NCBI GenBank assembly: GCA_018335655.1
Contig: JAGXRX010000055.1
Coordinates: 1 to 61,750 of the forward strand
Source: Erysipelothrix sp.
Lineage (GTDB): Bacteria > Bacillota_I > Bacilli_A > Erysipelotrichales > Erysipelotrichaceae
Direction of reading: 5' to 3'
Length of the DNA: 61,750 nucleotides
Part shown: positions 1 through 61,750 of the stretch, one piece after another
How the letters are laid out: every line of letters begins with the position of its first letter
Position numbering within the stretch: position 1 is the first letter of the stretch
The notes under the pieces: generated by a model
What the model was told of the DNA's origin: nothing
Database searches by the model: none
What the model saw: only the letters and a program-made list of their open reading frames with translations
Translations under genes and position numbers: made by a program

Positions 1-900
1 TATGTTCAATATGTGAATGCTTTCTTTGAACCGTTAAGAAACATTGCGCGTATCCTTGCAGAAATGCAAATGGCACAAGCAAGTGCTGAGCGTGTATTAT
101 CTTTATTGGATGCGAAGGAAGACATTATTGATGTGAGCACAACAAGTGATCATGTGCCATTAAAAGGAGATATAGTCTTTGACAATGTGAACTTTCATTA
201 CATTGAAGGTGAAAATGTGTTGACTGACTTTAATCTTAGTATCAAAGCAGGACAAACCGTAGCCTTAGTTGGTGAAAGTGGTGGTGGTAAGTCTACCATC
301 GTTAATCTATTGTGTCGCTTCTATGAACCGACTTCAGGACAAATCCTCATTGATGGGGTAAATATACAAGAGCGACCATTATCATGGCTTCGCTCATCCC
401 TTGGGTATGTGCTTCAAACCCCACATTTATTTATGGGGACAATCGCAAGTAATATTGCTTATGGAAGACCTGACGCAAGCCTTGAAGACATAATGTCAGC
501 GGCTAAAGCTGTACATGCTCATGACTTCATTATGAAACTTGAAAAAGGTTATGATGAACCAGTATTAGAAGGTGGAGCGAAGTTATCAGTAGGTGAAAAG
601 CAACTTATTAGCTTTGCACGTGCATTATGTGCAAGTCCTTCACTTATTATTCTTGATGAAGCTACCGCATCGATTGACTCAAATCATGAGGCAATCCTAC
701 AAGATGCAATTAAGACATTATTAAAAGGTAAAAGTGCTGTTGTGGTTGCCCATCGATTATCAACGATTGTGAATGCGGATATGATTTGTGTCATTTCTAA
801 AGGACGAATTGTTGAATCTGGAACCCACAATGAGCTTATTAATCTTAAGAAGCGATATTTTGAATTATACACCCATCAGTTTGAACAACTCGATGACTAA
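1..900 (+). CDS. ABC exporter, ATP-binding C-terminal part (5' truncated)
   Basis: The reading frame is open from base 1 and continues off the left edge, so only the end of the last membrane helix and the nucleotide-binding domain are seen. The fragment opens with YVQYVNAFFEPLR, the usual helix-6 exit of type IV ABC exporters. The ATPase domain carries Walker A (GESGGGKST), a Q-loop (GYVLQTPHLF), a divergent signature LSVGEKQ in place of LSGGQ, Walker B (LIILDEATASID) and the switch histidine (AHRLST). It is a half-transporter that would dimerise; such genes often come in pairs, so the partner may lie just upstream. The substrate cannot be told. The GTG at 13 is an internal valine codon, not a start. 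Confidence 0.93.
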   Translation, partial: YVQYVNAFFEPLRNIARILAEMQMAQASAERVLSLLDAKEDIIDVSTTSDHVPLKGDIVFDNVNFHYIEGENVLTDFNLSIKAGQTVALVGESGGGKSTIVNLLCRFYEPTSGQILIDGVNIQERPLSWLRSSLGYVLQTPHLFMGTIASNIAYGRPDASLEDIMSAAKAVHAHDFIMKLEKGYDEPVLEGGAKLSVGEKQLISFARALCASPSLIILDEATASIDSNHEAILQDAIKTLLKGKSAVVVAHRLSTIVNADMICVISKGRIVESGTHNELINLKKRYFELYTHQFEQLDD

Positions 901-911
901 AAGGAGGAATT

Positions 912-1400
912 ATGATTATTGACACATCATTATACATGCCTTATCAAAGAGAACTTGATGAGCGTATCTTTTCAACGCATCAAACCAATCGTGAAAATAC
1001 ACGCATTGATCGCACGTTAGCGTTATGTGTAGAACTCTCAGAATTTGTGAATGAAACGCGTTGTTTTAAGTATTGGAGTCTAAAACCAGCATCAGATTTA
1101 AGTGTTTTACTTGAAGAATATGCTGATGGACTTCACTTTCTCAATTCATTATGTATTGATTTAGATTATGCACCAGTGATTGAATCATCACCTTCACACA
1201 CAACATTAAGTGAGGCTACATTAAAAGCCTATCAAACGATTATGTTATGTGTAGAAAACTTTGATGTTGATCATCTAAAGGATGCGTATCAAGCATATGC
1301 GAATATTGGAGAAATGTGTGGGTTTACCTCTGAGATGATTTTTGAAGCGTATATTAGTAAACATAAGAAAAACCATGTTCGCCAAGACGAACATTACTAG
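912..1400 (+). CDS. dimeric all-alpha dUTP diphosphatase (dUTPase_2 family)
   Basis: The 162-residue protein has the all-alpha dUTPase/MazG-like signature: ELSEFVNETRCFKYW near residues 41-55, with metal-binding E41 and E44, followed by LLEEYADGLHF near 66-76 with E68/E69 and D72. The family hydrolyses dUTP (and dUDP) to dUMP, keeping uracil out of DNA and feeding thymidylate synthesis. It is unrelated to the trimeric dUTPases. A strong AAAGGAGG site lies 11-12 bases after the ABC gene stop, so the two are probably co-transcribed. The M42 peptidase follows after 8 bases. Confidence 0.88.
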   Translation: MIIDTSLYMPYQRELDERIFSTHQTNRENTRIDRTLALCVELSEFVNETRCFKYWSLKPASDLSVLLEEYADGLHFLNSLCIDLDYAPVIESSPSHTTLSEATLKAYQTIMLCVENFDVDHLKDAYQAYANIGEMCGFTSEMIFEAYISKHKKNHVRQDEHY

Positions 1401-1408
1401 GAGAAACC

Positions 1409-2500
1409 ATGTCAAAAAAAGTTTGGAAAGACACCATCGATTACACAATGATGAAAGAAGTTGCCTTAGCAGATGGAATCGCAGGCAATGAGAAAGAAGT
1501 TTCACGCGTATTAAAGCGTTATGTGAGTGAATGTGTTGATGAAGTGTTCTATGATCACTTAGGATCGATTGCTTTTAAGAAAAAAGGGTCTGGATCAAAG
1601 ACAATTATGATTGCAGGCCACACTGATGAAGTTGGCTTCTTAGTCAAACACATTGATGATCAAGGATTTATTAAACTTCATCCAGTAGGAGGATGGTGGG
1701 GACATGTCTTACCATCAAAACCATTGACCATTACAACCTTATCAGGAAGTAAAATCATTGGGATTGTTGGATCACAACCTCCTCATGGGATGAAACCTGA
1801 AGTACGTAAACAAGTCATTGAAGTGGGTGATCTATTCCTAGACTGTGGCTTTTCAAGTCTACAAGAAGCATTAGATGCTGGAATACAATATGGTGATATG
1901 GTTACCCCACATAGTGAGTTTTTCTCACTGGGTGATGGTTCAATGCTTGCGACAAAAGCTTGGGATGATCGTATTGGAGCGCTTATTATGGCTCAAGTGA
2001 TGATTAATCTTAAAGATGTGACTCCAAAGAGTCATGTAGTTGGAGTTGGTACTGTTCAAGAAGAAGTAGGGCTTAGAGGAGCAAAAACAGCTGCTGCAAT
2101 GGTTAATCCTGATGTGGCGATTACTCTTGATGTGACAATTGCGACTGACATTCCTAAAGGGGATAAACGTATTAAAATGGGACATGGAGTGACACTTGAA
2201 ATTGCAGATGCATCACATTTTGCACACCGTGGATTACTTGCACATGTTGCGAAGATAGCTCAAGAATTAGGCATTGAAGTTCAATATGAAATGTTATCTG
2301 CAGGTGGTACTGATTCTGGAGAAATTCATAAGTCAGGCAAAGGTGTCATTGCGATCACAATGTCGATTCCAAGTCGTTATATTCATTCTCATTACGCACT
2401 TGTTCATCATAAAGATGTTAAGGCAACCATTGATGTGTTAACTCACTTTGTGACACACTTTGGAGATGATGAGTACGATGCATTAGTATTAAACCAATAA
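1409..2500 (+). CDS. M42 family aminopeptidase
   Basis: This 363-residue cytoplasmic metallopeptidase has all M42 landmarks: GHTDEVG with metal ligand H71 and catalytic D73, AWDDRIGA with the bridging aspartate near 188, the EEVGLRGA pair of glutamates (general base plus ligand), a TLDVT ligand aspartate, and a late HSHYALVHHKD histidine ligand. M42 enzymes (glutamyl aminopeptidase/PepA, TET-like particles) remove N-terminal residues from peptides using two divalent metals. Length is normal. The start is supported by AGGAGA seven bases upstream. It closes the plus-strand run and is followed by a hairpin terminator. Confidence 0.92.
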   Translation: MSKKVWKDTIDYTMMKEVALADGIAGNEKEVSRVLKRYVSECVDEVFYDHLGSIAFKKKGSGSKTIMIAGHTDEVGFLVKHIDDQGFIKLHPVGGWWGHVLPSKPLTITTLSGSKIIGIVGSQPPHGMKPEVRKQVIEVGDLFLDCGFSSLQEALDAGIQYGDMVTPHSEFFSLGDGSMLATKAWDDRIGALIMAQVMINLKDVTPKSHVVGVGTVQEEVGLRGAKTAAAMVNPDVAITLDVTIATDIPKGDKRIKMGHGVTLEIADASHFAHRGLLAHVAKIAQELGIEVQYEMLSAGGTDSGEIHKSGKGVIAITMSIPSRYIHSHYALVHHKDVKATIDVLTHFVTHFGDDEYDALVLNQ

Positions 2501-2505
2501 GAAAT

Positions 2506-2539
2506 AAGACACATCCTTACACCAAGGATGTGTCTTTTT
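2506..2539. terminator. bidirectional intrinsic terminator
   Basis: A perfect 13-bp stem (2506-2518 with 2524-2536, loop ACACC) begins AAGACAC and ends GTGTCTT, followed by T on the plus strand and by A-rich sequence that gives a weaker T-tract on the minus strand. It separates the convergent M42 and azlD genes. Confidence 0.85.
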
Positions 2540-2849
2540 AAAGGAATGTTTTAAGGATTATAACAAGCAGTGAACCACTTAACATCGTTAGCATCACTTT
2601 CTTAAAGGCAAAATGAATCACGATCATAAATCCTAATCCACTAAGTTCAATCCATTGTAAGGATTGAAAGAATGAATCTGAGAGTGAAATCATAACAAGG
2701 ACTCCTAAAAGTAAAGAGGGCATGATGATTGCGAATGGTCTCCACCACAAGGACTTCTCAAATGTCTTATAAAACCAAAATGGGGCAAAGCGAGGAAGTA
2801 AAGTACTCAACATTAAAATGATGAGAATCATGAATGTGCTATTACTCAT
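2538..2849 (-). CDS. azlD: AzlD family branched-chain amino acid transport subunit
   Basis: A 103-residue hydrophobic protein with about three to four membrane segments. It contains the family feature LLPRFAPFW near residues 17-26, followed by a cluster of membrane segments. AzlD is the small partner of AzlC in the LIV-E exporter that pumps out branched-chain amino acids and analogues such as azaleucine. The first 8 bases overlap the end of azlC, indicating translational coupling, and the 3' end runs into the shared terminator. Confidence 0.85.
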   Translation of the reverse strand: MSNSTFMILIILMLSTLLPRFAPFWFYKTFEKSLWWRPFAIIMPSLLLGVLVMISLSDSFFQSLQWIELSGLGFMIVIHFAFKKVMLTMLSGSLLVIILKTFL

Positions 2850-3522
2850 GGATTACCTCCTTTTTACCTTGTGTCAGGGCTACTATGACAAGTATGAATA
2901 GACTCACACTTAATGCAATGATGCGAGGAAAGATGAAGAAACATATAATACTTAGCACTAAACCATAAATTGCATAGGATCGTGTTTTAGGATCACTGAT
3001 ACGACTTAAAAGCGCACTAAAGAATAATGCCGTTAACACAAAGTCTAGTCCTTGAATGGTAAAGGAGACATTAGAAGCTAAGAGATGTCCAAGTGCACCA
3101 GCCCCCATCCAATAGAAATAATGCAGTGTCCCAACCATAACCAATGATTTTGATGAATGGTGAGGATATAACCCCCATATCGTAAAGGTCTCATCACTTA
3201 ATGTAAAAATAGCCCATGGTTTAAACCATGTCATGTCATTAAATCGAGTATGAAGACTCATACTGTAAAACACATGGCGAACATTCACAAGCATACTAAT
3301 AAGGAACATTGTGAAAAGTGGCAGAGGTGTCACAAGCCATGGTAGTGCCATGTATTGAATTGAACCACCATAAACTAAAGCACTGAACAGAATCGTCGTT
3401 AATAAACTCATGTCGATGCTTTGCATAATGAAACCATAACTCATGCCAAAGAAAAGATATCCAAGCAAGGTTGGAAGTGAAATGATAAAAAGTGAAGGGA
3501 AAGTTTTATAAAGGTTGTTCAT
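2842..3522 (-). CDS. azlC: AzlC family branched-chain amino acid exporter subunit
   Basis: A 226-residue polytopic membrane protein. The N-terminal stretch LPTLLGYLFFGMSYGF and the block LVYGGSIQYMAL around residues 50-60 are typical of AzlC. The family works with AzlD in export of branched-chain amino acids. The gene leads the azlCD operon and is transcribed away from lspA from a TTGACA/TACACT promoter (3547-3575). No operator or T-box is seen in the 81-base divergent region. Confidence 0.88.
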   Translation of the reverse strand: MNNLYKTFPSLFIISLPTLLGYLFFGMSYGFIMQSIDMSLLTTILFSALVYGGSIQYMALPWLVTPLPLFTMFLISMLVNVRHVFYSMSLHTRFNDMTWFKPWAIFTLSDETFTIWGLYPHHSSKSLVMVGTLHYFYWMGAGALGHLLASNVSFTIQGLDFVLTALFFSALLSRISDPKTRSYAIYGLVLSIICFFIFPRIIALSVSLFILVIVALTQGKKEVIHE

Positions 3523-3546
3523 AGGTTATTTTTTATCATGTAACTT

Positions 3547-3597
3547 AGTGTATCAAGTGTGCTTTAGGATGTCAAAGGGGTTTTAAAATGGTATAAT
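3547..3597. promoter_or_regulatory. overlapping divergent promoters of azlCD and lspA
   Basis: Minus strand: TTGACA (3575-3570), 17-bp spacer, TACACT (3552-3547) for azlC. Plus strand: ATGTCA (3569-3574), 17-bp spacer, extended -10 TGG-TATAAT (TATAAT at 3592-3597) for lspA. The two -35 elements occupy the same bases, so polymerase should bind only one at a time. The predicted lspA start point falls at about 3604, the A of its ATG. Confidence 0.75.
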
Positions 3598-3603
3598 ACA
3601 CCC

Positions 3604-4071
3604 ATGAAAAAATTAGATGCACTACTATTTATCACTTTAGTTGGCCTTGACCAACTCACAAAATGGATTGTTGTGATGACCATGCCTTTAAACGATTCCA
3701 TCACACTCATTCCTTCATTTTTATCACTCACCCATGCTCGCAACTTTGGAGCATCGTGGAGTCTATTTCAAAATCAAATGCCTTTTTTGATTGGAGTTAC
3801 ATTGGTTGCGCTCGCCATCTTTATAGGTTGGTATGTACGTTTAAAACCGGACTACACTCTTGAGCGTCTTGGTCTTGTCTTAATGATTGGTGGTACCATC
3901 GGTAACTTCATTGATCGCATTGCATTAGGCTATGTCGTCGATTTTATTGATGTCTTAATCTTTGGATATGATTTCCCAATATTTAACGTAGCTGACATTG
4001 CCTTAACATGTGGTGTCATAGCTTTACTCATCTATGAGTTGAAAGGAGTGCTCGATGTCAAACGTCATTGA
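3604..4071 (+). CDS. lspA: lipoprotein signal peptidase (signal peptidase II)
   Basis: LspA is the membrane aspartyl protease that removes signal peptides from prolipoproteins after lipidation. The 155-residue protein has the expected four helices and the conserved blocks DQLTKW (16-21), the NFGASWS motif (47-53), GGTIGNFIDR (96-105) and VVDFID...FNVAD (111-131). The aspartates near 113 and 131 match the catalytic dyad. No ribosome binding site precedes the ATG, and the extended -10 element lies so close that the mRNA is probably leaderless. The gene overlaps rluD by 17 bases, the common lspA-rluD coupling. Confidence 0.96.
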   Translation: MKKLDALLFITLVGLDQLTKWIVVMTMPLNDSITLIPSFLSLTHARNFGASWSLFQNQMPFLIGVTLVALAIFIGWYVRLKPDYTLERLGLVLMIGGTIGNFIDRIALGYVVDFIDVLIFGYDFPIFNVADIALTCGVIALLIYELKGVLDVKRH

Positions 4072-4972
4072 ATTTATCGTGTCGCAAGAATATCATCGTC
4101 AAAGACTTGATAAAGTCGTTGCGGCAATGTGTGACATGTCTCGCTCTCATGCACAAACACTCATTGATGAAGGATATGTCCTTTACAATGATGAAGAAAC
4201 ATTTAAATCTAAATCAGTCTATGCGAATGATATTGTTCAGGTAACACCGAAAGAAACATCACTTGAACTTGTTCCTGTGATGATGAACCTAGAAATACTT
4301 TATGAAGATGAACATCTTCTAGTGATCAATAAACCATCAGGACTTGTCGTTCATCCAAGTGAAAGTGTTAAGGAACCAACCCTCGTAGAAGGAGTGCTTG
4401 CGCAAGTGAGTGATCTTTCAACCATTGGTGGTGTTCGCAGACCTGGTATTGTACATCGTCTTGATAAAGAAACGAGTGGATGTATTGTGGTTGCGAAAAA
4501 TGATGTTGCTCATCAAGATTTATCACTGCAACTTCAAAGCAAAACAATGAAAAGAACGTATATTGCATTAACTCATGGGAATGTTACACCTGTAGAGTTT
4601 AAGATTGATGCACCTATTGGTCGTGACAGTACTGATCGTCAAAAGATGAGTGTGACTCATGTGAATGCAAAAGATGCAGTCACTTATGTGAGTGTTTTAG
4701 AAGTCATGCCTCGCTTTTCACTCATTGAGTGTCGTCTAGAAACAGGAAGAACCCATCAAATTCGAGTTCATCTTAGTTATATAAAATTTCCAATTGTTAA
4801 TGATCCAAAATATGGACCACGTAAACTCATTGATGCTTCATTTGGTCAGTGTTTACATGCACGTGCTATTGATTTAATTCATCCTATAACAAAGCAAGCC
4901 ATGCATTTTGAAGCAAAAATGCCTAGCCGTATGGAAGAACTTATCGAATTAGCAAGAAAGGATATGCTATGA
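4055..4972 (+). CDS. rluD: RluD-type 23S rRNA pseudouridine synthase
   Basis: The 305-residue protein has an N-terminal S4 RNA-binding domain (about 1-75) and a RluA/RluD catalytic domain. The catalytic motif GIVHRLDKETSG lies near residues 129-140, with the active-site aspartate in HRLD, and LETGRTHQIRVH follows later. Enzymes of this family isomerise uridines in large-subunit rRNA. The start inside lspA is supported by AAAGGAG at 4041-4047. It overlaps the rhomboid gene by four bases (ATGA), so lspA-rluD-rhomboid-comEB reads as one operon. The exact target uridines cannot be read from sequence. Confidence 0.94.
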   Translation: MSNVIEFIVSQEYHRQRLDKVVAAMCDMSRSHAQTLIDEGYVLYNDEETFKSKSVYANDIVQVTPKETSLELVPVMMNLEILYEDEHLLVINKPSGLVVHPSESVKEPTLVEGVLAQVSDLSTIGGVRRPGIVHRLDKETSGCIVVAKNDVAHQDLSLQLQSKTMKRTYIALTHGNVTPVEFKIDAPIGRDSTDRQKMSVTHVNAKDAVTYVSVLEVMPRFSLIECRLETGRTHQIRVHLSYIKFPIVNDPKYGPRKLIDASFGQCLHARAIDLIHPITKQAMHFEAKMPSRMEELIELARKDML

Positions 4973-6189
4973 GTGTCATTCAAGTAAATAAAGAGATGCT
5001 ACAACTCATGCACTATTTTGTGTTTAATCATCAATATCAACTCATTAAAATGGGAGCATCGTATGATGAGATTTGGTTGACTAATCCTAAGCGCAATGAT
5101 TATCCCATTATTAGGCTTTCACCAAAAAGCATTGATGAAAGTTATTTTGAACTCAATCGTGTCATTACGACTCATGATAGTTTAGCTAAAAATCTAAGCA
5201 TTCAATCAAGACTTTTAGATATTCATGTCAACAACAAAGACGGAGAGAGTGATGAGCGCTTAACACAAGTTCGTGCAACATCAGAGTTTGTGGATTCTTT
5301 ACTTACAAACACTTTTGCAGGGATTACTGCCGCATTTTCACTAACACCTGATTTTAGTGAGCAACCTGTTGTAAAGAAGAAAACACGACGTAAGAAAATC
5401 AAAGTTAAAACAGTATTTAATATCCCTATTGTGACGTTTGGTCTTTTGATTGTTATGATTGCTAATTTTTCACTCATTAATATCGTAGGGCGTCTAATCA
5501 ATGATACAGCAGCTTCTGCAATTATTTTTGGTGCCTACTACAAAACATTTATGGTAGCCCATTTCGAATATTGGCGTTTACTCAGTGTAGGACTTGTGCA
5601 TATTAGTGTAGCGCATCTACTTATGAATGGGTATGCTTTACTCAATCTAGGACGTATCACTGAGCGCGAAGTAGGAAGCACTAAAATGCTTGTTACGTTT
5701 ATCTTAAGTGTTCTAAGTGGTTCTATGTTTGTATTTGTTGCACAGGGAAATATACTTCTTGTTGGGGCAAGTGCAGGGTTGTTTGGTTTACTTGGTTTAA
5801 TCGTGGTGAGTGCTTTTGAAAGTGGAACTATTCGTCAACCTCAAGTTCGTATGAGTTTTATTAATCTTTTACTTATTAACGTCTTCATTTCACTTCTTCC
5901 TGGTGTTTCTTTTTTAGGACATCTTGGAGGATTTGTTGCGGGGGTTTTAGTTGGAATTTCAATTTCAACAAAGAAATCATGGGCTTCACTGAAACAAAAC
6001 GCACTATATGCAGGGATGTTTTTAGGGTTTGCCTTAGTGTTCTTAATGATTCAAGGTACAACTTTAACGCCATTATTTCCTACAACGGATGAGCGAGTAC
6101 TAAACACGCTAGCATCCATCGATTTTGAACCCATTCAATGGTATGTTCGCTCGTTAGCAGAAGCGCTTGTACGCTTTTATGGAGGATAA
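4969..6189 (+). CDS. rhomboid-family intramembrane serine protease
   Basis: A 406-residue protein in two parts. Residues 1 to about 140 form a soluble N-terminal domain ending in a basic KKKTRRKKIKVK stretch. A rhomboid core follows with about six to seven helices: HISVAHLLMNGYAL (oxyanion-side motif), GASAGLFGLLG with the catalytic serine, and GHLGGFVAGVLVG with the catalytic histidine. Rhomboids cleave transmembrane substrates within the bilayer. Compared with Bacillus GluP/YqgP, which is longer, no C-terminal TPR region is present. It overlaps rluD by four bases. Confidence 0.9.
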   Translation: MSVIQVNKEMLQLMHYFVFNHQYQLIKMGASYDEIWLTNPKRNDYPIIRLSPKSIDESYFELNRVITTHDSLAKNLSIQSRLLDIHVNNKDGESDERLTQVRATSEFVDSLLTNTFAGITAAFSLTPDFSEQPVVKKKTRRKKIKVKTVFNIPIVTFGLLIVMIANFSLINIVGRLINDTAASAIIFGAYYKTFMVAHFEYWRLLSVGLVHISVAHLLMNGYALLNLGRITEREVGSTKMLVTFILSVLSGSMFVFVAQGNILLVGASAGLFGLLGLIVVSAFESGTIRQPQVRMSFINLLLINVFISLLPGVSFLGHLGGFVAGVLVGISISTKKSWASLKQNALYAGMFLGFALVFLMIQGTTLTPLFPTTDERVLNTLASIDFEPIQWYVRSLAEALVRFYGG

Positions 6190-6190
6190 T

Positions 6191-6667
6191 ATGAAACGTC
6201 TTGATGTGATTTCCTGGGATGATTACTTTATGGGTATGGCTCACTTAAGTGCAAAGCGTTCTAAAGATCCTAACACTCAAGTTGGTGCATGTATCGTAAC
6301 ACCACTTAAGAAAGTTGTAGGTTTAGGCTACAATGGCTTTCCTACAGGGATTAGTGATGATGATTTTCCATGGGATAGTCATGACGATTATGAAAACAGT
6401 AAATATGCCTATGTTGTGCATGCAGAACTTAATGCAATCTTAAATGCTACTACAAAGCTTGATGGATGTACGATGTATGTGTCATTATTCCCATGCAATG
6501 AATGTGCTAAAGCAATCATTCAATCGGGTATTAAAGAACTGGTTTATGAAAGTGATAAATATGCAAATACATCATCAGTCATTGCATCAAAGCGTATGCT
6601 TTCTCAAGCTGGTGTAAAACTCACTAAACTAGATCATAAAGTTGATCTTAGCATATCAATTCAATAA
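6191..6667 (+). CDS. comEB: dCMP deaminase
   Basis: A 158-residue zinc cytidine/deoxycytidylate deaminase. Residues HAELNAI supply the zinc-binding histidine and proton-shuttle glutamate, and PCNECAK supplies the two zinc cysteines; an early NTQVGACIV block is also family-typical. It converts dCMP to dUMP for thymidylate synthesis, complementing the dUTPase at 912-1400. I set the start at 6191, not at an ATG 24 bases upstream inside the rhomboid gene, because GGAGG at 6181-6185 is spaced five bases before 6191 and the protein then begins MKRLDVISWDDYF as in homologues. Confidence 0.93.
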   Translation: MKRLDVISWDDYFMGMAHLSAKRSKDPNTQVGACIVTPLKKVVGLGYNGFPTGISDDDFPWDSHDDYENSKYAYVVHAELNAILNATTKLDGCTMYVSLFPCNECAKAIIQSGIKELVYESDKYANTSSVIASKRMLSQAGVKLTKLDHKVDLSISIQ

Positions 6668-6697
6668 AAATAGCGACGAGTGAATCGTCGCTATTTT
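6668..6697 (+). terminator. intrinsic terminator after comEB
   Basis: A 12-bp stem AAATAGCGACGA/TCGTCGCTATTT with loop GTGAA ends in TTTT. It sits between convergent comEB and a small minus-strand ORF whose stop codon (6693-6691) lies in the stem; the A-tract on the left could make it work in both directions. Confidence 0.8.
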
Positions 6698-6780
6698 ATT
6701 GAACCAATGACAATAAAGACTAAGACAAGTAATATAACCCCTACAATCACGATAACTATCGGTAACATTGATAATGCCAT
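6691..6780 (-). CDS. 29-residue single-span membrane peptide
   Basis: A short ORF reads MALSMLPIVIVIVGVILLVL and then nine further residues ending GSIK. It is almost entirely one hydrophobic helix with a positive C-terminal residue. A strong site, GGAGGGG, ends two to three bases before the ATG (slightly close), and the ORF begins only 11 bases after the rnhC stop on the same strand, so it would be translated from the rnhC transcript. Its stop lies in the terminator stem. I do not recognise a family. The good ribosome binding site, operon position and clean stop at the terminator argue that it is real. Confidence 0.6.
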   Translation of the reverse strand: MALSMLPIVIVIVGVILLVLVFIVIGSIK

Positions 6781-6791
6781 AACCCCTCCAT

Positions 6792-7643
6792 CTATTTATC
6801 TATAACACGTGAGGTATTCTTAAAATGCAGTTTTGCCACGTGATTTAGTTTATCTTTTCCATGCTTTTCAATGAAGTTTTTAGCTGCTTCATCCACTCGA
6901 TCACTTGCTCCTTTAGGAAGAGGTATATCATAGTGGCTTTCGAGTTGGCGTAGTGTTAACACAAAGACAGCCCTTGCAAACACACTCGCCATCGCCACAG
7001 CGATATATTTTGATTCAGCTTTGGTCTCAAAGTGAAGTGGAATATTGGAGTCAGGTTTTATATTTAGATATTCATAGAATTTGTCTTTAGGCGTAAACTG
7101 ATCGACGACACAAAGTGAAGGAAGCGTTGTTTTCTTAGAAAGTGACACATAAGCTTCATAGTGTAGTTTAGCCTTAATTGCATTCATATTATGAGTGCGA
7201 TGAATGTCATTGTATTTGGAAGGAGAAACGATCATGAGTGAATGCGTAATCGAATCTTTAAATTCATGATATAACGCAATCATTGTCTCATCATCCATGA
7301 GTTTAGAGTCCATAATGCCTCGACTTGATAGTAATGCACTTTGAGATTCATCACATACACAAGCACATACTACGACAGGACCAAAATAATCTCCTGTGCC
7401 TACTTCATCACTCCCTGCATGAGTCATAGTACGCTGAGGAGGGGAGAACAGTTCTTTGAATGTTTGAGCATCAGGTCCACTAAAGACTACTTTTCCAGAA
7501 GTATAAATCTGAATGAGGGTGTCATCCACTTTAAAGGCATGGGTAATGTACGGATGATTAAATGGAACTGAATATGCTTTATATGTTTTTATTAACCGTG
7601 CCCGTTGGTTTGAATCAAGAGTGGTCGACAGTATGGTTTTCAT
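6792..7643 (-). CDS. rnhC: ribonuclease HIII
   Basis: The 283-residue protein has an N-terminal TBP-like substrate-binding domain (about 1-75) and an RNase H type 2 catalytic domain beginning GSDEVGTGDYFGP near residues 78-90. The D-E pair there and the later aspartate in LCVVDQF form the acidic active site. The N-terminal extension separates RNase HIII from RNase HII. It cuts RNA in RNA/DNA hybrids. The gene stands divergent from the cvpA-mutS2 operon, next to which it is often found in Bacillota. Confidence 0.94.
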   Translation of the reverse strand: MKTILSTTLDSNQRARLIKTYKAYSVPFNHPYITHAFKVDDTLIQIYTSGKVVFSGPDAQTFKELFSPPQRTMTHAGSDEVGTGDYFGPVVVCACVCDESQSALLSSRGIMDSKLMDDETMIALYHEFKDSITHSLMIVSPSKYNDIHRTHNMNAIKAKLHYEAYVSLSKKTTLPSLCVVDQFTPKDKFYEYLNIKPDSNIPLHFETKAESKYIAVAMASVFARAVFVLTLRQLESHYDIPLPKGASDRVDEAAKNFIEKHGKDKLNHVAKLHFKNTSRVIDK

Positions 7644-7688
7644 GGTAATATTGTAGCATACACGTAATCGCTTCGGAGGGTTAAATTT

Positions 7689-8375
7689 ATGTTTGATACA
7701 TTACTTCAAAATCCATGGATGATTAATGGTTTGATTGTTCTGTTTATATTATTGCGTTTTAGAGCAGGCCTTAAAAAAGGATTTCTGCTACAACTCTTTG
7801 AATTATTGTCCCTTGGGATTGCGTTGTTATTTGCGACCACCCTCATGCCTTGGGCTTCAGAGCGTTGGATGCTTATTAGTTTTCAAGACGCAACCATTGA
7901 TGCAAGTATTATTGAATCGATGCTACAAGGTGCTAATCAAATCGTATGGTTCTTTATTTTATTTGCGATTGGTTCAATCTTAATGCTCTTATTAATCCCA
8001 CTTGTGAAGGTCATTTCAAACATTCCATTACTAAAACCAATTAATGCGTTATTTGGTTCATTATTCTCGTTTGTTGGATCATGGATATGGTTGTTTGTGA
8101 TTAGTCTTGTCTTGTTGCTACCTTGGTTTTCATTTGGACCAAGTGTCGTGAATTCATCGTGGCTTTCACCAATCCAGTCCTTAACATTATCGTTTATTGA
8201 AGATGAGCGTGTGAAAGAATCCTTTGAAGCGAGTAAAGACTTATTTACTTATATCTCACAACCTCAAGAATTAGATGAAGAAACAAAAGCAAGACTAAAA
8301 TCATGGTTACTTCAACTTGGTATTGATGAAGCAATCATTGATGAATTTTTAGAAAGAAGCGAAACTAATGAATGA
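7689..8375 (+). CDS. cvpA: CvpA family membrane protein
   Basis: A 228-residue protein with about four membrane helices, starting with a short helix and the CvpA-like RAGLKKGFLLQLFELLSLGIALLFA near residues 22-46. A soluble acidic tail of about 60 residues ends LGIDEAIIDEFLERSE. CvpA proteins were named for colicin V production; in Bacillota cvpA (yshB) typically precedes mutS2, as here. The function is not settled. It overlaps mutS2 by eight bases. The second CvpA-like protein at 14627-15433 shares the C-terminal tail motif. Confidence 0.85.
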   Translation: MFDTLLQNPWMINGLIVLFILLRFRAGLKKGFLLQLFELLSLGIALLFATTLMPWASERWMLISFQDATIDASIIESMLQGANQIVWFFILFAIGSILMLLLIPLVKVISNIPLLKPINALFGSLFSFVGSWIWLFVISLVLLLPWFSFGPSVVNSSWLSPIQSLTLSFIEDERVKESFEASKDLFTYISQPQELDEETKARLKSWLLQLGIDEAIIDEFLERSETNE

Positions 8376-10647
8376 TGCCTTAGAATTTAAAACAATCCTT
8401 GAAATCGTCTCAACCTATGCTCATTTTGATGATAATCAAGAAGTCCTAAAAGGACTAACCCCTTCATTTAAACGCTTGGAAATTACCCAACGTCTTAATG
8501 ATACCTATGATGCGATGGAATACATCTTATCTGGTGGTGATCATTATTTAAAAGGTTTAAGTAACACCCAAGCAACCCTCATTAAAGCCTCCAAAGGAGG
8601 TCTTTGTGACATTCTTGATTTGGTGGCACTCAATAAGGTTAACCATCGTTTAATCACCTTAAAGAAGCAGGTCTTTAAGACTTTAAGAGGTGAGCGTGTT
8701 CTTGATGTCCTTGATGGTATGGTCATTTATATGCCACTGGTTACTCGCCTTGATGCGTGTTTTTCACCAACAGGAGAAGTCTTAGATAGTGCAAGTCCAA
8801 CCTTAAAATCACTACGTAAACAACTTCGTGATGTGGAAGGGTCCATTAACAAACAAACCCAAGATTTCATGCGTCAAAACGCAAATAGACTTAGTGAGCA
8901 AGTGGTAACCATGCGTGGTGATCGCTATGTGCTTATGGCTAAGATTTCTGAGAAGAACACTTTTAATGGTCTTATTGTTGGGGAGTCTGCATCAGGTCAA
9001 AGTGCCTATGTTGAACCTGCATTTTTGATGCAGCTTAATAATCAAAAACAAACCATTGAATCCAATATTGAGAATGAAATTGAGCGTATTGCATGGGAGT
9101 GTTCCAACTTTGTAGGGGAACATGCTTTAACTTTGAAAGCTTCACATGAGGCACTAATGATGCTTGATGAGTGGTTTGCGAAAGCACGTTATGGTCTTGA
9201 AAGAGACGCAAACATTCCAAAACTTGGTGGCAAAAGCTTGCATCTAGAAGCTGCACGCCATCCTTTAATTGATCCTAAAGCAGTTGTCGCAAATACGTAT
9301 CATCTTGATGATACGACTCGTATTTGTATTATTAGTGGACCCAATACTGGGGGGAAAACCGTAGCACTTAAGATTATTGGATTGTTTACATTAATGGCTT
9401 ATGCTGGATTACCCATTTTAGTTCGTGCTGCACAACTTCCATTTTATGATGGAGTGTTCGCAGACATTGGAGATGAGCAATCAATTCAAAGCTCACTTTC
9501 TACGTTCTCTTCTCATATTTCAAATATCTCTCAAATTCTAACTAAAGTTACACCAGCGTCACTTGTGCTTCTTGACGAGTTAGGAAGTGGAACTGATCCT
9601 GATGAAGGAGAAAGTTTAGCGATTGCGATATTGGATGCTTTTTATAAGAAAGAATGTACGCTCATTGCGACAACCCATTATAATCGTATCAAACAAATTG
9701 CATACGAATGGGATGGAGTAATGATTTCAAGTGTTGAGTTTGATATTCAAACTTTATCACCAACTTACCGCTTTTTTCCTCATCAAGCAGGACAATCTAA
9801 TGCCTTAGCGATTGCATCACGTTTTGCCTTACCTGAATCACTGCTTCAACGTGCTTCAGAAGAACTAGAAACAAAGCGTAGTGAGACAACACTTTTATTA
9901 GAACGTCTTAATGAGCAAATTCAAACAAATCAGTTATTAGAAGAGTCATTACTTACCCAAGTAAAGGATCTTGAAGATCAAAAAACTCAATTATCATCAC
10001 AAGAACAAGCCTTAAAGACAAAACTTGAAACCATTGAACGTCAAGCACAAACACTCATTCAAGAAAAAGTGAATGAAGCTGTTGAAGAAATTCAAATGTA
10101 TTTACAAGAAGCATCGCAACAAAAACATGTCACTCAAACACTTCAAAACATTAAGAAAGAAGTCGTTGCTCTCTCACCAATTCCAACTCAAAAGATTGAT
10201 GAAACGATTGGGGTTAAAGACTACGTTAAAGTTAAAGGATCACAACGTAGTGGTCAAGTGTTAGAGATCAAAGGCAAACAAGCGATGATTGATATTAATG
10301 GCATGCGAATAAAGGCCTCCTTATCTCAACTTGAGAAAACCCAAGCTCCAAAACCTAAGAAAAATGTTGCAACCTATACAGCACCTTCCAATGCTCCTCG
10401 TGGAAGTTTACTTGAGTGTGTAGTGGTAGGGATGCGTGGGGATGAAGCCATTGCGAAAGTTAATGATTATATCGAGGATTGTCTTATGAACAATATTCCT
10501 TCAGGGATTATTATTCATGGTGTCGGTACTTTAATACTAAAGAAAGTCATCGGTGAGCACTTATCACGCCATCCTAATGTGAAGTCTTATGCTCAAGCTC
10601 CGCTTGAACAAGGAGGCATTGTCGCCACCGTGGTAACATTTAAATGA
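8368..10647 (+). CDS. mutS2: MutS2 family ATPase/endonuclease
   Basis: A 759-residue protein with the MutS2 order: core/lever region, MutS-type ATPase with Walker A GPNTGGKT (about residues 325-332) and Walker B LLDELGSGTDPDEGE, then a long coiled coil (about 490-600), a KOW-like segment, and a C-terminal Smr domain. MutS2 acts on branched DNA and on stalled, collided ribosomes rather than in mismatch repair. The Smr domain keeps IIHGVGT but lacks the usual LDLRG motif, reading ECVVVGMRG instead, so nuclease activity may be changed. It overlaps cvpA (8 bases) and uvrC (4 bases). Confidence 0.94.
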   Translation: MNDALEFKTILEIVSTYAHFDDNQEVLKGLTPSFKRLEITQRLNDTYDAMEYILSGGDHYLKGLSNTQATLIKASKGGLCDILDLVALNKVNHRLITLKKQVFKTLRGERVLDVLDGMVIYMPLVTRLDACFSPTGEVLDSASPTLKSLRKQLRDVEGSINKQTQDFMRQNANRLSEQVVTMRGDRYVLMAKISEKNTFNGLIVGESASGQSAYVEPAFLMQLNNQKQTIESNIENEIERIAWECSNFVGEHALTLKASHEALMMLDEWFAKARYGLERDANIPKLGGKSLHLEAARHPLIDPKAVVANTYHLDDTTRICIISGPNTGGKTVALKIIGLFTLMAYAGLPILVRAAQLPFYDGVFADIGDEQSIQSSLSTFSSHISNISQILTKVTPASLVLLDELGSGTDPDEGESLAIAILDAFYKKECTLIATTHYNRIKQIAYEWDGVMISSVEFDIQTLSPTYRFFPHQAGQSNALAIASRFALPESLLQRASEELETKRSETTLLLERLNEQIQTNQLLEESLLTQVKDLEDQKTQLSSQEQALKTKLETIERQAQTLIQEKVNEAVEEIQMYLQEASQQKHVTQTLQNIKKEVVALSPIPTQKIDETIGVKDYVKVKGSQRSGQVLEIKGKQAMIDINGMRIKASLSQLEKTQAPKPKKNVATYTAPSNAPRGSLLECVVVGMRGDEAIAKVNDYIEDCLMNNIPSGIIIHGVGTLILKKVIGEHLSRHPNVKSYAQAPLEQGGIVATVVTFK

Positions 10648-12401
10648 TTTATAAAGATGCTCTCGAAATCATTCCTTCTTTAAGTGGATGTTATATCTTT
10701 AAGAATGATGCGGGATCAATTATCTATGTTGGTAAAGCGAAGGATTTGAAGAAGCGAGTCAATTCCTATTTTAATCGTCCTCATGAAGGTAAAACATCCA
10801 AACTCGTCTTAGATGCGATGGATGTATCATTTATTGTGACACCAAGTGAGAAAGAAGCATTACTCTTAGAAATAGACTTAATTAAACAACATCGTCCAAT
10901 CTACAATATTATGTTTATGGATGATAAAACATATCCGATGATTAAGTTAACGAGTGAGAAGTTTCCGCAATTACTTGTTGTTCGTGATCGCAAAAAAGAT
11001 AAGAAAGCGATGTATTTTGGACCGTATCCTGATGCGAGAGCAGCTCGTGATACGATTAAACTGCTTCATGATGTATTTCAATTAAGAAAATGTCGCACAC
11101 TTCCAAAGAATGTATGTCTTTATTACCATATCAAGCAATGCTCAGGACCATGTCAAGGTTTCATTCAACAAGTTGGTTATGCAAAGATTGTGGAAGATGT
11201 AAAAAAAGTGCTTAAAGGAGATTGGGAGTTTTTGATTGAGAAACTTCGCCAAGATATGATTTTAGCGTCTTCACGTACTCAGTATGAACTTGCCGCAACC
11301 TTAAGAGATCGTTTACGCTCAGCACAATATGTATCCATGCGCCAAACAATTACTAATTTTAAGAGTGAACATGATATTATTGGCTATGCTACACAAGAAG
11401 GTTTATTATCTCTTTGTTTCTTTATGATTCGTGATGGTAAAATTGTTAAGAAAGATGATTGGATTAATGATCTTATGCAACCCGTTGAAGATCAGATACA
11501 AACACTTATTTTTGAATACTATGAACATACACCGAAACCAACTCACTTAATGGTTCCTGAATCCTTGGATGCAAACTTGTTAAGTGAAGCATTAGGTATT
11601 AAAGTAAGTTCTCCAAAACGTGGTGATAAAGTAAAAGAGTTAAATCTAGCTCATGATAATGCTACACAAAGTTTAGTGTATCATTTGAATCGTGTTAAGA
11701 AAAAAGGCATTGATATTGAAGATGCTTTAGATTCTCTCGCAATGCATTTACATGTTGACACTATCCGCTCAATTGAAATGGTCGATGTCTCACATACTTT
11801 TGGGACATTGAGTGTTGGAGCACGCATTGTGTTTGAGAATGGACAGTTTAATAAGGCTAAATATCGTCGTTATAAACTCCAAGGAAAAAACAATGACCTT
11901 GAAAATATGCGTGAAATGCTGTATCGTCGTTTATACAAAGCACTTGATGGCAGTGAACCACTCCCTGATCTGATTCTTGTGGATGGTGGCATTCATCAAG
12001 TGAATGTCCTCAATACACTTTTAAAGGATATGAGTTTATCAGTTGCGGTGGCAGGTCTTGTGAAAGATCATAAACATCAAACAAGTGAACTTATGCGCTC
12101 AACTGGGGAGAAAATCCCTTTATTAGCCCTAGATCCTTTGACATTATTGTGTGTTCAACTTCAAGATGAAGTCCATCGCTTTGCGATCAGTTTTCATCAG
12201 AAGCTACGATCACAAGCCCAAATTCATTCTTCACTTAAGGATATTTCTGGGTTAGGGGATAAGCGTATTCAAGCATTGATGAAGAAGTTTAAGAATATTT
12301 CTAACATTAAATCCGCAACTAAAGAGGAACTATTGGATGTTGTTCCACTAAGTGTTGCAGAAAATATCGTGTCGTATTTTAAAGGAGAATCTGATGAGTA
12401 A
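10644..12401 (+). CDS. uvrC: excinuclease ABC subunit C
   Basis: The 585-residue protein begins with a GIY-YIG nuclease domain (GCYIFKNDAGSIIYVGKAKDLKKRV, here cited only as landmark residues near 14-38), has a UVR segment near 195-230, an RNase H-like endonuclease domain with LILVDGG near 445, and C-terminal helix-hairpin-helix motifs (DISGLGDKRIQALMKKF). UvrC makes both incisions in nucleotide excision repair with UvrAB. Length and order are normal. ATGA overlap with mutS2 and an eight-base overlap with murI place it in the same operon. Confidence 0.96.
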   Translation: MIYKDALEIIPSLSGCYIFKNDAGSIIYVGKAKDLKKRVNSYFNRPHEGKTSKLVLDAMDVSFIVTPSEKEALLLEIDLIKQHRPIYNIMFMDDKTYPMIKLTSEKFPQLLVVRDRKKDKKAMYFGPYPDARAARDTIKLLHDVFQLRKCRTLPKNVCLYYHIKQCSGPCQGFIQQVGYAKIVEDVKKVLKGDWEFLIEKLRQDMILASSRTQYELAATLRDRLRSAQYVSMRQTITNFKSEHDIIGYATQEGLLSLCFFMIRDGKIVKKDDWINDLMQPVEDQIQTLIFEYYEHTPKPTHLMVPESLDANLLSEALGIKVSSPKRGDKVKELNLAHDNATQSLVYHLNRVKKKGIDIEDALDSLAMHLHVDTIRSIEMVDVSHTFGTLSVGARIVFENGQFNKAKYRRYKLQGKNNDLENMREMLYRRLYKALDGSEPLPDLILVDGGIHQVNVLNTLLKDMSLSVAVAGLVKDHKHQTSELMRSTGEKIPLLALDPLTLLCVQLQDEVHRFAISFHQKLRSQAQIHSSLKDISGLGDKRIQALMKKFKNISNIKSATKEELLDVVPLSVAENIVSYFKGESDE

Positions 12402-13125
12402 TCGCATTGGAATATTTGATTCAGGAATTGGTGGTTATACCATATATAAAGCATGTGTAGAGAAATATCCACACCATGCTTTTGTCTTGCTTGCAGATCA
12501 ACTTCATTTACCATATGGCGATAAAAGTAGAGAAGACCTTCTTGATATCTTCGATAGTATGATGAATGCTTTTCGCTCACTGGATATTCATGTGGTACTT
12601 ATCGCATGCAATACAATGAGTAGTTTACTCACAAAGGAAGTAAGAACAAAGTATGAAGATCTTACACTTATAAGTATCATCGAACCAACATTATCACTTG
12701 TGGATGATGGTTTAGATGTGCTTATCCTTGCCACACAAGCAACACTTTCTTCAAACATATACCAACGTGAACTAATAAGTAAAAACCCACAACGTCAAGT
12801 CATTGAAGTGTGGGGAAGAAATCTTGCGAAACTTATTGAAGAAGGGGATGAAGACGCTATTGAGTCATTTATCAATGATTATATTGCCCCTCACTCAGTT
12901 CCTCAAATTTTACTAGCGTGTACTCATTATCCTCTTATTAGTCATCAAATTAAGAAAGTCAGTGATGCAATCTTAATTGATTCCATTGAAGTATTAAGTC
13001 GCTGTGCAAAAGATTATCCACCATCACGTGAATCGTCAATGATTTTTGCTACAAGCAATCCTCAAGGATTTCAATCAAAGATAAAACGTCTCTTTCAAGA
13101 TGATGTACAGGTCCATAGCCTATGA
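12394..13125 (+). CDS. murI: glutamate racemase
   Basis: A 243-residue cofactor-independent racemase that makes D-glutamate for peptidoglycan. Landmarks are GIFDSGIGGYT (6-16), LPYGDKS, ACNTMSS with catalytic C72 and LACTHYPL with catalytic C176. The start at 12394 follows AAAGGAG at 12381-12387; a longer frame opening at 12352 inside uvrC lacks a ribosome binding site. It is somewhat short for the family (usually about 260-270 residues) and the aspartate block reads LLADQLHLPYG rather than YLGDTARxPYG, but both cysteines are kept. Confidence 0.93.
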   Translation: MSNRIGIFDSGIGGYTIYKACVEKYPHHAFVLLADQLHLPYGDKSREDLLDIFDSMMNAFRSLDIHVVLIACNTMSSLLTKEVRTKYEDLTLISIIEPTLSLVDDGLDVLILATQATLSSNIYQRELISKNPQRQVIEVWGRNLAKLIEEGDEDAIESFINDYIAPHSVPQILLACTHYPLISHQIKKVSDAILIDSIEVLSRCAKDYPPSRESSMIFATSNPQGFQSKIKRLFQDDVQVHSL

Positions 13126-13583
13126 AAATCATCATTACATCAGATGTCCATGGACATATGGATCGACTAGAAAAACTAGCTCTCATCCATCAAGATGCTG
13201 ATTATTTCCTTGATGCGGGAGATAGTGAAGGTAATGAATTCATGATTCGACCTTTTATTAGTGTAGAAGGAAACAATGATCGCTTTAATACGTTTCCTAA
13301 GACGCGTGTTATTGATTGTGGTGATGTCAAAATCTACATGACACATTCTCATGAGTTCTTCACTTCACAACGAGATGAAGGTCTTGTAAAGAAGGCAAAA
13401 CGTTTAGGATGTCAAATCGCTGTATATGGCCATTCCCATGTGCCAGAAGTTAAGCAGCTACATGGAGTAACCCTTATATGTCCTGGATCGTTATATTATA
13501 ATCGTGATCGTAGTCCAATAGGGTATGTCGTCTTAAACATTGAACATGAAAAAATAAGTGTACAACACATTGAGTACAAATAA
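13122..13583 (+). CDS. YfcE/MJ0936-type metallophosphoesterase
   Basis: A 153-residue calcineurin-like phosphoesterase: SDVHG (7-11), DAGDSEGN, GNND, THSHE and GHSHVPE provide the two-metal site. Homologues (YfcE, MJ0936, Bacillus YsnB) hydrolyse phosphodiesters in vitro; the natural substrate is unknown. It overlaps murI by four bases; close linkage of glutamate racemase and this phosphoesterase is also seen in Bacillus (the racE-ysnB region). A terminator follows directly. Confidence 0.9.
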   Translation: MKIIITSDVHGHMDRLEKLALIHQDADYFLDAGDSEGNEFMIRPFISVEGNNDRFNTFPKTRVIDCGDVKIYMTHSHEFFTSQRDEGLVKKAKRLGCQIAVYGHSHVPEVKQLHGVTLICPGSLYYNRDRSPIGYVVLNIEHEKISVQHIEYK

Positions 13584-13610
13584 AGTCACCTTAGCGGTGA
13601 CTTGTTTTTT
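13584..13610 (+). terminator. intrinsic terminator
   Basis: AGTCACC/GGTGACT stem (13584-13590 with 13596-13602, loop TTAGC) then TGTTTTTT. It starts right after the phosphoesterase stop codon and ends the cvpA-mutS2-uvrC-murI operon, facing wrbA. Confidence 0.85.
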
Positions 13611-14199
13611 ATTTTAGTTTTTCTGCAATCGATAATAGGCGAGTGACTTGGTGTACCACCGCATCTTTAACATCCTCAACCATATTCCCTGAGGCATCAA
13701 TGGACACACTTGTTCCATAAGGATTTCCTCCAGCTTTTCCAATACTTGCATCAGTATATCCTGGAGATACTATAATCGCTCCCCAATGATGCATTGAAGT
13801 ATAAAGATTTAGAATGGTTGCTTCTTGACCGCCATGAGGATTTTGAGCAGAAGACATAGCAGAAACTGCCTTATTAATGGTTTTTCCTTTTGACCATAGT
13901 CCTCCTTGAGTATCGATGAATTGTTTGAACTGTGCAGGAACATTGCCAAATCGTGACGGTACTGAGAAAAGTAGTGCATCTGCCCATTCAATGTCATCTG
14001 AAGCTGCGACAGGAACATCTTTAGACTTGTCTTGTTGAGCTTTCCAACCTGGTTGGTTGTCAATCACGGATTGTGGGGCTAATTCTTGAACTTGGCGTAA
14101 GCGTACATTCGCTCCTAGTGCAACTGCTGCTTCTTGTGCCCAAAGTGCGAGTTGATAATTTGACCCATAGGTACTGTAATAAATAATTGATAGATTCAT
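13609..14199 (-). CDS. wrbA: WrbA-like NAD(P)H:quinone oxidoreductase
   Basis: A 196-residue flavodoxin-fold protein. The FMN-binding loop YYSTYGSNYQLA lies near 7-18, PSRFGNVPAQFKQFID near 82-98 is the WrbA family signature, and SSAQNPHGGQEATIL plus GGNPYGTS complete the quinone-reductase pattern. WrbA reduces quinones by two electrons, avoiding semiquinone radicals. The promoter is flanked and overlapped by twin palindromes (14213-14261) that fit control by the HxlR-type regulator encoded next door. SD AGGAG lies seven to eight bases upstream. Confidence 0.92.
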   Translation of the reverse strand: MNLSIIYYSTYGSNYQLALWAQEAAVALGANVRLRQVQELAPQSVIDNQPGWKAQQDKSKDVPVAASDDIEWADALLFSVPSRFGNVPAQFKQFIDTQGGLWSKGKTINKAVSAMSSAQNPHGGQEATILNLYTSMHHWGAIIVSPGYTDASIGKAGGNPYGTSVSIDASGNMVEDVKDAVVHQVTRLLSIAEKLK

Positions 14200-14212
14200 G
14201 TGTTTGTTCTCC

Positions 14213-14264
14213 TACTTACTTTTTGTAAGTAAACCTATCATATCACTTACTAAAAGTAAGTCAA
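14213..14264 (-). promoter_or_regulatory. wrbA promoter with two HxlR-type operators
   Basis: Minus-strand -35 TTGACT (14264-14259), 16-bp spacer, -10 TATGAT (14242-14237). Operator A is TACTTAC-N5-GTAAGTA (14213-14231), downstream of the -10. Operator B is ACTTAC-N5-GTAAGT (14245-14261), inside the spacer and -35. Centres are 31 bp apart, about three helical turns, so two dimers would sit on one face. TACT...AGTA palindromes are known targets of YodB/HxlR-type repressors. Confidence 0.75.
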
Positions 14265-14275
14265 TTGAGATGACC

Positions 14276-14306
14276 AAAAAAAGCTAACATCCAATGAGGA
14301 TGTTAG
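14276..14306 (-). terminator. terminator after the HxlR-type regulator gene
   Basis: Minus strand CTAACATCC/GGATGTTAG stem (nine pairs, loop TCATT) followed by C and seven T. The regulator's TAA stop is inside the stem. It separates the regulator transcript from the wrbA promoter. Confidence 0.85.
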
Positions 14307-14590
14307 ACATGTTGATCTGCATAGAGTTGTACAGCATCGAGGACATCTTTAAGATCTAGTCCTTTTTGCGTTAGCTGATATGTGGATTCAATGTGTTCAA
14401 TGATTCCTTCAGCTTGAAGTTCTTTAAGTCGTTGTGTAAGCACTTTATCCGAACATGTTTTAAGACATGTGCTTAATTGAGTAAAACGTAAGGGATGCTT
14501 AGAAAGACAACGTAAAATTAAACCATTCCAGCGTTTTCCTAGCCATCTAAATACATTCTCATATTTTGGACAAAGTACTAAATCATTCAT
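14303..14590 (-). CDS. HxlR family winged-helix regulator
   Basis: A 95-residue MarR-like winged-helix protein: RWLGKRWNGLILRCLSKHPLRF, then KTCSDKVLTQRLKELQAEGIIE, is the HxlR helix-turn-helix. C7, in MNDLVLCPKYE, matches the position of the N-terminal redox cysteine of YodB-type quinone/diamide sensors. With wrbA adjacent on the same strand and two palindromic operators at the wrbA promoter, the inferred role is electrophile- or thiol-stress control of wrbA. No good palindrome is seen upstream of the regulator gene itself, so autoregulation is not supported. Confidence 0.87.
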   Translation of the reverse strand: MNDLVLCPKYENVFRWLGKRWNGLILRCLSKHPLRFTQLSTCLKTCSDKVLTQRLKELQAEGIIEHIESTYQLTQKGLDLKDVLDAVQLYADQHV

Positions 14591-14626
14591 AGGTTGATTA
14601 TATCAAACTCCTTGAGATTGTTCCAC

Positions 14627-15433
14627 TCACTTAAAGTCATTTAAGAAACCATCGATGATTTCTTGGCTTAATCCCATATCTTTTAATAGTTTACTTAAGT
14701 CTTCGAGTGTAAGTCCTTGTGCTTGTGCAAAATCTGCTAAAGCTTTAATTTCTTCTTCACTTGGTTCAAGATTAAGGGCAAACTTTGAAAGGGTAGTCGC
14801 TACGTCTTCTGGAAGTTCAAATGAAACAAACAAATCAATAATGGTTTGTTGATCATCAAGTGTTAAGTTTTCTCCGCTAAGTAATCTTGATATTATCCCA
14901 ACCTCACTTACATTTTCAGTGACATCGTCGACGAGTTGTTGACCACTTTGTTTAAAGACGACAAGCACACTTTGTTCAACAATTTCGTTTCCATTCGCAA
15001 AGACTGGAGAAAGAAACACGCCTGTTAATAACGTTCCAAAGATAAAGATAGCAAGTCCGCTTAAAATCATGGATAGTCCTTTATCTAAGCGACGATCCAG
15101 TTTAAGTGGAAAGCGTTTAAGAAATGGACGCTTAATGATTAAAAAGATAATGGATAATACCACATAGGAAATAACAACCCAAACAACTTGATTCGCAAAG
15201 CGAGTCACAAGCATCCCAAATAATCCGTTTTGGAGTTCACTTGTTGAAACAAGTGGCACAAGTGACGCCAACCATGAAGAAAGTGGTGTTACACTCACAA
15301 CAATGATTACAAATGCTATGATATCGTAAAGAGATGATATGAACCCTTTAAGAAAGAAGAATAAAAAGATAAACAACGATAAGGCAATAAACACAATATT
15401 CACAGTCATTACAATATTTGACCCTTCAATCAT
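14627..15433 (-). CDS. CvpA-like membrane protein, second copy
   Basis: A 268-residue protein with about four membrane helices in the first 150 residues (FFFLKGFISSLYDIIAFVI is CvpA-like), then a long soluble part rich in E and D ending LLKDMGLSQEIIDGFLNDFK. That tail resembles the LGIDEAIIDEFL tail of CvpA at 7689-8375. The start at 15433 is chosen over one 36 bases upstream because AGGAGGAG precedes it. Only low similarity links it to CvpA, so the assignment is a family-level guess. Function unknown. Confidence 0.7.
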   Translation of the reverse strand: MIEGSNIVMTVNIVFIALSLFIFLFFFLKGFISSLYDIIAFVIIVVSVTPLSSWLASLVPLVSTSELQNGLFGMLVTRFANQVVWVVISYVVLSIIFLIIKRPFLKRFPLKLDRRLDKGLSMILSGLAIFIFGTLLTGVFLSPVFANGNEIVEQSVLVVFKQSGQQLVDDVTENVSEVGIISRLLSGENLTLDDQQTIIDLFVSFELPEDVATTLSKFALNLEPSEEEIKALADFAQAQGLTLEDLSKLLKDMGLSQEIIDGFLNDFK

Positions 15434-15532
15434 ACTCACTCCTCCTAATATATTTCTATTATCAATCATCTTATCAAAAACTTCAATGAAAGGTGACCAT
15501 AATACATTGAATTATGGTGGTTTATTTGTTAT

Positions 15533-15538
15533 TATACT
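15533..15538 (+). promoter_or_regulatory. -10 element of the tRNA-Arg promoter
   Basis: TATACT lies 9 bases before the tRNA 5' end. TTGAAT at 15507-15512 is the closest -35 match, but the 20-bp spacer is long, so the -35 is uncertain. Confidence 0.5.
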
Positions 15539-15547
15539 GTAGCACAT

Positions 15548-15624
15548 GTCTACGTAGCTCAGTTGGATAGAGCATGCGCCTTCTAAGCGCACGGTCGGGG
15601 GTTCGAGTCCCTCCGTGGACGCCA
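15548..15624 (+). tRNA. tRNA-Arg (anticodon TCT)
   Basis: A complete 77-base cloverleaf: acceptor GTCTACG/CGTGGAC (one G-T pair), D-arm GCTC...GAGC, anticodon stem TGCGC/GCGCA with loop CTTCTAA giving anticodon TCT, T-arm GGGGG-TTCGAGT-CCCTC, discriminator G and encoded CCA. It reads AGA/AGG codons, which are much more frequent in the HipBST and copper regions of this window than in the housekeeping genes. No duplicated tRNA end is seen near it, so it is not an obvious integration site. Confidence 0.98.
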
Positions 15625-15653
15625 TGTTTGAAAAAACCGCAAAAGCGGGCACG

Positions 15654-15679
15654 CACTGTCACTTTGTGACAGTGTTTTT
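15654..15679 (+). terminator. intrinsic terminator after tRNA-Arg
   Basis: CACTGTCAC/GTGACAGTG, nine pairs with a TTT loop, then TTTTT. It lies 30 bases after the tRNA and 15 bases before the MFS start codon. Confidence 0.88.
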
Positions 15680-15693
15680 AATGGAGGAGGGTT

Positions 15694-16911
15694 ATGACAC
15701 TATGGTCTAAAAACTACATCATTATAACCATAGGCACAATCATTTCTGCCATTGGTGGTGTAGGTATTAATTTCGCGATTGGGGTACTTGTATACAATCA
15801 AACCCAAAGCACACTTTTAACAGCATTATTCTCAGCAGTTGTCATGATACCTAATATAATCTTCCCATTGTTCATTGGACCTAATATTGATCGCTTCTCA
15901 CGAAAGAATATTATAGTGCGTAGTGACATGCTTATGGGGATTTTATTCTTAGCCATTGCATTTGTGACAAAAGATGGATACTTCAATTATTCAATGTATA
16001 TGATATTAGGATTTGTATTATCAACTAATGGTGTCATCTATGGGATTGCCTATGAATCATTATTTCCAGAATTGATTCCTGAAAAAATGATGCAACAAGG
16101 TTATGCGATCTCATCACTGATCTACCCTTTAGTGAATACCATTATGCTTCCTATTGCAGCCATTGTCTTTCAAAACTATGGTCCTAGTGCTATCTTTCTC
16201 ATTGAAGGGGTTCTTCTCTTAATTGCATCAATCTTTGAGCGTTTTATTAAAGTTGATGAAGCTCAAATCAAACGCTTTAAAGAAGCTCCTCAAAAACTAC
16301 GTGTCATGATTAAAGATGGACTTGATTATCTTAAGAATGAAAGAGGACTAATTGCTATCTTCTCATTCTTCTTCTTTCTTATGATGGCAGGGGAAGGTCT
16401 TAATACCTTACTGTATCCATTCTTTGAGAACCATCCAACCCTCACGATAACTCAGTTTGCCTATCTATCGAGTTTCATTACAGCAGGACGACTTATTGGA
16501 GGAATATGGCATTATGTGTTTAAAGTAAAAACACATCATCGCTTTATGGTTGCAGCCTTTGTTTACTTCTCACTCAATGTGCTTAATGGTATTCTATTAT
16601 TAGTACCATATCCATTCATGCTTGCCTTACAAGTCATCATGGGAGTATTATCCATTAACTCATTTAATATTCGTATGAGTAGTGTGCAAACCTATGTACC
16701 AAGTGAAAAACGTGGACGAGTGAATGGGGTATATCATATATTAGTATCAAGTGGAATGATTATTGGAAGACTTATTGCGGGAACTCTTGGTGAATTCTTT
16801 CCATATCAATGGATTGTCATGGGCTTCTCAACCATAGGTATCCTTGCCTTCTTCTTCATTATTGTAGCGCAAGCTCCTCATGTGCGAGCCATCTACAATA
16901 GAAAGGTATAA
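15694..16911 (+). CDS. MFS transporter
   Basis: A 405-residue protein with about 11-12 hydrophobic segments, a cytoplasmic charged loop after helix 2 (GPNIDRFSRKNIIVRSD) and another after helix 6 (RFIKVDEAQIKRFKEAPQK). The loop arrangement and length fit the major facilitator superfamily drug-export-like branch. The substrate cannot be assigned. GGAGGAGGG lies six bases upstream of the ATG. It is followed after two bases by an unknown gene. Confidence 0.88.
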   Translation: MTLWSKNYIIITIGTIISAIGGVGINFAIGVLVYNQTQSTLLTALFSAVVMIPNIIFPLFIGPNIDRFSRKNIIVRSDMLMGILFLAIAFVTKDGYFNYSMYMILGFVLSTNGVIYGIAYESLFPELIPEKMMQQGYAISSLIYPLVNTIMLPIAAIVFQNYGPSAIFLIEGVLLLIASIFERFIKVDEAQIKRFKEAPQKLRVMIKDGLDYLKNERGLIAIFSFFFFLMMAGEGLNTLLYPFFENHPTLTITQFAYLSSFITAGRLIGGIWHYVFKVKTHHRFMVAAFVYFSLNVLNGILLLVPYPFMLALQVIMGVLSINSFNIRMSSVQTYVPSEKRGRVNGVYHILVSSGMIIGRLIAGTLGEFFPYQWIVMGFSTIGILAFFFIIVAQAPHVRAIYNRKV

Positions 16912-16913
16912 GT

Positions 16914-17600
16914 ATGATTCTCACAAAACAAGAAATTCAAGCGTTAGTGGATCAAGGTCGCTATGATGAAGCGTATCAAAGTATCATCATGGCTTTATCT
17001 TCCAATCTTTTCTCTGCCAATGAAGAGAAGGAACTCAAAGAAATCATGCATAGTCTTTTAGAACTAATGCCTATAAAAGAGAAATCCTTGAGTGTAGAAG
17101 AAGCATTTTATGCCATTACGAGTGATGAAGATGCAACCTTAGGACTAATACAACTTGAGAAGACAAATCTTCGCAATCATACTTCGCTCATTCAACAATG
17201 CTTTGATGAAGGAGTATCACTGTTTGCGAATGCTCTACTTCTACAGTTATGTGTTGAACAACAACTCCCAGCAACCTTTACATACCATCATCCTTCGGGA
17301 ATGATGTGTGAAGTTATTCCTGCATCGTTAACACCATTACTTGACTTAGATGTCATGAATGAAGGCTTAGCGATGATTCATGAATACTTTGCTCATGAGA
17401 ACCCAAGTCTCATGCAACTTATCATTCATCAGTTCATGATTGATGTCAGTATGAGGTATCCAATTGAGACTGATGAAAGCGAATATGATACAATCGTGCT
17501 AGACAGTATTCGATCAACTTATCTTGCGATGCAAGATGAGGCAGGATTTGAAGAGTTTAAAGCTCAATACCCAAAAGAGCGACAATTTATCGTCAATTAG
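16914..17600 (+). CDS. uncharacterised protein upstream of tig
   Basis: A 228-residue soluble, acidic, mostly helical protein with no recognisable catalytic motif. The N-terminal part (QALVDQGRYDEAYQSIIMALS) looks like a TPR helix pair. Its position immediately upstream of tig recalls ysoA, a TPR protein upstream of tig in Bacillus, but I cannot confirm homology. The last four bases of the gene (including its TAG stop) lie inside the left arm of the CIRCE element controlling tig. Confidence 0.7.
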   Translation: MILTKQEIQALVDQGRYDEAYQSIIMALSSNLFSANEEKELKEIMHSLLELMPIKEKSLSVEEAFYAITSDEDATLGLIQLEKTNLRNHTSLIQQCFDEGVSLFANALLLQLCVEQQLPATFTYHHPSGMMCEVIPASLTPLLDLDVMNEGLAMIHEYFAHENPSLMQLIIHQFMIDVSMRYPIETDESEYDTIVLDSIRSTYLAMQDEAGFEEFKAQYPKERQFIVN

Positions 17601-17639
17601 CACTCTTTAATTGACAGTGCTAAACAAACTAAGTATAAT
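17597..17639 (+). promoter_or_regulatory. CIRCE operator over a consensus sigma-A promoter (tig-lon)
   Basis: TTAGCACTC (17597-17605), nine-base spacer, CAGTGCTAA (17615-17623): a CIRCE inverted repeat with one mismatch (C for G at 17615). It overlaps a perfect promoter, TTGACA (17611-17616), 17 bp, TATAAT (17634-17639). CIRCE is the binding site of the heat-shock repressor HrcA, so the tig-lon-ysxC operon is predicted to be HrcA-controlled. The mismatching C is also the fifth base of the -35 hexamer. Confidence 0.88.
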
Positions 17640-17662
17640 TAACACCAGACAAAGGAGAACTT

Positions 17663-18937
17663 ATGAAATCAAATTGGATTGTTAAAGAAAAATCGACTGG
17701 AACACTCAGTGTTGTCGTTGCGGATGCAACTTGGACACAAGCACAAGAAAAGGCCTTCAATAAACTTGCTAAAAATGTTGAAGTCAAAGGATTTAGAAAA
17801 GGATCTGCTCCAAAAGACATGGTTCGTAAGCAAATCTCTGATGCAGCAATTTTCAATGAAGCGATTGATAGTATTGCTAATGAAGCGTTTGTATTCGGGT
17901 TGGGTGAGCAAAATCTTAGTGTAGTTGGAAGACCAAGCTTAGATGTTAAAAATGTATCAAAAGAAGAAGTAGAACTATTATTTGATGTAAGTGTTACTCC
18001 TGAAGTCACTTTAGGCGACTATAAGTCTGTTAAAGTTGCCCAAGAAAATGTTGTCGTCAGTGATGCAGATATTGAAGCAGTGATTGCTAAAACTCTTGAA
18101 GACTATGCTGAACTTGTTATTAAAGACAGTGAAGCAGTCATGGGCGATACAGTGGTTATTGATTTTGAAGGATTTAAAGATGATGTTGCTTTTGAAGGTG
18201 GTAAAGGTGAGAACTATCCATTAGAACTTGGATCAAACTCATTTATTCCTGGATTTGAAGAAGCATTAGTTGGTGTTGTTGTGGGCCAATCACTTGATGT
18301 TGCGGTCACTTTCCCTGACAATTATGGGGTGGAAGATTTAGCGGGTAAACCGGTGGTCTTCAAAGTTACTGTCCATGAAATTAAAGGCAAACAACTTCCA
18401 GAATTGAGTGATGAATTTGTTGAATCACTTAAAAAAGAAGGCATTACAACTGTCGATGCATTTAAAGAAGATGTAATTCATACCCTTAAACATGAAAAAG
18501 AACATGAAGCCGAACATGCTTTTGAAGATGCAGTACTAACCCAAGTTGTACAAGCTTCAAGTGTTGAAATTCCACAAGTCATGATTGATGAAGAAACAAA
18601 TGTGCTTTTTGAAGACTTCAAACGTCGTTTAGAATCACAAAACTACAATCTTGAACTGTATACAGCATTAACTGGACAAGATGAAGCATTCCTTCGTGAA
18701 CAAATGGCTAATGATGCGGATCGTAAAGTTCGCTTACGTTTAGTCCTTGATGCGATTGCGAAAGCAGAAAACTTTGAAATTACTCCAGAAGGCTTAGAAG
18801 AAGAATATGCAAATATTGCCCAAATGTATTCCATGGAAGTGGATCAAGTGAAACAAGTCTTGAATCCATCCGTAGTTATGCAAGAATGGCGTTTGAAAAC
18901 AGCATTTGACTTTATTAAAACCAACGCGAAAGCGTAA
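17663..18937 (+). CDS. tig: trigger factor
   Basis: The 424-residue ribosome-associated chaperone and prolyl isomerase. The N-terminal ribosome-docking motif GFRKGSAPKDMV lies near 38-49, the FKBP-type isomerase domain spans roughly 155-240 (GDTVVIDFEGFKDDVAFEGGKGENYPLELG region), and a helical C-terminal chaperone domain follows. It binds nascent chains at the tunnel exit. AAAGGAG is six bases upstream of the ATG, and transcription starts at about 17646 from the CIRCE-overlapped promoter. lon follows 20 bases later. Confidence 0.97.
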   Translation: MKSNWIVKEKSTGTLSVVVADATWTQAQEKAFNKLAKNVEVKGFRKGSAPKDMVRKQISDAAIFNEAIDSIANEAFVFGLGEQNLSVVGRPSLDVKNVSKEEVELLFDVSVTPEVTLGDYKSVKVAQENVVVSDADIEAVIAKTLEDYAELVIKDSEAVMGDTVVIDFEGFKDDVAFEGGKGENYPLELGSNSFIPGFEEALVGVVVGQSLDVAVTFPDNYGVEDLAGKPVVFKVTVHEIKGKQLPELSDEFVESLKKEGITTVDAFKEDVIHTLKHEKEHEAEHAFEDAVLTQVVQASSVEIPQVMIDEETNVLFEDFKRRLESQNYNLELYTALTGQDEAFLREQMANDADRKVRLRLVLDAIAKAENFEITPEGLEEEYANIAQMYSMEVDQVKQVLNPSVVMQEWRLKTAFDFIKTNAKA

Positions 18938-18957
18938 ACACAAAGAAGGAGGGTCAT

Positions 18958-21279
18958 ATGGAGTCAGAAAAATTAGAAATTAGTGTTCCTGTCATTGCGA
19001 CCCGCGGTATCGTCGTTTTCCCTAATCAAGACATTATGATTGAAGTAGGGCGCGAAAAGAGTATGACAGCAGTGGAGGAATCCAACAATTATTTCAATGG
19101 ACATGTGTGGCTTGTATCTCAAAAAGACATCCTTGTGGATGATCCTAGTGAGAATGACCTATTTACCTTTGGAACATTATGTCGTATTAAAACCGTCAAA
19201 CGTAAAGAGGGATTTTTACGTGTGACCTTTAGTGGACTTCAACGTGCAGCACTTGTGCGCATGAGTGAAGATGATCGTATGTTTTTTGCGACGGTCATGC
19301 CTCAGGAGAATATCTCTGGGGATGCTATGGAAGAAATGGCACTCATTCGTCGTATTGCGAAAGAACTTGAAAACGTTGCGGCTACAAATGTTAATTTCCC
19401 AACCGAAATGATTAATCAATTGACTAAAGGGGTAAGTGCGTTACAACTCTCTGACCAATTTGCTCAGTATTTTCCTTTAAACTTAGAGAAGAAACAAGCT
19501 TTACTTGAAACCTTAAACATTAACGAGCGTCTAATGCTCATTATTGGTGAACTTCAAACAGAAAAACAAATTTCTTCGATTGAACAAGACATTAATGATC
19601 GTGTTAAAGAGCGTATTGAGGATAATCAACGTGAGTATTACTTACGTGAGAAACTTCGTGCAATCAAAGAAGAACTCGGTGATGTTGGAATTAAAGATGA
19701 AGATGGGGATGATTTACGCTCAATTATTGAGAATAATCCATACCCTGAAAACATCAAACAAAAAGCGCTTGAAGAATTATCACGCTTTGAAATGCTTCCT
19801 GCAGCAAGTGGTGAATCAGGGGTTATTCGTACGTACTTAGATTGGTTACTTAAGACACCTTGGTGGCAAGTGACTGAAGATAATGAAGACCTTAATGCGG
19901 TTAGAGCAGTACTTGATGGTGATCATTTTGGACTTGAAAAAGTTAAAGATCGTATCATGGAGTACTTAGCTGTTAAGACAGTGACAAAATCACTGAATGC
20001 ACCTATCATTTGTTTAGTGGGTCCTCCAGGGGTTGGTAAAACATCTTTGGCGAAGTCTATTGCGAATGCATTGAATCGTAAGTTTATCAAAGCCTCACTT
20101 GGTGGGGTTCGTGATGAAGCAGAAATTCGTGGACATCGTCGTACTTATTTAGGTTCTATGCCTGGACGTATCATTCAGGGAATGAAGAAAGCGGGGGTTG
20201 TTAACCCTGTGTTCCTTATTGATGAAATCGATAAAATGGCATCTGACTATAAAGGTGACCCAAGCTCAGCAATGCTCGAGGTGTTAGATCCTGAGCAAAA
20301 CAAACTGTTCTCAGATCACTACCTTGAAGAAGCGTATGATTTGTCTAAAGTCATGTTTATTGCGACTGCGAACTATCTTGATAACATTCCTGCAGCACTA
20401 AGAGACAGATTAGAAGTCATTAATCTTTCCTCTTATACTGAAGATGAAAAACTACATATTACACGCCAACATTTAATTCCTAAGCAAATGCTTGTGAATG
20501 GTTTAAAACCTACTCAAGCACTATTTAGTGAAGAATCAATTTTATATCTTATTCGCCATTACACACGTGAAGCTGGTGTTCGCCAACTTGAGCGTCAAAT
20601 TGCAGCAATCTGTCGTAAGTCAGTGCTTGCGGTGTTAAAAGATGGTAAAAAGAAGATTTCTATTACTCCTAAGAAAGTTAATGAACTTCTTGGAAAAGAA
20701 ATGTATGAATTTGGTAAAAAAGAAGCGAAGAATGAAGTGGGTGTTGTGACAGGTCTTGCCTATACTTCCTTTGGAGGCGATGTGCTTCCTGTAGAAGTCA
20801 CGACATTTGATGGTAAAGGTCGTTTGATCTTAACTGGAAAACTTGGAGATGTCATGAAAGAGTCCGCAGAAATTGCGTATGGTTTTGTGAAGTCTCATGC
20901 GGCAACGTACAAGATTGAACCGAAGTTCTTTGAAACTCATGATATTCATATTCACGTTCCAGAAGGAGCAGTGCCTAAAGATGGTCCAAGTGCTGGTATT
21001 ACCATGACAACTGCGATCATTTCTGCACTCACACATCAAGAAGTCTATGCTGATTTAGCGATGACTGGTGAGGTGACTTTAAGAGGTCATGTATTACCAA
21101 TTGGTGGATTAAAAGAGAAATCACTCGCAGCACATCGTGTTGGTATTCGTAAAGTGCTCATTCCTAAGGGTAATGTGAAGGATATGGATGATATTCCAGC
21201 ATCTGTGAAAGAAATGATTATCTTTGTTCCAGTTGAAAATATGGAACAAGTGCTTGAAGAAGCACTCGTAAAAGTATGA
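18958..21279 (+). CDS. lon: ATP-dependent protease Lon (LonA)
   Basis: A 773-residue LonA protease: N-terminal substrate-recognition domain, AAA+ module with Walker A GPPGVGKTS and Walker B VFLIDEID, and a C-terminal protease domain with catalytic S678 (PKDGPSAGITM) and K721 (GGLKEKSLAAHR). The serine-lysine spacing of 43 equals that of the E. coli enzyme. It degrades damaged and regulatory proteins. An AAGGAGG site is close to the ATG. It shares the CIRCE-controlled promoter of tig and overlaps ysxC by four bases. Confidence 0.98.
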   Translation: MESEKLEISVPVIATRGIVVFPNQDIMIEVGREKSMTAVEESNNYFNGHVWLVSQKDILVDDPSENDLFTFGTLCRIKTVKRKEGFLRVTFSGLQRAALVRMSEDDRMFFATVMPQENISGDAMEEMALIRRIAKELENVAATNVNFPTEMINQLTKGVSALQLSDQFAQYFPLNLEKKQALLETLNINERLMLIIGELQTEKQISSIEQDINDRVKERIEDNQREYYLREKLRAIKEELGDVGIKDEDGDDLRSIIENNPYPENIKQKALEELSRFEMLPAASGESGVIRTYLDWLLKTPWWQVTEDNEDLNAVRAVLDGDHFGLEKVKDRIMEYLAVKTVTKSLNAPIICLVGPPGVGKTSLAKSIANALNRKFIKASLGGVRDEAEIRGHRRTYLGSMPGRIIQGMKKAGVVNPVFLIDEIDKMASDYKGDPSSAMLEVLDPEQNKLFSDHYLEEAYDLSKVMFIATANYLDNIPAALRDRLEVINLSSYTEDEKLHITRQHLIPKQMLVNGLKPTQALFSEESILYLIRHYTREAGVRQLERQIAAICRKSVLAVLKDGKKKISITPKKVNELLGKEMYEFGKKEAKNEVGVVTGLAYTSFGGDVLPVEVTTFDGKGRLILTGKLGDVMKESAEIAYGFVKSHAATYKIEPKFFETHDIHIHVPEGAVPKDGPSAGITMTTAIISALTHQEVYADLAMTGEVTLRGHVLPIGGLKEKSLAAHRVGIRKVLIPKGNVKDMDDIPASVKEMIIFVPVENMEQVLEEALVKV

Positions 21280-21845
21280 GTCTGAAGAGTCAAGACGCAC
21301 ATTTAATTATTTCATGTGCGTCCCTCATTCAGTTTCCACCCAATGATCGTCATGAAGTGGTTATGGTTGGAAAAAGCAATGTAGGGAAGAGTTCACTTAT
21401 TAATGCCCTTACAGAGCGTAAAAACTTAGCGTATGTAGGAGCACGTCCTGGGAAAACTCGTCTTGCGAACTTTTTTCATATCACAGATTCCTTGATGCTT
21501 GTGGATGTTCCTGGTTATGGCTTTGCGAATCGTTCTAAACAAGAACAAATTGCTTTTGGTCAACTTATGGATGATTACTTTAACACTCGTAAGTTAACAG
21601 CCTTACTTCTATGTGTTGATTCACGTCGAGGATTAAATTCAGATGATTTACTTATGATTGAACTCGCAAAATCCTTAAAGATTCGCTTTGCAATCATTCT
21701 TACAAAAATTGATAAATTAACCCTTAAAGAGTTAAATCTAATCAAAAATTCAGTTCAAGGATATCTTGTCTTCACATTCTCAGCTTTAAAAAGAAATGGT
21801 GTTGAAGAAATTAGTGAACAAATAATGCGTTGGTGTGAACACTAA
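21276..21845 (+). CDS. ysxC: ribosome biogenesis GTPase YsxC/EngB
   Basis: A 189-residue GTPase with G1 GKSNVGKSS, the family block GARPGKTRLANFF, G3 DVPGYGFANR, and G4 TKIDKL. YsxC helps assemble the large ribosomal subunit. lon-ysxC linkage by overlap is common in Bacillota. The gene overlaps lon by four bases and its end forms the 5' arm of the terminator at 21827-21855. Confidence 0.95.
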   Translation: MSLKSQDAHLIISCASLIQFPPNDRHEVVMVGKSNVGKSSLINALTERKNLAYVGARPGKTRLANFFHITDSLMLVDVPGYGFANRSKQEQIAFGQLMDDYFNTRKLTALLLCVDSRRGLNSDDLLMIELAKSLKIRFAIILTKIDKLTLKELNLIKNSVQGYLVFTFSALKRNGVEEISEQIMRWCEH

Positions 21846-21855
21846 CGCTTTTTTT
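21827..21855 (+). terminator. terminator of the tig-lon-ysxC operon
   Basis: GCGTTGGTG/CACTAACGC stem (one G-T pair, loop TGAA) followed by seven T. The stem overlaps the ysxC stop codon. Confidence 0.85.
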
Positions 21856-21884
21856 ATGTTAGACTTTTAGCAGGAGAAATATTT

Positions 21885-22703
21885 ATGAAACGTAATAAAA
21901 TAATGCGCATTATTGCATTCCTTTCGTTAGTCTTTATGATTACCCTTAATGCTTTAGCAAACATTCTTCCAATTAATGGATTAATGACAGGGGAGATATC
22001 TGATTCATTCTTTAATCTTTTTGCCCCAGCACCGATTACATTCGCGATATGGGCACTCATTTATACTTTACTCATTATGTATTCCCTTGTACAACTTAAA
22101 GTTAATCATGATTTAAGTGTGCGTCAAAACTTATTTGATGATCTTGCCTTACCATTTACAGTCTCTAATATTGCGAATGGTCTTTGGATTATCGCATGGC
22201 ATTTCTTACGCATTGATGTGAGTTTATTCCTCATTGTCATTGTCTTGATTTGTCTTATTATCATGATGATTGAGATTGATCGCACCTCACTCTACAATAA
22301 CGATGGTTTCTTCATAGCACTACCTTTTTCTATCTATTTTGGATGGATTACTGTCGCAACGATTGCCAATGTCACAACACTTCTTGTGTCACTTGGTTAT
22401 TCATCGTATCTAAATCAACCATTATTTGGTTTAGGTGATGATATTTGGTTATTGGTACTTCTTGGTATTGGAGCAATTGTTATGACATTAACAGTCTTCA
22501 AGTTTAATGCACGTGCTTATGGTCTTGTCTTTATTTGGGCATATGTTGGAATATATTTAAAGATTGTTGATCTTCCACAAAGAGCTGAGTTAGTACTATT
22601 TACCTATCTTCCACAAATCATCTTAGGCATTGTGGGTTACTTTGTCTTAGTCCTTCTCATTGTGAGTATAAAAATAAGAAAGAATAAATACAAATTGGGG
22701 TAA
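21885..22703 (+). CDS. TspO-related tryptophan-rich sensory protein-like membrane protein
   Basis: A 272-residue protein with about seven hydrophobic segments. The N-terminal pattern LANILPINGLMTGEISDSF followed by LFAPAPITFAIWALIY is that of the distant, longer TspO-like proteins annotated as tryptophan-rich sensory protein. True TspO binds porphyrins and is shorter (about 160 residues), so ligand and role here are unknown. The gene lies alone between two terminators, with CAGGAGA upstream of the ATG. Confidence 0.72.
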   Translation: MKRNKIMRIIAFLSLVFMITLNALANILPINGLMTGEISDSFFNLFAPAPITFAIWALIYTLLIMYSLVQLKVNHDLSVRQNLFDDLALPFTVSNIANGLWIIAWHFLRIDVSLFLIVIVLICLIIMMIEIDRTSLYNNDGFFIALPFSIYFGWITVATIANVTTLLVSLGYSSYLNQPLFGLGDDIWLLVLLGIGAIVMTLTVFKFNARAYGLVFIWAYVGIYLKIVDLPQRAELVLFTYLPQIILGIVGYFVLVLLIVSIKIRKNKYKLG

Positions 22704-22716
22704 ACCCAATTTTTTT
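22692..22716 (+). terminator. intrinsic terminator
   Basis: AAATTGGG/CCCAATTT stem, loop GTAAA, then TTTT. The TspO-like gene's TAA stop lies in the loop. Confidence 0.8.
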
Positions 22717-22786
22717 ATCATGTAAAATTGTGGTGTTATCTTGAGATTTTGCCTCTAAAGGAGTAGACTATGTATTGAGGTTAACT

Positions 22787-23827
22787 ATGATCACTTTTTT
22801 AATTCCCAGTTATCAGCCAAATCATACATTGCTTGATTTAGTTCAAGAATGTAGTCAACATCCTATTCGAATTATTGTCGTTGATGATGGGGGACAATCA
22901 TCGTATGCACCTATTTTTAGTGCATTACCTCAAGAGGTCATAGTGTTAAAACATGAAGTGAATGAAGGTAAAGGTGCAGCCCTTAAAACAGGCTTTAAAT
23001 ATATTAAAGAGCATTTTAGTCACGAGCATGGTGTAGTTGTAACCGTCGATGGTGATGGTCAACATAAAGTATCAGATGCATTAGCCCTTGGAGAGAAAGC
23101 ATTAACACTGTCTTCATCCATTGTCTTAGGAGTACGAGATTTCTCTCAAGTTGATGTACCATTTAAATCACGTTTTGGTAATAAGCTCACTCGCTTTATT
23201 ACTCAGTTTCTTATTGGATATCCCATTAGTGATACTCAAACGGGTCTACGTGCGTTCACCATGGATACTTTAGACTTTTGTCTTTCATTGGAGCAAAACC
23301 GCTACGAATATGAAATGAGTATGCTCTTAGGTGCTAAGAAGTTTAAAATAAAACTTCATGAACATCCAATAGAAACAGTGTATATCGAAAACAATGCTGC
23401 TTCACACTTTAATCCTTTCACAGATTCTCTCAAAATATACATCCAAATTGGAAAGTTTGCGTTGTCTTCAATTTTAAGTTCAGTTATTGATGTGAGCATG
23501 TTTGCATGGATTTATGCAAGTCTTAAAGAAGATTTACTATTTCGAGTGATTGTCGCTACCGTGCTTGCACGGATTGTGTCTTCAATGTTTAATTACTTTG
23601 TGAATAAACATGTGGTGTTTAATGCGAAAGAATCAGGTTCGCGCTCACTGTTTTATTATTACGCCTTAGTCGTCTTAGTCATGCTTAGTTCAGCATTACT
23701 GGTGTACGTCTTTGATGTTCTTATTCCAATCTCACCAGTCTTTATTAAAATCGTGGTCGATGGAAGTCTATTTTTCCTAAGTTTCAATATCCAGAAGAAA
23801 GTCATATTTAAAGGAACGCCTTCATGA
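22787..23827 (+). CDS. GT2 glycosyltransferase fused to a GtrA-like membrane domain
   Basis: Residues 1 to about 210 form a GT-A glycosyltransferase: IPSYQPN start, VVDDGG, DGDGQH metal-binding block and SDTQTGLRAF. The C-terminal 130 residues form four helices of the GtrA type (KFALSSILSSVIDVSMF). GtrB-type enzymes load a sugar onto undecaprenyl phosphate and GtrA-type domains help flip it; the fusion would feed extracellular glycosylation of, for example, teichoic acids (inference). I use the ATG at 22787 with GAGG six bases upstream; a TTG at 22775 is in frame and could be served by AAAGGAG at 22758. It overlaps the next gene by four bases. Confidence 0.85.
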   Translation: MITFLIPSYQPNHTLLDLVQECSQHPIRIIVVDDGGQSSYAPIFSALPQEVIVLKHEVNEGKGAALKTGFKYIKEHFSHEHGVVVTVDGDGQHKVSDALALGEKALTLSSSIVLGVRDFSQVDVPFKSRFGNKLTRFITQFLIGYPISDTQTGLRAFTMDTLDFCLSLEQNRYEYEMSMLLGAKKFKIKLHEHPIETVYIENNAASHFNPFTDSLKIYIQIGKFALSSILSSVIDVSMFAWIYASLKEDLLFRVIVATVLARIVSSMFNYFVNKHVVFNAKESGSRSLFYYYALVVLVMLSSALLVYVFDVLIPISPVFIKIVVDGSLFFLSFNIQKKVIFKGTPS

Positions 23828-24771
23828 AAAGAACGATATTACTAATTATTTTCGTCATATTTAGTCTTAGTTTATCAAGCATCACATTGTATGATGCGTT
23901 TTTGCTTGAAGTAACTGAAAAACCCATAGGTAATGAAATTATTGATCCTAATGTTCCAACAGATCCTACAGATCCAACCGATCCTATTGATGAAATTCCA
24001 GAACCGATTGTATATGAGAATATCTCTACAGACACTGAATATCAAGATCAAGATATGACGATTAGACTTGAGAAGATTCGCAAGTTTGGTAGTGATGTTT
24101 ATGTTGTGTATGTTCAAGTTCGCAATATTGAAGTTGTTCATAGTTTATTTGCAAAGGATACTTTTGGAAAGAATATTTCTGAAACGACTTCAAGTATGGC
24201 TAAAAGAACAGGAGCAATTGTTGCAATCAATGGAGACTATTATGGATATCGCTTTAGAGGTTTAATCATTCGCAATGGAAGACTATACCTTGATACTCCA
24301 CGTAAAGCTCCTGACAACATGAGTATGAATCTAAATATAAATGGTGTTATGAGTGCAATTCTTGAAGGCTCAGATACAGGTCAAAACATTCTTCAATCAG
24401 GTGTCTACCAAAGTTATTCTTTTGGACCAGTGCTTGTGGATAATAAAGAAATTCAATCTTTAAAATCCAATTATGCTGCTAAAAAGAATCCACGCTCTGC
24501 AATTGGAATGATTGAGCCTTTTCACTATATATTCTTAGCGGCAGATGGGCGTACCGCTCAAAGCCCAGGTCTTACAATGAAAGAATTAGCCCAAACCTTT
24601 GTGGATTTAGGGGCAACCTTTGCCTACAATCTTGATGGAGGTGGCAGTAGTGCTTTATGGTTTAATGGAAGAATTGTCAATAAACCTACTTTTGATGGCA
24701 CTAAGTTTGGAGAACGCACAGTATCTGATGTGTTAACTCTAACGCCAATTACGAGGGACGATAATGATTAA
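23824..24771 (+). CDS. membrane-anchored phosphodiester glycosidase domain protein (NAGPA-like)
   Basis: A 315-residue protein with an N-terminal hydrophobic anchor (about 4-25), a low-complexity linker of repeated TDP triplets (near 46-56), and an extracellular NAGPA/DUF2233 domain: VAINGDYYGYRFRGLIIRNG, NPRSAIGM and the terminal NLDGGGSSALWFNG are family hallmarks. NAGPA-type domains cleave GlcNAc-phosphodiester bonds; bacterial members are linked to surface glycans. Coupling by four-base overlap to a lipid-linked sugar transferase fits a wall or teichoic acid role. Exact substrate unknown. Confidence 0.85.
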   Translation: MKRTILLIIFVIFSLSLSSITLYDAFLLEVTEKPIGNEIIDPNVPTDPTDPTDPIDEIPEPIVYENISTDTEYQDQDMTIRLEKIRKFGSDVYVVYVQVRNIEVVHSLFAKDTFGKNISETTSSMAKRTGAIVAINGDYYGYRFRGLIIRNGRLYLDTPRKAPDNMSMNLNINGVMSAILEGSDTGQNILQSGVYQSYSFGPVLVDNKEIQSLKSNYAAKKNPRSAIGMIEPFHYIFLAADGRTAQSPGLTMKELAQTFVDLGATFAYNLDGGGSSALWFNGRIVNKPTFDGTKFGERTVSDVLTLTPITRDDND

Positions 24772-25126
24772 ATCATTGTTACTCGTCATTTTTGTCGGTA
24801 TTGCTGGGGTTATATATACATCATTCTCTCATGGCGTTACATCACCATTTATGTCCTTTGCGTTCATGTGGTTACTTTTAGGGTTTATTCTTAAATACAT
24901 TTTAAAACGTTTTATTCGCAGGAAGCCACGTCGATGGGTTACCTCAATCCATAATGGTCTTTGGTTATCCTACATGCTTAATGCTACTTTAGGAAGCATT
25001 ATTATAGGTATCATTAATATTGCAGGGAGCTATACAGATTTACTGTATGGGCAACTCTTTGTCGGTTTACTCAGTCTTGCATTATATTTACTATTGTCAA
25101 TCGTCTTATTGTGGACTTCACATTGA
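24764..25126 (+). CDS. small uncharacterised membrane protein
   Basis: A 120-residue protein with about four hydrophobic helices separated by one strongly basic loop (KRFIRRKPRRW, near 48-58). I do not recognise the family. It overlaps the glycosidase gene by eight bases and so belongs to the glycosyltransferase operon. The final codons overlap the -35 of the valS leader promoter. Confidence 0.65.
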   Translation: MIKSLLLVIFVGIAGVIYTSFSHGVTSPFMSFAFMWLLLGFILKYILKRFIRRKPRRWVTSIHNGLWLSYMLNATLGSIIIGIINIAGSYTDLLYGQLFVGLLSLALYLLLSIVLLWTSH

Positions 25127-25152
25127 CAAGACATGATGCATTCATGTAAGAT
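25123..25152 (+). promoter_or_regulatory. promoter of the valS T-box leader
   Basis: TTGACA (25123-25128), 18-bp spacer, TAAGAT (25147-25152). The -35 overlaps the stop codon of the upstream membrane protein gene. Confidence 0.7.
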
Positions 25153-25158
25153 AGTGCT

Positions 25159-25385
25159 AATTCAAAGACATGATTTAAGGATGAATGGTGGACACTTAGA
25201 AAGTTTTGGGCCGATGCAACAAAACCAATCCTTCATCGTATAAGTCATCATGTGGAATCAATGCTGAACCTTCAGTAAGCGTTGACGTAAGACTGCGTTA
25301 AAGTCATCGAGGGCATCAATCTTTGATTGATGAACTAAGGTGGTACCGCGAGTCTTCGTCCTTAGATGAAGGCTTTTTTTTATTC
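25159..25385 (+). promoter_or_regulatory. T-box riboswitch (valine) upstream of valS
   Basis: The T-box sequence AAGGTGGTACCGCG lies at 25337-25350, followed by a terminator hairpin (25352-25360 with 25365-25373) and a run of T. In stem I, ACATGA (25168-25173) pairs with TCATGT (25248-25253); the codon just before the unpaired A of this helix is GTC (25244-25246), a valine codon, which is the predicted specifier. Uncharged tRNA-Val should favour the antiterminator and valS transcription. Confidence 0.9.
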
Positions 25386-25400
25386 AAGAAAGGACGATGT

Positions 25401-28007
25401 ATGAAAAAGACACTCTTAAGTCGCTATGATCATAAGCTTGTTGAAAAGGACAAATATGATTTCTGGCTAGACAATGATTTGTTTCGCGCAAAGAGCGAAG
25501 ACAAACCTCCATTTTGTATTGTGATTCCACCACCTAATGTCACTGGAAAACTTCATTTAGGTCATGCATGGGATACAACACTTCAAGACATTATTGCACG
25601 CTACAAACGCATGCAAGGATTTGACATGTTGTGGCTTGCAGGTATGGATCATGCAGGGATTGCAACTCAAGCTAAAGTAGAAGCACGATTAAAAGAAGAG
25701 GGCATTAGTAAATACGATTTAGGTCGTGAAGGTTTCCTTGAAAAGGCATGGGAGTGGAAACATACCTATGCTGACTTTATTCGTGAACAATGGGCAACAC
25801 TTGGTTTATCACTTGACTATTCACGTGAGCGATTCACCTTAGATGAAGGTTTAAGTGATGCTGTTAAGAAAGTATTTGTTGATTTATATAACGATGGTTT
25901 GATTTATCAAGGGGAGCGTATTATTAATTGGGATCCTCAAGCGCAAACAGCACTCTCAAATATTGAAGTCATCCACAAAGAGATTGAAGGGGGTATGTAC
26001 CACTTTAGATTTCAAGTGGTCGATAGTGATGAAGTATTGATTGTTGCTACTACACGTCCTGAAACGATGTTTGGTGACGTTTGTGTCTTCGTTCATCCAG
26101 AAGATAAAAGATATCTTCATCTTCATGGTAAAACAGTCATAAATCCTGCTTCTAAAAAGGTTATGCCAATTCTTGTAGATCCTTATATTGATATGAGCTT
26201 TGGTTCGGGTGCTATGAAATGTACCCCAGCTCATGATCCTAATGACTTCAATTTAGCCCATACTCACCAACTTGAAAAAGTATTATGTATGCATCCTGAT
26301 GGGACGATGAATGAATTAGCACAAGCCTATGAAGGCATGGATCGCTTTGATTGTCGTAAACAACTCATGATTGATCTAGAGGCTCAAGGTCTTGTTGAGC
26401 GTGTTGAAAAGCATGTTCATCAAGTTGGACATTCTGAGCGTACTGATGTGATTGTTGAGCCTTACTTATCAAAACAATGGTTTGTAAGTATGAAACCTTT
26501 AGCACAAGCTGTACTAAAGAAGCAAAATGATCAAGGCATGAATTTTGTTCCTGAGCGATTTGAGAAAACATTTATTCAGTGGTTAGAAAACATTGAAGAC
26601 TGGTGTATTTCACGCCAACTTTGGTGGGGACATCGTATTCCAGCTTATTTTCATAATGAGACAGGGGAGATTGTTGTTTCGCTAACACCACCTGAAAACA
26701 TGGATGACTATACACAAGATGAAGATGTTCTTGATACATGGTTTTCGAGTGCTTTATGGCCTTTCTCAACACTAGGATGGCCTGAAAAGACAAGTGATTT
26801 AGATCGCTTCTTTCCAAATAGTGTTCTAGTTACTGGGTATGATATTATCTTTTTCTGGGTTGCTCGTATGGCATTTATGTCCGAGTACTTTATGAAAGAA
26901 CTTCCTTTTAAAGATGTACTAATTCATGGACTAGTTCGTGATGCCTCAGGACGTAAGATGAGTAAGTCTTTAGGTAATGGTGTTGAACCGATGGATATCA
27001 TTGAGAAATATGGAACTGATGCTTTGCGTTTTTACTTAACAACATCCTCTTCTCCAGGACAAGATTTACGTTATATGGAAGAAAAGGTTGAGGCAAGTTG
27101 GAACTTTATTAATAAGTTATGGAATGCTTCACGCTTTGTCATGATGAATATGGAGGAAGACTTTGAAGAAGATGAATCTTCTCTTAAGAATGCCTCTGAA
27201 CTTGATGCATGGTTACTTACAAAACTCGATGCAACGATTCAAAGTGTCACTCATGCCATGGATGCCTACGATTATGGTTTAGCAGGATCTACACTGGTTA
27301 ACTTTACATGGAATGATTTTTGTTCATGGTATATAGAACTTTCAAAAGTATCCCTACAATCTAGTGATCCACAAGTTAGAAGTGCAACACTTAATACGCT
27401 TGTGTATGCACTAAAATCTATCTTAAAAATGCTACATCCATTCATGCCTTTTGTGAGTGAAGAGATCTTTAAGCAAATTAGTGATGAATTAAGCATTAGT
27501 ATTAGTGCCTATCCAACAGTACGCTCACATCAAGCACTTGTGGATGTGACACGTGTTGATCGCCTTATTTCACTCATTAGTGCTTTAAGAGAGCTTCGTC
27601 TTTCACAAAGTATTAAGAAAGCGAATGAGCTTAATATTCAACTTAGCAATGAACAAGGACAACATGTCATGCTTAGTCATTTAGAAGCAGATATTCTTGT
27701 GAAGATGGTCAATGCACAAGTAGGAGAAGTTAAGAGTGAGGGGGCATTAACACTGCCTATCTTAAGTGGGAATGTTCTTGTATCGATGCAAGAGCATATG
27801 GATATGGGTGATCAAATTGCAAAATTGACATCACTGAAAGAGAATCTTGAGAAAGAAATGGCACGTTCAAAAGCAATGCTGTCTAATGAAGCCTTTCTTT
27901 CAAAAGCATCTGCGAGTAAAGTAGAAGCTGAGCGTGCGAAAGCAAGTGAATATCAGCGACAATATGAGACAATTCTCGCACAACTTGACGCAATATCTTC
28001 ACGTTGA
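25401..28007 (+). CDS. valS: valyl-tRNA synthetase
   Basis: An 868-residue class I synthetase: PPPNVTGKLHLGHAW carries the HIGH motif near 43-57, the CP1 editing domain contains ATTRPETMFGDV, KMSKS appears as GRKMSKSLGNG near 516-526, and a C-terminal coiled coil (ENLEKEMARSKAMLSN region) binds tRNA. It charges tRNA-Val and edits threonine. The start at 25401 follows AAGAAAGG; the longer frame opening at 25323 lies within the T-box and is not used. Control is by the upstream T-box with a GTC specifier. Confidence 0.97.
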   Translation: MKKTLLSRYDHKLVEKDKYDFWLDNDLFRAKSEDKPPFCIVIPPPNVTGKLHLGHAWDTTLQDIIARYKRMQGFDMLWLAGMDHAGIATQAKVEARLKEEGISKYDLGREGFLEKAWEWKHTYADFIREQWATLGLSLDYSRERFTLDEGLSDAVKKVFVDLYNDGLIYQGERIINWDPQAQTALSNIEVIHKEIEGGMYHFRFQVVDSDEVLIVATTRPETMFGDVCVFVHPEDKRYLHLHGKTVINPASKKVMPILVDPYIDMSFGSGAMKCTPAHDPNDFNLAHTHQLEKVLCMHPDGTMNELAQAYEGMDRFDCRKQLMIDLEAQGLVERVEKHVHQVGHSERTDVIVEPYLSKQWFVSMKPLAQAVLKKQNDQGMNFVPERFEKTFIQWLENIEDWCISRQLWWGHRIPAYFHNETGEIVVSLTPPENMDDYTQDEDVLDTWFSSALWPFSTLGWPEKTSDLDRFFPNSVLVTGYDIIFFWVARMAFMSEYFMKELPFKDVLIHGLVRDASGRKMSKSLGNGVEPMDIIEKYGTDALRFYLTTSSSPGQDLRYMEEKVEASWNFINKLWNASRFVMMNMEEDFEEDESSLKNASELDAWLLTKLDATIQSVTHAMDAYDYGLAGSTLVNFTWNDFCSWYIELSKVSLQSSDPQVRSATLNTLVYALKSILKMLHPFMPFVSEEIFKQISDELSISISAYPTVRSHQALVDVTRVDRLISLISALRELRLSQSIKKANELNIQLSNEQGQHVMLSHLEADILVKMVNAQVGEVKSEGALTLPILSGNVLVSMQEHMDMGDQIAKLTSLKENLEKEMARSKAMLSNEAFLSKASASKVEAERAKASEYQRQYETILAQLDAISSR

Positions 28008-28028
28008 TGTGCACAGTTGGAAGAGATT

Positions 28029-28037
28029 TGGTATAAT
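28029..28037 (+). promoter_or_regulatory. extended -10 promoter of ppdK
   Basis: TGG-TATAAT (TATAAT at 28032-28037) with no good -35 at 16-18 bp. Predicted start near 28044, leaving a short leader with TAGGAGGA ahead of the ATG at 28071. Confidence 0.65.
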
Positions 28038-28070
28038 AATGAATGCGTTATCAAACAAATAGGAGGAACT

Positions 28071-30695
28071 ATGAGTCACAAGTATGTGTATTTGTTCTCG
28101 GAAGGTAATGGCAAGATGAAGGAGCTTTTAGGAGGCAAAGGGGCTAACTTAGCCGAAATGACTTCCTTGAAACTTCCAGTACCACAAGGTTTTGTGGTTA
28201 CTACAGAAGCTTGCACCCGTTACTACGATGACAGTCAAGCCATCGCAGAGAGTATTATCGAAGAAATTTTCGCCAACGTAGCTAAATTAGAAGCTATTTC
28301 TGGAAAAGAATTGGGTAATCCAAACAATCCGCTTCTCTTGAGCGTTCGCTCAGGATCACGTGCATCCATGCCAGGGATGATGGATACGATTCTTAACTTA
28401 GGTTTAAATGATGAAGTGGTTGAAGGCTTTGCGGCGTTATCCAATAACCCTCGTTTTGCCTATGATTCTTACCGTCGTTTTATTCAAATGTTCTCAGATG
28501 TTGTTATGGATCTTCCAAAACACAACTTCGAAGTCATTATTGATGAAATGAAGGAAGAAAAAGGAATCAAGTTAGATACTGATTTCTCTGCAGATGATTT
28601 AAAAGAAATGGTACGTCGTTTCAAAGCGTATTATGTAGAACATAAAGCATCTGAATTCCCAACAGATCCTAAGCATCAACTTATTGAAGCTGTGAAAGCT
28701 GTATTCCGTTCATGGAATAACCCACGTGCTATTTACTATCGTCGTTTAAATGACATTCCTTCATCATGGGGAACTGCAGTAAACGTCCAAATGATGGTCT
28801 TTGGTAACATGGGCGATGATTGTGGAACAGGTGTTGCCTTCACACGTAACCCAGCAACTGGAGAGCGTAAGCTTTACGGTGAGTTCTTAATGAATGCCCA
28901 AGGAGAAGACGTAGTTGCGGGTATTCGTACACCAAAAGATATTGAAGAATTATCAGTCATTATGCCAAGTGCATACAATGAATTCGTAAGAATTTGTGAT
29001 GTCCTTGAACACCACTATAAAGACATGCAAGACATGGAGTTTACGATTGAGAAAGAAACACTTTACATGCTTCAAACTCGTAATGGTAAACGTACTGCAG
29101 CTGCAGCTTTAAAGATTGCGGTTGACTTAGTTGAAGAAGGTATGATTACTAAAGAACAAGCTGTTTTACAAGTTGATCCTAAACAACTTGATGCATTACT
29201 TCACCCTCAATTTGATCCACAAGCGATTAAGAATGCAACACCAATTGGTTCTGCACTTCCAGCATCTCCAGGTGCCGCAAGTGGTAAAGTTGTCTTAACA
29301 GCACAAAGTGCAGTTGAATGGTCAAATAAAGGCGAAAAAGTAGTACTTGTACGTCTTGAAACTTCACCTGAAGATATTGAAGGTATGCACGTTTCTCAAG
29401 GGATTCTTACAGCACGTGGAGGGATGACTTCTCACGCTGCGGTAGTAGCTCGTGGAATGGGTACATGTTGTGTATCTGGATGTGGTGATATCGTATTTAG
29501 TAAGAATGGCACATTCACACTTGGTGGTAAAACATTCAAAGAGGGCGATGATATCTCTTTAGATGGAACTACTGGTAAGATTTATGGAGAAGCGATTCCT
29601 ACTGTTGAAGCATCCATTTCTGGAGACTTTGAAACACTTATGTCTTGGGCTGATGAGTTTAGAACTTTAAAAGTTCGTACAAATGCTGATACACCTCATG
29701 ATGCAGCGACTGCTGTTAAGTTTGGTGCAGAAGGTATTGGACTTGTTCGTACTGAACATATGTTCTTTGAAGGCACACGTATTAAAGCAATGCGTGAAAT
29801 GATTGTCTCAAAATCTGAAGAACAACGTCGTGTTGCTCTTGAAAAATTACTTCCTATGCAACGTAGCGACTTTGAAGGTATTTACGAAGCAATGAAGGGC
29901 TTCCCAGTAACGATTCGTTACTTAGATCCTCCTTTACATGAGTTCTTACCAACTGCTAAGTCAGATATTGAAGCATTAGCGCTTGAAATGAATTTAAGTG
30001 TTCTTGAACTTGAAACGATTATTGATTCCTTACATGAATTTAACCCAATGATGGGACATCGTGGATGTCGTTTAGCTGTTTCATATCCTGAAATTGCTGA
30101 AATGCAAACACGTGCAGTCATTGAAGCTGCGATTAATGTAACACGTAAACATCCTGAATTTAACTTAGTTCCTGAAATTATGATTCCACTTGTGGGTGAA
30201 GTCAGAGAGCTTAAGTTTGTGAAAGATATTGTCGTGAAGATTGCGGATGAACTTATTGCACAAAGTGGTTTAGATCTTAAATACCTTGTTGGTACAATGA
30301 TCGAAATTCCACGTGCTGCATTACTTGCAGACGAACTTGCGAAAGAAGCTGAATTCTTCAGCTTTGGAACAAACGACTTAACTCAAATGACATTTGGATT
30401 CTCACGTGATGATGCTGGAAACTTCCTCAATCATTACTATGAAAACAAGATTTACGAACAAGATCCATTTGCTCGCTTAGACCAAAATGGTGTAGGTAAA
30501 CTTGTGAAGATGGCATGTGATCTTGGTAAAGTGGGTCGCCCAGATATCAAACTTGGTATTTGTGGAGAACACGGTGGAGATCCTAGTTCTATTGAATTCT
30601 GTCATAAAGCTGGATTATCTTATGTTTCATGTTCACCGTACCGTGTGCCAATTGCACGCTTAGCGGCTGCACATGCTGCGCTTAAAAACAAGTAA
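28071..30695 (+). CDS. ppdK: pyruvate, phosphate dikinase
   Basis: An 874-residue three-domain enzyme: N-terminal ATP-grasp domain (LLGGKGANLAEM near 18-29), the swivelling phosphohistidine domain with H455 in GGMTSHAAVVARG, and the C-terminal PEP/pyruvate TIM barrel with C831 in GICGEHGGDP. Both numbers equal those of the well-studied Clostridium symbiosum enzyme. It interconverts pyruvate + ATP + Pi with PEP + AMP + PPi and can run glycolytically with PPi. The start at 28071 follows TAGGAGGA; a longer frame from 28017 lacks support. A terminator follows. Confidence 0.97.
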   Translation: MSHKYVYLFSEGNGKMKELLGGKGANLAEMTSLKLPVPQGFVVTTEACTRYYDDSQAIAESIIEEIFANVAKLEAISGKELGNPNNPLLLSVRSGSRASMPGMMDTILNLGLNDEVVEGFAALSNNPRFAYDSYRRFIQMFSDVVMDLPKHNFEVIIDEMKEEKGIKLDTDFSADDLKEMVRRFKAYYVEHKASEFPTDPKHQLIEAVKAVFRSWNNPRAIYYRRLNDIPSSWGTAVNVQMMVFGNMGDDCGTGVAFTRNPATGERKLYGEFLMNAQGEDVVAGIRTPKDIEELSVIMPSAYNEFVRICDVLEHHYKDMQDMEFTIEKETLYMLQTRNGKRTAAAALKIAVDLVEEGMITKEQAVLQVDPKQLDALLHPQFDPQAIKNATPIGSALPASPGAASGKVVLTAQSAVEWSNKGEKVVLVRLETSPEDIEGMHVSQGILTARGGMTSHAAVVARGMGTCCVSGCGDIVFSKNGTFTLGGKTFKEGDDISLDGTTGKIYGEAIPTVEASISGDFETLMSWADEFRTLKVRTNADTPHDAATAVKFGAEGIGLVRTEHMFFEGTRIKAMREMIVSKSEEQRRVALEKLLPMQRSDFEGIYEAMKGFPVTIRYLDPPLHEFLPTAKSDIEALALEMNLSVLELETIIDSLHEFNPMMGHRGCRLAVSYPEIAEMQTRAVIEAAINVTRKHPEFNLVPEIMIPLVGEVRELKFVKDIVVKIADELIAQSGLDLKYLVGTMIEIPRAALLADELAKEAEFFSFGTNDLTQMTFGFSRDDAGNFLNHYYENKIYEQDPFARLDQNGVGKLVKMACDLGKVGRPDIKLGICGEHGGDPSSIEFCHKAGLSYVSCSPYRVPIARLAAAHAALKNK

Positions 30696-30747
30696 CACGT
30701 GTATTTACTCTTTTAATGGGAGTTATTTATTAGTAAATATTTAAATT

Positions 30748-30797
30748 TAGCTCTGCTAACTGAGTCATATCGGTAAGCAGAGCTATTTTCTTTTATT
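30748..30797 (+). terminator. terminator after ppdK
   Basis: TAGCTCTGCT (30748-30757) pairs with AGCAGAGCTA (30776-30785) around an 18-base loop, then TTTTCTTTTATT. Confidence 0.75.
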
Positions 30798-30901
30798 AAC
30801 TTGAATGTTGGGTCAATATTGACTTTTCATAGGGTTGTAGTTCAATACAATGACGACAACGGGAAGTATTATTTGAATAACGAATGTAAATTGTGATTTT
30901 T

Positions 30902-30964
30902 ATTATACCCGAAATAGTATATTATCCATTATATTATAGAAAATTATATCATATCGGGTATAAT
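30902..30964. promoter_or_regulatory. distal inverted half-sites ATTATACCCG...CGGGTATAAT
   Basis: ATTATACCCG (30902-30911) and its exact reverse complement CGGGTATAAT (30955-30964) lie 43 bases apart. Each shares the TTATACC core with the two downstream operators, so they look like separated half-sites for the same repressor, perhaps used in looping. Confidence 0.5.
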
Positions 30965-30983
30965 GTTTGTCTATTTGTTAAGA

Positions 30984-31003
30984 TTATACCCTATAAGGTA
31001 TAA
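30984..31003. promoter_or_regulatory. hip operator 1
   Basis: TTATACCCTATAAGGTATAA, an imperfect 20-bp palindrome. It is the exact reverse complement of the element at 31025-31044, with centres 41 bp apart, about four helical turns. Confidence 0.7.
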
Positions 31004-31018
31004 TATAGACATAAATCA

Positions 31019-31047
31019 TTGACATTATACCTTATAGGGTATAAAAT
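31019..31047 (+). promoter_or_regulatory. hipBST promoter with operator 2 in the spacer
   Basis: TTGACA (31019-31024), 17-bp spacer, TAAAAT (31042-31047). Operator 2, TTATACCTTATAGGGTATAA (31025-31044), fills the spacer and overlaps the -10, so a bound HipB dimer would directly block polymerase. AAAGGAG follows at 31064-31070. Confidence 0.75.
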
Positions 31048-31079
31048 AGTATTAATTTTAATGAAAGGAGCAATATTCG

Positions 31080-31283
31080 ATGAATCCTATATCAGAGTAC
31101 ATTAAAAAAAGTAGAAAAGAAGCAGGACTTACACAAGAGGAATTTGCTTTACGTTCAGGAATTGGACTTAGATTTATAAGAGATTTGGAACAAGGAAAAG
31201 AAACAGTTCGCATGGATAAAGTAAATATTGCATTGAGTATGTTTGGAATGGAGGCTGTACCTGGAAGAAAGGGGAGTAAATAA
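31080..31283 (+). CDS. hipB: HipB-like XRE antitoxin/repressor
   Basis: A 67-residue protein that is essentially one XRE helix-turn-helix (SRKEAGLTQEEFALRSGIG, then RFIRDLEQGKETVRMDKVN). HipB-type proteins bind palindromes in their own promoter and form complexes with HipA-family kinases. The order HTH gene, small HipA-N gene, kinase gene matches the tripartite HipBST type, in which HipS rather than HipB is the main neutraliser. The stop overlaps the next start by one base (31283). Operators upstream support autoregulation. Confidence 0.88.
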   Translation: MNPISEYIKKSRKEAGLTQEEFALRSGIGLRFIRDLEQGKETVRMDKVNIALSMFGMEAVPGRKGSK

Positions 31284-31612
31284 TGGGTTTATTTAGAACT
31301 GCATTTGTGTACGTTAGGAATCATTATGCAGGGGAATTGAATGAAATAGATTCAGGTTATTCTTTTCAGTATAATGAGGACTATTTAGAAGCATTAACTT
31401 CAACAGCTGTTTCACTCACACTTCCATTTAAAAAGGAACCTTACCTTTCAAAAACTCTATTTCCGTTTTTTGATGGATTAATACCTGAGGGGTGGTTACT
31501 TGAAGTTGTAGTTCGAAATTGGAAGATTGATCACAAAGATCGTTTTGGTCTTCTTCTAGTTGCTTGTAAAGATTGCGTTGGTAATGTCAGTATAAGTGAG
31601 GAAAAAATATGA
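31283..31612 (+). CDS. hipS: HipS-like antitoxin (HipA N-terminal subdomain 1 alone)
   Basis: A 109-residue protein equal to the N-terminal lobe of classical HipA (Couple_hipA type): VYVRNHYAGELNEIDSGYSFQYNEDYL, then SLTLPFKKEPYLSKTLFPFFDGLIPEGW, and DRFGLLLVACKDCVGNVSI. In classical HipA these residues are fused to the kinase; here they form a separate gene that overlaps the kinase gene by four bases. In the described E. coli HipBST system the free subdomain inhibits the HipT kinase, and the same is inferred here. Confidence 0.85.
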   Translation: MGLFRTAFVYVRNHYAGELNEIDSGYSFQYNEDYLEALTSTAVSLTLPFKKEPYLSKTLFPFFDGLIPEGWLLEVVVRNWKIDHKDRFGLLLVACKDCVGNVSISEEKI

Positions 31613-32559
31613 ACTGTTACTGCTGTGGGAAACAAATAAAATCAGAAAACGTGAATGGATGGCATACATCATGCATTAAACGTTTTTTTGGGACATCAAC
31701 TTTTCCAAGTATTGAAATTGACGAAAAAGCTTTACGAGAACTAGCAAATGATGGATCAAGAAAAGGATTTACAATTCCTGGAGTCCAGAAGAAACTATCA
31801 CTACACTTATATAAAGAAAGAAAACAACAACCAAGACTTACATTAATAGACTATCCTATGGGGTATATCTTAAAACCTCAAGTTCAAGAATACGAGAATC
31901 TTCCTGAATCTGAACACTTGATAATGAAGATGGCTGAAGTTACAGGTATTTCTACTGTTCCTCACGCATTAATTAAAGAAAGTAATCAATATGCCTATAT
32001 AACCAAAAGAATTGATCGAGTCATTAATGGACATGATGTGAAGAAACTTGCCATGGAAGATTTTTGCCAATTAGACCAAAGGTTAACAGAAGATAAATAT
32101 CGTGGATCATATGAACGATGTGCTAAAATCGTTCAGAAGTATTCTAGTAAAGTTGGGCTTGATATGACTGAACTATTTTTGCGGGTAGTCTTTTCTTTTG
32201 TGGTTGGCAACTCTGATATGCATTTGAAAAACTTCTCACTTATAGAAACAGATGAAGGAAGTAATCACTATATTCTTTCACCAGCTTACGATATACTTCC
32301 AGTTAGTATAATTTTGCCAGAAGATAATGAAGAAGTTGCTTTATCACTTAATGGAAAGAAGACAAATTTAAGAAAGAATGATTTTTATGCATTTTCGAAA
32401 CAATGTGGATTATCAAAAATAGTAGCAGATAGAATGATTAACAAAGTTGTCTCATTGAAAGAACATTACATTGAAATGTGCAACGAATCATTGTTGCCAC
32501 AACATCTCAAACTCAATTTAATAGATCTTATTAATAAGAGAATAAGTGTATTGCTATAA
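31609..32559 (+). CDS. hipT: HipT-like serine/threonine kinase toxin
   Basis: A 316-residue HipA-family kinase lacking subdomain 1. An N-terminal zinc-ribbon-like cluster (C3, C5, C6, H19, C22) precedes the Gly-rich loop GFTIPGVQKKLSL near 53-65, where E. coli HipT has an SIS phosphoacceptor motif and this protein has TIP (55-57). The catalytic aspartate is D203 in GNSDMHLKN, and the metal-binding aspartate is D228 in PAYDILP. HipA-family kinases phosphorylate aminoacyl-tRNA synthetases and stop growth. All catalytic residues are present, so it appears functional. Codon use (many AGA, ATA) differs from neighbouring core genes. Confidence 0.88.
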   Translation: MNCYCCGKQIKSENVNGWHTSCIKRFFGTSTFPSIEIDEKALRELANDGSRKGFTIPGVQKKLSLHLYKERKQQPRLTLIDYPMGYILKPQVQEYENLPESEHLIMKMAEVTGISTVPHALIKESNQYAYITKRIDRVINGHDVKKLAMEDFCQLDQRLTEDKYRGSYERCAKIVQKYSSKVGLDMTELFLRVVFSFVVGNSDMHLKNFSLIETDEGSNHYILSPAYDILPVSIILPEDNEEVALSLNGKKTNLRKNDFYAFSKQCGLSKIVADRMINKVVSLKEHYIEMCNESLLPQHLKLNLIDLINKRISVLL

Positions 32560-32584
32560 TTATTAAGTTTATCAAGTAACAAAA

Positions 32585-32617
32585 TGAAAAACCACTCAAA
32601 TGGGTTTTCATGTTTTT
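32585..32617 (+). terminator. probable terminator of hipBST
   Basis: TGAAAAACCA/TGGGTTTTCA stem with one mismatch, loop CTCAAA, then TGTTTTT. Confidence 0.65.
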
Positions 32618-32663
32618 CACTGTGCTTTCTTTGATACAATAAAAGAAAAAGAGGAACTATCAA

Positions 32664-33785
32664 ATGATTGTTGGAAGTGTCAAAGAAATTAAAGTGCATG
32701 AATATCGTGTAGGTCTTATTCCTCCACATGTTAGTGTATTTGTAAGTATGGGCCATGATGTCATAATTGAGTCTGGTGCTGGTGAGGGTAGTGGGTATAC
32801 TGATGATGAATACGTTGAAGCAGGAGCACGTATTATTGCGACTGCGCAAGAAGTATGGGCAACGTGTGAGATGATGGTGAAGGTTAAAGAACCGCTTGAA
32901 AGTGAATATGATTTACTCAAGGATAATCTTATTCTTTATACTTACTTACACCTTGCGGCAAATACACCATTAACCCAAGCATTACTTAAGCATAAAGTAA
33001 CCTCAATTGCCTATGAAACGATTACTGATGATTTTGGTGGGTTACCTTTACTTAAACCAATGTCTGAAGTTGCAGGTCGTCTTAGTGTTCAAGAAGGGGC
33101 TAAATACTTAGAAAAACCTTTTGGTGGTCGTGGTGTTTTACTTGCTGGGGTACCAGGAGTTCCTAAAGCAAAAGTTGTCATTATTGGTGGTGGAGTTGTA
33201 GGAACCAATGCTGCGAAGATAGCTGTAGGTATGGGAGCTGATGTAAGTATTCTTGATCGCTCAAATCGTCGTCTTGAACAACTTGATAATATGTTTGGTA
33301 ATACGATTCAAACTTTATATTCAACACCAGCTATTCTTGCATCACAACTAGAAACAGCTGATTTAGTCATTGGAGCTGTATTAATACCAGGAGCTAGTGC
33401 TCCAAAGCTTGTAAAGCGTGAAATGCTTAAGAATATGCGCCAAGGTAGTGTTATTGTGGATGTGGCGATTGATCAAGGTGGTTGTATTGAAACATCTCAT
33501 ATTACCTATCATGATGATCCTACATTTGTGGTCGATGGTGTTGTACATTATTGTGTTGCGAATATGCCAGGAGCAACTCCGCGTACAAGTACGCAAGCAC
33601 TTACTAATGCAACCTTAGATTATGGATTAAAGATTGCAGCACATCCGATTAATGGATTGATGTTGGAAGATAAGCATTTAGCTAATGGTTTAAATACGTA
33701 TCGTGGGTATTGTGTCAATCATGAAGTTGCGCTTGCTACTGGGGTTGCTTATACACCTCTTAAGTCTTTACTTACTTTACTGTAA
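32664..33785 (+). CDS. ald: alanine dehydrogenase
   Basis: A 373-residue NAD-dependent enzyme interconverting L-alanine and pyruvate + ammonia. The N-terminal substrate domain begins GSVKEIKVHEYRVGLIPPH with the substrate-binding arginine, H near 95 lies in LYTYLHLA, and the Rossmann fold has GGGVVGTNAAKIAVGMGADV near 175-194. Length is normal. It has its own promoter-like TACAAT and a GAGG site. The last 103 bases are repeated at 41374-41476, so the present 3' end may have been replaced during insertion of the downstream island; the C-terminus here is LLTLL, whereas the distant copy encodes LLTKS. Confidence 0.95.
   Translation: MIVGSVKEIKVHEYRVGLIPPHVSVFVSMGHDVIIESGAGEGSGYTDDEYVEAGARIIATAQEVWATCEMMVKVKEPLESEYDLLKDNLILYTYLHLAANTPLTQALLKHKVTSIAYETITDDFGGLPLLKPMSEVAGRLSVQEGAKYLEKPFGGRGVLLAGVPGVPKAKVVIIGGGVVGTNAAKIAVGMGADVSILDRSNRRLEQLDNMFGNTIQTLYSTPAILASQLETADLVIGAVLIPGASAPKLVKREMLKNMRQGSVIVDVAIDQGGCIETSHITYHDDPTFVVDGVVHYCVANMPGATPRTSTQALTNATLDYGLKIAAHPINGLMLEDKHLANGLNTYRGYCVNHEVALATGVAYTPLKSLLTLL
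33683..33785 (+). repeat. left direct repeat: 3' end of ald
   Basis: The first 75 bases (33683-33757) match 41374-41448 with two mismatches (T/C at 33708 and 33749), including perfect runs of 25 and 40 bp. The remaining bases to the stop codon align without gaps but diverge mainly at third codon positions. Together with the right copy it brackets the 7.6-kb copper island. Confidence 0.92.
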
Positions 33786-33822
33786 TTATGCAAGACTAGG
33801 TTTATAATAAATATTTTCTAAT

Positions 33823-33867
33823 AAAGTCCAGATGCCTGAATCATGAATTGGCAAATGGACTTTTTTT
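33823..33867 (+). terminator. probable terminator of ald
   Basis: AAAGTCCA (33823-33830) pairs with TGGACTTT (33856-33863); an inner TGCC/GGCA stem shortens the loop. Poly-T follows. The structure lies on the island side of the left repeat. Confidence 0.7.
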
Positions 33868-33895
33868 ATACAAGTAAGCATTTTTGCAATAAAAA

Positions 33896-33921
33896 AGTTT
33901 ATTCATTAAACTGAATAAACT
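33896..33921. repeat. 10-bp perfect inverted repeat
   Basis: AGTTTATTCA, loop TTAAAC, TGAATAAACT. It is preceded by six A, so on the minus strand it reads as a hairpin followed by T: a likely terminator for the minus-strand 33-residue ORF. Confidence 0.6.
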
Positions 33922-33994
33922 GTGATTATTTGAATATCTCGTGAATTTTCAAATATTTATTTAATTTTAGAATCGATATTTATATAGCTGTTTT

Positions 33995-34096
33995 TTAAAG
34001 TCTGAAAGCTTTGAGCATCATTTGAATGCACTCAGCCAACTCTTGACCACGATGGCCCATTGTTGTAATGCAGTTAGCAAGTAATAATCCGAACAT
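33995..34096 (-). CDS. 33-residue ORF with perfect ribosome binding site and a cop-box promoter
   Basis: A 33-codon ORF begins MFGLLLANCITTMGHRGQEL and ends in RL. It carries two cysteines (C9, C23), a histidine and a hydrophobic N-terminus. The ribosome binding site AAGGAGGTGATGAT is a near-complete complement of the 16S 3' end. The promoter has TATAAA (34129-34124), with TACATATGTA directly upstream. A hairpin plus T-run follows on the minus strand. I do not recognise a family. Position in the copper island and the paired Cys/His suggest a metal-related peptide, but this is inference. Confidence 0.6.
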   Translation of the reverse strand: MFGLLLANCITTMGHRGQELAECIQMMLKAFRL

Positions 34097-34132
34097 ATCA
34101 TCACCTCCTTTTTTCATCTTTAGTTTATACCG

Positions 34133-34142
34133 TACATATGTA
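34133..34142. promoter_or_regulatory. cop-box-like palindrome TACATATGTA
   Basis: It fits the CopY operator consensus TACANNTGTA exactly and sits in the spacer of the minus-strand small-ORF promoter, 155 bp before copA. A related half-site, TACATATCCA, lies at 34225-34234 just before the copA -10. Confidence 0.6.
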
Positions 34143-34236
34143 GAAATGATGAAGATTAATAACTTCTAGTTTTTTTCATCTATTATTTGCGAATAGATGC
34201 AAAATATAGAATCTTCATAAAATCTACATATCCACT

Positions 34237-34245
34237 TGGTATTAT
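34237..34245 (+). promoter_or_regulatory. copA promoter, extended -10
   Basis: TGG-TATTAT (TATTAT at 34240-34245) with no clear -35. The half cop-box at 34225-34234 lies in the spacer position. Confidence 0.5.
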
Positions 34246-34297
34246 TCACATGATTCAACCATATTGATTGGATCACATAATGAAAAGTGGAGGATTT

Positions 34298-36760
34298 ATG
34301 CAACAGAGTTATAAGATTATAGGCATGACATGTGCAGCATGTGCACAAAAAATTGAGAAAGTGACATCAAAAATAAATGGTGTTGAAACCTCAAATGTGA
34401 ATTTCGCAACTGAAAAATTACACATTAAGTATGATGAAGGAACTGTTTCAAACAGTGATATTCAATCAGCCATTAAAAAAGCTGGATATGAAGCTGAAGC
34501 AGAAATTCAAGAGAAGCAAATTACCATGCCAATTAGTGGTATGACATGTGCAGCGTGTGCAAACAAGATTGAAAAAACAGTCGCTCAGTTAGAAGGTGTC
34601 AGTATTGCATCCGTTAACTTCGCAACAGAAAAATTGAGTATAAAATATGATCCAACGATCACTAGAATATCAACAATCAAAGCAGCAGTCATTAAAATTG
34701 GATATACACCACTGGAAAGTGTGGGTATTAATCAAGTTGATGAAGACAAAAAGCGTAAAGAAAAAGAAATAAAAGTAATGTGGATCAAGTTTGTAATCTC
34801 AATTATATTCTCACTACCACTTTTATATATTTCAATGGCACCAATGATTACCATTATTGACCTTCCTTTACCAATGTCTCTTAATCCGATGATGAATCCA
34901 GTAAATTACACAATCACTCAAATACTATTATCCATCCCTGTGATACTAGCAGGATATAGATTTTATGTGGTAGGATTTAGAGCTATTTGGCTAAGATCAC
35001 CAAACATGGATTCATTAATTGCGATGGGTACATCTGCAGCTGTGATCTACAGTGCTGCTATCTCATTTCAAATCTTTAATGGCAATTACACAAATGTACA
35101 AAACATGTATTATGAAACTGCAGCAGTCATTGTAGCTCTATTACTTTTAGGTAAAGCACTAGAAGCAGTTTCAAAAGGTAAAACATCAGAAGCTATTAAA
35201 AAACTAATTGGTCTTGCTCCAAAGACAGCGCTTGTACTTCATGAAGGTAAAGAAGTAGTTATATCTGTTGATGAAGTGGAAGTAGGCGATGTCATTATTG
35301 TTAAACCAGGTGAGAAAATACCAGTTGATGGGGAAGTTGTTAATGGCTATACATCCATTAATGAATCCATGCTTACCGGTGAAAGCATGCCTGTTGAGAA
35401 ACGAGTTGGAAGTCAAGTCTTTGCGGCAAGTATCAATGGGAACGGCATGATTCAGTTTAAAGCAACTAAAGTTGGAGCAGACACAGCCTTAGCTCAAATC
35501 ATCAAGTTAGTAGAAGATGCACAAGGATCAAAAGCTCCAATTGCTCAACTTGCTGATGTGGTCTCTGGATACTTTGTACCTATTGCATTTATGATTGCTT
35601 TAATCTCAGCAATAGCATGGGCAATTAGTGGGCAACCAATTACATTTGCACTCACTATATTCATCTCAGTTTTAGTTATCGCATGTCCTTGTGCTTTAGG
35701 TCTTGCAACACCTACTGCTATCATGGTAGGAACAGGAAAAGGTGCAGAAAATGGAGTTCTCATTAAGAGTGGGGCTGCATTAGAAATGGCTTACAAAGTT
35801 AACACAATCATTTTTGATAAAACAGGAACAATTACAGAAGGTAAACCAGTAGTAACAGACATAGTCATGTTATCCAATTATTCCCAAGACTATCTCTTAC
35901 AAATCGCAGCATCTGCTGAAAAAGGCTCAGAACATCCTCTAGGTGATGCAATCGTTAAAGGCGCACAAGCAAAAGGTTTAGAGATGTTATCTATCGAATC
36001 ATTTGAAGCAATTCCTGGACATGGTATTGAGGTGAGAATTGATGGTCAACATTTACTTCTTGGTAATCGTAAATTGATGGTAAAACATAATGTAAGTTTA
36101 CTAGAAAGTGTTTCTATTTCAGATGATTTAGCTGATGAAGGCAAAACACCAATGTTCATTGCCATCGATGGGAAAATGGCAGGAATCATTGCAGTCGCAG
36201 ATATTGTGAAGAAAAGTAGTTCTAATGCAATTAAAAAATTAAAACAAATGGGTATTGAAGTAGCAATGATTACCGGAGACAATCGTAAAACTGCAGATGC
36301 AATTGCTAGACAAGTTGGAATCACGACTGTATTAGCAGAAGTATTACCACAAGACAAATCCTTTGAAGTTAAAAAGTTACAAGAAGCCGGTCGAATTGTT
36401 GCCATGGTTGGAGATGGAATCAATGATGCACCTGCATTAGCCCAATCAGATATTGGTATTGCGATTGGATCAGGAACAGATGTAGCCATGGAATCTGCGG
36501 ATATTGTCTTAATGAGAAGTGATCTAATGGATGTACCGACAGCTTTAAAACTCAGTAAGAGTACTATAAGAAATATTAAAGAGAATTTATTCTGGGCTTT
36601 TGCATATAATATCTTAGGTATTCCTATTGCAGCTGGTGTGCTTTTCATCTTTGGAGGACCTACATTAAATCCAATCTATGCAGCTGCCGCAATGTCATTG
36701 TCCTCAATTTCAGTTCTATCCAATGCATTACGATTAAAATCATTTAAACCATACAAATAA
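34298..36760 (+). CDS. copA: copper-exporting P1B-type ATPase
   Basis: An 820-residue Cu(I) pump with two N-terminal HMA domains, each with GMTCAAC (C12/C15 and C84/C87), eight membrane helices, LTGES in the actuator domain, the intramembrane CPC at 463-465, phosphorylated D507 in DKTGT, SEHPLG, and [10 protein letters not shown]. The last helices contain the YN and MSLSS residues of the Cu(I) subgroup. It drives cytoplasmic copper out of the cell. I start at 34298 after GTGGAGG rather than 34268. It leads the operon copA-csoR-fusion-copZ. Confidence 0.97.
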
Positions 36761-36776
36761 GTGACATCTGAAAAAC

Positions 36777-37046
36777 ATGAAAAAAAGACCTGAAGCACGC
36801 ATTGATTTAGATTCTATCACAAATAGATTGAGTCGAATTGAAGGGCAAGTTCGTGGTATTAAAGGCATGATTGAAAAAGAAAGTCCTTGTATTGAAGTGT
36901 TAAATCAAGTTGCCTCAGTTCAATCTGCCTTGAATTCAGTTAAAATCATCCTATTTGAACGACACTTAAGAATGTGTTTGTTGACAGATGAAGCTATTGA
37001 ACAGAAATGCAATGAGTTAATTGAAACAATGAATTTTATATTCTAA
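36777..37046 (+). CDS. csoR: copper-sensing repressor CsoR
   Basis: An 89-residue all-helical repressor of the CsoR/RcnR family. The Cu(I) ligand set Cys-His-Cys is intact: C38 (ESPCIEVL), H63 and C67 (RHLRMC). Such proteins leave DNA when Cu(I) binds, de-repressing copA and copZ. It lies 16 bases after copA in the same direction; no clear ribosome binding site precedes the ATG, so low-level translation or coupling is likely. The nearby palindrome is CopY-type rather than a classic G-tract CsoR operator. Confidence 0.92.
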   Translation: MKKRPEARIDLDSITNRLSRIEGQVRGIKGMIEKESPCIEVLNQVASVQSALNSVKIILFERHLRMCLLTDEAIEQKCNELIETMNFIF

Positions 37047-37081
37047 GATAATTCCAGATTATGAAGCATTATCCACGTCGG

Positions 37082-37130
37082 TTGAATGATTTAGTTATGT
37101 TTGGTGTCAGTATCTAACTAAATCGTTCAA
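37082..37130 (+). repeat. 16-bp long-stem hairpin in the csoR/fusion-gene spacer
   Basis: TTGAATGATTTAGTTA (37082-37097) pairs with TAACTAAATCGTTCAA (37115-37130), one position being G-T, around a 17-base loop. No T-run follows, so it is not a normal terminator. It may stabilise or process the operon mRNA, or be a relic of a mobile element end. Confidence 0.65.
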
Positions 37131-37222
37131 TATCAGCTTCTCAATAGAACTACACACAATGGATTAGAAATAAATGAATATTGACTAGTGTAATGAAGTG
37201 TTAGTTCACTTTCATTAAGACG

Positions 37223-38629
37223 ATGTTTCAATGCGTAAAAACAATTTATCAATACTTAGGAGGTATCAACCTGGATAATTTAGTAAGAATAGTCTTGAAT
37301 GTTGATGGAATGACATGTGTAGGTTGTGAAAACAAGATTCAATCTAAGTTAAAGAAAACCGATGGTGTCATTTCAGTAAAAGCGAGCTATGCGAATGGTA
37401 CAGTGAAAATCACGTTCGATCGTACAATTACAACGCTTAAGAAACTTAAACGATTAATTAGTTTAATGGATTATATAGTAGTTGAATCAAGTACTACTAA
37501 GAATAAACCTAAGGAGAATACGCTTGAAAAGATTGTTGATGCTATCACTATTGGTGTTATTATCCTTGTTCTTTATCACTTTGCTCAAAGATTTGGACTA
37601 CTCAATGTCTTCAATTCATTTCCAGAAGCACAACAAGGTATGAGTTACGGTGTTTTATTTATTATTGGATTATTTACCTCAGTACACTGTGTTGCAATGT
37701 GTGGTGGCATCAATCTATCTCAATGTATACCGCAACATCGCTCAATACCACAAAATGGGGTAGACAATCTTATGCCAAGTTTCTTGTATAATTCTGGTCG
37801 TGTTGTATCGTATACCATTATTGGTGGACTCGTTGGTGCATTAGGTTCAGTAGTGTCATTTTCTGGAGCTGCAAAAGGTATCGTCGCTATTATTGCGGGT
37901 GTCTTTATGTTAATCATGGGCGTTAATATGCTCAATATCTTCCCATGGTTGAGAAAGTTTAATCCACGGTTGCCTAGATTTCTAGGCAAAATTGTAAATA
38001 GTGAGAAAAATCGTTATTCAAGTCGATTTTACGTAGGATTACTAAATGGTTTAATGCCTTGTGGTCCTTTACAAGCAATGCAACTGTATGCATTATCCAC
38101 TGGAGATCCAATAAAGGGTGCGTTATCAATGTTCTTCTTTAGTATTGGTACAGTTCCACTTATGTTTGGACTAGGTGCTTTAAGCTCACTTTTAAGTAAA
38201 GCATTTAATGCTAAAATGATCCAAGTCAGTGCAGTATTAGTAGTAATTCTAGGTTTCGCCATGTTTCAAACAGGATTAGGTGTTTCTGGCATACAATTGC
38301 CATCAATCTCAACTGTATTGGGGTTTTCAAAAGATATTGATAATGTTGCGGTTGTAGAAAGTGATGGAATACAAAGAGTAACCTCTGGTATCACATCTGA
38401 TAGTTATGAATCAATTTCACTTAAAGCAAATGTTCCTGCGCAGTGGACCATTCATGTCGATGCAGGTGATTTAAATGGATGTAATTATCGCATTATATCT
38501 CAAAATTTAGGTATAAGAGTTGAGTTAGTAGAAGGGGATAACGTTATAGAGGTTACACCCAAACGAAAAGGAACGTACACGTTTACATGTTGGATGGGAA
38601 TGATTCGAAGTTACATAATAGTCAACTGA
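37223..38629 (+). CDS. HMA / TauE-SafE-like membrane / cupredoxin-like fusion protein
   Basis: A 468-residue three-part protein. Residues about 20-85 form an HMA domain (VDGMTCVGCENKI). A six-helix DsbD/UreH-like membrane domain follows with FTSVHCVAMCGG near 150-161 and a second half-repeat around GLLNGLMPCGPLQAM, both carrying Cys. The final 80 residues look cupredoxin-like (VPAQWTIHVDAGDLNGC, YTFTCWMGM) with His, Cys and Met ligand candidates. Proteins of this layout occur with copper systems and are thought to move or buffer copper across the membrane. The ATG at 37223 has no ribosome binding site; AGGAGG at 37258-37263 would suit a CTG at 37271. Confidence 0.8.
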   Translation: MFQCVKTIYQYLGGINLDNLVRIVLNVDGMTCVGCENKIQSKLKKTDGVISVKASYANGTVKITFDRTITTLKKLKRLISLMDYIVVESSTTKNKPKENTLEKIVDAITIGVIILVLYHFAQRFGLLNVFNSFPEAQQGMSYGVLFIIGLFTSVHCVAMCGGINLSQCIPQHRSIPQNGVDNLMPSFLYNSGRVVSYTIIGGLVGALGSVVSFSGAAKGIVAIIAGVFMLIMGVNMLNIFPWLRKFNPRLPRFLGKIVNSEKNRYSSRFYVGLLNGLMPCGPLQAMQLYALSTGDPIKGALSMFFFSIGTVPLMFGLGALSSLLSKAFNAKMIQVSAVLVVILGFAMFQTGLGVSGIQLPSISTVLGFSKDIDNVAVVESDGIQRVTSGITSDSYESISLKANVPAQWTIHVDAGDLNGCNYRIISQNLGIRVELVEGDNVIEVTPKRKGTYTFTCWMGMIRSYIIVN

Positions 38630-38638
38630 AAGGAAAAT

Positions 38639-38845
38639 ATGGAAAAAACTAAATTAATCGTTGGAGGGATGTCTTGTGCACATTGTGAGCATTCCATTAA
38701 AAAAGCTTTATTAGAGAATAAAGGAATTGTGAGCGTTGAAGTTTCTTTAAGTCAAAAGGTAGTATCCGTTGAATATTCAGATTTAAGCATAACTCCTCTA
38801 AAAATAAGACAAATCATCGAAGAAATCGGATATGATGTTCTCTAA
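38639..38845 (+). CDS. copZ: copper chaperone CopZ
   Basis: A 68-residue single HMA domain with the Cu(I) motif GGMSCAHC (C12 and C15) and the normal beta-alpha-beta-beta-alpha-beta length. CopZ delivers copper to CopA and to the repressor. It lies nine bases after the fusion gene with AAAGGAAAAT ahead, and is followed by a terminator at 38938-38966, so copA-csoR-fusion-copZ form one unit. Confidence 0.94.
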   Translation: MEKTKLIVGGMSCAHCEHSIKKALLENKGIVSVEVSLSQKVVSVEYSDLSITPLKIRQIIEEIGYDVL

Positions 38846-39162
38846 ATAGGTATTCTATGAAACATGGTTATTTAATTACTTATTAGTTTATATGAATAAA
38901 GAGCAAGACTTAGGTCATAGACACATCTTTGAATAGGAACTTTATCAGCAATGATAAAGTTTTTCTTCATAGGTTCAACATAACTTAATGATACTCTATC
39001 ATTTGGAATCATATTGAAGAAAAGAATAAAATGGTTAATAGCGAAAAACTGCTAAATTCATTTAATGTAAAACAATCAAAATTCTAGTAGAATATTGATA
39101 TAACATAAAAATCCGTAGTAAATCACAACTTTGTTGAGTTTTAGTACTTTAAGTGAGGTAGT
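38846..39162 (+). other. spacer between copZ and the response regulator gene
   Basis: 317 bases with no supported gene. The left part holds the copZ terminator (38938-38966). The right part is AT-rich leader with a GTGAGGTAGT ribosome binding site just before 39163. I see no clear cop-box here. Confidence 0.6.
38938..38966 (+). terminator. terminator of the copA-copZ operon
   Basis: AACTTTATCA/TGATAAAGTT stem, loop GCAA, then TTTCTTC. Confidence 0.75.
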
Positions 39163-39858
39163 ATGAAAAAGGGTAATATTCTTATTGTTGAGGATGAAGT
39201 AAAACTAGCAGAAATTCTTAAAGTAAATTTCGAGCATCTTGGATATCATGTTGACTCTGTTCAAGATGGTTTAAGTGCGGTCGAATATGTTAAGAAATAT
39301 TCTGTTTCACTTGTTATATTGGATTTAATGATCCCAAAATTGAGTGGTGAAAAAGTTTGTCAAGAAATTCGAAAATTTTCGCGATTACCAATTATCATGT
39401 TGACAGCTCGTTCTAGCGAAGACAACATAATCGATGGTTTAAAACTTGGTGCTGATGACTATATTACAAAGCCTTTTAGTTTAAAAGAATTGAATGCTCG
39501 TGTTGAAACCGTACTTAGAAGATCTGAAAACTCTGTATTTCCACTATTTCAAACTATAAAGCTTGATGGTGAGTTAGAAATTGATATCAGTAAAAAAATA
39601 GTGCATAAAAGAGGAGTAAAAGTCCATCTTACCCCCAATGAGTTTAAGTTACTGCTTGTTTTGATTCATCATCCTAATCGCGTTTTTTCACGTGAAGAAC
39701 TTGTGGAATCAGTGTTTGACATTGACTTTGATGGATATGATCGAACTATTGATACTCACATTAAAAACTTAAGGAATAAAATCGAAGATAATCCCAAAAA
39801 ACCAATATACATTCAGACGGTGTTTGGTGTTGGTTATCGTTTTGGTGAAGTGAAATGA
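39163..39858 (+). CDS. OmpR-family response regulator
   Basis: A 231-residue regulator. The receiver domain (1-120) has acidic E10/D11, phosphoacceptor D54 in LVILDLMIPK and the lysine in YITKPFSL. The C-terminal winged helix (about 135-230) contains LTPNEFKLLLVLIHHPNRVFSREELVE and GVGYRF. Overlap of four bases couples it to the sensor kinase. Being in the copper island suggests a CusR/CopR-like metal-responsive role, but no target box is identified. Confidence 0.92.
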   Translation: MKKGNILIVEDEVKLAEILKVNFEHLGYHVDSVQDGLSAVEYVKKYSVSLVILDLMIPKLSGEKVCQEIRKFSRLPIIMLTARSSEDNIIDGLKLGADDYITKPFSLKELNARVETVLRRSENSVFPLFQTIKLDGELEIDISKKIVHKRGVKVHLTPNEFKLLLVLIHHPNRVFSREELVESVFDIDFDGYDRTIDTHIKNLRNKIEDNPKKPIYIQTVFGVGYRFGEVK

Positions 39859-41258
39859 AACAATCATTAAATAGTAGAATAACATTTGTCATCGTCTTAA
39901 CAGTGTTAGTTGCCGTAGGATTGGTTAGTTTCTTTTCGAGTATCAACATTCACCATCGATTTAGAGATTACATTGCAGAGAAGCAATCACAGACGATTAA
40001 TCAAATAATTGCTCAAATATCTTCACAATATGACGTTAATACAACTACATGGGATCAAGATAAAGTCCATGAAATCGGGATGTCTTCACTTTATACTGGC
40101 TACATTGTAAAAGTCTTTGATAACAAAAACGAATCAGTATGGGATGCTGAAGTTTGGGATATGGATGCCTGTGTGCAACTTATAAACGATGTTTCAGAGC
40201 GAATGTCACATCTGTTTATTGATTATGAAGGTTCATTTTCAACGTATGAGTATCAACTCGAGTACCAAGGGGAGAATATTGGACTTGTGAAAATGAGTTA
40301 TTATGGACCATATTTCTACCAAGAGAACGATTTACTGTTCATTAATCAACTACAAACGATTTTGATTGTTATTGCTATTGTAAGTATTCTTTCAAGTTTA
40401 CTTTTTGGTTTATATTTTGCAAATTCACTGACAAAGCCGTTATTAAGGACTATTGATGCGACAAAAAGCATAGCTTCTGGACAGTTCGAAACTATTGTTG
40501 ATGATAATTCGAATATTATTGAAGTTAGTGAATTAATTAATTCTGTAAATCATCTATCAGATACTTTAGCAAAACAAGATGTCATCAAACGTCAGATTAC
40601 AGCCGATGTAGCACACGAACTGAGAACTCCATTATCAATTTTGCAAATCAGTGTAGAAGCAATAATGGATGGTATAGTGAATTTGGATCAAAAGAGAATT
40701 AAGAGTATTTATGATGAAATTCTAAGGTTATCAACTATTGTAAAAGACATTGATCAGTTGAATCAAATTGAGTGGCACACGCATAAACTTGACTATGAAT
40801 TATTTGACATCAAAGATTTACTCAGTGAGTGCATCCATTCACTTGAGGTTAAGCAACTCGAAAAGAACATCGATGTATTATTCAATTCAGAATCAATTAT
40901 GATTGAAGCTGACAGATATCGATTATTTCAGGTTTTTTATAATATCATTGTTAATGCATATAACTATTCTGAAGAAAATTCAAAATTAATCATTAGCGTA
41001 GATCGTATTCATAACTTCTTAACAATTGTAATCAAAGATACAGGTATCGGTATTCCACAGGAATCAATTCCATATTTGTTTGAAAGGTTCTATCGTGTTG
41101 ATTCATCTCGTAGTCGCGTAAGTGGAGGAAGTGGGATTGGATTAACAATCGTTAAGCAATTAATAGAAGCTCATGGGGGTACTGTAGAAGTAGATAGTGA
41201 AATCAATTTAGGCACAACATTTACAATCATATTGCCAGTAAAAAGAATTAATAATTAA
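39855..41258 (+). CDS. sensor histidine kinase
   Basis: A 467-residue membrane kinase: helix 1 at about 9-30, an extracytoplasmic sensor region of about 130 residues, helix 2 at about 167-190, HAMP at about 190-242, HisKA with H254 in ADVAHELRTPLS, and an HATPase domain with N-box NIIVNAYNYS, G1 DTGIGIP and G2 GGSGIGL. The sensor region has few Cys or Met that would obviously bind copper, so the signal is uncertain. Last gene of the island before the right ald repeat. Confidence 0.93.
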   Translation: MKQSLNSRITFVIVLTVLVAVGLVSFFSSINIHHRFRDYIAEKQSQTINQIIAQISSQYDVNTTTWDQDKVHEIGMSSLYTGYIVKVFDNKNESVWDAEVWDMDACVQLINDVSERMSHLFIDYEGSFSTYEYQLEYQGENIGLVKMSYYGPYFYQENDLLFINQLQTILIVIAIVSILSSLLFGLYFANSLTKPLLRTIDATKSIASGQFETIVDDNSNIIEVSELINSVNHLSDTLAKQDVIKRQITADVAHELRTPLSILQISVEAIMDGIVNLDQKRIKSIYDEILRLSTIVKDIDQLNQIEWHTHKLDYELFDIKDLLSECIHSLEVKQLEKNIDVLFNSESIMIEADRYRLFQVFYNIIVNAYNYSEENSKLIISVDRIHNFLTIVIKDTGIGIPQESIPYLFERFYRVDSSRSRVSGGSGIGLTIVKQLIEAHGGTVEVDSEINLGTTFTIILPVKRINN

Positions 41259-41373
41259 TTTGCTCCTCAAGTATTCTAATCTTTCCAAGTTTTTAATATA
41301 ATATATTTCATAACTATCATTAGCATGAGTATGATGTTTATGAATCAATAGATTTAATACTGGTGTATTGAAT

Positions 41374-41476
41374 TAATGGTTTAAATACGTATCGTGGGCA
41401 TTGTGTCAATCATGAAGTTGCGCTTGCTACTGGGGTTGCCTATACACCACTTAAATCACTATTAACCAAATCTTAA
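41374..41476 (+). pseudogene. ald: duplicated 3' fragment of ald (right direct repeat)
   Basis: The segment encodes NGLNTYRGHCVNHEVALATG and continues in frame to a TAA, aligning without gaps with the last 34 codons of ald 7.7 kb upstream. 73 of the first 75 bases are identical to 33683-33757. Upstream of 41374 similarity stops abruptly. It has no start codon and is not a gene; it is probably the original chromosomal end of ald, displaced by the island. Confidence 0.93.
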
Positions 41477-41517
41477 CCTAGATATGATACTATGTAATTC
41501 TAAGAAAGTGTGATCAA

Positions 41518-42498
41518 ATGCCTAATGTCTTAACGCATGGTCTAATGGCACAACGTGTCTTTGAAACTCTAAGTGAAGGTGATGTGGTGAGAGCAATTAA
41601 AGCCCATCCACAAGTGTTTAAGTTTGCTTCAAATGGACCAGATTTCTTATTTTACTATAATGCATGGCCATGGATGGACCAAGATGAAGCCAAACGTGTC
41701 AGCGAATATGGTGAGCAAATGCATCGTGGTCGTGTTAATCAGTTTGTCGATACAATGATTGATCTTGCGAAAAAGCAAAATCAAGTTGCTGCTAAGCGAA
41801 TTATGATTGCTTTTGTAGCTGGTTATTTATGTCATTGGGCACTAGATAGTGTCGCACATCCATTCGTGTTTTATCGATCAGGTTCAATGAAAGGTAACTT
41901 AAAATATTATCATTTTCGTTATGAATCTAATTTAGATGTCAAAATGGTTCGTGATGTCTTCAAACTAAAGCTTAAAGATTATCCTACACGCTCATTTTTA
42001 AACATGACCCACAATCAGGAAGACGTGGTAGCATTTTTAGTGAGTGAAACGCATAAGAAAACGTTTAATTCTGACATTACAAAAGAAGACTGCCTATTGT
42101 CAATGAAACATGCTAAATCTATTTTAGTACCACTCTTTGATCCTACTGGGGTTATGTACTTATTAACTCGAGGGGCAGAGCGTGTTATTGCGAATAATTT
42201 ATGGAAGTTCTCATCCCATATGGTTTCTTCTAATATTGATGAGTCTTATGATGAGCTTAATTTAAGTCGCTCATTGTGGAAAAATCCTGCTGAGCCAAGT
42301 ATTACTTCAAATGCAACCTTCTTAGATTTATTTGATGAATCGATTGATCGAGGATTTGATGCGATTGAACATTTAGAAAAGATGATAAGTGGGGAAGTAT
42401 CCTCAATGGCTCCGGTAATTTTAGATCGTAATTTCAACAGTGGACATTCAACGTTCATTGAAATGTTTGAGTTTGATAATATTTACCTAAAGAAATAA
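41518..42498 (+). CDS. zinc-dependent phospholipase C-like protein
   Basis: A 326-residue protein whose N-terminal half matches the Zn_dep_PLPC family: MPNVLTHGLMAQ with an early histidine, NGPDFLFY, and GYLCHWALDSVAHPF with His/Asp ligands near residues 105-119. No signal peptide is present, unlike secreted clostridial phospholipase C, so a cytoplasmic role is likely. The C-terminal half has no recognised domain. Ribosome binding site is weak (AAGAAAGTGTG). It follows the right ald repeat by 41 bases, so it was probably the original neighbour of ald. Confidence 0.82.
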   Translation: MPNVLTHGLMAQRVFETLSEGDVVRAIKAHPQVFKFASNGPDFLFYYNAWPWMDQDEAKRVSEYGEQMHRGRVNQFVDTMIDLAKKQNQVAAKRIMIAFVAGYLCHWALDSVAHPFVFYRSGSMKGNLKYYHFRYESNLDVKMVRDVFKLKLKDYPTRSFLNMTHNQEDVVAFLVSETHKKTFNSDITKEDCLLSMKHAKSILVPLFDPTGVMYLLTRGAERVIANNLWKFSSHMVSSNIDESYDELNLSRSLWKNPAEPSITSNATFLDLFDESIDRGFDAIEHLEKMISGEVSSMAPVILDRNFNSGHSTFIEMFEFDNIYLKK

Positions 42499-42519
42499 CA
42501 AATACATGTTATTTCTTTT
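42490..42519 (+). terminator. terminator after the phospholipase-like gene
   Basis: AAGAAATAACA/TGTTATTTCTT, 11 pairs, loop AATACA, then TT. The stop codon is in the stem. Confidence 0.75.
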
Positions 42520-42555
42520 GTTTATGAGATCTGTTTTGATTTAGAGTATAAAAAA

Positions 42556-42575
42556 AACTATCATCGATGATAGTT
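42556..42575 (-). terminator. 20-bp perfect palindrome, terminator-like on the minus strand
   Basis: AACTATCATCGATGATAGTT, preceded on the plus strand by six A, so the minus strand reads hairpin then TTTTTT. No annotated minus-strand gene ends here. Confidence 0.45.
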
Positions 42576-42683
42576 GGTGTGCTAAGTTATATCCCTTGTT
42601 TATTATATCACACAAATTTCAAATCAAAAAGACTACATTTTAATGAAGACTAAAGTATACTTATACTATAAAGGAGGAACCCT

Positions 42684-43235
42684 ATGAAACTCAATATTCA
42701 TGGAAAAAATCTTACCATAACGGAAGCGATGTATGATCGCACATCTAAAAAGTTATCCTTTTTAGACAAGTACTTCAACATCGAACCTGATACCGTGGCC
42801 AATGTCGTGGTCAAAGTGTATCAAAATGGTATAAAGTTTGAGGTGACGATCTTCACCAAGGTTGGGGTTCTTCGTGCCGAAGTCCCTCATGAAGATTATT
42901 ATGCCGCAGTGGATTTAGCGATTGATAAGCTTGAAGACCAAATTAGACGTCAAAAGACTCGCTTATCACGCAGATACAAAGAAAAGCTTTCAAAGGTTTT
43001 CTTAGATATTATTGAATCAGAAGATAGACAAAAAGAAGATGAAAAAGCAGTAATTGTTCGTACTAAGAGCATTGATGCCCAAGAGATGGATGTACAGGAT
43101 GCTATTATGAAGATGGAAATGCTTAATCACTCATTCTTTGTTTATACTGATAGTGAAACAAAAACAGTCTCTGTTGTCTACAAACGACATGATGGTGGCT
43201 ATGGCTGCTTAGAAACAGAACCAGTTACATCTTGA
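42684..43235 (+). CDS. hpf: ribosome hibernation promoting factor, long form
   Basis: A 183-residue protein: N-terminal S30AE ribosome-binding domain (MKLNIHGKNLTITEAMYDRTSKKLSFLDKYF region) and a C-terminal dimerisation domain (about 125-183, RTKSIDAQEMDVQDAIMKMEML, then FFVYTDSETKTVSVVYKRHDGGYG). Long Hpf joins two 70S ribosomes into inactive 100S dimers in stationary phase. AAAGGAGG is upstream; TATACT elements at 42656-42667 supply a promoter. A terminator follows at 43262. Confidence 0.95.
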   Translation: MKLNIHGKNLTITEAMYDRTSKKLSFLDKYFNIEPDTVANVVVKVYQNGIKFEVTIFTKVGVLRAEVPHEDYYAAVDLAIDKLEDQIRRQKTRLSRRYKEKLSKVFLDIIESEDRQKEDEKAVIVRTKSIDAQEMDVQDAIMKMEMLNHSFFVYTDSETKTVSVVYKRHDGGYGCLETEPVTS

Positions 43236-43261
43236 AGTATTAAACCATAAACATTACACTT

Positions 43262-43286
43262 AAAGCATGGCTCAGGCCATGCTTTT
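43262..43286 (+). terminator. terminator after hpf
   Basis: AAAGCATGGC/GCCATGCTTT stem, loop TCAG, then T. It ends 15 bases before the next start codon, so some read-through into the CDF gene is likely. Confidence 0.8.
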
Positions 43287-43300
43287 CAAAAGGAGTTTGT

Positions 43301-44179
43301 ATGAGTGTTAACATTGCCTTTATCACCACATTAATTTTAAACATCATTATCGCAACCACAAAGTTTATTGTCGGTACTATTTTAAGATGGCCTTCATTAG
43401 CAGCGGATGGTATTCATACCTTTAGTGATGGCTTAACAAACATCATTGCGTTAGTATCAATTCGTTTTGCTCAGAAGCCTAAAGATGAGAATCATCCATA
43501 TGGTCATGGCCGTATTGAATCATTAGCGATGATGGTTATTGTCGCATTTCTTGTGTACTTAAGTTTTGAAGTTATGACAAATGGAATTAATCAAATCCTT
43601 AATCCAGTTCCTATTATATACAACGTGCTTATGATTTGGATGTTAGCTATTTCATTTACATTTGATGTCACGATTGTAAGTATTAAGTATTTAACAGGTA
43701 AAAAGCATAATCATCGCTTACTTTTAGCGGATGCTAAACATTCATTCTCAGATATGTTAAGTACAGTGCTTGTTGCAATGAGTGCACTCTTTGTGGTGGG
43801 TCTTAACTTTGATCCACGCTTTGATGGAGTATTATCAATACTAATCGGTTTTCTTATCTTTAAGATAGCGATTGATGTGTTTAGAGAAAGTGCTAAGGAA
43901 CTTCTAGATGAGGCTATCTTAGATCCTCAACTCATTGAAAATATTGTCTTAAAGCATCCATTAGTTCACTCCATCCATGAAATTCGCTCACGTTTATCAG
44001 GCAAGCTAATTTATGTCGACTTTCATGTGCAATGTGATCCAGAACTAACACTCATTACCACTCATACACTCGTTCATGATCTCGAAGTACTCATTCAAAA
44101 AGAACTTGGTGAACATATCCATGTGATTGTACATTGTGAGCCAGTAGGGCATCATTATCATCGAAGAGGGGTATTCTAA
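43301..44179 (+). CDS. cation diffusion facilitator family transporter
   Basis: A 292-residue CDF protein with six helices. Helix II contains DGIHTFSDG and helix V contains DAKHSFSDMLST, the paired His-Asp metal sites, and NHPYGHGRIESLA is a family block. The C-terminal cytoplasmic domain (about 205-292) has several histidines and ends HHYHRRGVF. Family members export Zn, Mn, Fe or Co by proton antiport; the H-D pair at both sites favours zinc or related metals. AAAAGGAG precedes the ATG. Confidence 0.93.
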   Translation: MSVNIAFITTLILNIIIATTKFIVGTILRWPSLAADGIHTFSDGLTNIIALVSIRFAQKPKDENHPYGHGRIESLAMMVIVAFLVYLSFEVMTNGINQILNPVPIIYNVLMIWMLAISFTFDVTIVSIKYLTGKKHNHRLLLADAKHSFSDMLSTVLVAMSALFVVGLNFDPRFDGVLSILIGFLIFKIAIDVFRESAKELLDEAILDPQLIENIVLKHPLVHSIHEIRSRLSGKLIYVDFHVQCDPELTLITTHTLVHDLEVLIQKELGEHIHVIVHCEPVGHHYHRRGVF

Positions 44180-44238
44180 GTAGTATTAATTATTGTTGAG
44201 AAAACAATCACAATTATAATGCAAATAGAATTGTTACT

Positions 44239-44247
44239 TGGTATAAT
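44239..44247 (+). promoter_or_regulatory. extended -10 promoter
   Basis: TGG-TATAAT (TATAAT at 44242-44247), predicted start near 44254, just ahead of AGGGGGGAT and the ATG at 44276. Confidence 0.6.
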
Positions 44248-44275
44248 ATCCTCATCACCAGGGGGGATATTTTTT

Positions 44276-45025
44276 ATGAAAATCGATCGAAAAGAATTAC
44301 GTGCAAGCATTTATGATTATGTTAAAGCTAACTATTGGGCTTTGTTTACACCACTATTCATTATCTTTGTCATTACAAGCATTGTAGATATAATCATTGG
44401 ATGGGTTCTAATTACGAATAATCTTACAGATCTTGTGTATGTAAGTACACTTATTACTTATTTCTTCTCAATTTATGGATTTGGGGTTTATACAATCGCA
44501 CTTGTGGATTGTTTAAGAACTGAGCAAAAAATGAGTGTCAAACTCATCATTGATGTAATGAAAAAGCATAATTTACGACTATTTTTATTGTCAATTGAGA
44601 TGACGTTTTTACTAGTTATACTAGCAGTCGTTGGTGCAATGATTCATCCAATTGTAGAAAGTCTTGTTTTAGCATTCATGATGCTAGCATATGCCTTTGC
44701 ATTTCCAATCTCTGTGGATCAACCTTCACTAACGAATATTGCGGTTATTAGTGCAAGCTTTAAACAAACGACAGGTTTACGTTGGGATATGTTTTTACTC
44801 CAGACAAAACCACTATTAATCGCTTTGTTCCCCTTAGTATTAGCTTTGATGTTTTCTAATCCATTTGTATGGTTGACTTCTAATAATCCGAGTAATGGAA
44901 TCATTGTTTTTTGGTTTTTTATTGTATGTACTATCATTCTCATCCTGTATGTTATGCCAAAAGCATTATCTGTCTCTGGGTTTGTCTATCAAGCAAACAC
45001 CCCACAAGGACCAGAAGTAATTTAA
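44276..45025 (+). CDS. uncharacterised polytopic membrane protein
   Basis: A 249-residue protein with a short charged N-terminus (MKIDRKELRASIYDYVKANY) and about six hydrophobic helices. The N-terminal layout resembles DUF975-type integral membrane proteins, but I cannot confirm this. The start at 44276 is supported by AGGGGGGAT and by a TATAAT that lies inside the longer frame opening at 44219, which excludes that longer form. It is a single-gene unit closed by a strong terminator. Confidence 0.75.
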   Translation: MKIDRKELRASIYDYVKANYWALFTPLFIIFVITSIVDIIIGWVLITNNLTDLVYVSTLITYFFSIYGFGVYTIALVDCLRTEQKMSVKLIIDVMKKHNLRLFLLSIEMTFLLVILAVVGAMIHPIVESLVLAFMMLAYAFAFPISVDQPSLTNIAVISASFKQTTGLRWDMFLLQTKPLLIALFPLVLALMFSNPFVWLTSNNPSNGIIVFWFFIVCTIILILYVMPKALSVSGFVYQANTPQGPEVI

Positions 45026-45031
45026 TAACTT

Positions 45032-45065
45032 AACAGGACTTTCTTAAGTGAAAGTCCTGTTTTAT
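45032..45065 (+). terminator. strong intrinsic terminator
   Basis: AACAGGACTTTC/GAAAGTCCTGTT, 12 perfect pairs, loop TTAAGT, followed by TTT. Confidence 0.88.
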
Positions 45066-45118
45066 TAAATCTTAAGTAAACAAGTCTATTTCTCATTCTT
45101 TTAGTCCAACCAGTGATA

Positions 45119-45127
45119 TGTTATAAT
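45119..45127 (+). promoter_or_regulatory. sepF promoter, extended -10
   Basis: TGT-TATAAT (TATAAT at 45122-45127), start near 45134, with GGAGG at 45139-45143 and the ATG at 45151: a very short leader. Confidence 0.65.
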
Positions 45128-45150
45128 GGTAGTCAAATGGAGGATTCCTC

Positions 45151-45546
45151 ATGAGCCTTAAACAAAAAATCAAAGAATTCATCAATCCTGTGGAAGAGGA
45201 TGAATATCTAGAAATGGATGCATCCACACCAACAGGTTCAATGGAGTATGAAAAACCTATGAATAAATCAATTTCTAAATTACCTGCAGACACAAAAATG
45301 GTGTTATTTGAACCACGTAGTTTTGATGAAGCACAAGAAGTAGGCATGCATCTTAAAGGTGGTCGCGCTGCGGTCATTAACTTACATCGCTTACCAAAAG
45401 AATTTGCTCAACGTACCATTGATTTCATTACAGGAGTCATCTTCGCACTTGATGGAACGATTCAAAAAATTGGTCATAATGTGATATTATGCACTCCTAA
45501 AACAATGGGTGTCGCTGGGGCAATTCGTCTTAGTGATACTGAGTAG
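45151..45546 (+). CDS. sepF: cell division protein SepF
   Basis: A 131-residue protein. The variable acidic linker (about 10-45) is followed by the SepF fold: LFEPRSFDEAQEVGMHLKGGRAAVINL and AQRTIDFITGVIFALDG...ILCTP. SepF forms rings that anchor and align FtsZ. The N-terminus (MSLKQKIKEFI) can form the membrane-binding amphipathic helix. divIVA begins five bases after the stop, so both are co-expressed. Confidence 0.95.
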   Translation: MSLKQKIKEFINPVEEDEYLEMDASTPTGSMEYEKPMNKSISKLPADTKMVLFEPRSFDEAQEVGMHLKGGRAAVINLHRLPKEFAQRTIDFITGVIFALDGTIQKIGHNVILCTPKTMGVAGAIRLSDTE

Positions 45547-45551
45547 TCACC

Positions 45552-46004
45552 ATGAGTGCCTCATTTAAAGTTGTGAAAGATGGTTATGATAAGTTAGCCG
45601 TTGATCATACCATTTCAACATTACAATCAAGTGTTGAACAACTCAACAAAAAATTAGAAGTGTATGAAAAAGAAGTGCACATTACTCAAGAAGCATATCA
45701 AAAGCTTAAAATGAAACATACCATGCTTGTGGCTGATTTATCTTCAAAAGAGAAAGCAGCTGATGAGATTGCACGCTTTGCGCTAAAAGAAGCGAATGTT
45801 GTGATTGAACAAGCCAATGAACATGCAAACATGATTGTGAATGAAGCACTTCATACTGCTAAAACACTGCTTAAAGAACTTGTACGCATTGCGAATGAAG
45901 GTAAAGAGAACAAAGCTCAGTTACTTTCTAAACTTGCGACTTTACAAACGATCATTGAAGGGTTAGAATTTCCTATGATTGAACCATTCAAGGATATTGA
46001 ATAA
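45552..46004 (+). CDS. divIVA: DivIVA-family cell-pole/septum protein
   Basis: A 150-residue protein, mostly coiled coil. The N-terminal domain keeps FKVVKDGYDKLAVDHTISTLQ, equivalent to the lipid-binding FxxxxxGYDxxxVD motif; coiled coil runs from about 30 to 135. DivIVA binds negatively curved membrane and recruits division or wall factors. Its place between sepF and ileS is the standard Bacillota arrangement, though ylmG and ylmH, often between them, are absent. No obvious SD precedes the ATG; coupling to sepF is likely. Confidence 0.9.
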   Translation: MSASFKVVKDGYDKLAVDHTISTLQSSVEQLNKKLEVYEKEVHITQEAYQKLKMKHTMLVADLSSKEKAADEIARFALKEANVVIEQANEHANMIVNEALHTAKTLLKELVRIANEGKENKAQLLSKLATLQTIIEGLEFPMIEPFKDIE

Positions 46005-46010
46005 ACAAAG

Positions 46011-46222
46011 CTTAAGACAACAATGTAAACGACCTCATCTTCAGAGACATGATGATTGCTGCGAATCATGGATGAGACTTACATGTATCACTTAAGGGTT
46101 AAACTTCTGAAATCATTAAGAAGTTTCGTACTAGTCGTTACCTAGTTGAGTGCATCTTGAAATTCAAGATGAACTAAGGTGGTACCACGTTAGCGCGTCC
46201 TTAGATTGGCGCGTTTTTTTAT
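46011..46222 (+). promoter_or_regulatory. T-box riboswitch (isoleucine) upstream of ileS
   Basis: T-box sequence AAGGTGGTACCACG at 46176-46189, then a GC-rich terminator (CGCG-T-CC with GGCGCG, 46194-46213) and seven T. The base helix pairs CTTAAG (46011-46016) with CTTAAG (46091-46096); the codon before its unpaired A is ATC (46087-46089), isoleucine. A stem III hairpin AACTTCT/AGAAGTT lies in between. Uncharged tRNA-Ile is predicted to switch ileS on. Confidence 0.9.
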
Positions 46223-46241
46223 TGAAACAAGGAGAAAAGCT

Positions 46242-48968
46242 ATGGACTACAAATCAACCCTGAATATGCCAAATACCTCATTTGAGATGAAGGCTAATTT
46301 AAACCAAAAAGAACCAACCATTCAAACTCGTTGGGAAGAACTAAACCTTTATGAGGCCATGTTGAAGAAACGCAGTGGTTATCCAACCTTTGTCTTACAT
46401 GATGGTCCTCCATATGCGAATGGCAACATTCATATTGGTCATGCTCTTAACAAGATCTTAAAAGACGTGGTCGTACGCTCACGCTTTTTAGCAGGTTATC
46501 ATGTGCCTTTCATTCCAGGATGGGATACTCATGGATTACCAATTGAAACTGCATTATCTAAACTTGGTGTTAATCGCAAATCAATGAGTGTGGCTCAGTT
46601 TAGAGTGTTATGTGAAGAATATGCCCTCAAACAAATCGAAATCCAAATGAAGGATATGAAGCGTCTAGGAACAGTCGCTGATTATGAACATCCTTATATC
46701 ACTCTTCAACCTGAATATGAAGCAGAACAGATTCGTGTCTTTGCGAAAATGGCACTTTCAGGCATGATCTATAAAGGCTTAAAACCTGTTTATTGGTCAC
46801 CATCTTCAGAAACTGCACTTGCTGAAGCTGAAATTGAATACATGGATAAGAAAGACATGGCTATCTTTGTGGCCTTTAAAGTCGTGAGTGAGCATCCTCT
46901 TGTGTCTCTTGATGATCAATTTGTTATCTGGACGACAACGCCTTGGACTATCCCTGCCAACTTAGCAATTAGTGTTAATCCTTTAATGACCTATGCTCGT
47001 GTTTCCACCAGCAAAGGTGTTTTAATAGTCTTAGAAGAGCTTGTAGAGTCTTTAATGAAAGAATTCAACCTTGAAGATTATCAAGTCTTATCAACCTTTA
47101 AAGGTCAAGAAGTCGAACATGTCTTAACACAGCATCCACTATATGATCGTACCTCAATGATTATTTGTGGTGATCATGTTAGTGCTGATGCAGGTTCAGG
47201 GTGTGTTCATACCGCACCTGGTCATGGACATGATGACTACATTGTAGGATTAAAATATGGTTTAGTCCCATTTTGTCCTGTGGATGAACAAGGACGTATG
47301 ATGATTGAAGCTGGAGATTGGCTTGTGGGCCAAACTACGGAAGAAGCTAATAAAACAGTGACAGTAAGACTTGAAGAGCTTGGAGCACTTCTTAAACATG
47401 AATGGTTTACACATAGTTATCCACATGATTGGAGAACAAAGAAACCAGTTATTTATCGTGCAACCACTCAGTGGTTTGCCTCCATTGAAAAAATTAGTAA
47501 AACATTACTTTCAGAAATTGAAAAGACAACATTCTATCCTTCATGGGGAAAACTTCGTCTTCACAACATCATGAAAGATCGTATAGACTGGTGTATTTCT
47601 CGCCAACGTGCTTGGGGAGTTCCAATTCCAATTATTTATAATGAAGATGACACTCCAATTCTTGATGCCCATGTCTTTGAACACATTGCTTCCTTATTTG
47701 CGAAGCATGGTTCAAACATTTGGTTTGAAAAAGAAGCAAGTGATTTATTACCTGCAGGATTCACACATCCAAATTCACCAAACAATGAATTCAGAAAAGA
47801 AACAGACATCATGGATGTTTGGTTTGATTCAGGATCATCACATCTTGGAGCATTAAAACCTCATGGCATTGAAACTCCAGTGGACTTATATCTTGAAGGC
47901 AGTGATCAATACCGTGGTTGGTTTAACTCTTCACTCATTGTGAGTGTTGCTGCGAATGGTCATTCTCCATACAAAGCTGTGTTAACTCATGGTTTCGTCA
48001 TGGATGGTCAAGGTAAGAAGATGAGTAAGTCTTTAGGTAACGTGGTTGATCCTAACAAGGTAACGTCTACCTTAGGAGCAGATATCCTTCGCTTATGGGT
48101 AGCGAGCATTGATTATACTTCTGATGTTCGTATCTCAGATGATCTTCTCAAACAAACCGCAGAACTGTATCGCAAAGTTCGCAATACCTTCCGCTTTATG
48201 CTTGGAAACTTATCGGTGGATGATTTTAAAGTGAGTGATAAGGTAGATTTAAATACTTTACCTCAAGTAGATCGCTATGTCCTTAATGAGTGCATTAAAC
48301 TTAATGAGCTTGGATTAAAATCTTATGAAAACTATGAATTTAACTCCCTTGTCTCTGAAACATTTGTGTTTATGAATAACACACTTTCTGCTTACTACTT
48401 AGACTTCACCAAAGATATTCTTTATATTGAGCGCAAAGATTCACTAAGACGTCGTCAAGTTCAAACGGTTCTTCATGAAGTCGTGGATATGCTCGTTCGC
48501 TTATTAGCACCAATTCTTGTGCACACTAGTGAAGAAGTATGGGATACACTACAAATCAGTGAAGAAAGTATTCACTTAAGTGAGTTTAAACACCCAACAC
48601 CTTTATCGACCACAGTGTCAGATGATCAGTGGGAAGCATGTTTTGAGATTCGCAGTGATGTTCTTAAAGCACTTGAAGAAGCGCGAGCAACCAAAGTCAT
48701 TGGAAAATCACTTGAAGCGCATGTGAAGTTAAGTGTCAGTGAAGAGCAAAAAACACTGCTTACAAGTGCCATTGGTGATGAGCATCTTCTTGCACAGTGG
48801 CTCATTGTGTCTAAGCTAACACTCGTGAGTGAAGCACCACGTTATGAAGTATGTGGAGTATCCATTCATAAGGCTGAAGGGGATAGTTGCCCACGTTGTT
48901 GGACCGTTACTCAATCAGTTCATGAAGATCATTTATGTGATCGTTGTCATACAATCATTAATTCTTAA
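46242..48968 (+). CDS. ileS: isoleucyl-tRNA synthetase
   Basis: A 908-residue class I synthetase: HIGH in GPPYANGNIHIGHALN near 56-71, the editing domain with TTPWTIPAN, KMSKS in GKKMSKSLGN near 592-601, and a C-terminal zinc motif CPRCW...CDRCH, the bacterial type 1 pattern. The start at 46242 follows AAGGAG; the frame opening at 46206 lies within the T-box terminator. Controlled by the upstream T-box with an ATC specifier. Confidence 0.97.
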   Translation: MDYKSTLNMPNTSFEMKANLNQKEPTIQTRWEELNLYEAMLKKRSGYPTFVLHDGPPYANGNIHIGHALNKILKDVVVRSRFLAGYHVPFIPGWDTHGLPIETALSKLGVNRKSMSVAQFRVLCEEYALKQIEIQMKDMKRLGTVADYEHPYITLQPEYEAEQIRVFAKMALSGMIYKGLKPVYWSPSSETALAEAEIEYMDKKDMAIFVAFKVVSEHPLVSLDDQFVIWTTTPWTIPANLAISVNPLMTYARVSTSKGVLIVLEELVESLMKEFNLEDYQVLSTFKGQEVEHVLTQHPLYDRTSMIICGDHVSADAGSGCVHTAPGHGHDDYIVGLKYGLVPFCPVDEQGRMMIEAGDWLVGQTTEEANKTVTVRLEELGALLKHEWFTHSYPHDWRTKKPVIYRATTQWFASIEKISKTLLSEIEKTTFYPSWGKLRLHNIMKDRIDWCISRQRAWGVPIPIIYNEDDTPILDAHVFEHIASLFAKHGSNIWFEKEASDLLPAGFTHPNSPNNEFRKETDIMDVWFDSGSSHLGALKPHGIETPVDLYLEGSDQYRGWFNSSLIVSVAANGHSPYKAVLTHGFVMDGQGKKMSKSLGNVVDPNKVTSTLGADILRLWVASIDYTSDVRISDDLLKQTAELYRKVRNTFRFMLGNLSVDDFKVSDKVDLNTLPQVDRYVLNECIKLNELGLKSYENYEFNSLVSETFVFMNNTLSAYYLDFTKDILYIERKDSLRRRQVQTVLHEVVDMLVRLLAPILVHTSEEVWDTLQISEESIHLSEFKHPTPLSTTVSDDQWEACFEIRSDVLKALEEARATKVIGKSLEAHVKLSVSEEQKTLLTSAIGDEHLLAQWLIVSKLTLVSEAPRYEVCGVSIHKAEGDSCPRCWTVTQSVHEDHLCDRCHTIINS

Positions 48969-48974
48969 TAGAAC

Positions 48975-49001
48975 ACAACACAGGGAAACCTGTGTTGTTT
49001 A
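48975..49001 (+). terminator. terminator after ileS
   Basis: ACAACACAGG/CCTGTGTTGT stem with GAAA tetraloop, then TT. Confidence 0.85.
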
Positions 49002-49017
49002 TGTATTTGGTTAATTA

Positions 49018-49026
49018 TGTTAAAAT
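49018..49026 (+). promoter_or_regulatory. extended -10 promoter of the ABC exporter gene
   Basis: TGT-TAAAAT (TAAAAT at 49021-49026). The predicted start near 49033 leaves about three bases before the ATG at 49036, so the mRNA would be almost leaderless; no ribosome binding site is present. Confidence 0.55.
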
Positions 49027-49035
49027 GTTGTCGTT

Positions 49036-50844
49036 ATGAAAACATTAATCCAAGCCATTCCAACCTTACTCATGGGTGTTAAACGCTCAACTCTAGTGTC
49101 ACTATTGTTTGTGGCCATTATTAGTGCCTTATTATCATCACTTTCAATTGCTTTAATCTTTCCATTCATGAATGTAGCCCTTGATGCGAGTCTAATGAGT
49201 AGTAGTGGGTGGATCGTGCTTTGGATGGATGTTTTAAATCTATCATCTCCTCAAGGTTTTCTTGTGAGTTTTGGAATTTTCTTACTTATCATTATTGTGA
49301 TTGCGAATGTGTTTAGTATCATTAATGTTAAACAAACCTCAACCTTTGTGGCTCGCAATGAAGCCATTATGTCAACACGTTTATTTGAAGCGTATATGCG
49401 CCAACCTTATCGATTCTTTGTAGAACATCATTCTTCAGAACTTTCAAAGAACATTCTTAATGAAGTGAGTGAGCTTAATAATCGTCTCATTGTTTCGTTT
49501 ATTGACATTATTGTCTCAAGTATTATGCTTGTGTCGATTTTAGGGATGTTACTTATTGTTGATCCTACAGTGACCATCCTTGTGGGTGTTTTAATTATGG
49601 GGCTGTATTCACTGCTTGCACGATCTAATAAACTCAAAACACGCAGACTTGGTCGTGAGCGCTATTTTATTAACCAACGTCGCTTTAAAGTTGTGAATGA
49701 TGCCTTAACCTCAATTAAGATTGCGAAAGTTATGGGACTTGAGCATTCATTCATTGAATCATTTAATGAACAAGCCAATGATCAAGCTAACATTCGTATT
49801 AAATTTGATGTCATGATGAAAGTGCCTTACTTTTACCAAGACTTATTTGCATTTGGAAGTATTGTGAGTGTTGTCATCATCTTTTCACTTCTTAATCAAT
49901 CCCTCACTCAAACCTTACCCATCTTAAGTGTCTTTGCGATTAGTGCATATCGTCTTAAACCGATTCTTAATCGCTTGTTTGTGGCGTTTTCTGCCATTGG
50001 TTTCTCAGATGCAACGTATCAAAAAATCCAAGATCATTTAAAACTACCATCATATGCACTAAGTGATCATCAAGTCACACCACTTCCTTTTGAGAAGCAA
50101 ATCATGTTTGATAAAGTTTCATTTAGTTATGATACGCATAAGCAAATTCTTAATGCAATTTCACTCACCATTCAAAAAGGTGAGGTAATAGGGATCGTAG
50201 GATCAACGGGTAGTGGTAAAACAACCATGATGGATATTCTTCTTGGTCTTATGAGTCCTACTTCAGGAAATCTAGTCATTGATGATGTAGTCTTAAATGA
50301 ATCTAATATTATTCGCTGGCAAGCCAATCTAGGCTATGTTCCTCAAGATGTTGTCTTACTTGACGCAAGTATAGCCACCAATATTGCCCTTGGCTCAACA
50401 GACATTGATATAAATCGCGTCAAAGAAGTCGCAAGCATTGCTCAACTTCATGATTTTATCCTTAAAGAAACTGCAGAAGGTTATGACACGATTATTGGAG
50501 AGCGTGGAGTTCGCTTATCAGGAGGTCAACGCCAACGTATTGGCATTGCACGTGCTTTGTATCGTGGTGTACACACCCTCGTTCTTGATGAGGCAACTTC
50601 AGCTTTAGATGGGGCTACAGAAAAAGAAGTTTTAAGTTCTTTTTCAAAACTTAAAGGTCAATTAACACTCATTATGGTCGCTCATCGCTTTAATACTTTA
50701 GTCGATTGTGATCGTATTATTGTCTTAAAAGAAGGAAATATTATAGATATGGGAACCTATGATTACCTTCTTGAACATAATCAAGAATTTAGACACTTAG
50801 CGCAACTAAGAGGAAGTGAGGAATCTTATGAACATTCTCATTAG
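49036..50844 (+). CDS. ABC exporter (fused membrane and ATPase domains)
   Basis: A 602-residue half-exporter: six helices in residues 1 to about 330 and an ATPase domain with Walker A GSTGSGKTT, Q-loop VPQDVV, signature LSGGQRQR, Walker B LVLDEATSALD and switch H in AHRFNT. Such MsbA/PglK-like transporters flip lipids or lipid-linked sugars or export peptides. The next two genes are a nucleotide-sugar epimerase and a glycosyltransferase, favouring glycolipid or polysaccharide export (inference). No SD is found before the ATG. Confidence 0.92.
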   Translation: MKTLIQAIPTLLMGVKRSTLVSLLFVAIISALLSSLSIALIFPFMNVALDASLMSSSGWIVLWMDVLNLSSPQGFLVSFGIFLLIIIVIANVFSIINVKQTSTFVARNEAIMSTRLFEAYMRQPYRFFVEHHSSELSKNILNEVSELNNRLIVSFIDIIVSSIMLVSILGMLLIVDPTVTILVGVLIMGLYSLLARSNKLKTRRLGRERYFINQRRFKVVNDALTSIKIAKVMGLEHSFIESFNEQANDQANIRIKFDVMMKVPYFYQDLFAFGSIVSVVIIFSLLNQSLTQTLPILSVFAISAYRLKPILNRLFVAFSAIGFSDATYQKIQDHLKLPSYALSDHQVTPLPFEKQIMFDKVSFSYDTHKQILNAISLTIQKGEVIGIVGSTGSGKTTMMDILLGLMSPTSGNLVIDDVVLNESNIIRWQANLGYVPQDVVLLDASIATNIALGSTDIDINRVKEVASIAQLHDFILKETAEGYDTIIGERGVRLSGGQRQRIGIARALYRGVHTLVLDEATSALDGATEKEVLSSFSKLKGQLTLIMVAHRFNTLVDCDRIIVLKEGNIIDMGTYDYLLEHNQEFRHLAQLRGSEESYEHSH

Positions 50845-51808
50845 TGGTGTAGCTGGGTTTATTGGTATGCACATGGTGAAAGCCTATGAAGGACATACTA
50901 TTGTTGGGGTGGATAACCTTAACCCCTATTATGATTTAAAGCTTAAAGAGAAACGCCTTGAAGTCATTAAGACACAGCCTGATTTTACTTTTATAAAAGC
51001 GGATGTGTGTGATGAAGCTAGCATGGAAAACATCTTTAATTCCATGTCATTTGATGTAGTGATTCACTTAGCAGCGCAAGCGGGGGTACGCTATTCTAAG
51101 AAATATCCATTGGAAGTGTTTCAGTCTAACACACAAGGCTTTATGGTTATCGCAACACTTGCACAACGCTTTCATGTTAAAACAATGGTTTACGCATCAT
51201 CATCTTCAGTGTATGGTCATCTAAGTGAGGGACCTTTTCAAGAAACCATGAAAGTGGATCAACCAAGCAGTGTGTATGCACTCTCAAAGCGTGTTAATGA
51301 GCTTTGTGCTCAAACACTTTCACACCAAGGCATGACTAAATTCATTGGATGTCGCTTCTTCTCAGTGATTGGTCCATATGGAAGACCAGATATGGCGTAT
51401 TTCAAGTTTTCTCATTTAGCATCACTGAATCAACCCATTACTATTTATGGGGATGGTTCAATGAAACGCGACTTTACAAGTGTTTTTGATGTATGTGCTA
51501 TGATACAACGCTTAGTTGAACAATCACCATCCTTTGAACCACATACAATTGTAAACCTTGGGGCAACACATCCTGTCAGTGTGGCTCATCTTATAGAACA
51601 ACTAGAATCATTTCTTCAAATGAAGATGACTAAACAGTATGAAGAAGCATCGTCAATTGAAGTACCACTCACTCACGCCGATGTTTCGTATTGCACTTCT
51701 CTCATTGGTGAAATAACATTAACTCCATTTGAAGAAAGCTTAGCAAGCTTTATAACATGGTTTAAGGAGGACAAGCCCTATGCATATCTTGATCCTTTCA
51801 TCGATTGA
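50828..51808 (+). CDS. NAD-dependent nucleotide-sugar epimerase (UDP-glucuronate 4-epimerase-like)
   Basis: A 326-residue extended SDR: GVAGFIGMHM is the dinucleotide loop, VDNLNPYYDLKLKEKRL near 33-49 is typical of UDP-glucuronate/UDP-galacturonate epimerases, SSSSVYG holds the catalytic serine region and YALSK the Tyr-Lys pair. It probably makes UDP-galacturonate or a related sugar for a surface glycan. I start at 50828 (SD GTGAGG), overlapping the ABC gene by 17 bases. The end overlaps the next gene by 29 bases. Confidence 0.88.
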   Translation: MNILISGVAGFIGMHMVKAYEGHTIVGVDNLNPYYDLKLKEKRLEVIKTQPDFTFIKADVCDEASMENIFNSMSFDVVIHLAAQAGVRYSKKYPLEVFQSNTQGFMVIATLAQRFHVKTMVYASSSSVYGHLSEGPFQETMKVDQPSSVYALSKRVNELCAQTLSHQGMTKFIGCRFFSVIGPYGRPDMAYFKFSHLASLNQPITIYGDGSMKRDFTSVFDVCAMIQRLVEQSPSFEPHTIVNLGATHPVSVAHLIEQLESFLQMKMTKQYEEASSIEVPLTHADVSYCTSLIGEITLTPFEESLASFITWFKEDKPYAYLDPFID

Positions 51809-52835
51809 TCCAATTGAAGTTAATGGCATTGCAGTGTCAGTTCCATCACTGTCTCAAGCTTTAAGAGCTCATGCTCATGTCACCCACATTGATGAATACA
51901 ATCAAGACTATGCTTGGTTTTTAAAGTCTTTTGATTTTTCAAAGTTTGAACCAAAAGTTGATATGATCTGTTTTCAAGAAGTCTATAAACCTTGGTTTTG
52001 GACATGTGCAAAACAAGCACAACGTGCTTCAATTCCTTATATTATTACCCCACGTGTGTCTTTAACCATCGGAGCTCAAAACCAACGTGCTTGGAAAAAA
52101 AGACTTGCGAATTTATTGTTTGTACGCTCATTTGTACGAAACGCGCGTGCGCTTCATTTCCTTAATGAACAAGAAGCAAAACGTTCGATCTCATTTGATC
52201 ATCCTCATCAGATTCTTGTCGGGAATGGGGTTAAGATTCCACAAGTTATTGATGTCGTACATCGTGAAAAAGTCATGCTTATGCTAGTGCGTAAGGATAT
52301 AAACCATAAAGGATTAGACTTATGTGTTCAAGCAGTAAGTAAAGTTGCACATCTATTTAGACAACAACACTTTGAAGTTCATATTCATGGAAGTGACTAT
52401 CGCAGTCAAAAAAGTCTTATTCAAGCCATGATTGACAAAGAAAAAGTTCAAGACATTGTAAAACTTCTTCCTGCAATTCATGAAGAAAATAAGATGAATA
52501 AACTACATACTTCTCGAGTCATTCTTCTCACATCACGCTTTGAAGGACATCCTCAAGGTTTATTAGAAGGATTAGCTTATGGTTGTGTTGGCATTGCCTC
52601 CACAGGAAGTAATGTAGCAACACAAATAGAAGAACATGATGCAGGATATAATGCACAAGATGGCGTAGAAGGGCTTGTAAAGGCCTTTAAGGAGTTCTTT
52701 AGTAACGAAGCTTCTTGGCAAAGACAAGCGCTTAATGCGCATGCTTGGATGAAGGAAACAGCGCATTGGGATAAAGTGTCTGAAGTGTTTATAAATGAGT
52801 TAAAAAGGTATATACAACCAGGAGAAAAAGTATGA
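51780..52835 (+). CDS. GT4-like glycosyltransferase
   Basis: A 351-residue GT-B enzyme. The N-terminal half opens LILSSIDPIEVNGIAVSVPSL, usual for GT4; the C-terminal half contains the E-x7-E type nucleotide-sugar motif in SRFEGHPQGLLEGLAYG near 248-264. It transfers a sugar from a nucleotide donor, acceptor unknown. GGAGG lies upstream within the epimerase gene. Together with the exporter and epimerase it forms a small glycan cassette between ileS and the rRNA methylase. Confidence 0.88.
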   Translation: MHILILSSIDPIEVNGIAVSVPSLSQALRAHAHVTHIDEYNQDYAWFLKSFDFSKFEPKVDMICFQEVYKPWFWTCAKQAQRASIPYIITPRVSLTIGAQNQRAWKKRLANLLFVRSFVRNARALHFLNEQEAKRSISFDHPHQILVGNGVKIPQVIDVVHREKVMLMLVRKDINHKGLDLCVQAVSKVAHLFRQQHFEVHIHGSDYRSQKSLIQAMIDKEKVQDIVKLLPAIHEENKMNKLHTSRVILLTSRFEGHPQGLLEGLAYGCVGIASTGSNVATQIEEHDAGYNAQDGVEGLVKAFKEFFSNEASWQRQALNAHAWMKETAHWDKVSEVFINELKRYIQPGEKV

Positions 52836-53560
52836 TCACAAGTGTTAATAATGAGCAAATCAGTGAATTAGCTAAACTTCACCAAAAGAAATATCGTGAT
52901 CGTCTTAAACTCGCCCTTGTGGATGGAGAGCATTTAATTCAAGAAGCCTACAAAGCAAAAGTGCTGTCTCATGTGTATGGATTAAATGAAGAATCTTTGC
53001 TTAGTGATATTTCTTATACTCAAGTAAGTGAAAGTGTCATGAGAAAACTTTGTGCAACCACATCACTTTCTCGCTTTATAGGTGTTATCAAAATACAAGT
53101 GCCTCAACCACTTCAAGACTTTGTCTTAGTGCTTGATGGTGTTCAAGATCCTGGTAATGTCGGAACATTACTTCGTAGTGCCTTAGCATTTGATTTTCTC
53201 AGTGTTATTTGCTTACCTGGGTGTGCTGATCCCTATGGTCCAAAAGCCATTGCCGCATCTCAAGGTGCAATATTTCAGTGTAGTATTCATGCCATGTCTT
53301 TAGATGAACTTAACGAAACACTTTCATTAAGAAACTATGATGTCATTGTGAGTGATGTTCATGATGCAGCACCACTACAAAGTCTACAATTTAAAACACC
53401 ATGCATGCTTGTGCTTGGAAGTGAAGGGGCTGGAGTGAGTGAAGCAGTAAAAGGCTTAGCCACTCAAAAAGTGCGTATTGATACAAACCATGTGGAATCA
53501 CTGAATGTCGCCACGGCAGGCTCAATCTTAATGCATGCGCTCTTTTTTTTAAAAGGTTGA
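52832..53560 (+). CDS. SpoU/TrmH-family RNA 2'-O-methyltransferase
   Basis: A 242-residue SPOUT methylase: N-terminal L30e-like substrate domain (about 1-95, KKYRDRLKLALVDGEHLIQEA) and a trefoil-knot domain with motif 1 VQDPGNVGTLLRSA, motif 2 LVLGSEGAGVS and motif 3 ESLNVATAGSILMHAL. It methylates ribose in rRNA or tRNA using SAM; homologues next to pheST in Bacillota are annotated YsgA. It overlaps the glycosyltransferase gene by four bases. Confidence 0.92.
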   Translation: MITSVNNEQISELAKLHQKKYRDRLKLALVDGEHLIQEAYKAKVLSHVYGLNEESLLSDISYTQVSESVMRKLCATTSLSRFIGVIKIQVPQPLQDFVLVLDGVQDPGNVGTLLRSALAFDFLSVICLPGCADPYGPKAIAASQGAIFQCSIHAMSLDELNETLSLRNYDVIVSDVHDAAPLQSLQFKTPCMLVLGSEGAGVSEAVKGLATQKVRIDTNHVESLNVATAGSILMHALFFLKG

Positions 53561-53578
53561 GTTGTTGAGTAAAGTATG

Positions 53579-53797
53579 TCATAATAGTAACGAAAATCGA
53601 TGCATGAATCCATGGTGTGAAGACGGTTCAAACAAAGCGAGAAGTGACGGTGCAAGACTTCATTGAATTACACACTATTCAATTCATAAGAGAAGAGATC
53701 CTTCCGTTGGTCACGTTATCGCCACTAGAGGTGCACTCATTGAGTGAATCAGAATGGTACCGCGTGCAAACGTTTCTGAAGTAGAAACGTTTTTTTA
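53579..53797 (+). promoter_or_regulatory. T-box riboswitch (phenylalanine) upstream of pheST
   Basis: A T-box AATGGTACCGCG (53753-53764) precedes a terminator, AAACGTTTCT/AGAAACGTTT (53768-53777 with 53783-53792), and a T-run. The base helix pairs ATGAAT (53604-53609) with ATTCAT (53682-53687); the codon before the unpaired A is TTC (53678-53680), phenylalanine. The T-box core is slightly degenerate (GAATGGTACC rather than AAGGTGGTACC). CATAAT near 53579 is a possible -10. Confidence 0.87.
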
Positions 53798-53812
53798 TGT
53801 TAAGGAGGCAAT

Positions 53813-54844
53813 ATGTCCATAGAAAACATCCAATCATCAGCCTTAGAAGCTATCCAACAAGCTACCAGTGTAGCGCAACTTCAAGAGGTTCGACTCCAAT
53901 TTTTATCCAAAAAAGGCCAAGTGGCTTCGCTTATGAGTACCCTTAAGGATTTAGATCCTGAAGCGCGTAAAAGCTTTGGTGCTCAAGTGAATACCCTTAA
54001 GGCATCCTTAGAAGCAGCTTTTGAAGAAGCACAAGTGCGACTTGAAAGTATTGAGCTTGCTCAAAATCTTAAAAAAGATGCTTTAGACATGACTTTGTTA
54101 GGAACAAGTATTTCTTTAGGAACACTTCATCCTTTAACACTGGTCACACAAACTATTGAAGATGTGTTCATTGGTTTAGGTTATCAAGTCGTGGAAGGTC
54201 CAGAAGTAGAACTTGATCTATACAACTTTGAAAAAGCAAACATTCCTGCAAATCATCCAGCACGTGATATGCAAGACACTTTTTATATTGATGTAGAGTG
54301 GTTACTTCGTACTCACACTACCGCCATTCAAACACGTGTGCTTGAATCCAGTGCTCCACATGTGCCTTTAAAAGTCATTTGTCCTGGTAAGGTGTATCGC
54401 AAAGATGATGATGATGCAACCCATTCTCATCAATTTACTCAAATTGAAGGACTAGTGGTAGGAGAGGGTGTCACGATGGCCAACCTCAAACATACTCTAG
54501 AAACCTTAGCAAAAGCGATGTTTGGAGAAAGTCGTGTCATACGTCTTCGTCCTTCATACTTTCAGTTCACAGAACCAAGTGTTGAAGTTGATGTGTCCTG
54601 TCACTTATGTGGTGGTAGTGGATGCAGTATATGCAAACAAACCGGTTGGATTGAAGTGTTAGGAGCAGGGATGGTTCATCCTGAAGTATTAAGAAAAGCA
54701 GGTTATGATCCACAAGTGGTAAGTGGTTTTGCGTTTGGGTGTGGTGTTGAACGTATAGCAATGCTTAAGTATGGTATTGATGACATTCGTCATTTCTACA
54801 CCAATGCAGCCCCATTCTTATCTGTATTTAAGCGGTTTGAGTAA
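53813..54844 (+). CDS. pheS: phenylalanyl-tRNA synthetase alpha subunit
   Basis: A 343-residue class II catalytic subunit: N-terminal coiled coil (about 1-85), HPLTLVTQTIEDVFIGLG motif 1 region, HQFTQIEGLVVGEG (motif 2) and GFAFGCGVERIAMLKYGIDDIRHFY (motif 3; residues cited as landmark). It forms the active alpha2-beta2 enzyme with PheT. A small CxxC-type insert (CHLCGGSGCSICKQTGW near 264-280) resembles a zinc knuckle, as seen in several PheS. AAGGAGG precedes the ATG. Confidence 0.96.
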   Translation: MSIENIQSSALEAIQQATSVAQLQEVRLQFLSKKGQVASLMSTLKDLDPEARKSFGAQVNTLKASLEAAFEEAQVRLESIELAQNLKKDALDMTLLGTSISLGTLHPLTLVTQTIEDVFIGLGYQVVEGPEVELDLYNFEKANIPANHPARDMQDTFYIDVEWLLRTHTTAIQTRVLESSAPHVPLKVICPGKVYRKDDDDATHSHQFTQIEGLVVGEGVTMANLKHTLETLAKAMFGESRVIRLRPSYFQFTEPSVEVDVSCHLCGGSGCSICKQTGWIEVLGAGMVHPEVLRKAGYDPQVVSGFAFGCGVERIAMLKYGIDDIRHFYTNAAPFLSVFKRFE

Positions 54845-54856
54845 GGAGAATTACCA

Positions 54857-57229
54857 ATGATACTATCAAAACAATGGTTATCCACCCGTGTGGATTTAAT
54901 AGGGGTCAGTAATGATGCCTTAGCGCATGCGCTAACACATGCTGGCTTTGAAGTTGAAGAAGTTAAACCTTTAGTAAAAGTAAGTGGCTGTGTTATCGGC
55001 CGTGTTTTAACATGCATTAATCATCCTGATTCTGATCATTTACACTTAACAACCGTTGATGTTGGTGATGAGGTCATTGATGTTGTGTGTGGTGCAAGTA
55101 ATGTGCGTGAAGGCATCACTGTCATTGTAGCGAGAGTAGGAGCTCAACTTCCAGGATTAACCATTAAGGCAACCACAGTACGTGGTAAACCTTCCATGGG
55201 CATGATTTGTTCATACAGTGAACTAGGACTTGATGATAAGTTTATTCCTGAGTCTATGAAAGAGGGTATTGCGATATTAGATGAAGAATATCCACTAGGT
55301 ATGGATGCTTTAGAAGCATTAGGATGGGACGATACACTCTTTGATATTTCACTTACGCCAAATCGTGCGAATGCAAACTCTTTGATTGCCATGGCGTGGG
55401 AAGTAAGTGCCATCTTAAATCGAGATTTAATTGCAGTACCTCATGAGCATGTCGTGTATGATGTGGATCATACGCCTTTAAGTATTACTTCCACAACGTC
55501 TGGTTGTCCACAATTCTTAGGACGAATCATTGAAGAGGTCACATTAAGTGAATCACCACGTTGGTTAAAGAACATCTTAATGGCTTACAATATCAAATCC
55601 ATTAATAATGTTGTGGATATTTCTAACTTGGTCATGTTGGAAACTGGACATCCTCTTCACTTCTATGATCGTACCTTACTTAATAACGACCATTTAGGAG
55701 CGAGTGAAGGCTTTTTAGGAGCATACACTGCTCTTGATGAGATTACATATGAACTACTTTCTGAGGACGTTTGTATTGTCTCTGAAGAGGAGATAGTTGG
55801 ACTTGGTGGAATTATTGGAGGGGATAACTCTAAAATTCTTAATACTACCAAATCTATTATTATTGAAGTTGCAGAATTTGATCCAATGCGCATTAAAGCA
55901 ACCTCTAAGCGTCTTCAAATTCAAACGGATGCGGCAGCTCGCTTTAGTAAGTTTATTGATCCTGTGACTAGTATGGCTACCATGGAAAGAGCAACTTATT
56001 ATCTTAAAACCTTAGCGAATGCGAAGGGGATACACCCTATTGTTGCGCTTGCGCCACTTGCAAATGAAGAACTAAGAACGATTTCACTATCTTTATCGTT
56101 CATTAATAAACTATGTGGTACAACACTCAGTGTTGATCAAGTATTTAACACATTAAGTGCTTTAGGATTTGATCCAAGTGAAGAAAGTGAAATGTTTGAA
56201 GTGAATGTTCCAAGTCATCGTGATGATATTGTCATAAAAGAAGATGTCGTGGAAGAAATCATTCGTGTTATTGGATACTCTAAGATTCCTTCAACACCAT
56301 TATCATTAACTCAAACTGTAGGTAAACTTGATTCCATGCAAATGATGCGTCGTCAACTTCAACATGCCCTTACAGGGATGGGACTCAATGAGGTTGTTAC
56401 GTATACACTCATGCATGAGCGTTATGCAAAAGGACCCATGTCCTATGAACAACCACATATGATCTTAAGTCCACTCTCTGAAGACCGCAAGATGATACGC
56501 AATCACTTGTATGCAAGCACACTTTTAAATGTTGCGAACGCACAGTCTTATAAAAACACTTACAACAGCTTTGAAATTTCCAATGTGTATTTCAAAGGTG
56601 GCTATAAAGTGCATTGTAGTATTGCGCTCACAAAACCAGTGCATACCAATACGATTCTTAAAGAAAAAATTGGTGCACATGTGTTTACACTAAAAGGTAT
56701 GATAGAGACACTTCTCTCACATCTTGGGTTTCAAGCATCGCGTCTTGGTGTCCAAAGCATGGATGAAGATTCACTCTACTTACATCCTTACCAAAGTGCA
56801 TGGTTAACCTTAGATCAAAAGCGAATTGGTTATGTTGGGGTAGTGCATCCTACAAGTGCGAAAGCATTTGATGTTAAACAAACCCTCATTGCGGAACTTG
56901 ATTTAAGTCTACTTCATGATCTTAAAAAAGGTAAGATTGCCTTTGAACCACTATCTAAACTACAAACGATTACAAAAGATATTGCCTTGGTTTTAGATAA
57001 ATCAATTCCAAGTGCAAGTATCATTAAAACAATCCTCAAAGCAGGAAAACCATTCATTGATTCTGCGGTTGTCTTTGATTTATTTACCATGTCCGAAACA
57101 ACCCACTCCATGGCTTTAACACTAAGTTTTAAAAACAATCAAGGCTATACACAAGCTCAAATTGAAGAAGTCATGAGTAAAGTGCTTAAAGCATGCGAAC
57201 TAGAACATAAAGCGAGTATTCGATCATGA
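54857..57229 (+). CDS. pheT: phenylalanyl-tRNA synthetase beta subunit
   Basis: A 790-residue protein with the full order: EMAP-type tRNA-binding domain (about 40-150, GRVLTCINHPDSDHLHLTTVDVG region), B3/B4 editing domain (about 215-385), B5 (about 405-475), catalytic-like core, and C-terminal anticodon-binding FDX-ACB domain (LSKLQTITKDIALVLDKSIP...SMALTLSF). It edits mischarged Tyr-tRNA-Phe and binds tRNA. It lies 12 bases after pheS and overlaps the SDR gene by four bases. Confidence 0.96.
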   Translation: MILSKQWLSTRVDLIGVSNDALAHALTHAGFEVEEVKPLVKVSGCVIGRVLTCINHPDSDHLHLTTVDVGDEVIDVVCGASNVREGITVIVARVGAQLPGLTIKATTVRGKPSMGMICSYSELGLDDKFIPESMKEGIAILDEEYPLGMDALEALGWDDTLFDISLTPNRANANSLIAMAWEVSAILNRDLIAVPHEHVVYDVDHTPLSITSTTSGCPQFLGRIIEEVTLSESPRWLKNILMAYNIKSINNVVDISNLVMLETGHPLHFYDRTLLNNDHLGASEGFLGAYTALDEITYELLSEDVCIVSEEEIVGLGGIIGGDNSKILNTTKSIIIEVAEFDPMRIKATSKRLQIQTDAAARFSKFIDPVTSMATMERATYYLKTLANAKGIHPIVALAPLANEELRTISLSLSFINKLCGTTLSVDQVFNTLSALGFDPSEESEMFEVNVPSHRDDIVIKEDVVEEIIRVIGYSKIPSTPLSLTQTVGKLDSMQMMRRQLQHALTGMGLNEVVTYTLMHERYAKGPMSYEQPHMILSPLSEDRKMIRNHLYASTLLNVANAQSYKNTYNSFEISNVYFKGGYKVHCSIALTKPVHTNTILKEKIGAHVFTLKGMIETLLSHLGFQASRLGVQSMDEDSLYLHPYQSAWLTLDQKRIGYVGVVHPTSAKAFDVKQTLIAELDLSLLHDLKKGKIAFEPLSKLQTITKDIALVLDKSIPSASIIKTILKAGKPFIDSAVVFDLFTMSETTHSMALTLSFKNNQGYTQAQIEEVMSKVLKACELEHKASIRS

Positions 57230-57996
57230 AACGTGCCCTCATTAGTGGTGCTTCCTCAGGACTTGGTGAGTCATTTACCAAAGCCTTAGTCCAAGAAGGT
57301 TATGATTGTGTTGTCTTTGCCCGACGTGAAGATCGCTTAAAGGCACTACAAGACGAGTGTCATCAAATCAGAAATCACAGTGTTGAATATTTTGTGTTGG
57401 ACGCATTAAAAAGTGATGCGGTAGATGCTTTAGAATCAAAGATAAGAGAAAACAACTGGACATTTGATTTAGTCATTAATAATGCAGGATTTGGGTATGT
57501 GGGTGATTTTAAGTCCATGGATGAAGATGTTATGCGTGATATGATCACCGTTAACTGTACATTCTTAACACTATCTACACGCCGTCTTATCCCTTATATG
57601 AACCCACACGCAACCTTTCTTCATGTCTCTTCACTTGCTGGAGAAATGAGTGGTCCAGGTATGAATGTATACTATGCGACAAAAAACTACGTGAGTGCTT
57701 TCTCACTCGCATGTGACATTGAATTTAAACCTTTAGGTCTTCGCTCACTCGCTTTTATTCCAGGACCTGTACATACAGAATTTGGAAAAGTTGCGAAAGC
57801 AGGACCCATGAAAGTCTTTAATCATGTGCCAAGTATGAATGTTGATTTAGCCATCTCACGTGCTATTAAAGGTCTACACAAGAAACAACGATTTATCCTC
57901 TCACAACCCAGTCATCGTGTGCTATTATGGTTAGTGAAGGCATTACCAAGAGTTTGGGTTGCGAAAGCAGTAGCCAAGCTACAATCAAAACGATAA
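57226..57996 (+). CDS. short-chain dehydrogenase/reductase
   Basis: A 256-residue classical SDR: cofactor loop GASSGLGESF (8-17) followed by an ARREDR stretch favouring NADP, NNAGFGYVG, HVSSLAGE with the catalytic serine, and YYATKNYV with the Tyr-x3-Lys pair. The family reduces ketones or aldehydes; the substrate is not readable. Coupled to pheT by a four-base overlap, so it is expressed under the phenylalanine T-box. Confidence 0.88.
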   Translation: MKRALISGASSGLGESFTKALVQEGYDCVVFARREDRLKALQDECHQIRNHSVEYFVLDALKSDAVDALESKIRENNWTFDLVINNAGFGYVGDFKSMDEDVMRDMITVNCTFLTLSTRRLIPYMNPHATFLHVSSLAGEMSGPGMNVYYATKNYVSAFSLACDIEFKPLGLRSLAFIPGPVHTEFGKVAKAGPMKVFNHVPSMNVDLAISRAIKGLHKKQRFILSQPSHRVLLWLVKALPRVWVAKAVAKLQSKR

Positions 57997-58013
57997 TTTA
58001 AAGGAGAAAGAAT

Positions 58014-58727
58014 ATGGGAAGAGCATTCGAAGTACGAAAAAATGCAATGGCGAAAACAGGGGCTGCCAAAACAAAGGTATACTCTAAGTTTGGAAAAGAG
58101 ATTTATATTGCTGCGAAATCTGGTGAACCTAATCCTGATATGAATGTCTCTTTACGTCGTATTATAGAGAAGGCAAAAGCAGCACAAGTTCCTTCAGAAA
58201 TCATTAAACGTGCCATTGATAAGGCAAAAGGAAATGATGATACACAATACAATGAAGTACGCTATGAAGGCTTTAGCTCAGGAGCAGCAACCATTATTGT
58301 CGAGTGTTTAAGTGATAATGTGAATCGCACCTATGCGGATGTACGCAATGCTTTCAATAAGTCTTCAGGAAAACTAGGGGTTATGGGAAGTGTTATTCAT
58401 ACCTATGATCATGTAGGGCTACTTCAAGTTAACTACAATGATGAAGAAAAGGCATTAGAAGCACTTATTGAAGCGGAAGTGGATGTCATTGATCTTGAGA
58501 TGGTTAATGATGAATTATCAGTGAGTGTCATTCCAAGTGATCTTTATAAAGCAAAAGAAGCATTAAGTGCTTTGGTTGAGACTGAGTTTAGTGTCTTTGA
58601 AACAACCTTCATTGCGCAAGAAAGTGTCACATTAGAAGGCGATGATTTAGTTCATTTTAATAAACTGTTGGGAATGCTTGAAGCGATAGATGATGTTAGT
58701 GATGTCTATCACAACGTAAATCTATGA
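58014..58727 (+). CDS. YebC/PmpR-family protein
   Basis: A 237-residue protein starting MGRAFEVRKNAMAKTGAAKTKVYSKFGKEI (YeeN-type N-terminus, quoted here in part) and continuing with IERAIDKAKG-like helices, then VRYEGFSSGAATIIVECLSDN and the terminal VYHNVNL. The family was described as DNA-binding regulators, and recent work assigns YebC-type proteins a role in helping ribosomes through proline-rich stretches. AAAGGAG lies upstream. It overlaps tagD by four bases. Confidence 0.92.
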   Translation: MGRAFEVRKNAMAKTGAAKTKVYSKFGKEIYIAAKSGEPNPDMNVSLRRIIEKAKAAQVPSEIIKRAIDKAKGNDDTQYNEVRYEGFSSGAATIIVECLSDNVNRTYADVRNAFNKSSGKLGVMGSVIHTYDHVGLLQVNYNDEEKALEALIEAEVDVIDLEMVNDELSVSVIPSDLYKAKEALSALVETEFSVFETTFIAQESVTLEGDDLVHFNKLLGMLEAIDDVSDVYHNVNL

Positions 58728-59125
58728 AACGCGTGATAACCTATGGAACGTTTGATTTACTTCACTATGGACATGTTAAGTTATTAGAGCGTGCAAAAGC
58801 TTTAGGGGACTACTTAATTGTGGCATTGTCTTCAGATGAGTTTAATATCATTAAAGGAAAACATGCCTATCATCCTTTTGAAGAAAGAAAAGCGATGCTT
58901 GAAGCATTAAGAGTGGTCGATCTTGTGATTCGTGAAGACACATGGGAGCAAAAAACAGACGATGTGATTAACTATCACGTGGATGTGTTTGTGATTGGAG
59001 ACGATTGGGAAGGGAAGTTTGATTTCTTAAAAGAACATTGTGAAGTAGTTTATCTTCCAAGAACACAAGGTATCTCAACCACAAAGATTAAACATGATTT
59101 AGAAGGACGTAAAAACGAGCAATGA
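58724..59125 (+). CDS. tagD: glycerol-3-phosphate cytidylyltransferase
   Basis: A 133-residue nucleotidyltransferase with YGTFDLLHYGHVKLLERAK (HxGH-type motif H14-x-G-H17), WEGKFDFLK and the ISTTKIK signature near the end. It makes CDP-glycerol from CTP and glycerol-3-phosphate, precursor of glycerol-phosphate wall polymers. Standing alone at the end of the pheST operon, it links to the surface-glycan genes elsewhere in the window only by theme. Confidence 0.93.
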   Translation: MKRVITYGTFDLLHYGHVKLLERAKALGDYLIVALSSDEFNIIKGKHAYHPFEERKAMLEALRVVDLVIREDTWEQKTDDVINYHVDVFVIGDDWEGKFDFLKEHCEVVYLPRTQGISTTKIKHDLEGRKNEQ

Positions 59126-59214
59126 GATTGATGCTTCACTTAACATGATGGTTATTAGACTTACTTTTGTGACTATTCACCATTGAGGATTTAAACTGAA
59201 GGTAGCATTAACTA
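59126..59214 (+). other. spacer after tagD
   Basis: No gene, clear hairpin terminator or other structure is seen between the tagD stop codon and the promoter at 59215. Confidence 0.5.
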
Positions 59215-59242
59215 TTGATTAATTACTGCTTTATGCTATAGT
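59215..59242 (+). promoter_or_regulatory. promoter of the repeat-hairpin RNA
   Basis: TTGATT (59215-59220), 16-bp spacer, extended -10 TGC-TATAGT (TATAGT at 59237-59242). Predicted start near 59249. Confidence 0.75.
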
Positions 59243-59256
59243 AAAAGTGCAAATGG

Positions 59257-59370
59257 CCTTAGCAATGTGGCCCCAGTATCATTGCAAGAGACAATTGACC
59301 TTAGCAATGTGGTCCCAGTATCATTGCATGAGACAAATGACCTTCACAATGTGGTCCCAGTATCATTGTA
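59257..59370 (+). repeat. three tandem 42-bp repeats
   Basis: Units begin at 59257, 59299 and 59341, an exact 42-bp period. Copies 1 and 2 differ at three to four positions; copy 3 matches for about 28 bases (CCTTCACAATGTGGTCCCAG and onward) and then runs into the terminator. There are no unique spacers, so this is not a CRISPR array. Confidence 0.93.
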
Positions 59371-59371
59371 G

Positions 59372-59399
59372 TGGAGACTTCGGTCTCCATCTTTTTTTT
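59372..59399 (+). terminator. UUCG-tetraloop terminator
   Basis: TGGAGAC-TTCG-GTCTCCA stem-loop followed by TC and seven to eight T. It ends the repeat RNA. Confidence 0.9.
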
Positions 59400-59423
59400 A
59401 TCTAAAACGGGGGAGTATCGTTT

Positions 59424-59531
59424 ATGATTAAGAATTGTATGTATTTTGCAATACCTGTAGTTAACTATGATTATAGAGATTCACAAGATCAAAGCAGAAT
59501 TCGTGGTTATAGTGAATTAACCATCAATTAA
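59424..59531 (+). CDS. 35-residue ORF downstream of the repeat RNA
   Basis: An ORF begins MIKNCMYFAIPVVNYDYRDS and ends ELTIN. GGGGGAG lies nine bases upstream of the ATG, a strong ribosome binding site. It follows the UUCG terminator by 24 bases and is closed by the terminator at 59571, so it would be expressed only on read-through. No family is recognised. It could be a peptide gene controlled by the hairpin leader, or a chance ORF. Confidence 0.45.
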   Translation: MIKNCMYFAIPVVNYDYRDSQDQSRIRGYSELTIN

Positions 59532-59570
59532 GCAAAAATAGATTGTAGAGTATAAACACAACCAAAATAA

Positions 59571-59607
59571 AAACAACACCAAGGAATAAACTTGGTGTTG
59601 TTTTTGT
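59571..59607. terminator. bidirectional terminator
   Basis: AAACAACACCAAG/CTTGGTGTTGTTT, 13 pairs, loop GAATAAA, followed by TT and preceded by AA-rich sequence. It separates the 35-codon ORF from the convergent anti-sigma gene. Confidence 0.85.
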
Positions 59608-59625
59608 AGTTAATAAAATTTTGAA

Positions 59626-60495
59626 TTAAGGTCTTTGAGGTCTATTATTCTTTCTTTCTTTAATGCGCTCTTTAATTGCTTCAAGGCGTTCTTTTAAAGG
59701 TTTTTCACTTTCAAGTTCTTCAAGTTCATCTTCAAGTTCGTCAGTGTCTTCACCTTCTTCGCGAAGTTCTTTTAATTGCTTGCGAATAGCCTTTAAAGCA
59801 AACTTTTCATCTCTAGTAAGTTTATCTAGTTTTTCAGCACGCTTAGTAGCCATGAATTCTTTCATTGGCATATAAGTTCCATCTTCTTGTAAGACAGCAC
59901 CACCAATAACATATAGGCCTAAAGGAATTTCTTTTCCTCTTGCTTCGAAGAGTTCACGAAGGGTTGCTTTAATAAACACAACATCCACTTCAAGTCCTTC
60001 TTCTAAACTTTCAAGACGAGCTTTAATACGAGCTCCTAGGTTATCAACAGCTTCTTTAACTTCTTCATCTTCTTCGTCTTCATCTCCAACGACTGTAATT
60101 GCAACTACGTCGCTTTCAAGTGCATCTTCAGTGATGAATCCATTTTCTAAGGCATAAGCAATGATTGCAGTAATCGCAACATCAACTGGTCCATCAAGAT
60201 AAGGACCCTTGTCGAAGCCAAGAGCATCATCATTAAGAGGAACAATATCGACCACTAAATCATCTTGATCTACGGTGATATCAAATGCTGGATTAATTTC
60301 AACACGTACAGTTGCTTGATATGCAAGTGTTGGAGTAGTTCGTAGTGTTGGTAACAGAGCGAACATGAGTAAGAAGGTTAAAGCGAGGGCACCCGCTAGT
60401 TTGAATCCAAAACCTAACGGTTGTTTCATAACACTTTTTAATACTTTTTGATCATTAAGTGCATGTGTATCTATTGTCTTCTGAAGTTTGTTCAT
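59626..60495 (-). CDS. RsgI-like membrane anti-sigma factor
   Basis: A 289-residue single-span protein: about 27 cytoplasmic residues, one helix (about 28-50), then an extracellular domain starting ATVRVEINPAFDITVDQDDLVVDIVPLN, which matches the conserved middle region of RsgI-type anti-sigma factors (VxxDINPS...V...LN). A long acidic and then basic, charged helical tail follows (DEDEEDEEV; ending KERKNNRPQRP). Unlike RsgI, the N-terminal sigma-binding domain is very short, with no zinc-finger motif. The sigma gene lies 56 bases upstream on the same strand, so a sigma/anti-sigma pair is inferred. Confidence 0.75.
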   Translation of the reverse strand: MNKLQKTIDTHALNDQKVLKSVMKQPLGFGFKLAGALALTFLLMFALLPTLRTTPTLAYQATVRVEINPAFDITVDQDDLVVDIVPLNDDALGFDKGPYLDGPVDVAITAIIAYALENGFITEDALESDVVAITVVGDEDEEDEEVKEAVDNLGARIKARLESLEEGLEVDVVFIKATLRELFEARGKEIPLGLYVIGGAVLQEDGTYMPMKEFMATKRAEKLDKLTRDEKFALKAIRKQLKELREEGEDTDELEDELEELESEKPLKERLEAIKERIKERKNNRPQRP

Positions 60496-60551
60496 AAAAT
60501 TTCTCCTTCATCAAGTAAGAGATCATTCAAAGTGATTTGGTCAAAAAAATC

Positions 60552-61043
60552 TTAAAGAAATTTTTCTTTAAGACTTTCAACAGCTTGATGAACGCGATAT
60601 TTTAGAGTAGAAGCATTCACTTTGAGTGCTTTTTCCATTTGAGAGTAGGTCATATCATACTTGTATTTCATGACAAGAGCACGTTGTGTTAATGAATCGA
60701 ATTTCTTAATTTCCTGCCACAAGATATCTTCAGTGACATGATTGAGAGTTGATTCATTAAGATCTTCATGTTGATCAACAACTTCATCATCATCAAAGAG
60801 TTCAACTTCTTCAAAGGTTATCTTATAAAACTTAGAAAGTTCACTACGTGCAATCGCATACGTATAATCAAGTAGGTTTTCTATGTCATGGCCTTTCTTC
60901 ATTGCCTTAAAAAGTGACATCATAATGTTCTGCATAATGTCCTGCGCATCACTCACTTTTTTCACTTTAGAAAAGACATAAATACCTATAGGTTTCTTTA
61001 AAACATGATAATGTGCTTCAAAATCATCAATGTGGTATTTCAT
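60552..61043 (-). CDS. sigma-70 family (ECF-like) RNA polymerase sigma factor
   Basis: A 163-residue sigma factor with region 2 (YVFSKVKKVSDAQDIMQNIMMSLFKAM near 27-53) and region 4 (LTQRALVMKYKYDMTYSQMEKALKVNASTLKYRV near 120-155). I take the ATG at 61043; a longer frame from 61241 would include unrelated sequence and the promoter. A minus-strand TATAAT (61055-61050) lies only six bases before this ATG, so the message may be leaderless. It is coupled with the downstream RsgI-like gene; together they likely sense envelope or polysaccharide signals (inference). Confidence 0.82.
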   Translation of the reverse strand: MKYHIDDFEAHYHVLKKPIGIYVFSKVKKVSDAQDIMQNIMMSLFKAMKKGHDIENLLDYTYAIARSELSKFYKITFEEVELFDDDEVVDQHEDLNESTLNHVTEDILWQEIKKFDSLTQRALVMKYKYDMTYSQMEKALKVNASTLKYRVHQAVESLKEKFL

Positions 61044-61130
61044 ACCATTATTATAATGCTTATATGGTTGATTTATAGTATAAATAGTGTAAATAAGTGT
61101 GAAACAAGTCGGTAAAGTCTCACGATGAGT

Positions 61131-61152
61131 TATAATTAGGTTAACTTGGTTA
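61131..61152 (+). promoter_or_regulatory. TATAAT and twin GTTAAC palindromes before the hydrolase gene
   Basis: TATAAT at 61131-61136 is a likely -10. It is followed at once by GTTAAC-TTG-GTTAAC (about 61138-61152), two copies of the hexamer palindrome over the predicted transcription start, which could be an operator. Confidence 0.45.
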
Positions 61153-61172
61153 ACAAGTCCTGGAGGAATATA

Positions 61173-61750
61173 ATGAAACATGATTTGACATATGACTCTT
61201 ACTTGGATAAAACCAGAATTCATTACAGTGTTTTTGATCATCCTACCCCAAAAGCATTAGTATTAATGATTCATGGTTTAGCAGAACATCGTGCTCGATA
61301 TGATGCCCTTGCGACCCGCATTGCATCATTTGGATATATCGTATTAACCATTGACCAACGTGGTCATGGTGAAACTGGAGCAGATATGATTTTTGGTGAT
61401 TTTGGTGAAACTGATGGTTGGATGCGCAATATTGGTGACATTATTAGTATTCAACATTTTATTCAACACAAATATAAGACACCAACCGTTATCTTATTTG
61501 GACATTCCATGGGTAGTGTAGTTGCACGCTCACTCTTAAAACATCATGGAGCTGAATACAGCGGGTGTGTCTTATCAGGTGTTCCTACTTTACCCCCAGC
61601 ATTAAGCTTTCTTCATCCAACCATGAAGATCATATGCAATATCATGGGACAAACAAAACCTTCACATCTCTTTTATGCATTAACCTTTAAATCCTTTGAT
61701 CGTAAACATCGCTCACTCACTAAGAACGCTTGGTTGAGTGTTGACGAAGC
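61173..61750 (+). CDS. alpha/beta hydrolase, monoacylglycerol lipase-like (3' truncated)
   Basis: The frame is open to the right edge (192 codons seen). MIHGLAEHRARYD carries the oxyanion HG motif, IDQRGHGET is typical of Hydrolase_4/monoglyceride lipases, and GHSMGS holds the nucleophile serine near residue 113. The acid and histidine of the triad are beyond the window. It probably hydrolyses lipid esters in the cytoplasm. TGGAGGAA precedes the ATG. It is divergent from the sigma factor gene. Confidence 0.9.
   Translation, partial: MKHDLTYDSYLDKTRIHYSVFDHPTPKALVLMIHGLAEHRARYDALATRIASFGYIVLTIDQRGHGETGADMIFGDFGETDGWMRNIGDIISIQHFIQHKYKTPTVILFGHSMGSVVARSLLKHHGAEYSGCVLSGVPTLPPALSFLHPTMKIICNIMGQTKPSHLFYALTFKSFDRKHRSLTKNAWLSVDE

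Follow-up and report, generated by a model that had tools for sequence, protein, structure and literature searches.

A 33-codon open reading frame on the minus strand (33995-34096) of the window, by which the whole analysed stretch of 61,750 nucleotides from Erysipelothrix sp. is meant, is, as judged by its homologues and the pattern of their substitutions, a real protein-coding gene under purifying selection. Computation supports the gene, its conservation, its membership of a regulon and a predicted helical hairpin, and the best explanation overall, to which belief and doubt attach in about equal measure, is that it encodes a mini-protein of the CopRS regulon whose hairpins would form a dimer binding Cu(I), buffering copper or passing it on. 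If this is true, this conserved product of a copper regulon, with its ~30 residues and two or three cysteines, would rank among the smallest proteins dedicated to copper in bacteria, and it is small enough for chemical synthesis and direct testing. Genes so short are usually missed by standard annotation; copper islands are otherwise well mapped.

The peptide gene, its homologues and the copper island

The features of the island are the following, with the strand in brackets.

33891-33921 (minus): predicted intrinsic terminator of the peptide gene, from folding, with a similar hairpin and T-run in most homologues
33995-34096 (minus): gene of the Cys-containing mini-protein, stop codon included; 11 full-length homologues aligned, purifying selection, unique in the genome
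34097-34110 (minus): Shine-Dalgarno sequence AAGGAGGTGATGAT, GGAG-type in homologues
34122-34127 (minus): putative -10 hexamer TAAACT, exactly 9 nt past the box; 15 of 17 promoters have TANNNT at this offset
34133-34142 (no strand assigned): TACATATGTA, the "cop box" of the initial annotation, judged coincidental and made up of the second box repeat and spacer
34137-34155 (minus): predicted CopR-type direct-repeat operator of the peptide gene, TCTTCATCATTTCTACATA; the genome has just one other exact site
34212-34245 (plus): CopR-type box of copA (34212-34230), 9-nt spacer and -10 TATTAT; 16/18 against the Corynebacterium glutamicum box
34298-36760 (plus): copA, copper-translocating P-type ATPase with two HMA domains (Pfam, NCBIfam)
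36777-37046 (plus): CsoR/RcnR-family metal-sensitive repressor (PF02583)
37265-38629 (plus): HMA-DsbD_2-cupredoxin-like fusion protein (Pfam)
38639-38845 (plus): copZ-like HMA copper chaperone
38964-38997 (plus): third CopR-type box, differing at one position, with 9-nt spacer and -10 TACTCT; it precedes the response-regulator gene
39163-39858 (plus): OmpR/PhoB-type response regulator, proposed CopR (PF00072 and PF00486; similar C-terminal region elsewhere)
39855-41258 (plus): sensor histidine kinase, proposed CopS (PF02518, PF00512, HAMP)

The frame runs from an ATG at 34096 to a TAA at 33995, and its product of 33 amino acids, MFGLLLANCITTMGHRGQELAECIQMMLKAFRL, carries Cys9, Cys23 and His15. 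On the minus strand, the regulator box (34155-34137), the -10 TAAACT (34127-34122), the Shine-Dalgarno sequence (34110-34097, with 7 nt between AAGGAGG and the ATG, and GGAG-type before the homologues as well), the frame and a stem-loop follow one another. This stem-loop (33921-33891) has a 10-bp stem, a 6-nt loop and a T-run, with a folding energy of -9.3 kcal/mol, and a hairpin with a T-run is found at a comparable position at most homologue loci; an automated terminator scan reported no terminator in the region, because it requires at least three G-C pairs. The predicted transcript is monocistronic, of ~220 nt, with the peptide as its sole open reading frame. The gene, single-copy in its own genome, is divergent from copA, which starts at 34298 on the opposite strand, ~200 bp away. 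In half of the peptide loci (L020, L021, L022, L023, L024, L130), a mini-hairpin GTCGAAAGAC stands directly 5' of AAGGAGG or GAAGGAGG, being kept even where the box has diverged.

Regarding homologues, 12 peptide loci were found in 10 Bacillota genomes, mostly Erysipelotrichaceae-type metagenome-assembled genomes, 11 of them full-length and one cut by a contig end. The search of 196 genomes of the GTDB family gave seven other carriers (eight loci), and a degenerate DNA pattern scan of GTDB species genomes added two more, one labelled Eubacteriales and the other a soil Bacillota. Weak profile matches (E>0.003) were taken as chance, except for G034:C32, the second copy of that genome, which is the one cut by the contig end. 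No further carriers were found in class and phylum samples at E<=1e-6 or among 60 relatives of G787, whose own copy lies at a contig end, and no peptide matches came from a tblastn search of plasmids or a pattern scan of viral contigs.

The 11 full-length members have 29-34 residues with the consensus MxGLxLANCIxxCGxRGQELAxCIQMML, where M1, G3, A7, C9, G17, L20, A21, I24 and M27 are invariant and the polar Q18 and E19 nearly so. Cys23 is present in 10 of the 11, G100 having a methionine at that position, and a third cysteine, at position 13, occurs in seven of the 11 and is absent from the window peptide. The pN/pS values are mostly 0.2-0.5 (range 0.16-0.62), with substitutions concentrated at third codon positions. 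The frame stands above chance because of the homologous frames at 11 other loci, the excess of synonymous changes and the changes at third positions. Consequently, the initial annotation, whose described elements (frame, Shine-Dalgarno sequence, palindrome with TATAAA, and inverted repeat with T-run) are all found in the sequence, is upheld by homologues and purifying selection in its claim of a genuine small gene, divergent from copA and with its own promoter, ribosome-binding site and terminator, and other copies of the island keep the frame, so that the loss of conservation which it had named as a refutation is not seen.

It had also known no annotated family for the peptide, and this agrees with the database searches: Pfam and NCBIfam gave empty or unrelated matches, a PDB sequence search gave no match at E<=10, and no homology to known copper-binding proteins was found. 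On sequence grounds, the family of ~31 residues is an unannotated mini-protein that no curated family describes. Codon-level selection bears as well on the reading in which the transcript matters as a regulatory RNA or leader element and the frame is incidental. The short transcript with its terminator and the mini-hairpin before the Shine-Dalgarno sequence in half of the loci would suit it; against it stand the third-position changes and low pN/pS, the lack of a credible Rfam match and the fact that the gene heads no operon in the window. This reading, whose probability is very small, was rejected on the codon-level selection and the Rfam result.

Most peptide loci adjoin copA or copB, CueP, CopZ or a two-component system. 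In G153 and G036 the peptide is likewise divergent from copA, and at the G007 and G100 loci and the two of G025 its neighbours are CueP, CopZ, HMA-DsbD or CopB genes and a two-component system, the peptide being divergent from an FTR1-type permease in G025. No copper genes adjoin the G786 copy or the copies first found in G078 and G034. The HMA-DsbD copper protein occurs in 15 of the 196 family genomes and in seven of the eight peptide carriers of the family (hypergeometric P=2.5e-8, a guide only, as related species share ancestry); in the eighth, G036, which has no HMA-DsbD match, the peptide contig ends within copA. The copper link of the initial annotation is upheld. The peptide is an accessory of copper islands, since the related islands of G140, G005 and G184 are without it.

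Other features of these islands and of the window can be described. The joining of HMA, a DsbD_2 membrane domain and a cupredoxin-like tail in one protein (37265-38629) is a restricted island marker. The CsoR-family gene of the window (36777-37046) keeps the Cys-His-Cys pattern, and the copies in three relatives (L018:3349-3621, L083:6003-6269 and L088:9189-9452) lack, by eye, at least one residue of it, which looks like CsoR decay after a takeover by CopRS. Small SHOCT-domain proteins and a secreted-looking protein of 230-280 amino acids recur in copper islands (L021:8828-9529, L022:10033-10722, L083:2250-3258, L088:5462-6569 and L057:4259-4462), the SHOCT gene of L057 lying directly 5' of the peptide on the same strand. 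FTR1-family permease genes (L021:10204-11040 and L022:8585-9403) lie inside copper islands, divergent from the peptide and without a CopR-type box of their own. Elsewhere in the window (31080-32559), an HTH gene, a gene for a HipA N-terminal domain (109 aa) and a HipA_C kinase gene (316 aa) stand in a row according to Pfam, which is the gene order of a three-gene HipBST-type toxin-antitoxin system.

Direct-repeat promoter and the predicted CopRS regulon

The peptide promoter consists of the 11-bp direct repeat TCTTCATnnnnTCTACATA, followed after exactly 9 nt by a TANNNT -10. The conserved box, TCTNCAYnnnnTCTNCAYA, has two half-sites with an 11-bp period, and these half-sites, adjoining the -10, reach 15 of 15 bases at both the peptide gene and copA. 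TANNNT stands exactly 9 nt past the box in 15 of the 17 peptide and copper-gene promoters, its background frequency being 0.032, and the two exceptions, G078 and G034, show a diverged repeat, TCGACACACTTTCGYAACA, and TAG at this 9-nt distance. A direct repeat next to the -10 is the geometry of OmpR/PhoB-type activators, and an OmpR-type response regulator and a kinase are present in the peptide's own island. Response regulators are also found in the islands of G153, G007, G025 and G100, and the window regulator and those of other peptide-bearing islands have a similar C-terminal DNA-binding region.

Within the 1.65-Mb genome, exact TCTTCATnnnnTCTACATA occurs at only two sites, both between the peptide gene and copA, and a site with one mismatch lies upstream of the response-regulator gene, which is consistent with autoregulation. 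The exact pattern of box plus spacing was found 14 times across the ten genomes: 13 occurrences stand before a copper-island gene or the peptide (copA, CopZ, CueP and a lipoprotein among the genes that follow), and one runs off a contig end. Sites with two mismatches are not clearly commoner than in a reversed-pattern control and were treated as noise without other support. The box is kept in G786 before the SHOCT-peptide operon, though copper genes are not near this operon; elsewhere in that genome, a two-mismatch box-like site precedes a copA-like gene. The box is also retained at the second G034 copy. TTCTACATA taken alone as a motif was discarded, as the window contains it about as often as chance would give; specificity comes only with the two repeats and their fixed distance to the -10.

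An experimentally defined box is available for comparison, as CopR of C. glutamicum binds the direct repeat TGAAGATTTnnTGAAGATTT according to EMSA and mutation data (PMC3140484). The copA box, read on the reverse strand as TGTAGATTTtaTGAAGATTC, matches it at 16/18 positions, the best score in the window, which none of 20 shuffles reached, and the peptide box matches at 14/18, which is not significant alone. Taken together, these patterns make it very probable that the peptide gene belongs to the predicted CopRS regulon, and additional control of its promoter by CsoR may be possible. The promoter grammar (direct repeat, 9 nt, TANNNT) is also a rule for finding the remaining CopR regulon in unannotated Bacillota genomes. 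An inverted repeat, CATCTATT-cgcaaat-AATAGATG, lies at 34175-34198 between the two CopR-type boxes of the intergenic region and is not seen in G153.

The initial annotation had instead read the promoter as a CopY-type cop box, from TACATATGTA at 34133-34142 with an adjoining TATAAA. This palindrome fits TACANNTGTA exactly; however, such palindromes are at chance level in the window (3 found against 1.44 expected), and the full TACANNTGTA is present only in the window, with other loci keeping only TCTACATA-like half sites while the direct repeat is conserved. The left half of the palindrome is itself the second repeat of the 11-bp direct-repeat box, and only this half is kept in relatives. Moreover, a CopY-type repressor gene (PF03965) was not found in the own genome, which is ~90% complete, with control genomes positive. 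The cop-box reading, the probability of which is close to nil, was rejected for these three reasons: no CopY gene found, a palindrome at chance level and its lack of conservation. The TATAAA is displaced as the -10 by the overlapping TAAACT (34127-34122), the likelier hexamer, at a fixed 9 nt from the regulator box. That annotation was therefore right on the gene and the copper link and wrong on the cop box.

Predicted hairpin and the roles proposed for the peptide

AlphaFold predicts the window peptide as a two-helix hairpin (residues 2-13 and 17-31) whose helices are joined by a G-x-x turn, with pLDDT 80 and pTM 0.44. A second member is predicted with this topology as well (pLDDT 77); pTM ranges over 0.36-0.44 across the models, low as expected for 33 residues. 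A Foldseek search of the hairpin against the PDB gave nothing significant. Measured from the hydrophobic face, L6, I10, residue 13, L20, I24 and M27 deviate by 40 degrees at most, C9 by 63 and C23 by 80, the two cysteines being on its edge rather than its centre, and the second helix has a hydrophobic moment of 0.47. No signal peptide or membrane span is evident by inspection, and the peptide is probably cytoplasmic. In the models, the faces of the hairpin suggest thiols and a thioether close to the interior of a bundle, and a Cu(I)-binding dimer is therefore proposed.

What we infer is that the regulator binds, that copper induces the gene, and that the peptide dimerises, binds Cu(I) and buffers it. 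Excess copper would activate the histidine kinase (39855-41258), and the phosphorylated response regulator (39163-39858) would then bind the tandem 11-bp repeats just upstream of the -10, replacing a -35 element and inducing the divergent copA and peptide genes at the same time. The short monocistronic mRNA, with its near-perfect Shine-Dalgarno sequence, would be translated into a two-helix hairpin presenting Cys9, Cys23, in most members Cys13, and the invariant Met27 on or beside the hydrophobic face. This hairpin would most likely dimerise into a small four-helix bundle binding Cu(I), and the loaded bundle could buffer copper or hand it to CopA or CopZ. Counted against a copper buffer are the lack of homology to known copper-binding proteins, the low pTM, the edge position of C9 and C23, the related islands without the peptide, the presence of just two strongly conserved thiols, with G100 having Met at 23, and the first-found G078 and G034 copies, which are away from copper genes and have a diverged box. 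Stated in full, the proposal is of a ~30-residue helical-hairpin family that self-assembles into a Cu(I)-binding four-helix bundle, acting as a minimal Csp-like buffer in the CopRS regulon of environmental Erysipelotrichaceae-type bacteria, and in this form it is put forward tentatively, with doubt prevailing over belief.

The main rival to copper binding is that the peptide works as a feedback regulator in the manner of MgrB: induced by CopR, it would bind the sensor kinase or CopA and tune it, its cysteines sensing copper or redox state. Membership of the regulon of a two-component system, the very small size and the two conserved cysteines speak for such a role, the nearly invariant Q18 and E19 could form an interaction surface, and a regulator-induced feedback peptide with cysteines already exists in MgrB (PMC8404706). 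However, MgrB works by way of its transmembrane and periplasmic parts, while the helices predicted here, 12 and 15 residues long and the second one containing charged and polar residues, reveal no MgrB-like transmembrane segment on inspection, and no signal is evident. In addition, the peptide of G786 follows a SHOCT gene away from the kinase, and the invariant methionine and the third cysteine of most members suit metal binding better. A regulatory role is accordingly held to be unlikely, and of the two possibilities that the initial annotation had offered, a copper-binding or a regulatory peptide, the former is favoured.

The amphipathicity of the helices (moment 0.47 in helix 2), the monocistronic gene and the strong Shine-Dalgarno sequence would also be compatible with a membrane-active or toxic peptide, or with an intercellular signal, for which the copper promoter would serve for timing only. 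But the invariant Cys, Gly and Ala positions exceed what simple amphipathicity asks for, and the peptide is flanked by copper genes, with no immunity gene or dedicated exporter evident beside it, making this role quite improbable.

Comparison with known systems

Among small copper-linked frames, CruR of Bordetella (DUF2946) also has conserved cysteines and stands next to copper genes; however, it is an upstream open reading frame that controls downstream genes by Rho termination and bears CXXC and RAPP motifs (PMC9426467), whereas the present gene is monocistronic with its own terminator, and both motifs are absent from every member. MgrB of the PhoQ/PhoP system (PMC8404706) resembles the peptide in its small size, two functionally important cysteines and induction by a response regulator, and differs in its transmembrane and periplasmic parts, neither of which the peptide apparently has. 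The CopZ/HMA chaperones are likewise small two-cysteine proteins of the same island, with a beta-alpha fold and a CXXC motif, compared to the predicted all-helical peptide with its cysteines 14 positions apart; moreover, the window island already has a separate copZ besides the peptide.

Regarding the regulatory system, the C. glutamicum CopRS shares with the window the 11-bp-period direct repeat, the divergent intergenic region with copper genes on both sides and the 16/18 match of the copA site (PMC3140484). In the available part of the description, that system has a single regulon site and no such mini-protein is mentioned, while the window has one box for each of the two divergent promoters, placed 9 nt before the -10 in both, and a third before the regulator gene.

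The copper storage proteins of the Csp family (Csp3) are similar to the peptide in the predicted helical architecture with cysteines towards the inner face (PMC5171941, PMC10155185). Csp monomers are full four-helix bundles with many cysteines, RkCsp3 binding up to 17 Cu(I) per monomer (PMC5171941, PMC10155185), compared to one predicted hairpin of 31-33 amino acids that has two or three cysteines and shows no similarity to them in sequence searches. Membership of the Csp family was thus rejected, as sequence, length and cysteine number all fail, and the Csp proteins serve as a functional analogy for the storage of Cu(I) in a bundle.

What the first reader, a model, noticed from the sequence alone, without database searches (positions are those of the whole stretch)
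59215..59400. Possible new structured RNA: three exact-period hairpin repeats between a promoter and a UUCG terminator
Seen directly: TTGATT-16-TGCTATAGT promoter, three units of exactly 42 bases (59257, 59299, 59341), each with a six-pair stem and a 12-base loop TGGYCCCAGTAT, then a TTCG-capped terminator and poly-T. The closing pair changes from G-C (copies 1, 2) to A-T (copy 3), a compensatory change that supports RNA selection. The loop is the most conserved part, suggesting a binding site presented three times, as in titrating RNAs such as CsrB, although the motif is not the GGA of CsrA targets. This functional idea is inference.
Basis: partly seen in the sequence, partly recalled or inferred. 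Interest (0 to 1): 0.85.

Follow-up and report, generated by a model that had tools for sequence, protein, structure and literature searches.

The report
Orphan RNA antitoxin with broken toxin
Three tandem RNA pseudoknots in this bacterial genome are the antitoxin half of a CptIN-type toxin-antitoxin system whose toxin gene has shrunk to a 35-codon remnant, and tracing their relatives shows that the unexplained Rfam family "Fusobacteriales-1" is this antitoxin.

Summary
The array is a divergent match to the uncharacterised Rfam family RF02920 Fusobacteriales-1 (E 1.7e-4, below its gathering score). I traced RF02920 into phage and bacterial contigs. In seven distinct phage loci the same three-unit array and terminator is followed at once by a toxin related to CptN, the endoribonuclease of type III toxin-antitoxin systems (NCBIfam CptIN E 1e-13 to 1e-17; solved CptN 4rmo E 6.5e-9). 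Across 28 units both stems pair in every unit, and all three first-stem pairs change on both sides. In the window, the ORF after the terminator is only 35 codons and aligns to residues about 43-70 of that toxin (0/1000 shuffles score as high). The genome has no other detectable CptN, and a congener has the empty site. So this is a horizontally acquired CptIN module: antitoxin intact, toxin broken. It could act only in trans against an incoming CptN, or it is a young fossil. New here: a function for RF02920, its missed pseudoknot, solitary CptI units in toxin-less phages, and in-place swapping of type III modules.

The parts
59215..59242 (+). candidate promoter TTGATT-16-TATAGT with extended -10 TG; expected start about 59249
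   Evidence: sequence; scan 9/12, not above chance on its own
59255..59285 (+). antitoxin unit 1, H-type pseudoknot: S1 GGCC 59255-59258 with GGCC 59269-59272; S2 GCAATG 59262-59267 with CATTGC 59280-59285; loop L1 TTA
   Evidence: model R1 29.8 bits
59297..59327 (+). antitoxin unit 2, pseudoknot: S1 GACC 59297-59300 with GGTC 59311-59314; S2 GCAATG 59304-59309 with CATTGC 59322-59327
   Evidence: R1 30.4 bits
59339..59369 (+). antitoxin unit 3, pseudoknot: S1 GACC 59339-59342 with GGTC 59353-59356; S2 ACAATG 59346-59351 with CATTGT 59364-59369
   Evidence: R1 32.0 bits
59286..59296 (+). linker 1 with GAGACAA (GATACAA in most relatives); predicted single-stranded toxin-contact and cleavage region
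   Evidence: conserved in relatives; cleavage inferred from CptI of E. rectale (PMC4627078)
59328..59338 (+). linker 2 with GAGACAA
   Evidence: as linker 1
59251..59369 (+). whole array: divergent RF02920 Fusobacteriales-1 RNA, here reassigned as a CptI-type antitoxin
   Evidence: 42.9 bits, E 1.7e-4 (gathering 52.1); E 1.3e-4 in the whole genome
59371..59399 (+). intrinsic terminator (GTGGAGAC TTCG GTCTCCAT plus T8) between antitoxin and toxin position
   Evidence: same position in all CptN-bearing relatives
59409..59415 (+). ribosome-binding site GGGGGAG
   Evidence: sequence
59424..59531 (+). 35-codon remnant of a CptN-type toxin gene (MIKNCMYFAIPVVNYDYRDSQDQSRIRGYSELTIN)
   Evidence: BLASTP 8e-7 to L041 toxin and 8e-6 to L034 toxin; best tblastn place in the whole window for L041, L068 and L087 toxins; 0/1000 shuffles reach its score
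59126..59625 (.). extent of the insertion between tagD (ends 59125) and the rsgI-like gene (ends 59626); the gap is only about 40 bp in congener G128

Best explanation
The element is the antitoxin array of a type III toxin-antitoxin module of a divergent CptIN branch, inserted between tagD and rsgI, whose toxin gene has been reduced to 35 codons. Shown: three 42-nt units, each an H-type pseudoknot with both stems supported by compensatory change; a terminator; then a CptN-like remnant. Shown in relatives: the same RNA and terminator immediately followed by a full CptN-like gene. Inferred from the solved CptIN system: in intact relatives the toxin cuts the precursor in the GAUACAA linkers into monomers of about 42 nt, and each pseudoknot joins the toxin in a closed ring and blocks its active site; the terminator keeps antitoxin in excess over toxin. 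In this genome the toxin cannot work, so the array can act only in trans, by neutralising a CptN that arrives on a plasmid or phage (anti-addiction; my estimate about 0.4), or it is a recently orphaned fossil (about 0.45).
For: RF02920 match. RF02920 arrays above gathering in L034, L041, L065, L068, L078/L088, L084 and L087, all followed by terminator and a homologous 161-176 aa ORF. That ORF hits NCBIfam NF047359 CptIN at 2.9e-17, 1.6e-13, 2.2e-13 and PDB CptN 4rmo at 6.5e-9; 4rmo is also the only good fold match, probability 1.00. Pseudoknot: 100% of cells paired over 28 units, all three S1 pairs and three of six S2 pairs change on both sides, slid controls 16-64%; 24/24 units in eight arrays keep S1, 0/20000 partner permutations reach this. 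Toxin remnant at the expected place, strand and order. Own genome has no other detectable CptN. Empty site in a congener.
Against: The window array is below the RF02920 gathering score (42.9 against 52.1). The relatives' toxins are below the NCBIfam CptIN cut-off (50-63 against 90 bits), so this is a divergent branch. The remnant is short, about 24-27 aligned residues. No transcript data. For solitary units my extraction required S1, so only the array units are an unbiased test. The genome is 90% complete, so a toxin elsewhere cannot be excluded.
Confidence: 0.9

Rival explanations
1. Retained orphan antitoxin: the array is kept by selection because it protects against CptN toxins on incoming mobile elements (anti-addiction). 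This is a sub-reading of the best explanation.
For: All three pseudoknots, the promoter and the terminator are intact while about 80% of the toxin is gone. An independent toxin-less three-unit array lies in Bacillales UBA2753 (L023), whose held genome has no detectable CptN. Phages carry solitary units without toxin.
Against: Recent toxin loss would look the same; no close relative shares the orphan array, so selection cannot be measured. CptI antitoxins are toxin-specific (PMC4627078).
Confidence: 0.4
2. Non-functional fossil: the toxin was lost recently and the array is drifting.
For: The toxin is already broken; congeners lack the array; copy 3 has drifted in its linker (33/42 identity).
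Against: No broken pair in any of the three pseudoknots.
Confidence: 0.45
3. Working type III pair in trans: a CptN is encoded in the unassembled part of the genome or on a plasmid.
For: Completeness is only 90% (assembly, table).
Against: No CptN in 1.65 Mb; type III toxins normally sit just downstream, where the remnant is.
Confidence: 0.07
4. Cis-regulatory leader (riboswitch or attenuator) of the 35-codon ORF, as Rfam's 'Cis-reg' label for RF02920 suggests.
For: Tandem pseudoknots followed by a terminator and an ORF with a good ribosome-binding site.
Against: In relatives above the RF02920 gathering score the downstream gene is a type III toxin relative, with the classic operon layout.
Confidence: 0.04
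5. Protein-titrating small RNA of the CsrB kind.
For: Repeated identical motif, free-standing transcription unit.
Against: The 'loop' is half of a pseudoknot stem; no GGA motif; partner gene in relatives is CptN-like.
Confidence: 0.01

Closest known systems
RF02920 Fusobacteriales-1 RNA (Rfam 15, labelled Cis-reg)
   Same: Three CAAUG hairpins with GAUACAA linkers, same spacing; L023 bridges the window to the family at 53.0 bits.
   Different: Window scores 42.9, below gathering 52.1. The Rfam model has no pseudoknot stem; its label is cis-regulatory, while here it is an antitoxin.
CptI antitoxin of the CptIN type III system, Eubacterium rectale (PDB 4RMO; PMC4627078)
   Same: Tandem repeats, H-type pseudoknot with the same order of strands, terminator, CptN-family toxin next.
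   Different: Here 3 x 42 nt instead of 2 x 45 nt, a 3-nt first loop (UUA/UUC) instead of one base, unrelated primary sequence, toxin branch below the NCBIfam cut-off, and in the window the toxin is broken.
pseudo-ToxI of phage phiTE (PMC3475682)
   Same: Antitoxin repeats without their toxin, able in principle to act in trans; resembles the solitary phage units found here.
   Different: ToxI type, in a phage with experimental proof; the window locus is chromosomal and untested.
6A RNA RF02925 / TenpIN
   Same: Also a tandem-repeat RNA of Rfam next to a type III toxin (L017).
   Different: Different repeat (about 50 nt) and TenpN toxin (NF047358 E 3.6e-38).

Membership tests
RF02920 Fusobacteriales-1 | score at or above the gathering cut-off (52.1 bits) | tested here: not met
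   42.9 bits, E 1.7e-4; homologue L023 53.0 bits
RF02920 Fusobacteriales-1 | three tandem CAAUG/CAUUG hairpins with conserved ACAA linkers, full model length | tested here: met
   aligned over model 1-113
Type III toxin-antitoxin (CptIN-like) | tandem short RNA repeats that form pseudoknots | tested here: met
Type III toxin-antitoxin (CptIN-like) | intrinsic terminator between repeats and toxin gene | tested here: met
   relatives
Type III toxin-antitoxin (CptIN-like) | full-length endoribonuclease toxin gene directly downstream | tested here: not met
   only a 35-codon remnant in the window; met in relatives L034, L041, L065, L068, L078, L084, L087
CptIN family (NCBIfam NF047359) | toxin above the curated cut-off (90 bits) | tested here: not met
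   relatives' toxins 62.9, 50.7, 50.3 bits; homology itself clear (E 1e-13 to 1e-17; 4rmo 6.5e-9)
Type III toxin-antitoxin (CptIN-like) | RNA is processed by and neutralises the toxin | not testable with these tools
   needs a co-expression and cleavage assay
CsrB-like titrating RNA | repeated GGA in hairpin loops | tested here: not met
   loop TGGYCCCAGTAT; GGYC is pseudoknot-paired

The most novel reading that the evidence does not exclude
Toxin-less CptI pseudoknots are a functional class: chromosomal orphan arrays (window, L023) act as anti-addiction RNAs, and solitary units in large phages act as RNA counter-defence that blocks CptN-type abortive infection. When type III modules replace one another at a locus, old antitoxin units are kept upstream as protection, as seen in Clostridioides phage ES-S-0107-01 (CptI units before ToxIN) and the Lachnospiraceae locus L017 (CptI unit before TenpIN).
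Probability: 0.35. Interest if true: 0.75.

Novelty: new variant of a known kind. Interest (0 to 1): 0.52.

Why it matters
It gives a testable function, and the missing second stem, to an Rfam family that carries only a cis-regulatory label, and it adds a three-repeat branch with its own toxin clade to CptIN. It also points to RNA antitoxins that live without their toxin, in chromosomes and in phages, which can be tested as anti-addiction and counter-defence devices. For the window itself it replaces "possible new RNA" with a concrete evolutionary event: gain of a mobile module, then loss of the toxin.

Tried and rejected
RF02920 hits at E 0.06-1 in the family (L005-L013) were inspected: no tandem repeat, and the sequences look protein-coding, so rejected as chance. 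Most of the 11 genome contigs pattern hits are single matches, probably in coding sequence; only L023 and L017 were kept. Weak R1 hits in G419, G041 and G402 are not tandem and were rejected. TenpIN was considered because of L017, but its TenpI repeats are the separate 6A motif. Canonical CptIN loci in the same family (L043-L050) carry a different repeat of about 45 nt and do not match RF02920. AlphaFold of the toxin gave low confidence (pLDDT 55.7), so its fold match is supporting evidence only. Search of plasmids for the array found nothing. The paper describing RF02920 is, to my knowledge, Weinberg et al. 2017; it is not held, so I could not check whether it mentions toxins.

Full report
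OBSERVATION. With up to three mismatches allowed, the unit occurs nowhere else in the 1.65-Mb genome. The promoter hexamers are plausible but not above chance by themselves, and nested folding energy is not exceptional.

The bases just before each stem, GGCC, GACC and GACC, are complementary to GGCC, GGTC and GGTC in the 'loop' TGGYCCCAGTAT. Together with GCAATG/CATTGC this is an H-type pseudoknot: S1 (4 pairs), UUA/UUC, S2 (6 pairs), one U, S1', seven nt, S2'. The variable Y of the loop is variable because its upstream partner is.

FAMILY. cmscan with an E-value threshold gave RF02920 Fusobacteriales-1 at 42.9 bits, E 1.7e-4, over the whole model. This is below the gathering score of 52.1, so the window is a divergent relative, not a call by Rfam's own rule. 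A pattern scan of genome contigs found a three-unit array in Bacillales UBA2753 (L023) that scores 53.0 and shares the window's S1 types. Scans of viral contigs found many more.

PARTNER. In every viral contig found with an RF02920 array above gathering (L034, L041, L068, L078, L084, L087, L088), and in Clostridioides phage pCD1602_4 (L065), three units are followed by a terminator and then by a homologous ORF of 161-176 aa. L078 and L088 are the same sequence, so these are seven distinct loci, two of them (L034 and L065) near-identical. One further phage, L120, has only two units and is treated below. The ORF is related to CptN: NCBIfam CptIN E 2.9e-17, 1.6e-13 and 2.2e-13 and PDB 4rmo, CptN of E. 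rectale, E 6.5e-9 (5.8e-8 with a profile). These scores are below NCBI's 90-bit cut-off, so it is a divergent CptN branch. A low-confidence AlphaFold model (pLDDT 55.7) has 4rmo as its only good Foldseek match, probability 1.00. Repeats, terminator and toxin in this order are the defining layout of type III toxin-antitoxin systems (PMC5086642), and CptI of E. rectale is an H-type pseudoknot with the same strand order (PMC4627078). I conclude that RF02920 is a CptI-type antitoxin.

PSEUDOKNOT TEST. On 28 distinct units (alignment A2) all 252 pair cells are standard pairs; the three S1 pairs and three of the six S2 pairs change on both sides; 47 cells change on both sides (shuffled mean 10.8); slid structures give 16-64% paired. 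Nine different S1 strands occur in the arrays alone. My extraction demanded S1 of at least three pairs, which biases solitary units, but in eight arrays all 24 expected units were recovered with S1 intact. Swapped partners fully pair in 36% of combinations, and 0 of 20,000 permutations reach 24.

THE WINDOW'S TOXIN. After the terminator comes GGGGGAG and a 35-codon ORF (59424-59531). It matches residues 43-66 of the L041 toxin with 46% identity (BLASTP 8e-7) and L034 (8e-6). It is the best tblastn place in the whole window for the L041, L068 and L087 toxins, and its score of 62 is not reached by any of 1,000 dinucleotide shuffles of the stretch (maximum 59). Its first residues, MIKNCMYFA, also resemble the toxin N-terminus MIERGLYYA, so one plausible history is an in-frame deletion between the two similar LYYA and LYWA segments, followed by loss of the C-terminal part; this is inference. 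No other CptN was detected in the genome.

ORIGIN. The gap between tagD and the rsgI-like gene is 501 bp here but about 40 bp in congener G128. Congener G036 (99% complete) has no array after tagD, and the RF02920 search, which covered all five congeners, finds no convincing match in them. The module is therefore an insertion, in line with the mobility of type III systems. CptN genes elsewhere in the same family belong to the canonical type with another repeat of about 45 nt.

MECHANISM. Inferred from the CptIN structure: toxin cleaves the precursor in the single-stranded linkers, monomers lock the toxin in a closed RNA-protein ring, and the terminator keeps antitoxin in excess. In this genome the toxin is broken, so the array is either a trans-acting orphan (anti-addiction) or a young fossil; intact stems favour the first, the isolated occurrence favours the second. 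L023 is a second toxin-less array: no CptN in the 1.3 Mb held for that genome.

WIDER LEADS. Solitary units with intact pseudoknots occur in viral records of up to 137 kb that hold no detectable CptN, beside a terminase (L097), a portal gene (L089) and a minor head gene (L074). They resemble pseudo-ToxI of phage phiTE, which defeats ToxIN by mimicry (PMC3475682). Records may be fragments. Clostridioides phage ES-S-0107-01 (L120) keeps two CptI units at the locus where pCD1602_4 has CptIN, but continues with a 36-nt x 3 repeat, terminator and ToxN (PF13958 E 2.2e-35), whose last residues are those of the replaced CptN. L017 has one CptI unit directly before 6A RNA repeats and a TenpN. Type III modules thus appear to replace one another in place and leave older antitoxin units upstream.

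VERDICT. Observation confirmed; interpretation partly right. The window feature is a divergent, orphaned CptI antitoxin array. What is new is the function and the second stem of RF02920, and the evidence for toxin-less units. I found no paper in the held library that names RF02920, but the original description could not be read, so priority is not established.

Noticed in passing
L066, L067, L071, L077, L079, L081, L085, L074, L089, L097, L025, L032: Solitary CptI-type pseudoknot units in phage contigs whose held records contain no detectable CptN: candidate RNA antitoxin mimics.
   Followed up: partly
L120:1464-2330 (CP067347.1) versus L065: In two sister Clostridioides phages one locus holds CptIN or, in place of unit 3 and CptN, a ToxIN that keeps two CptI units upstream and the old toxin's last residues.
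   Followed up: partly
L017:2567-3168: One CptI unit directly upstream of two 6A RNA (RF02925) repeats and a TenpN gene; suggests that Rfam's 6A RNA is a TenpI antitoxin.
   Followed up: partly
L025 and L032, just downstream of the solitary unit: Both phages share a second hairpin element (GGATGAC..GTAGAATATCATCC type) with a compensated stem; unknown function.
   Followed up: no
L062 (G260:C40) and L048, L058: Fragments matching CptN, two of them with stops inside, in other genomes of the same order; toxin loss may be common.
   Followed up: no
L064 (Fusobacterium polymorphum plasmid NZ_CP084160.1): A CptN-family gene (annotated hypothetical, NF047359 E 7.5e-32) with its own three repeats, followed by a ToxN/AbiQ gene: two type III systems near each other.
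   Followed up: no
L034:949-1151 and 1192-2544: HEARO RNA (RF02033) followed by an ORF with an HNH-like motif near the CptIN locus.
   Followed up: no
window 45999-46205: T-box leader RF00230, 115 bits.
   Followed up: no
window 59626-61241, minus strand: RsgI-like anti-sigma gene and an ECF-type sigma factor gene that converge on the insertion.
   Followed up: no
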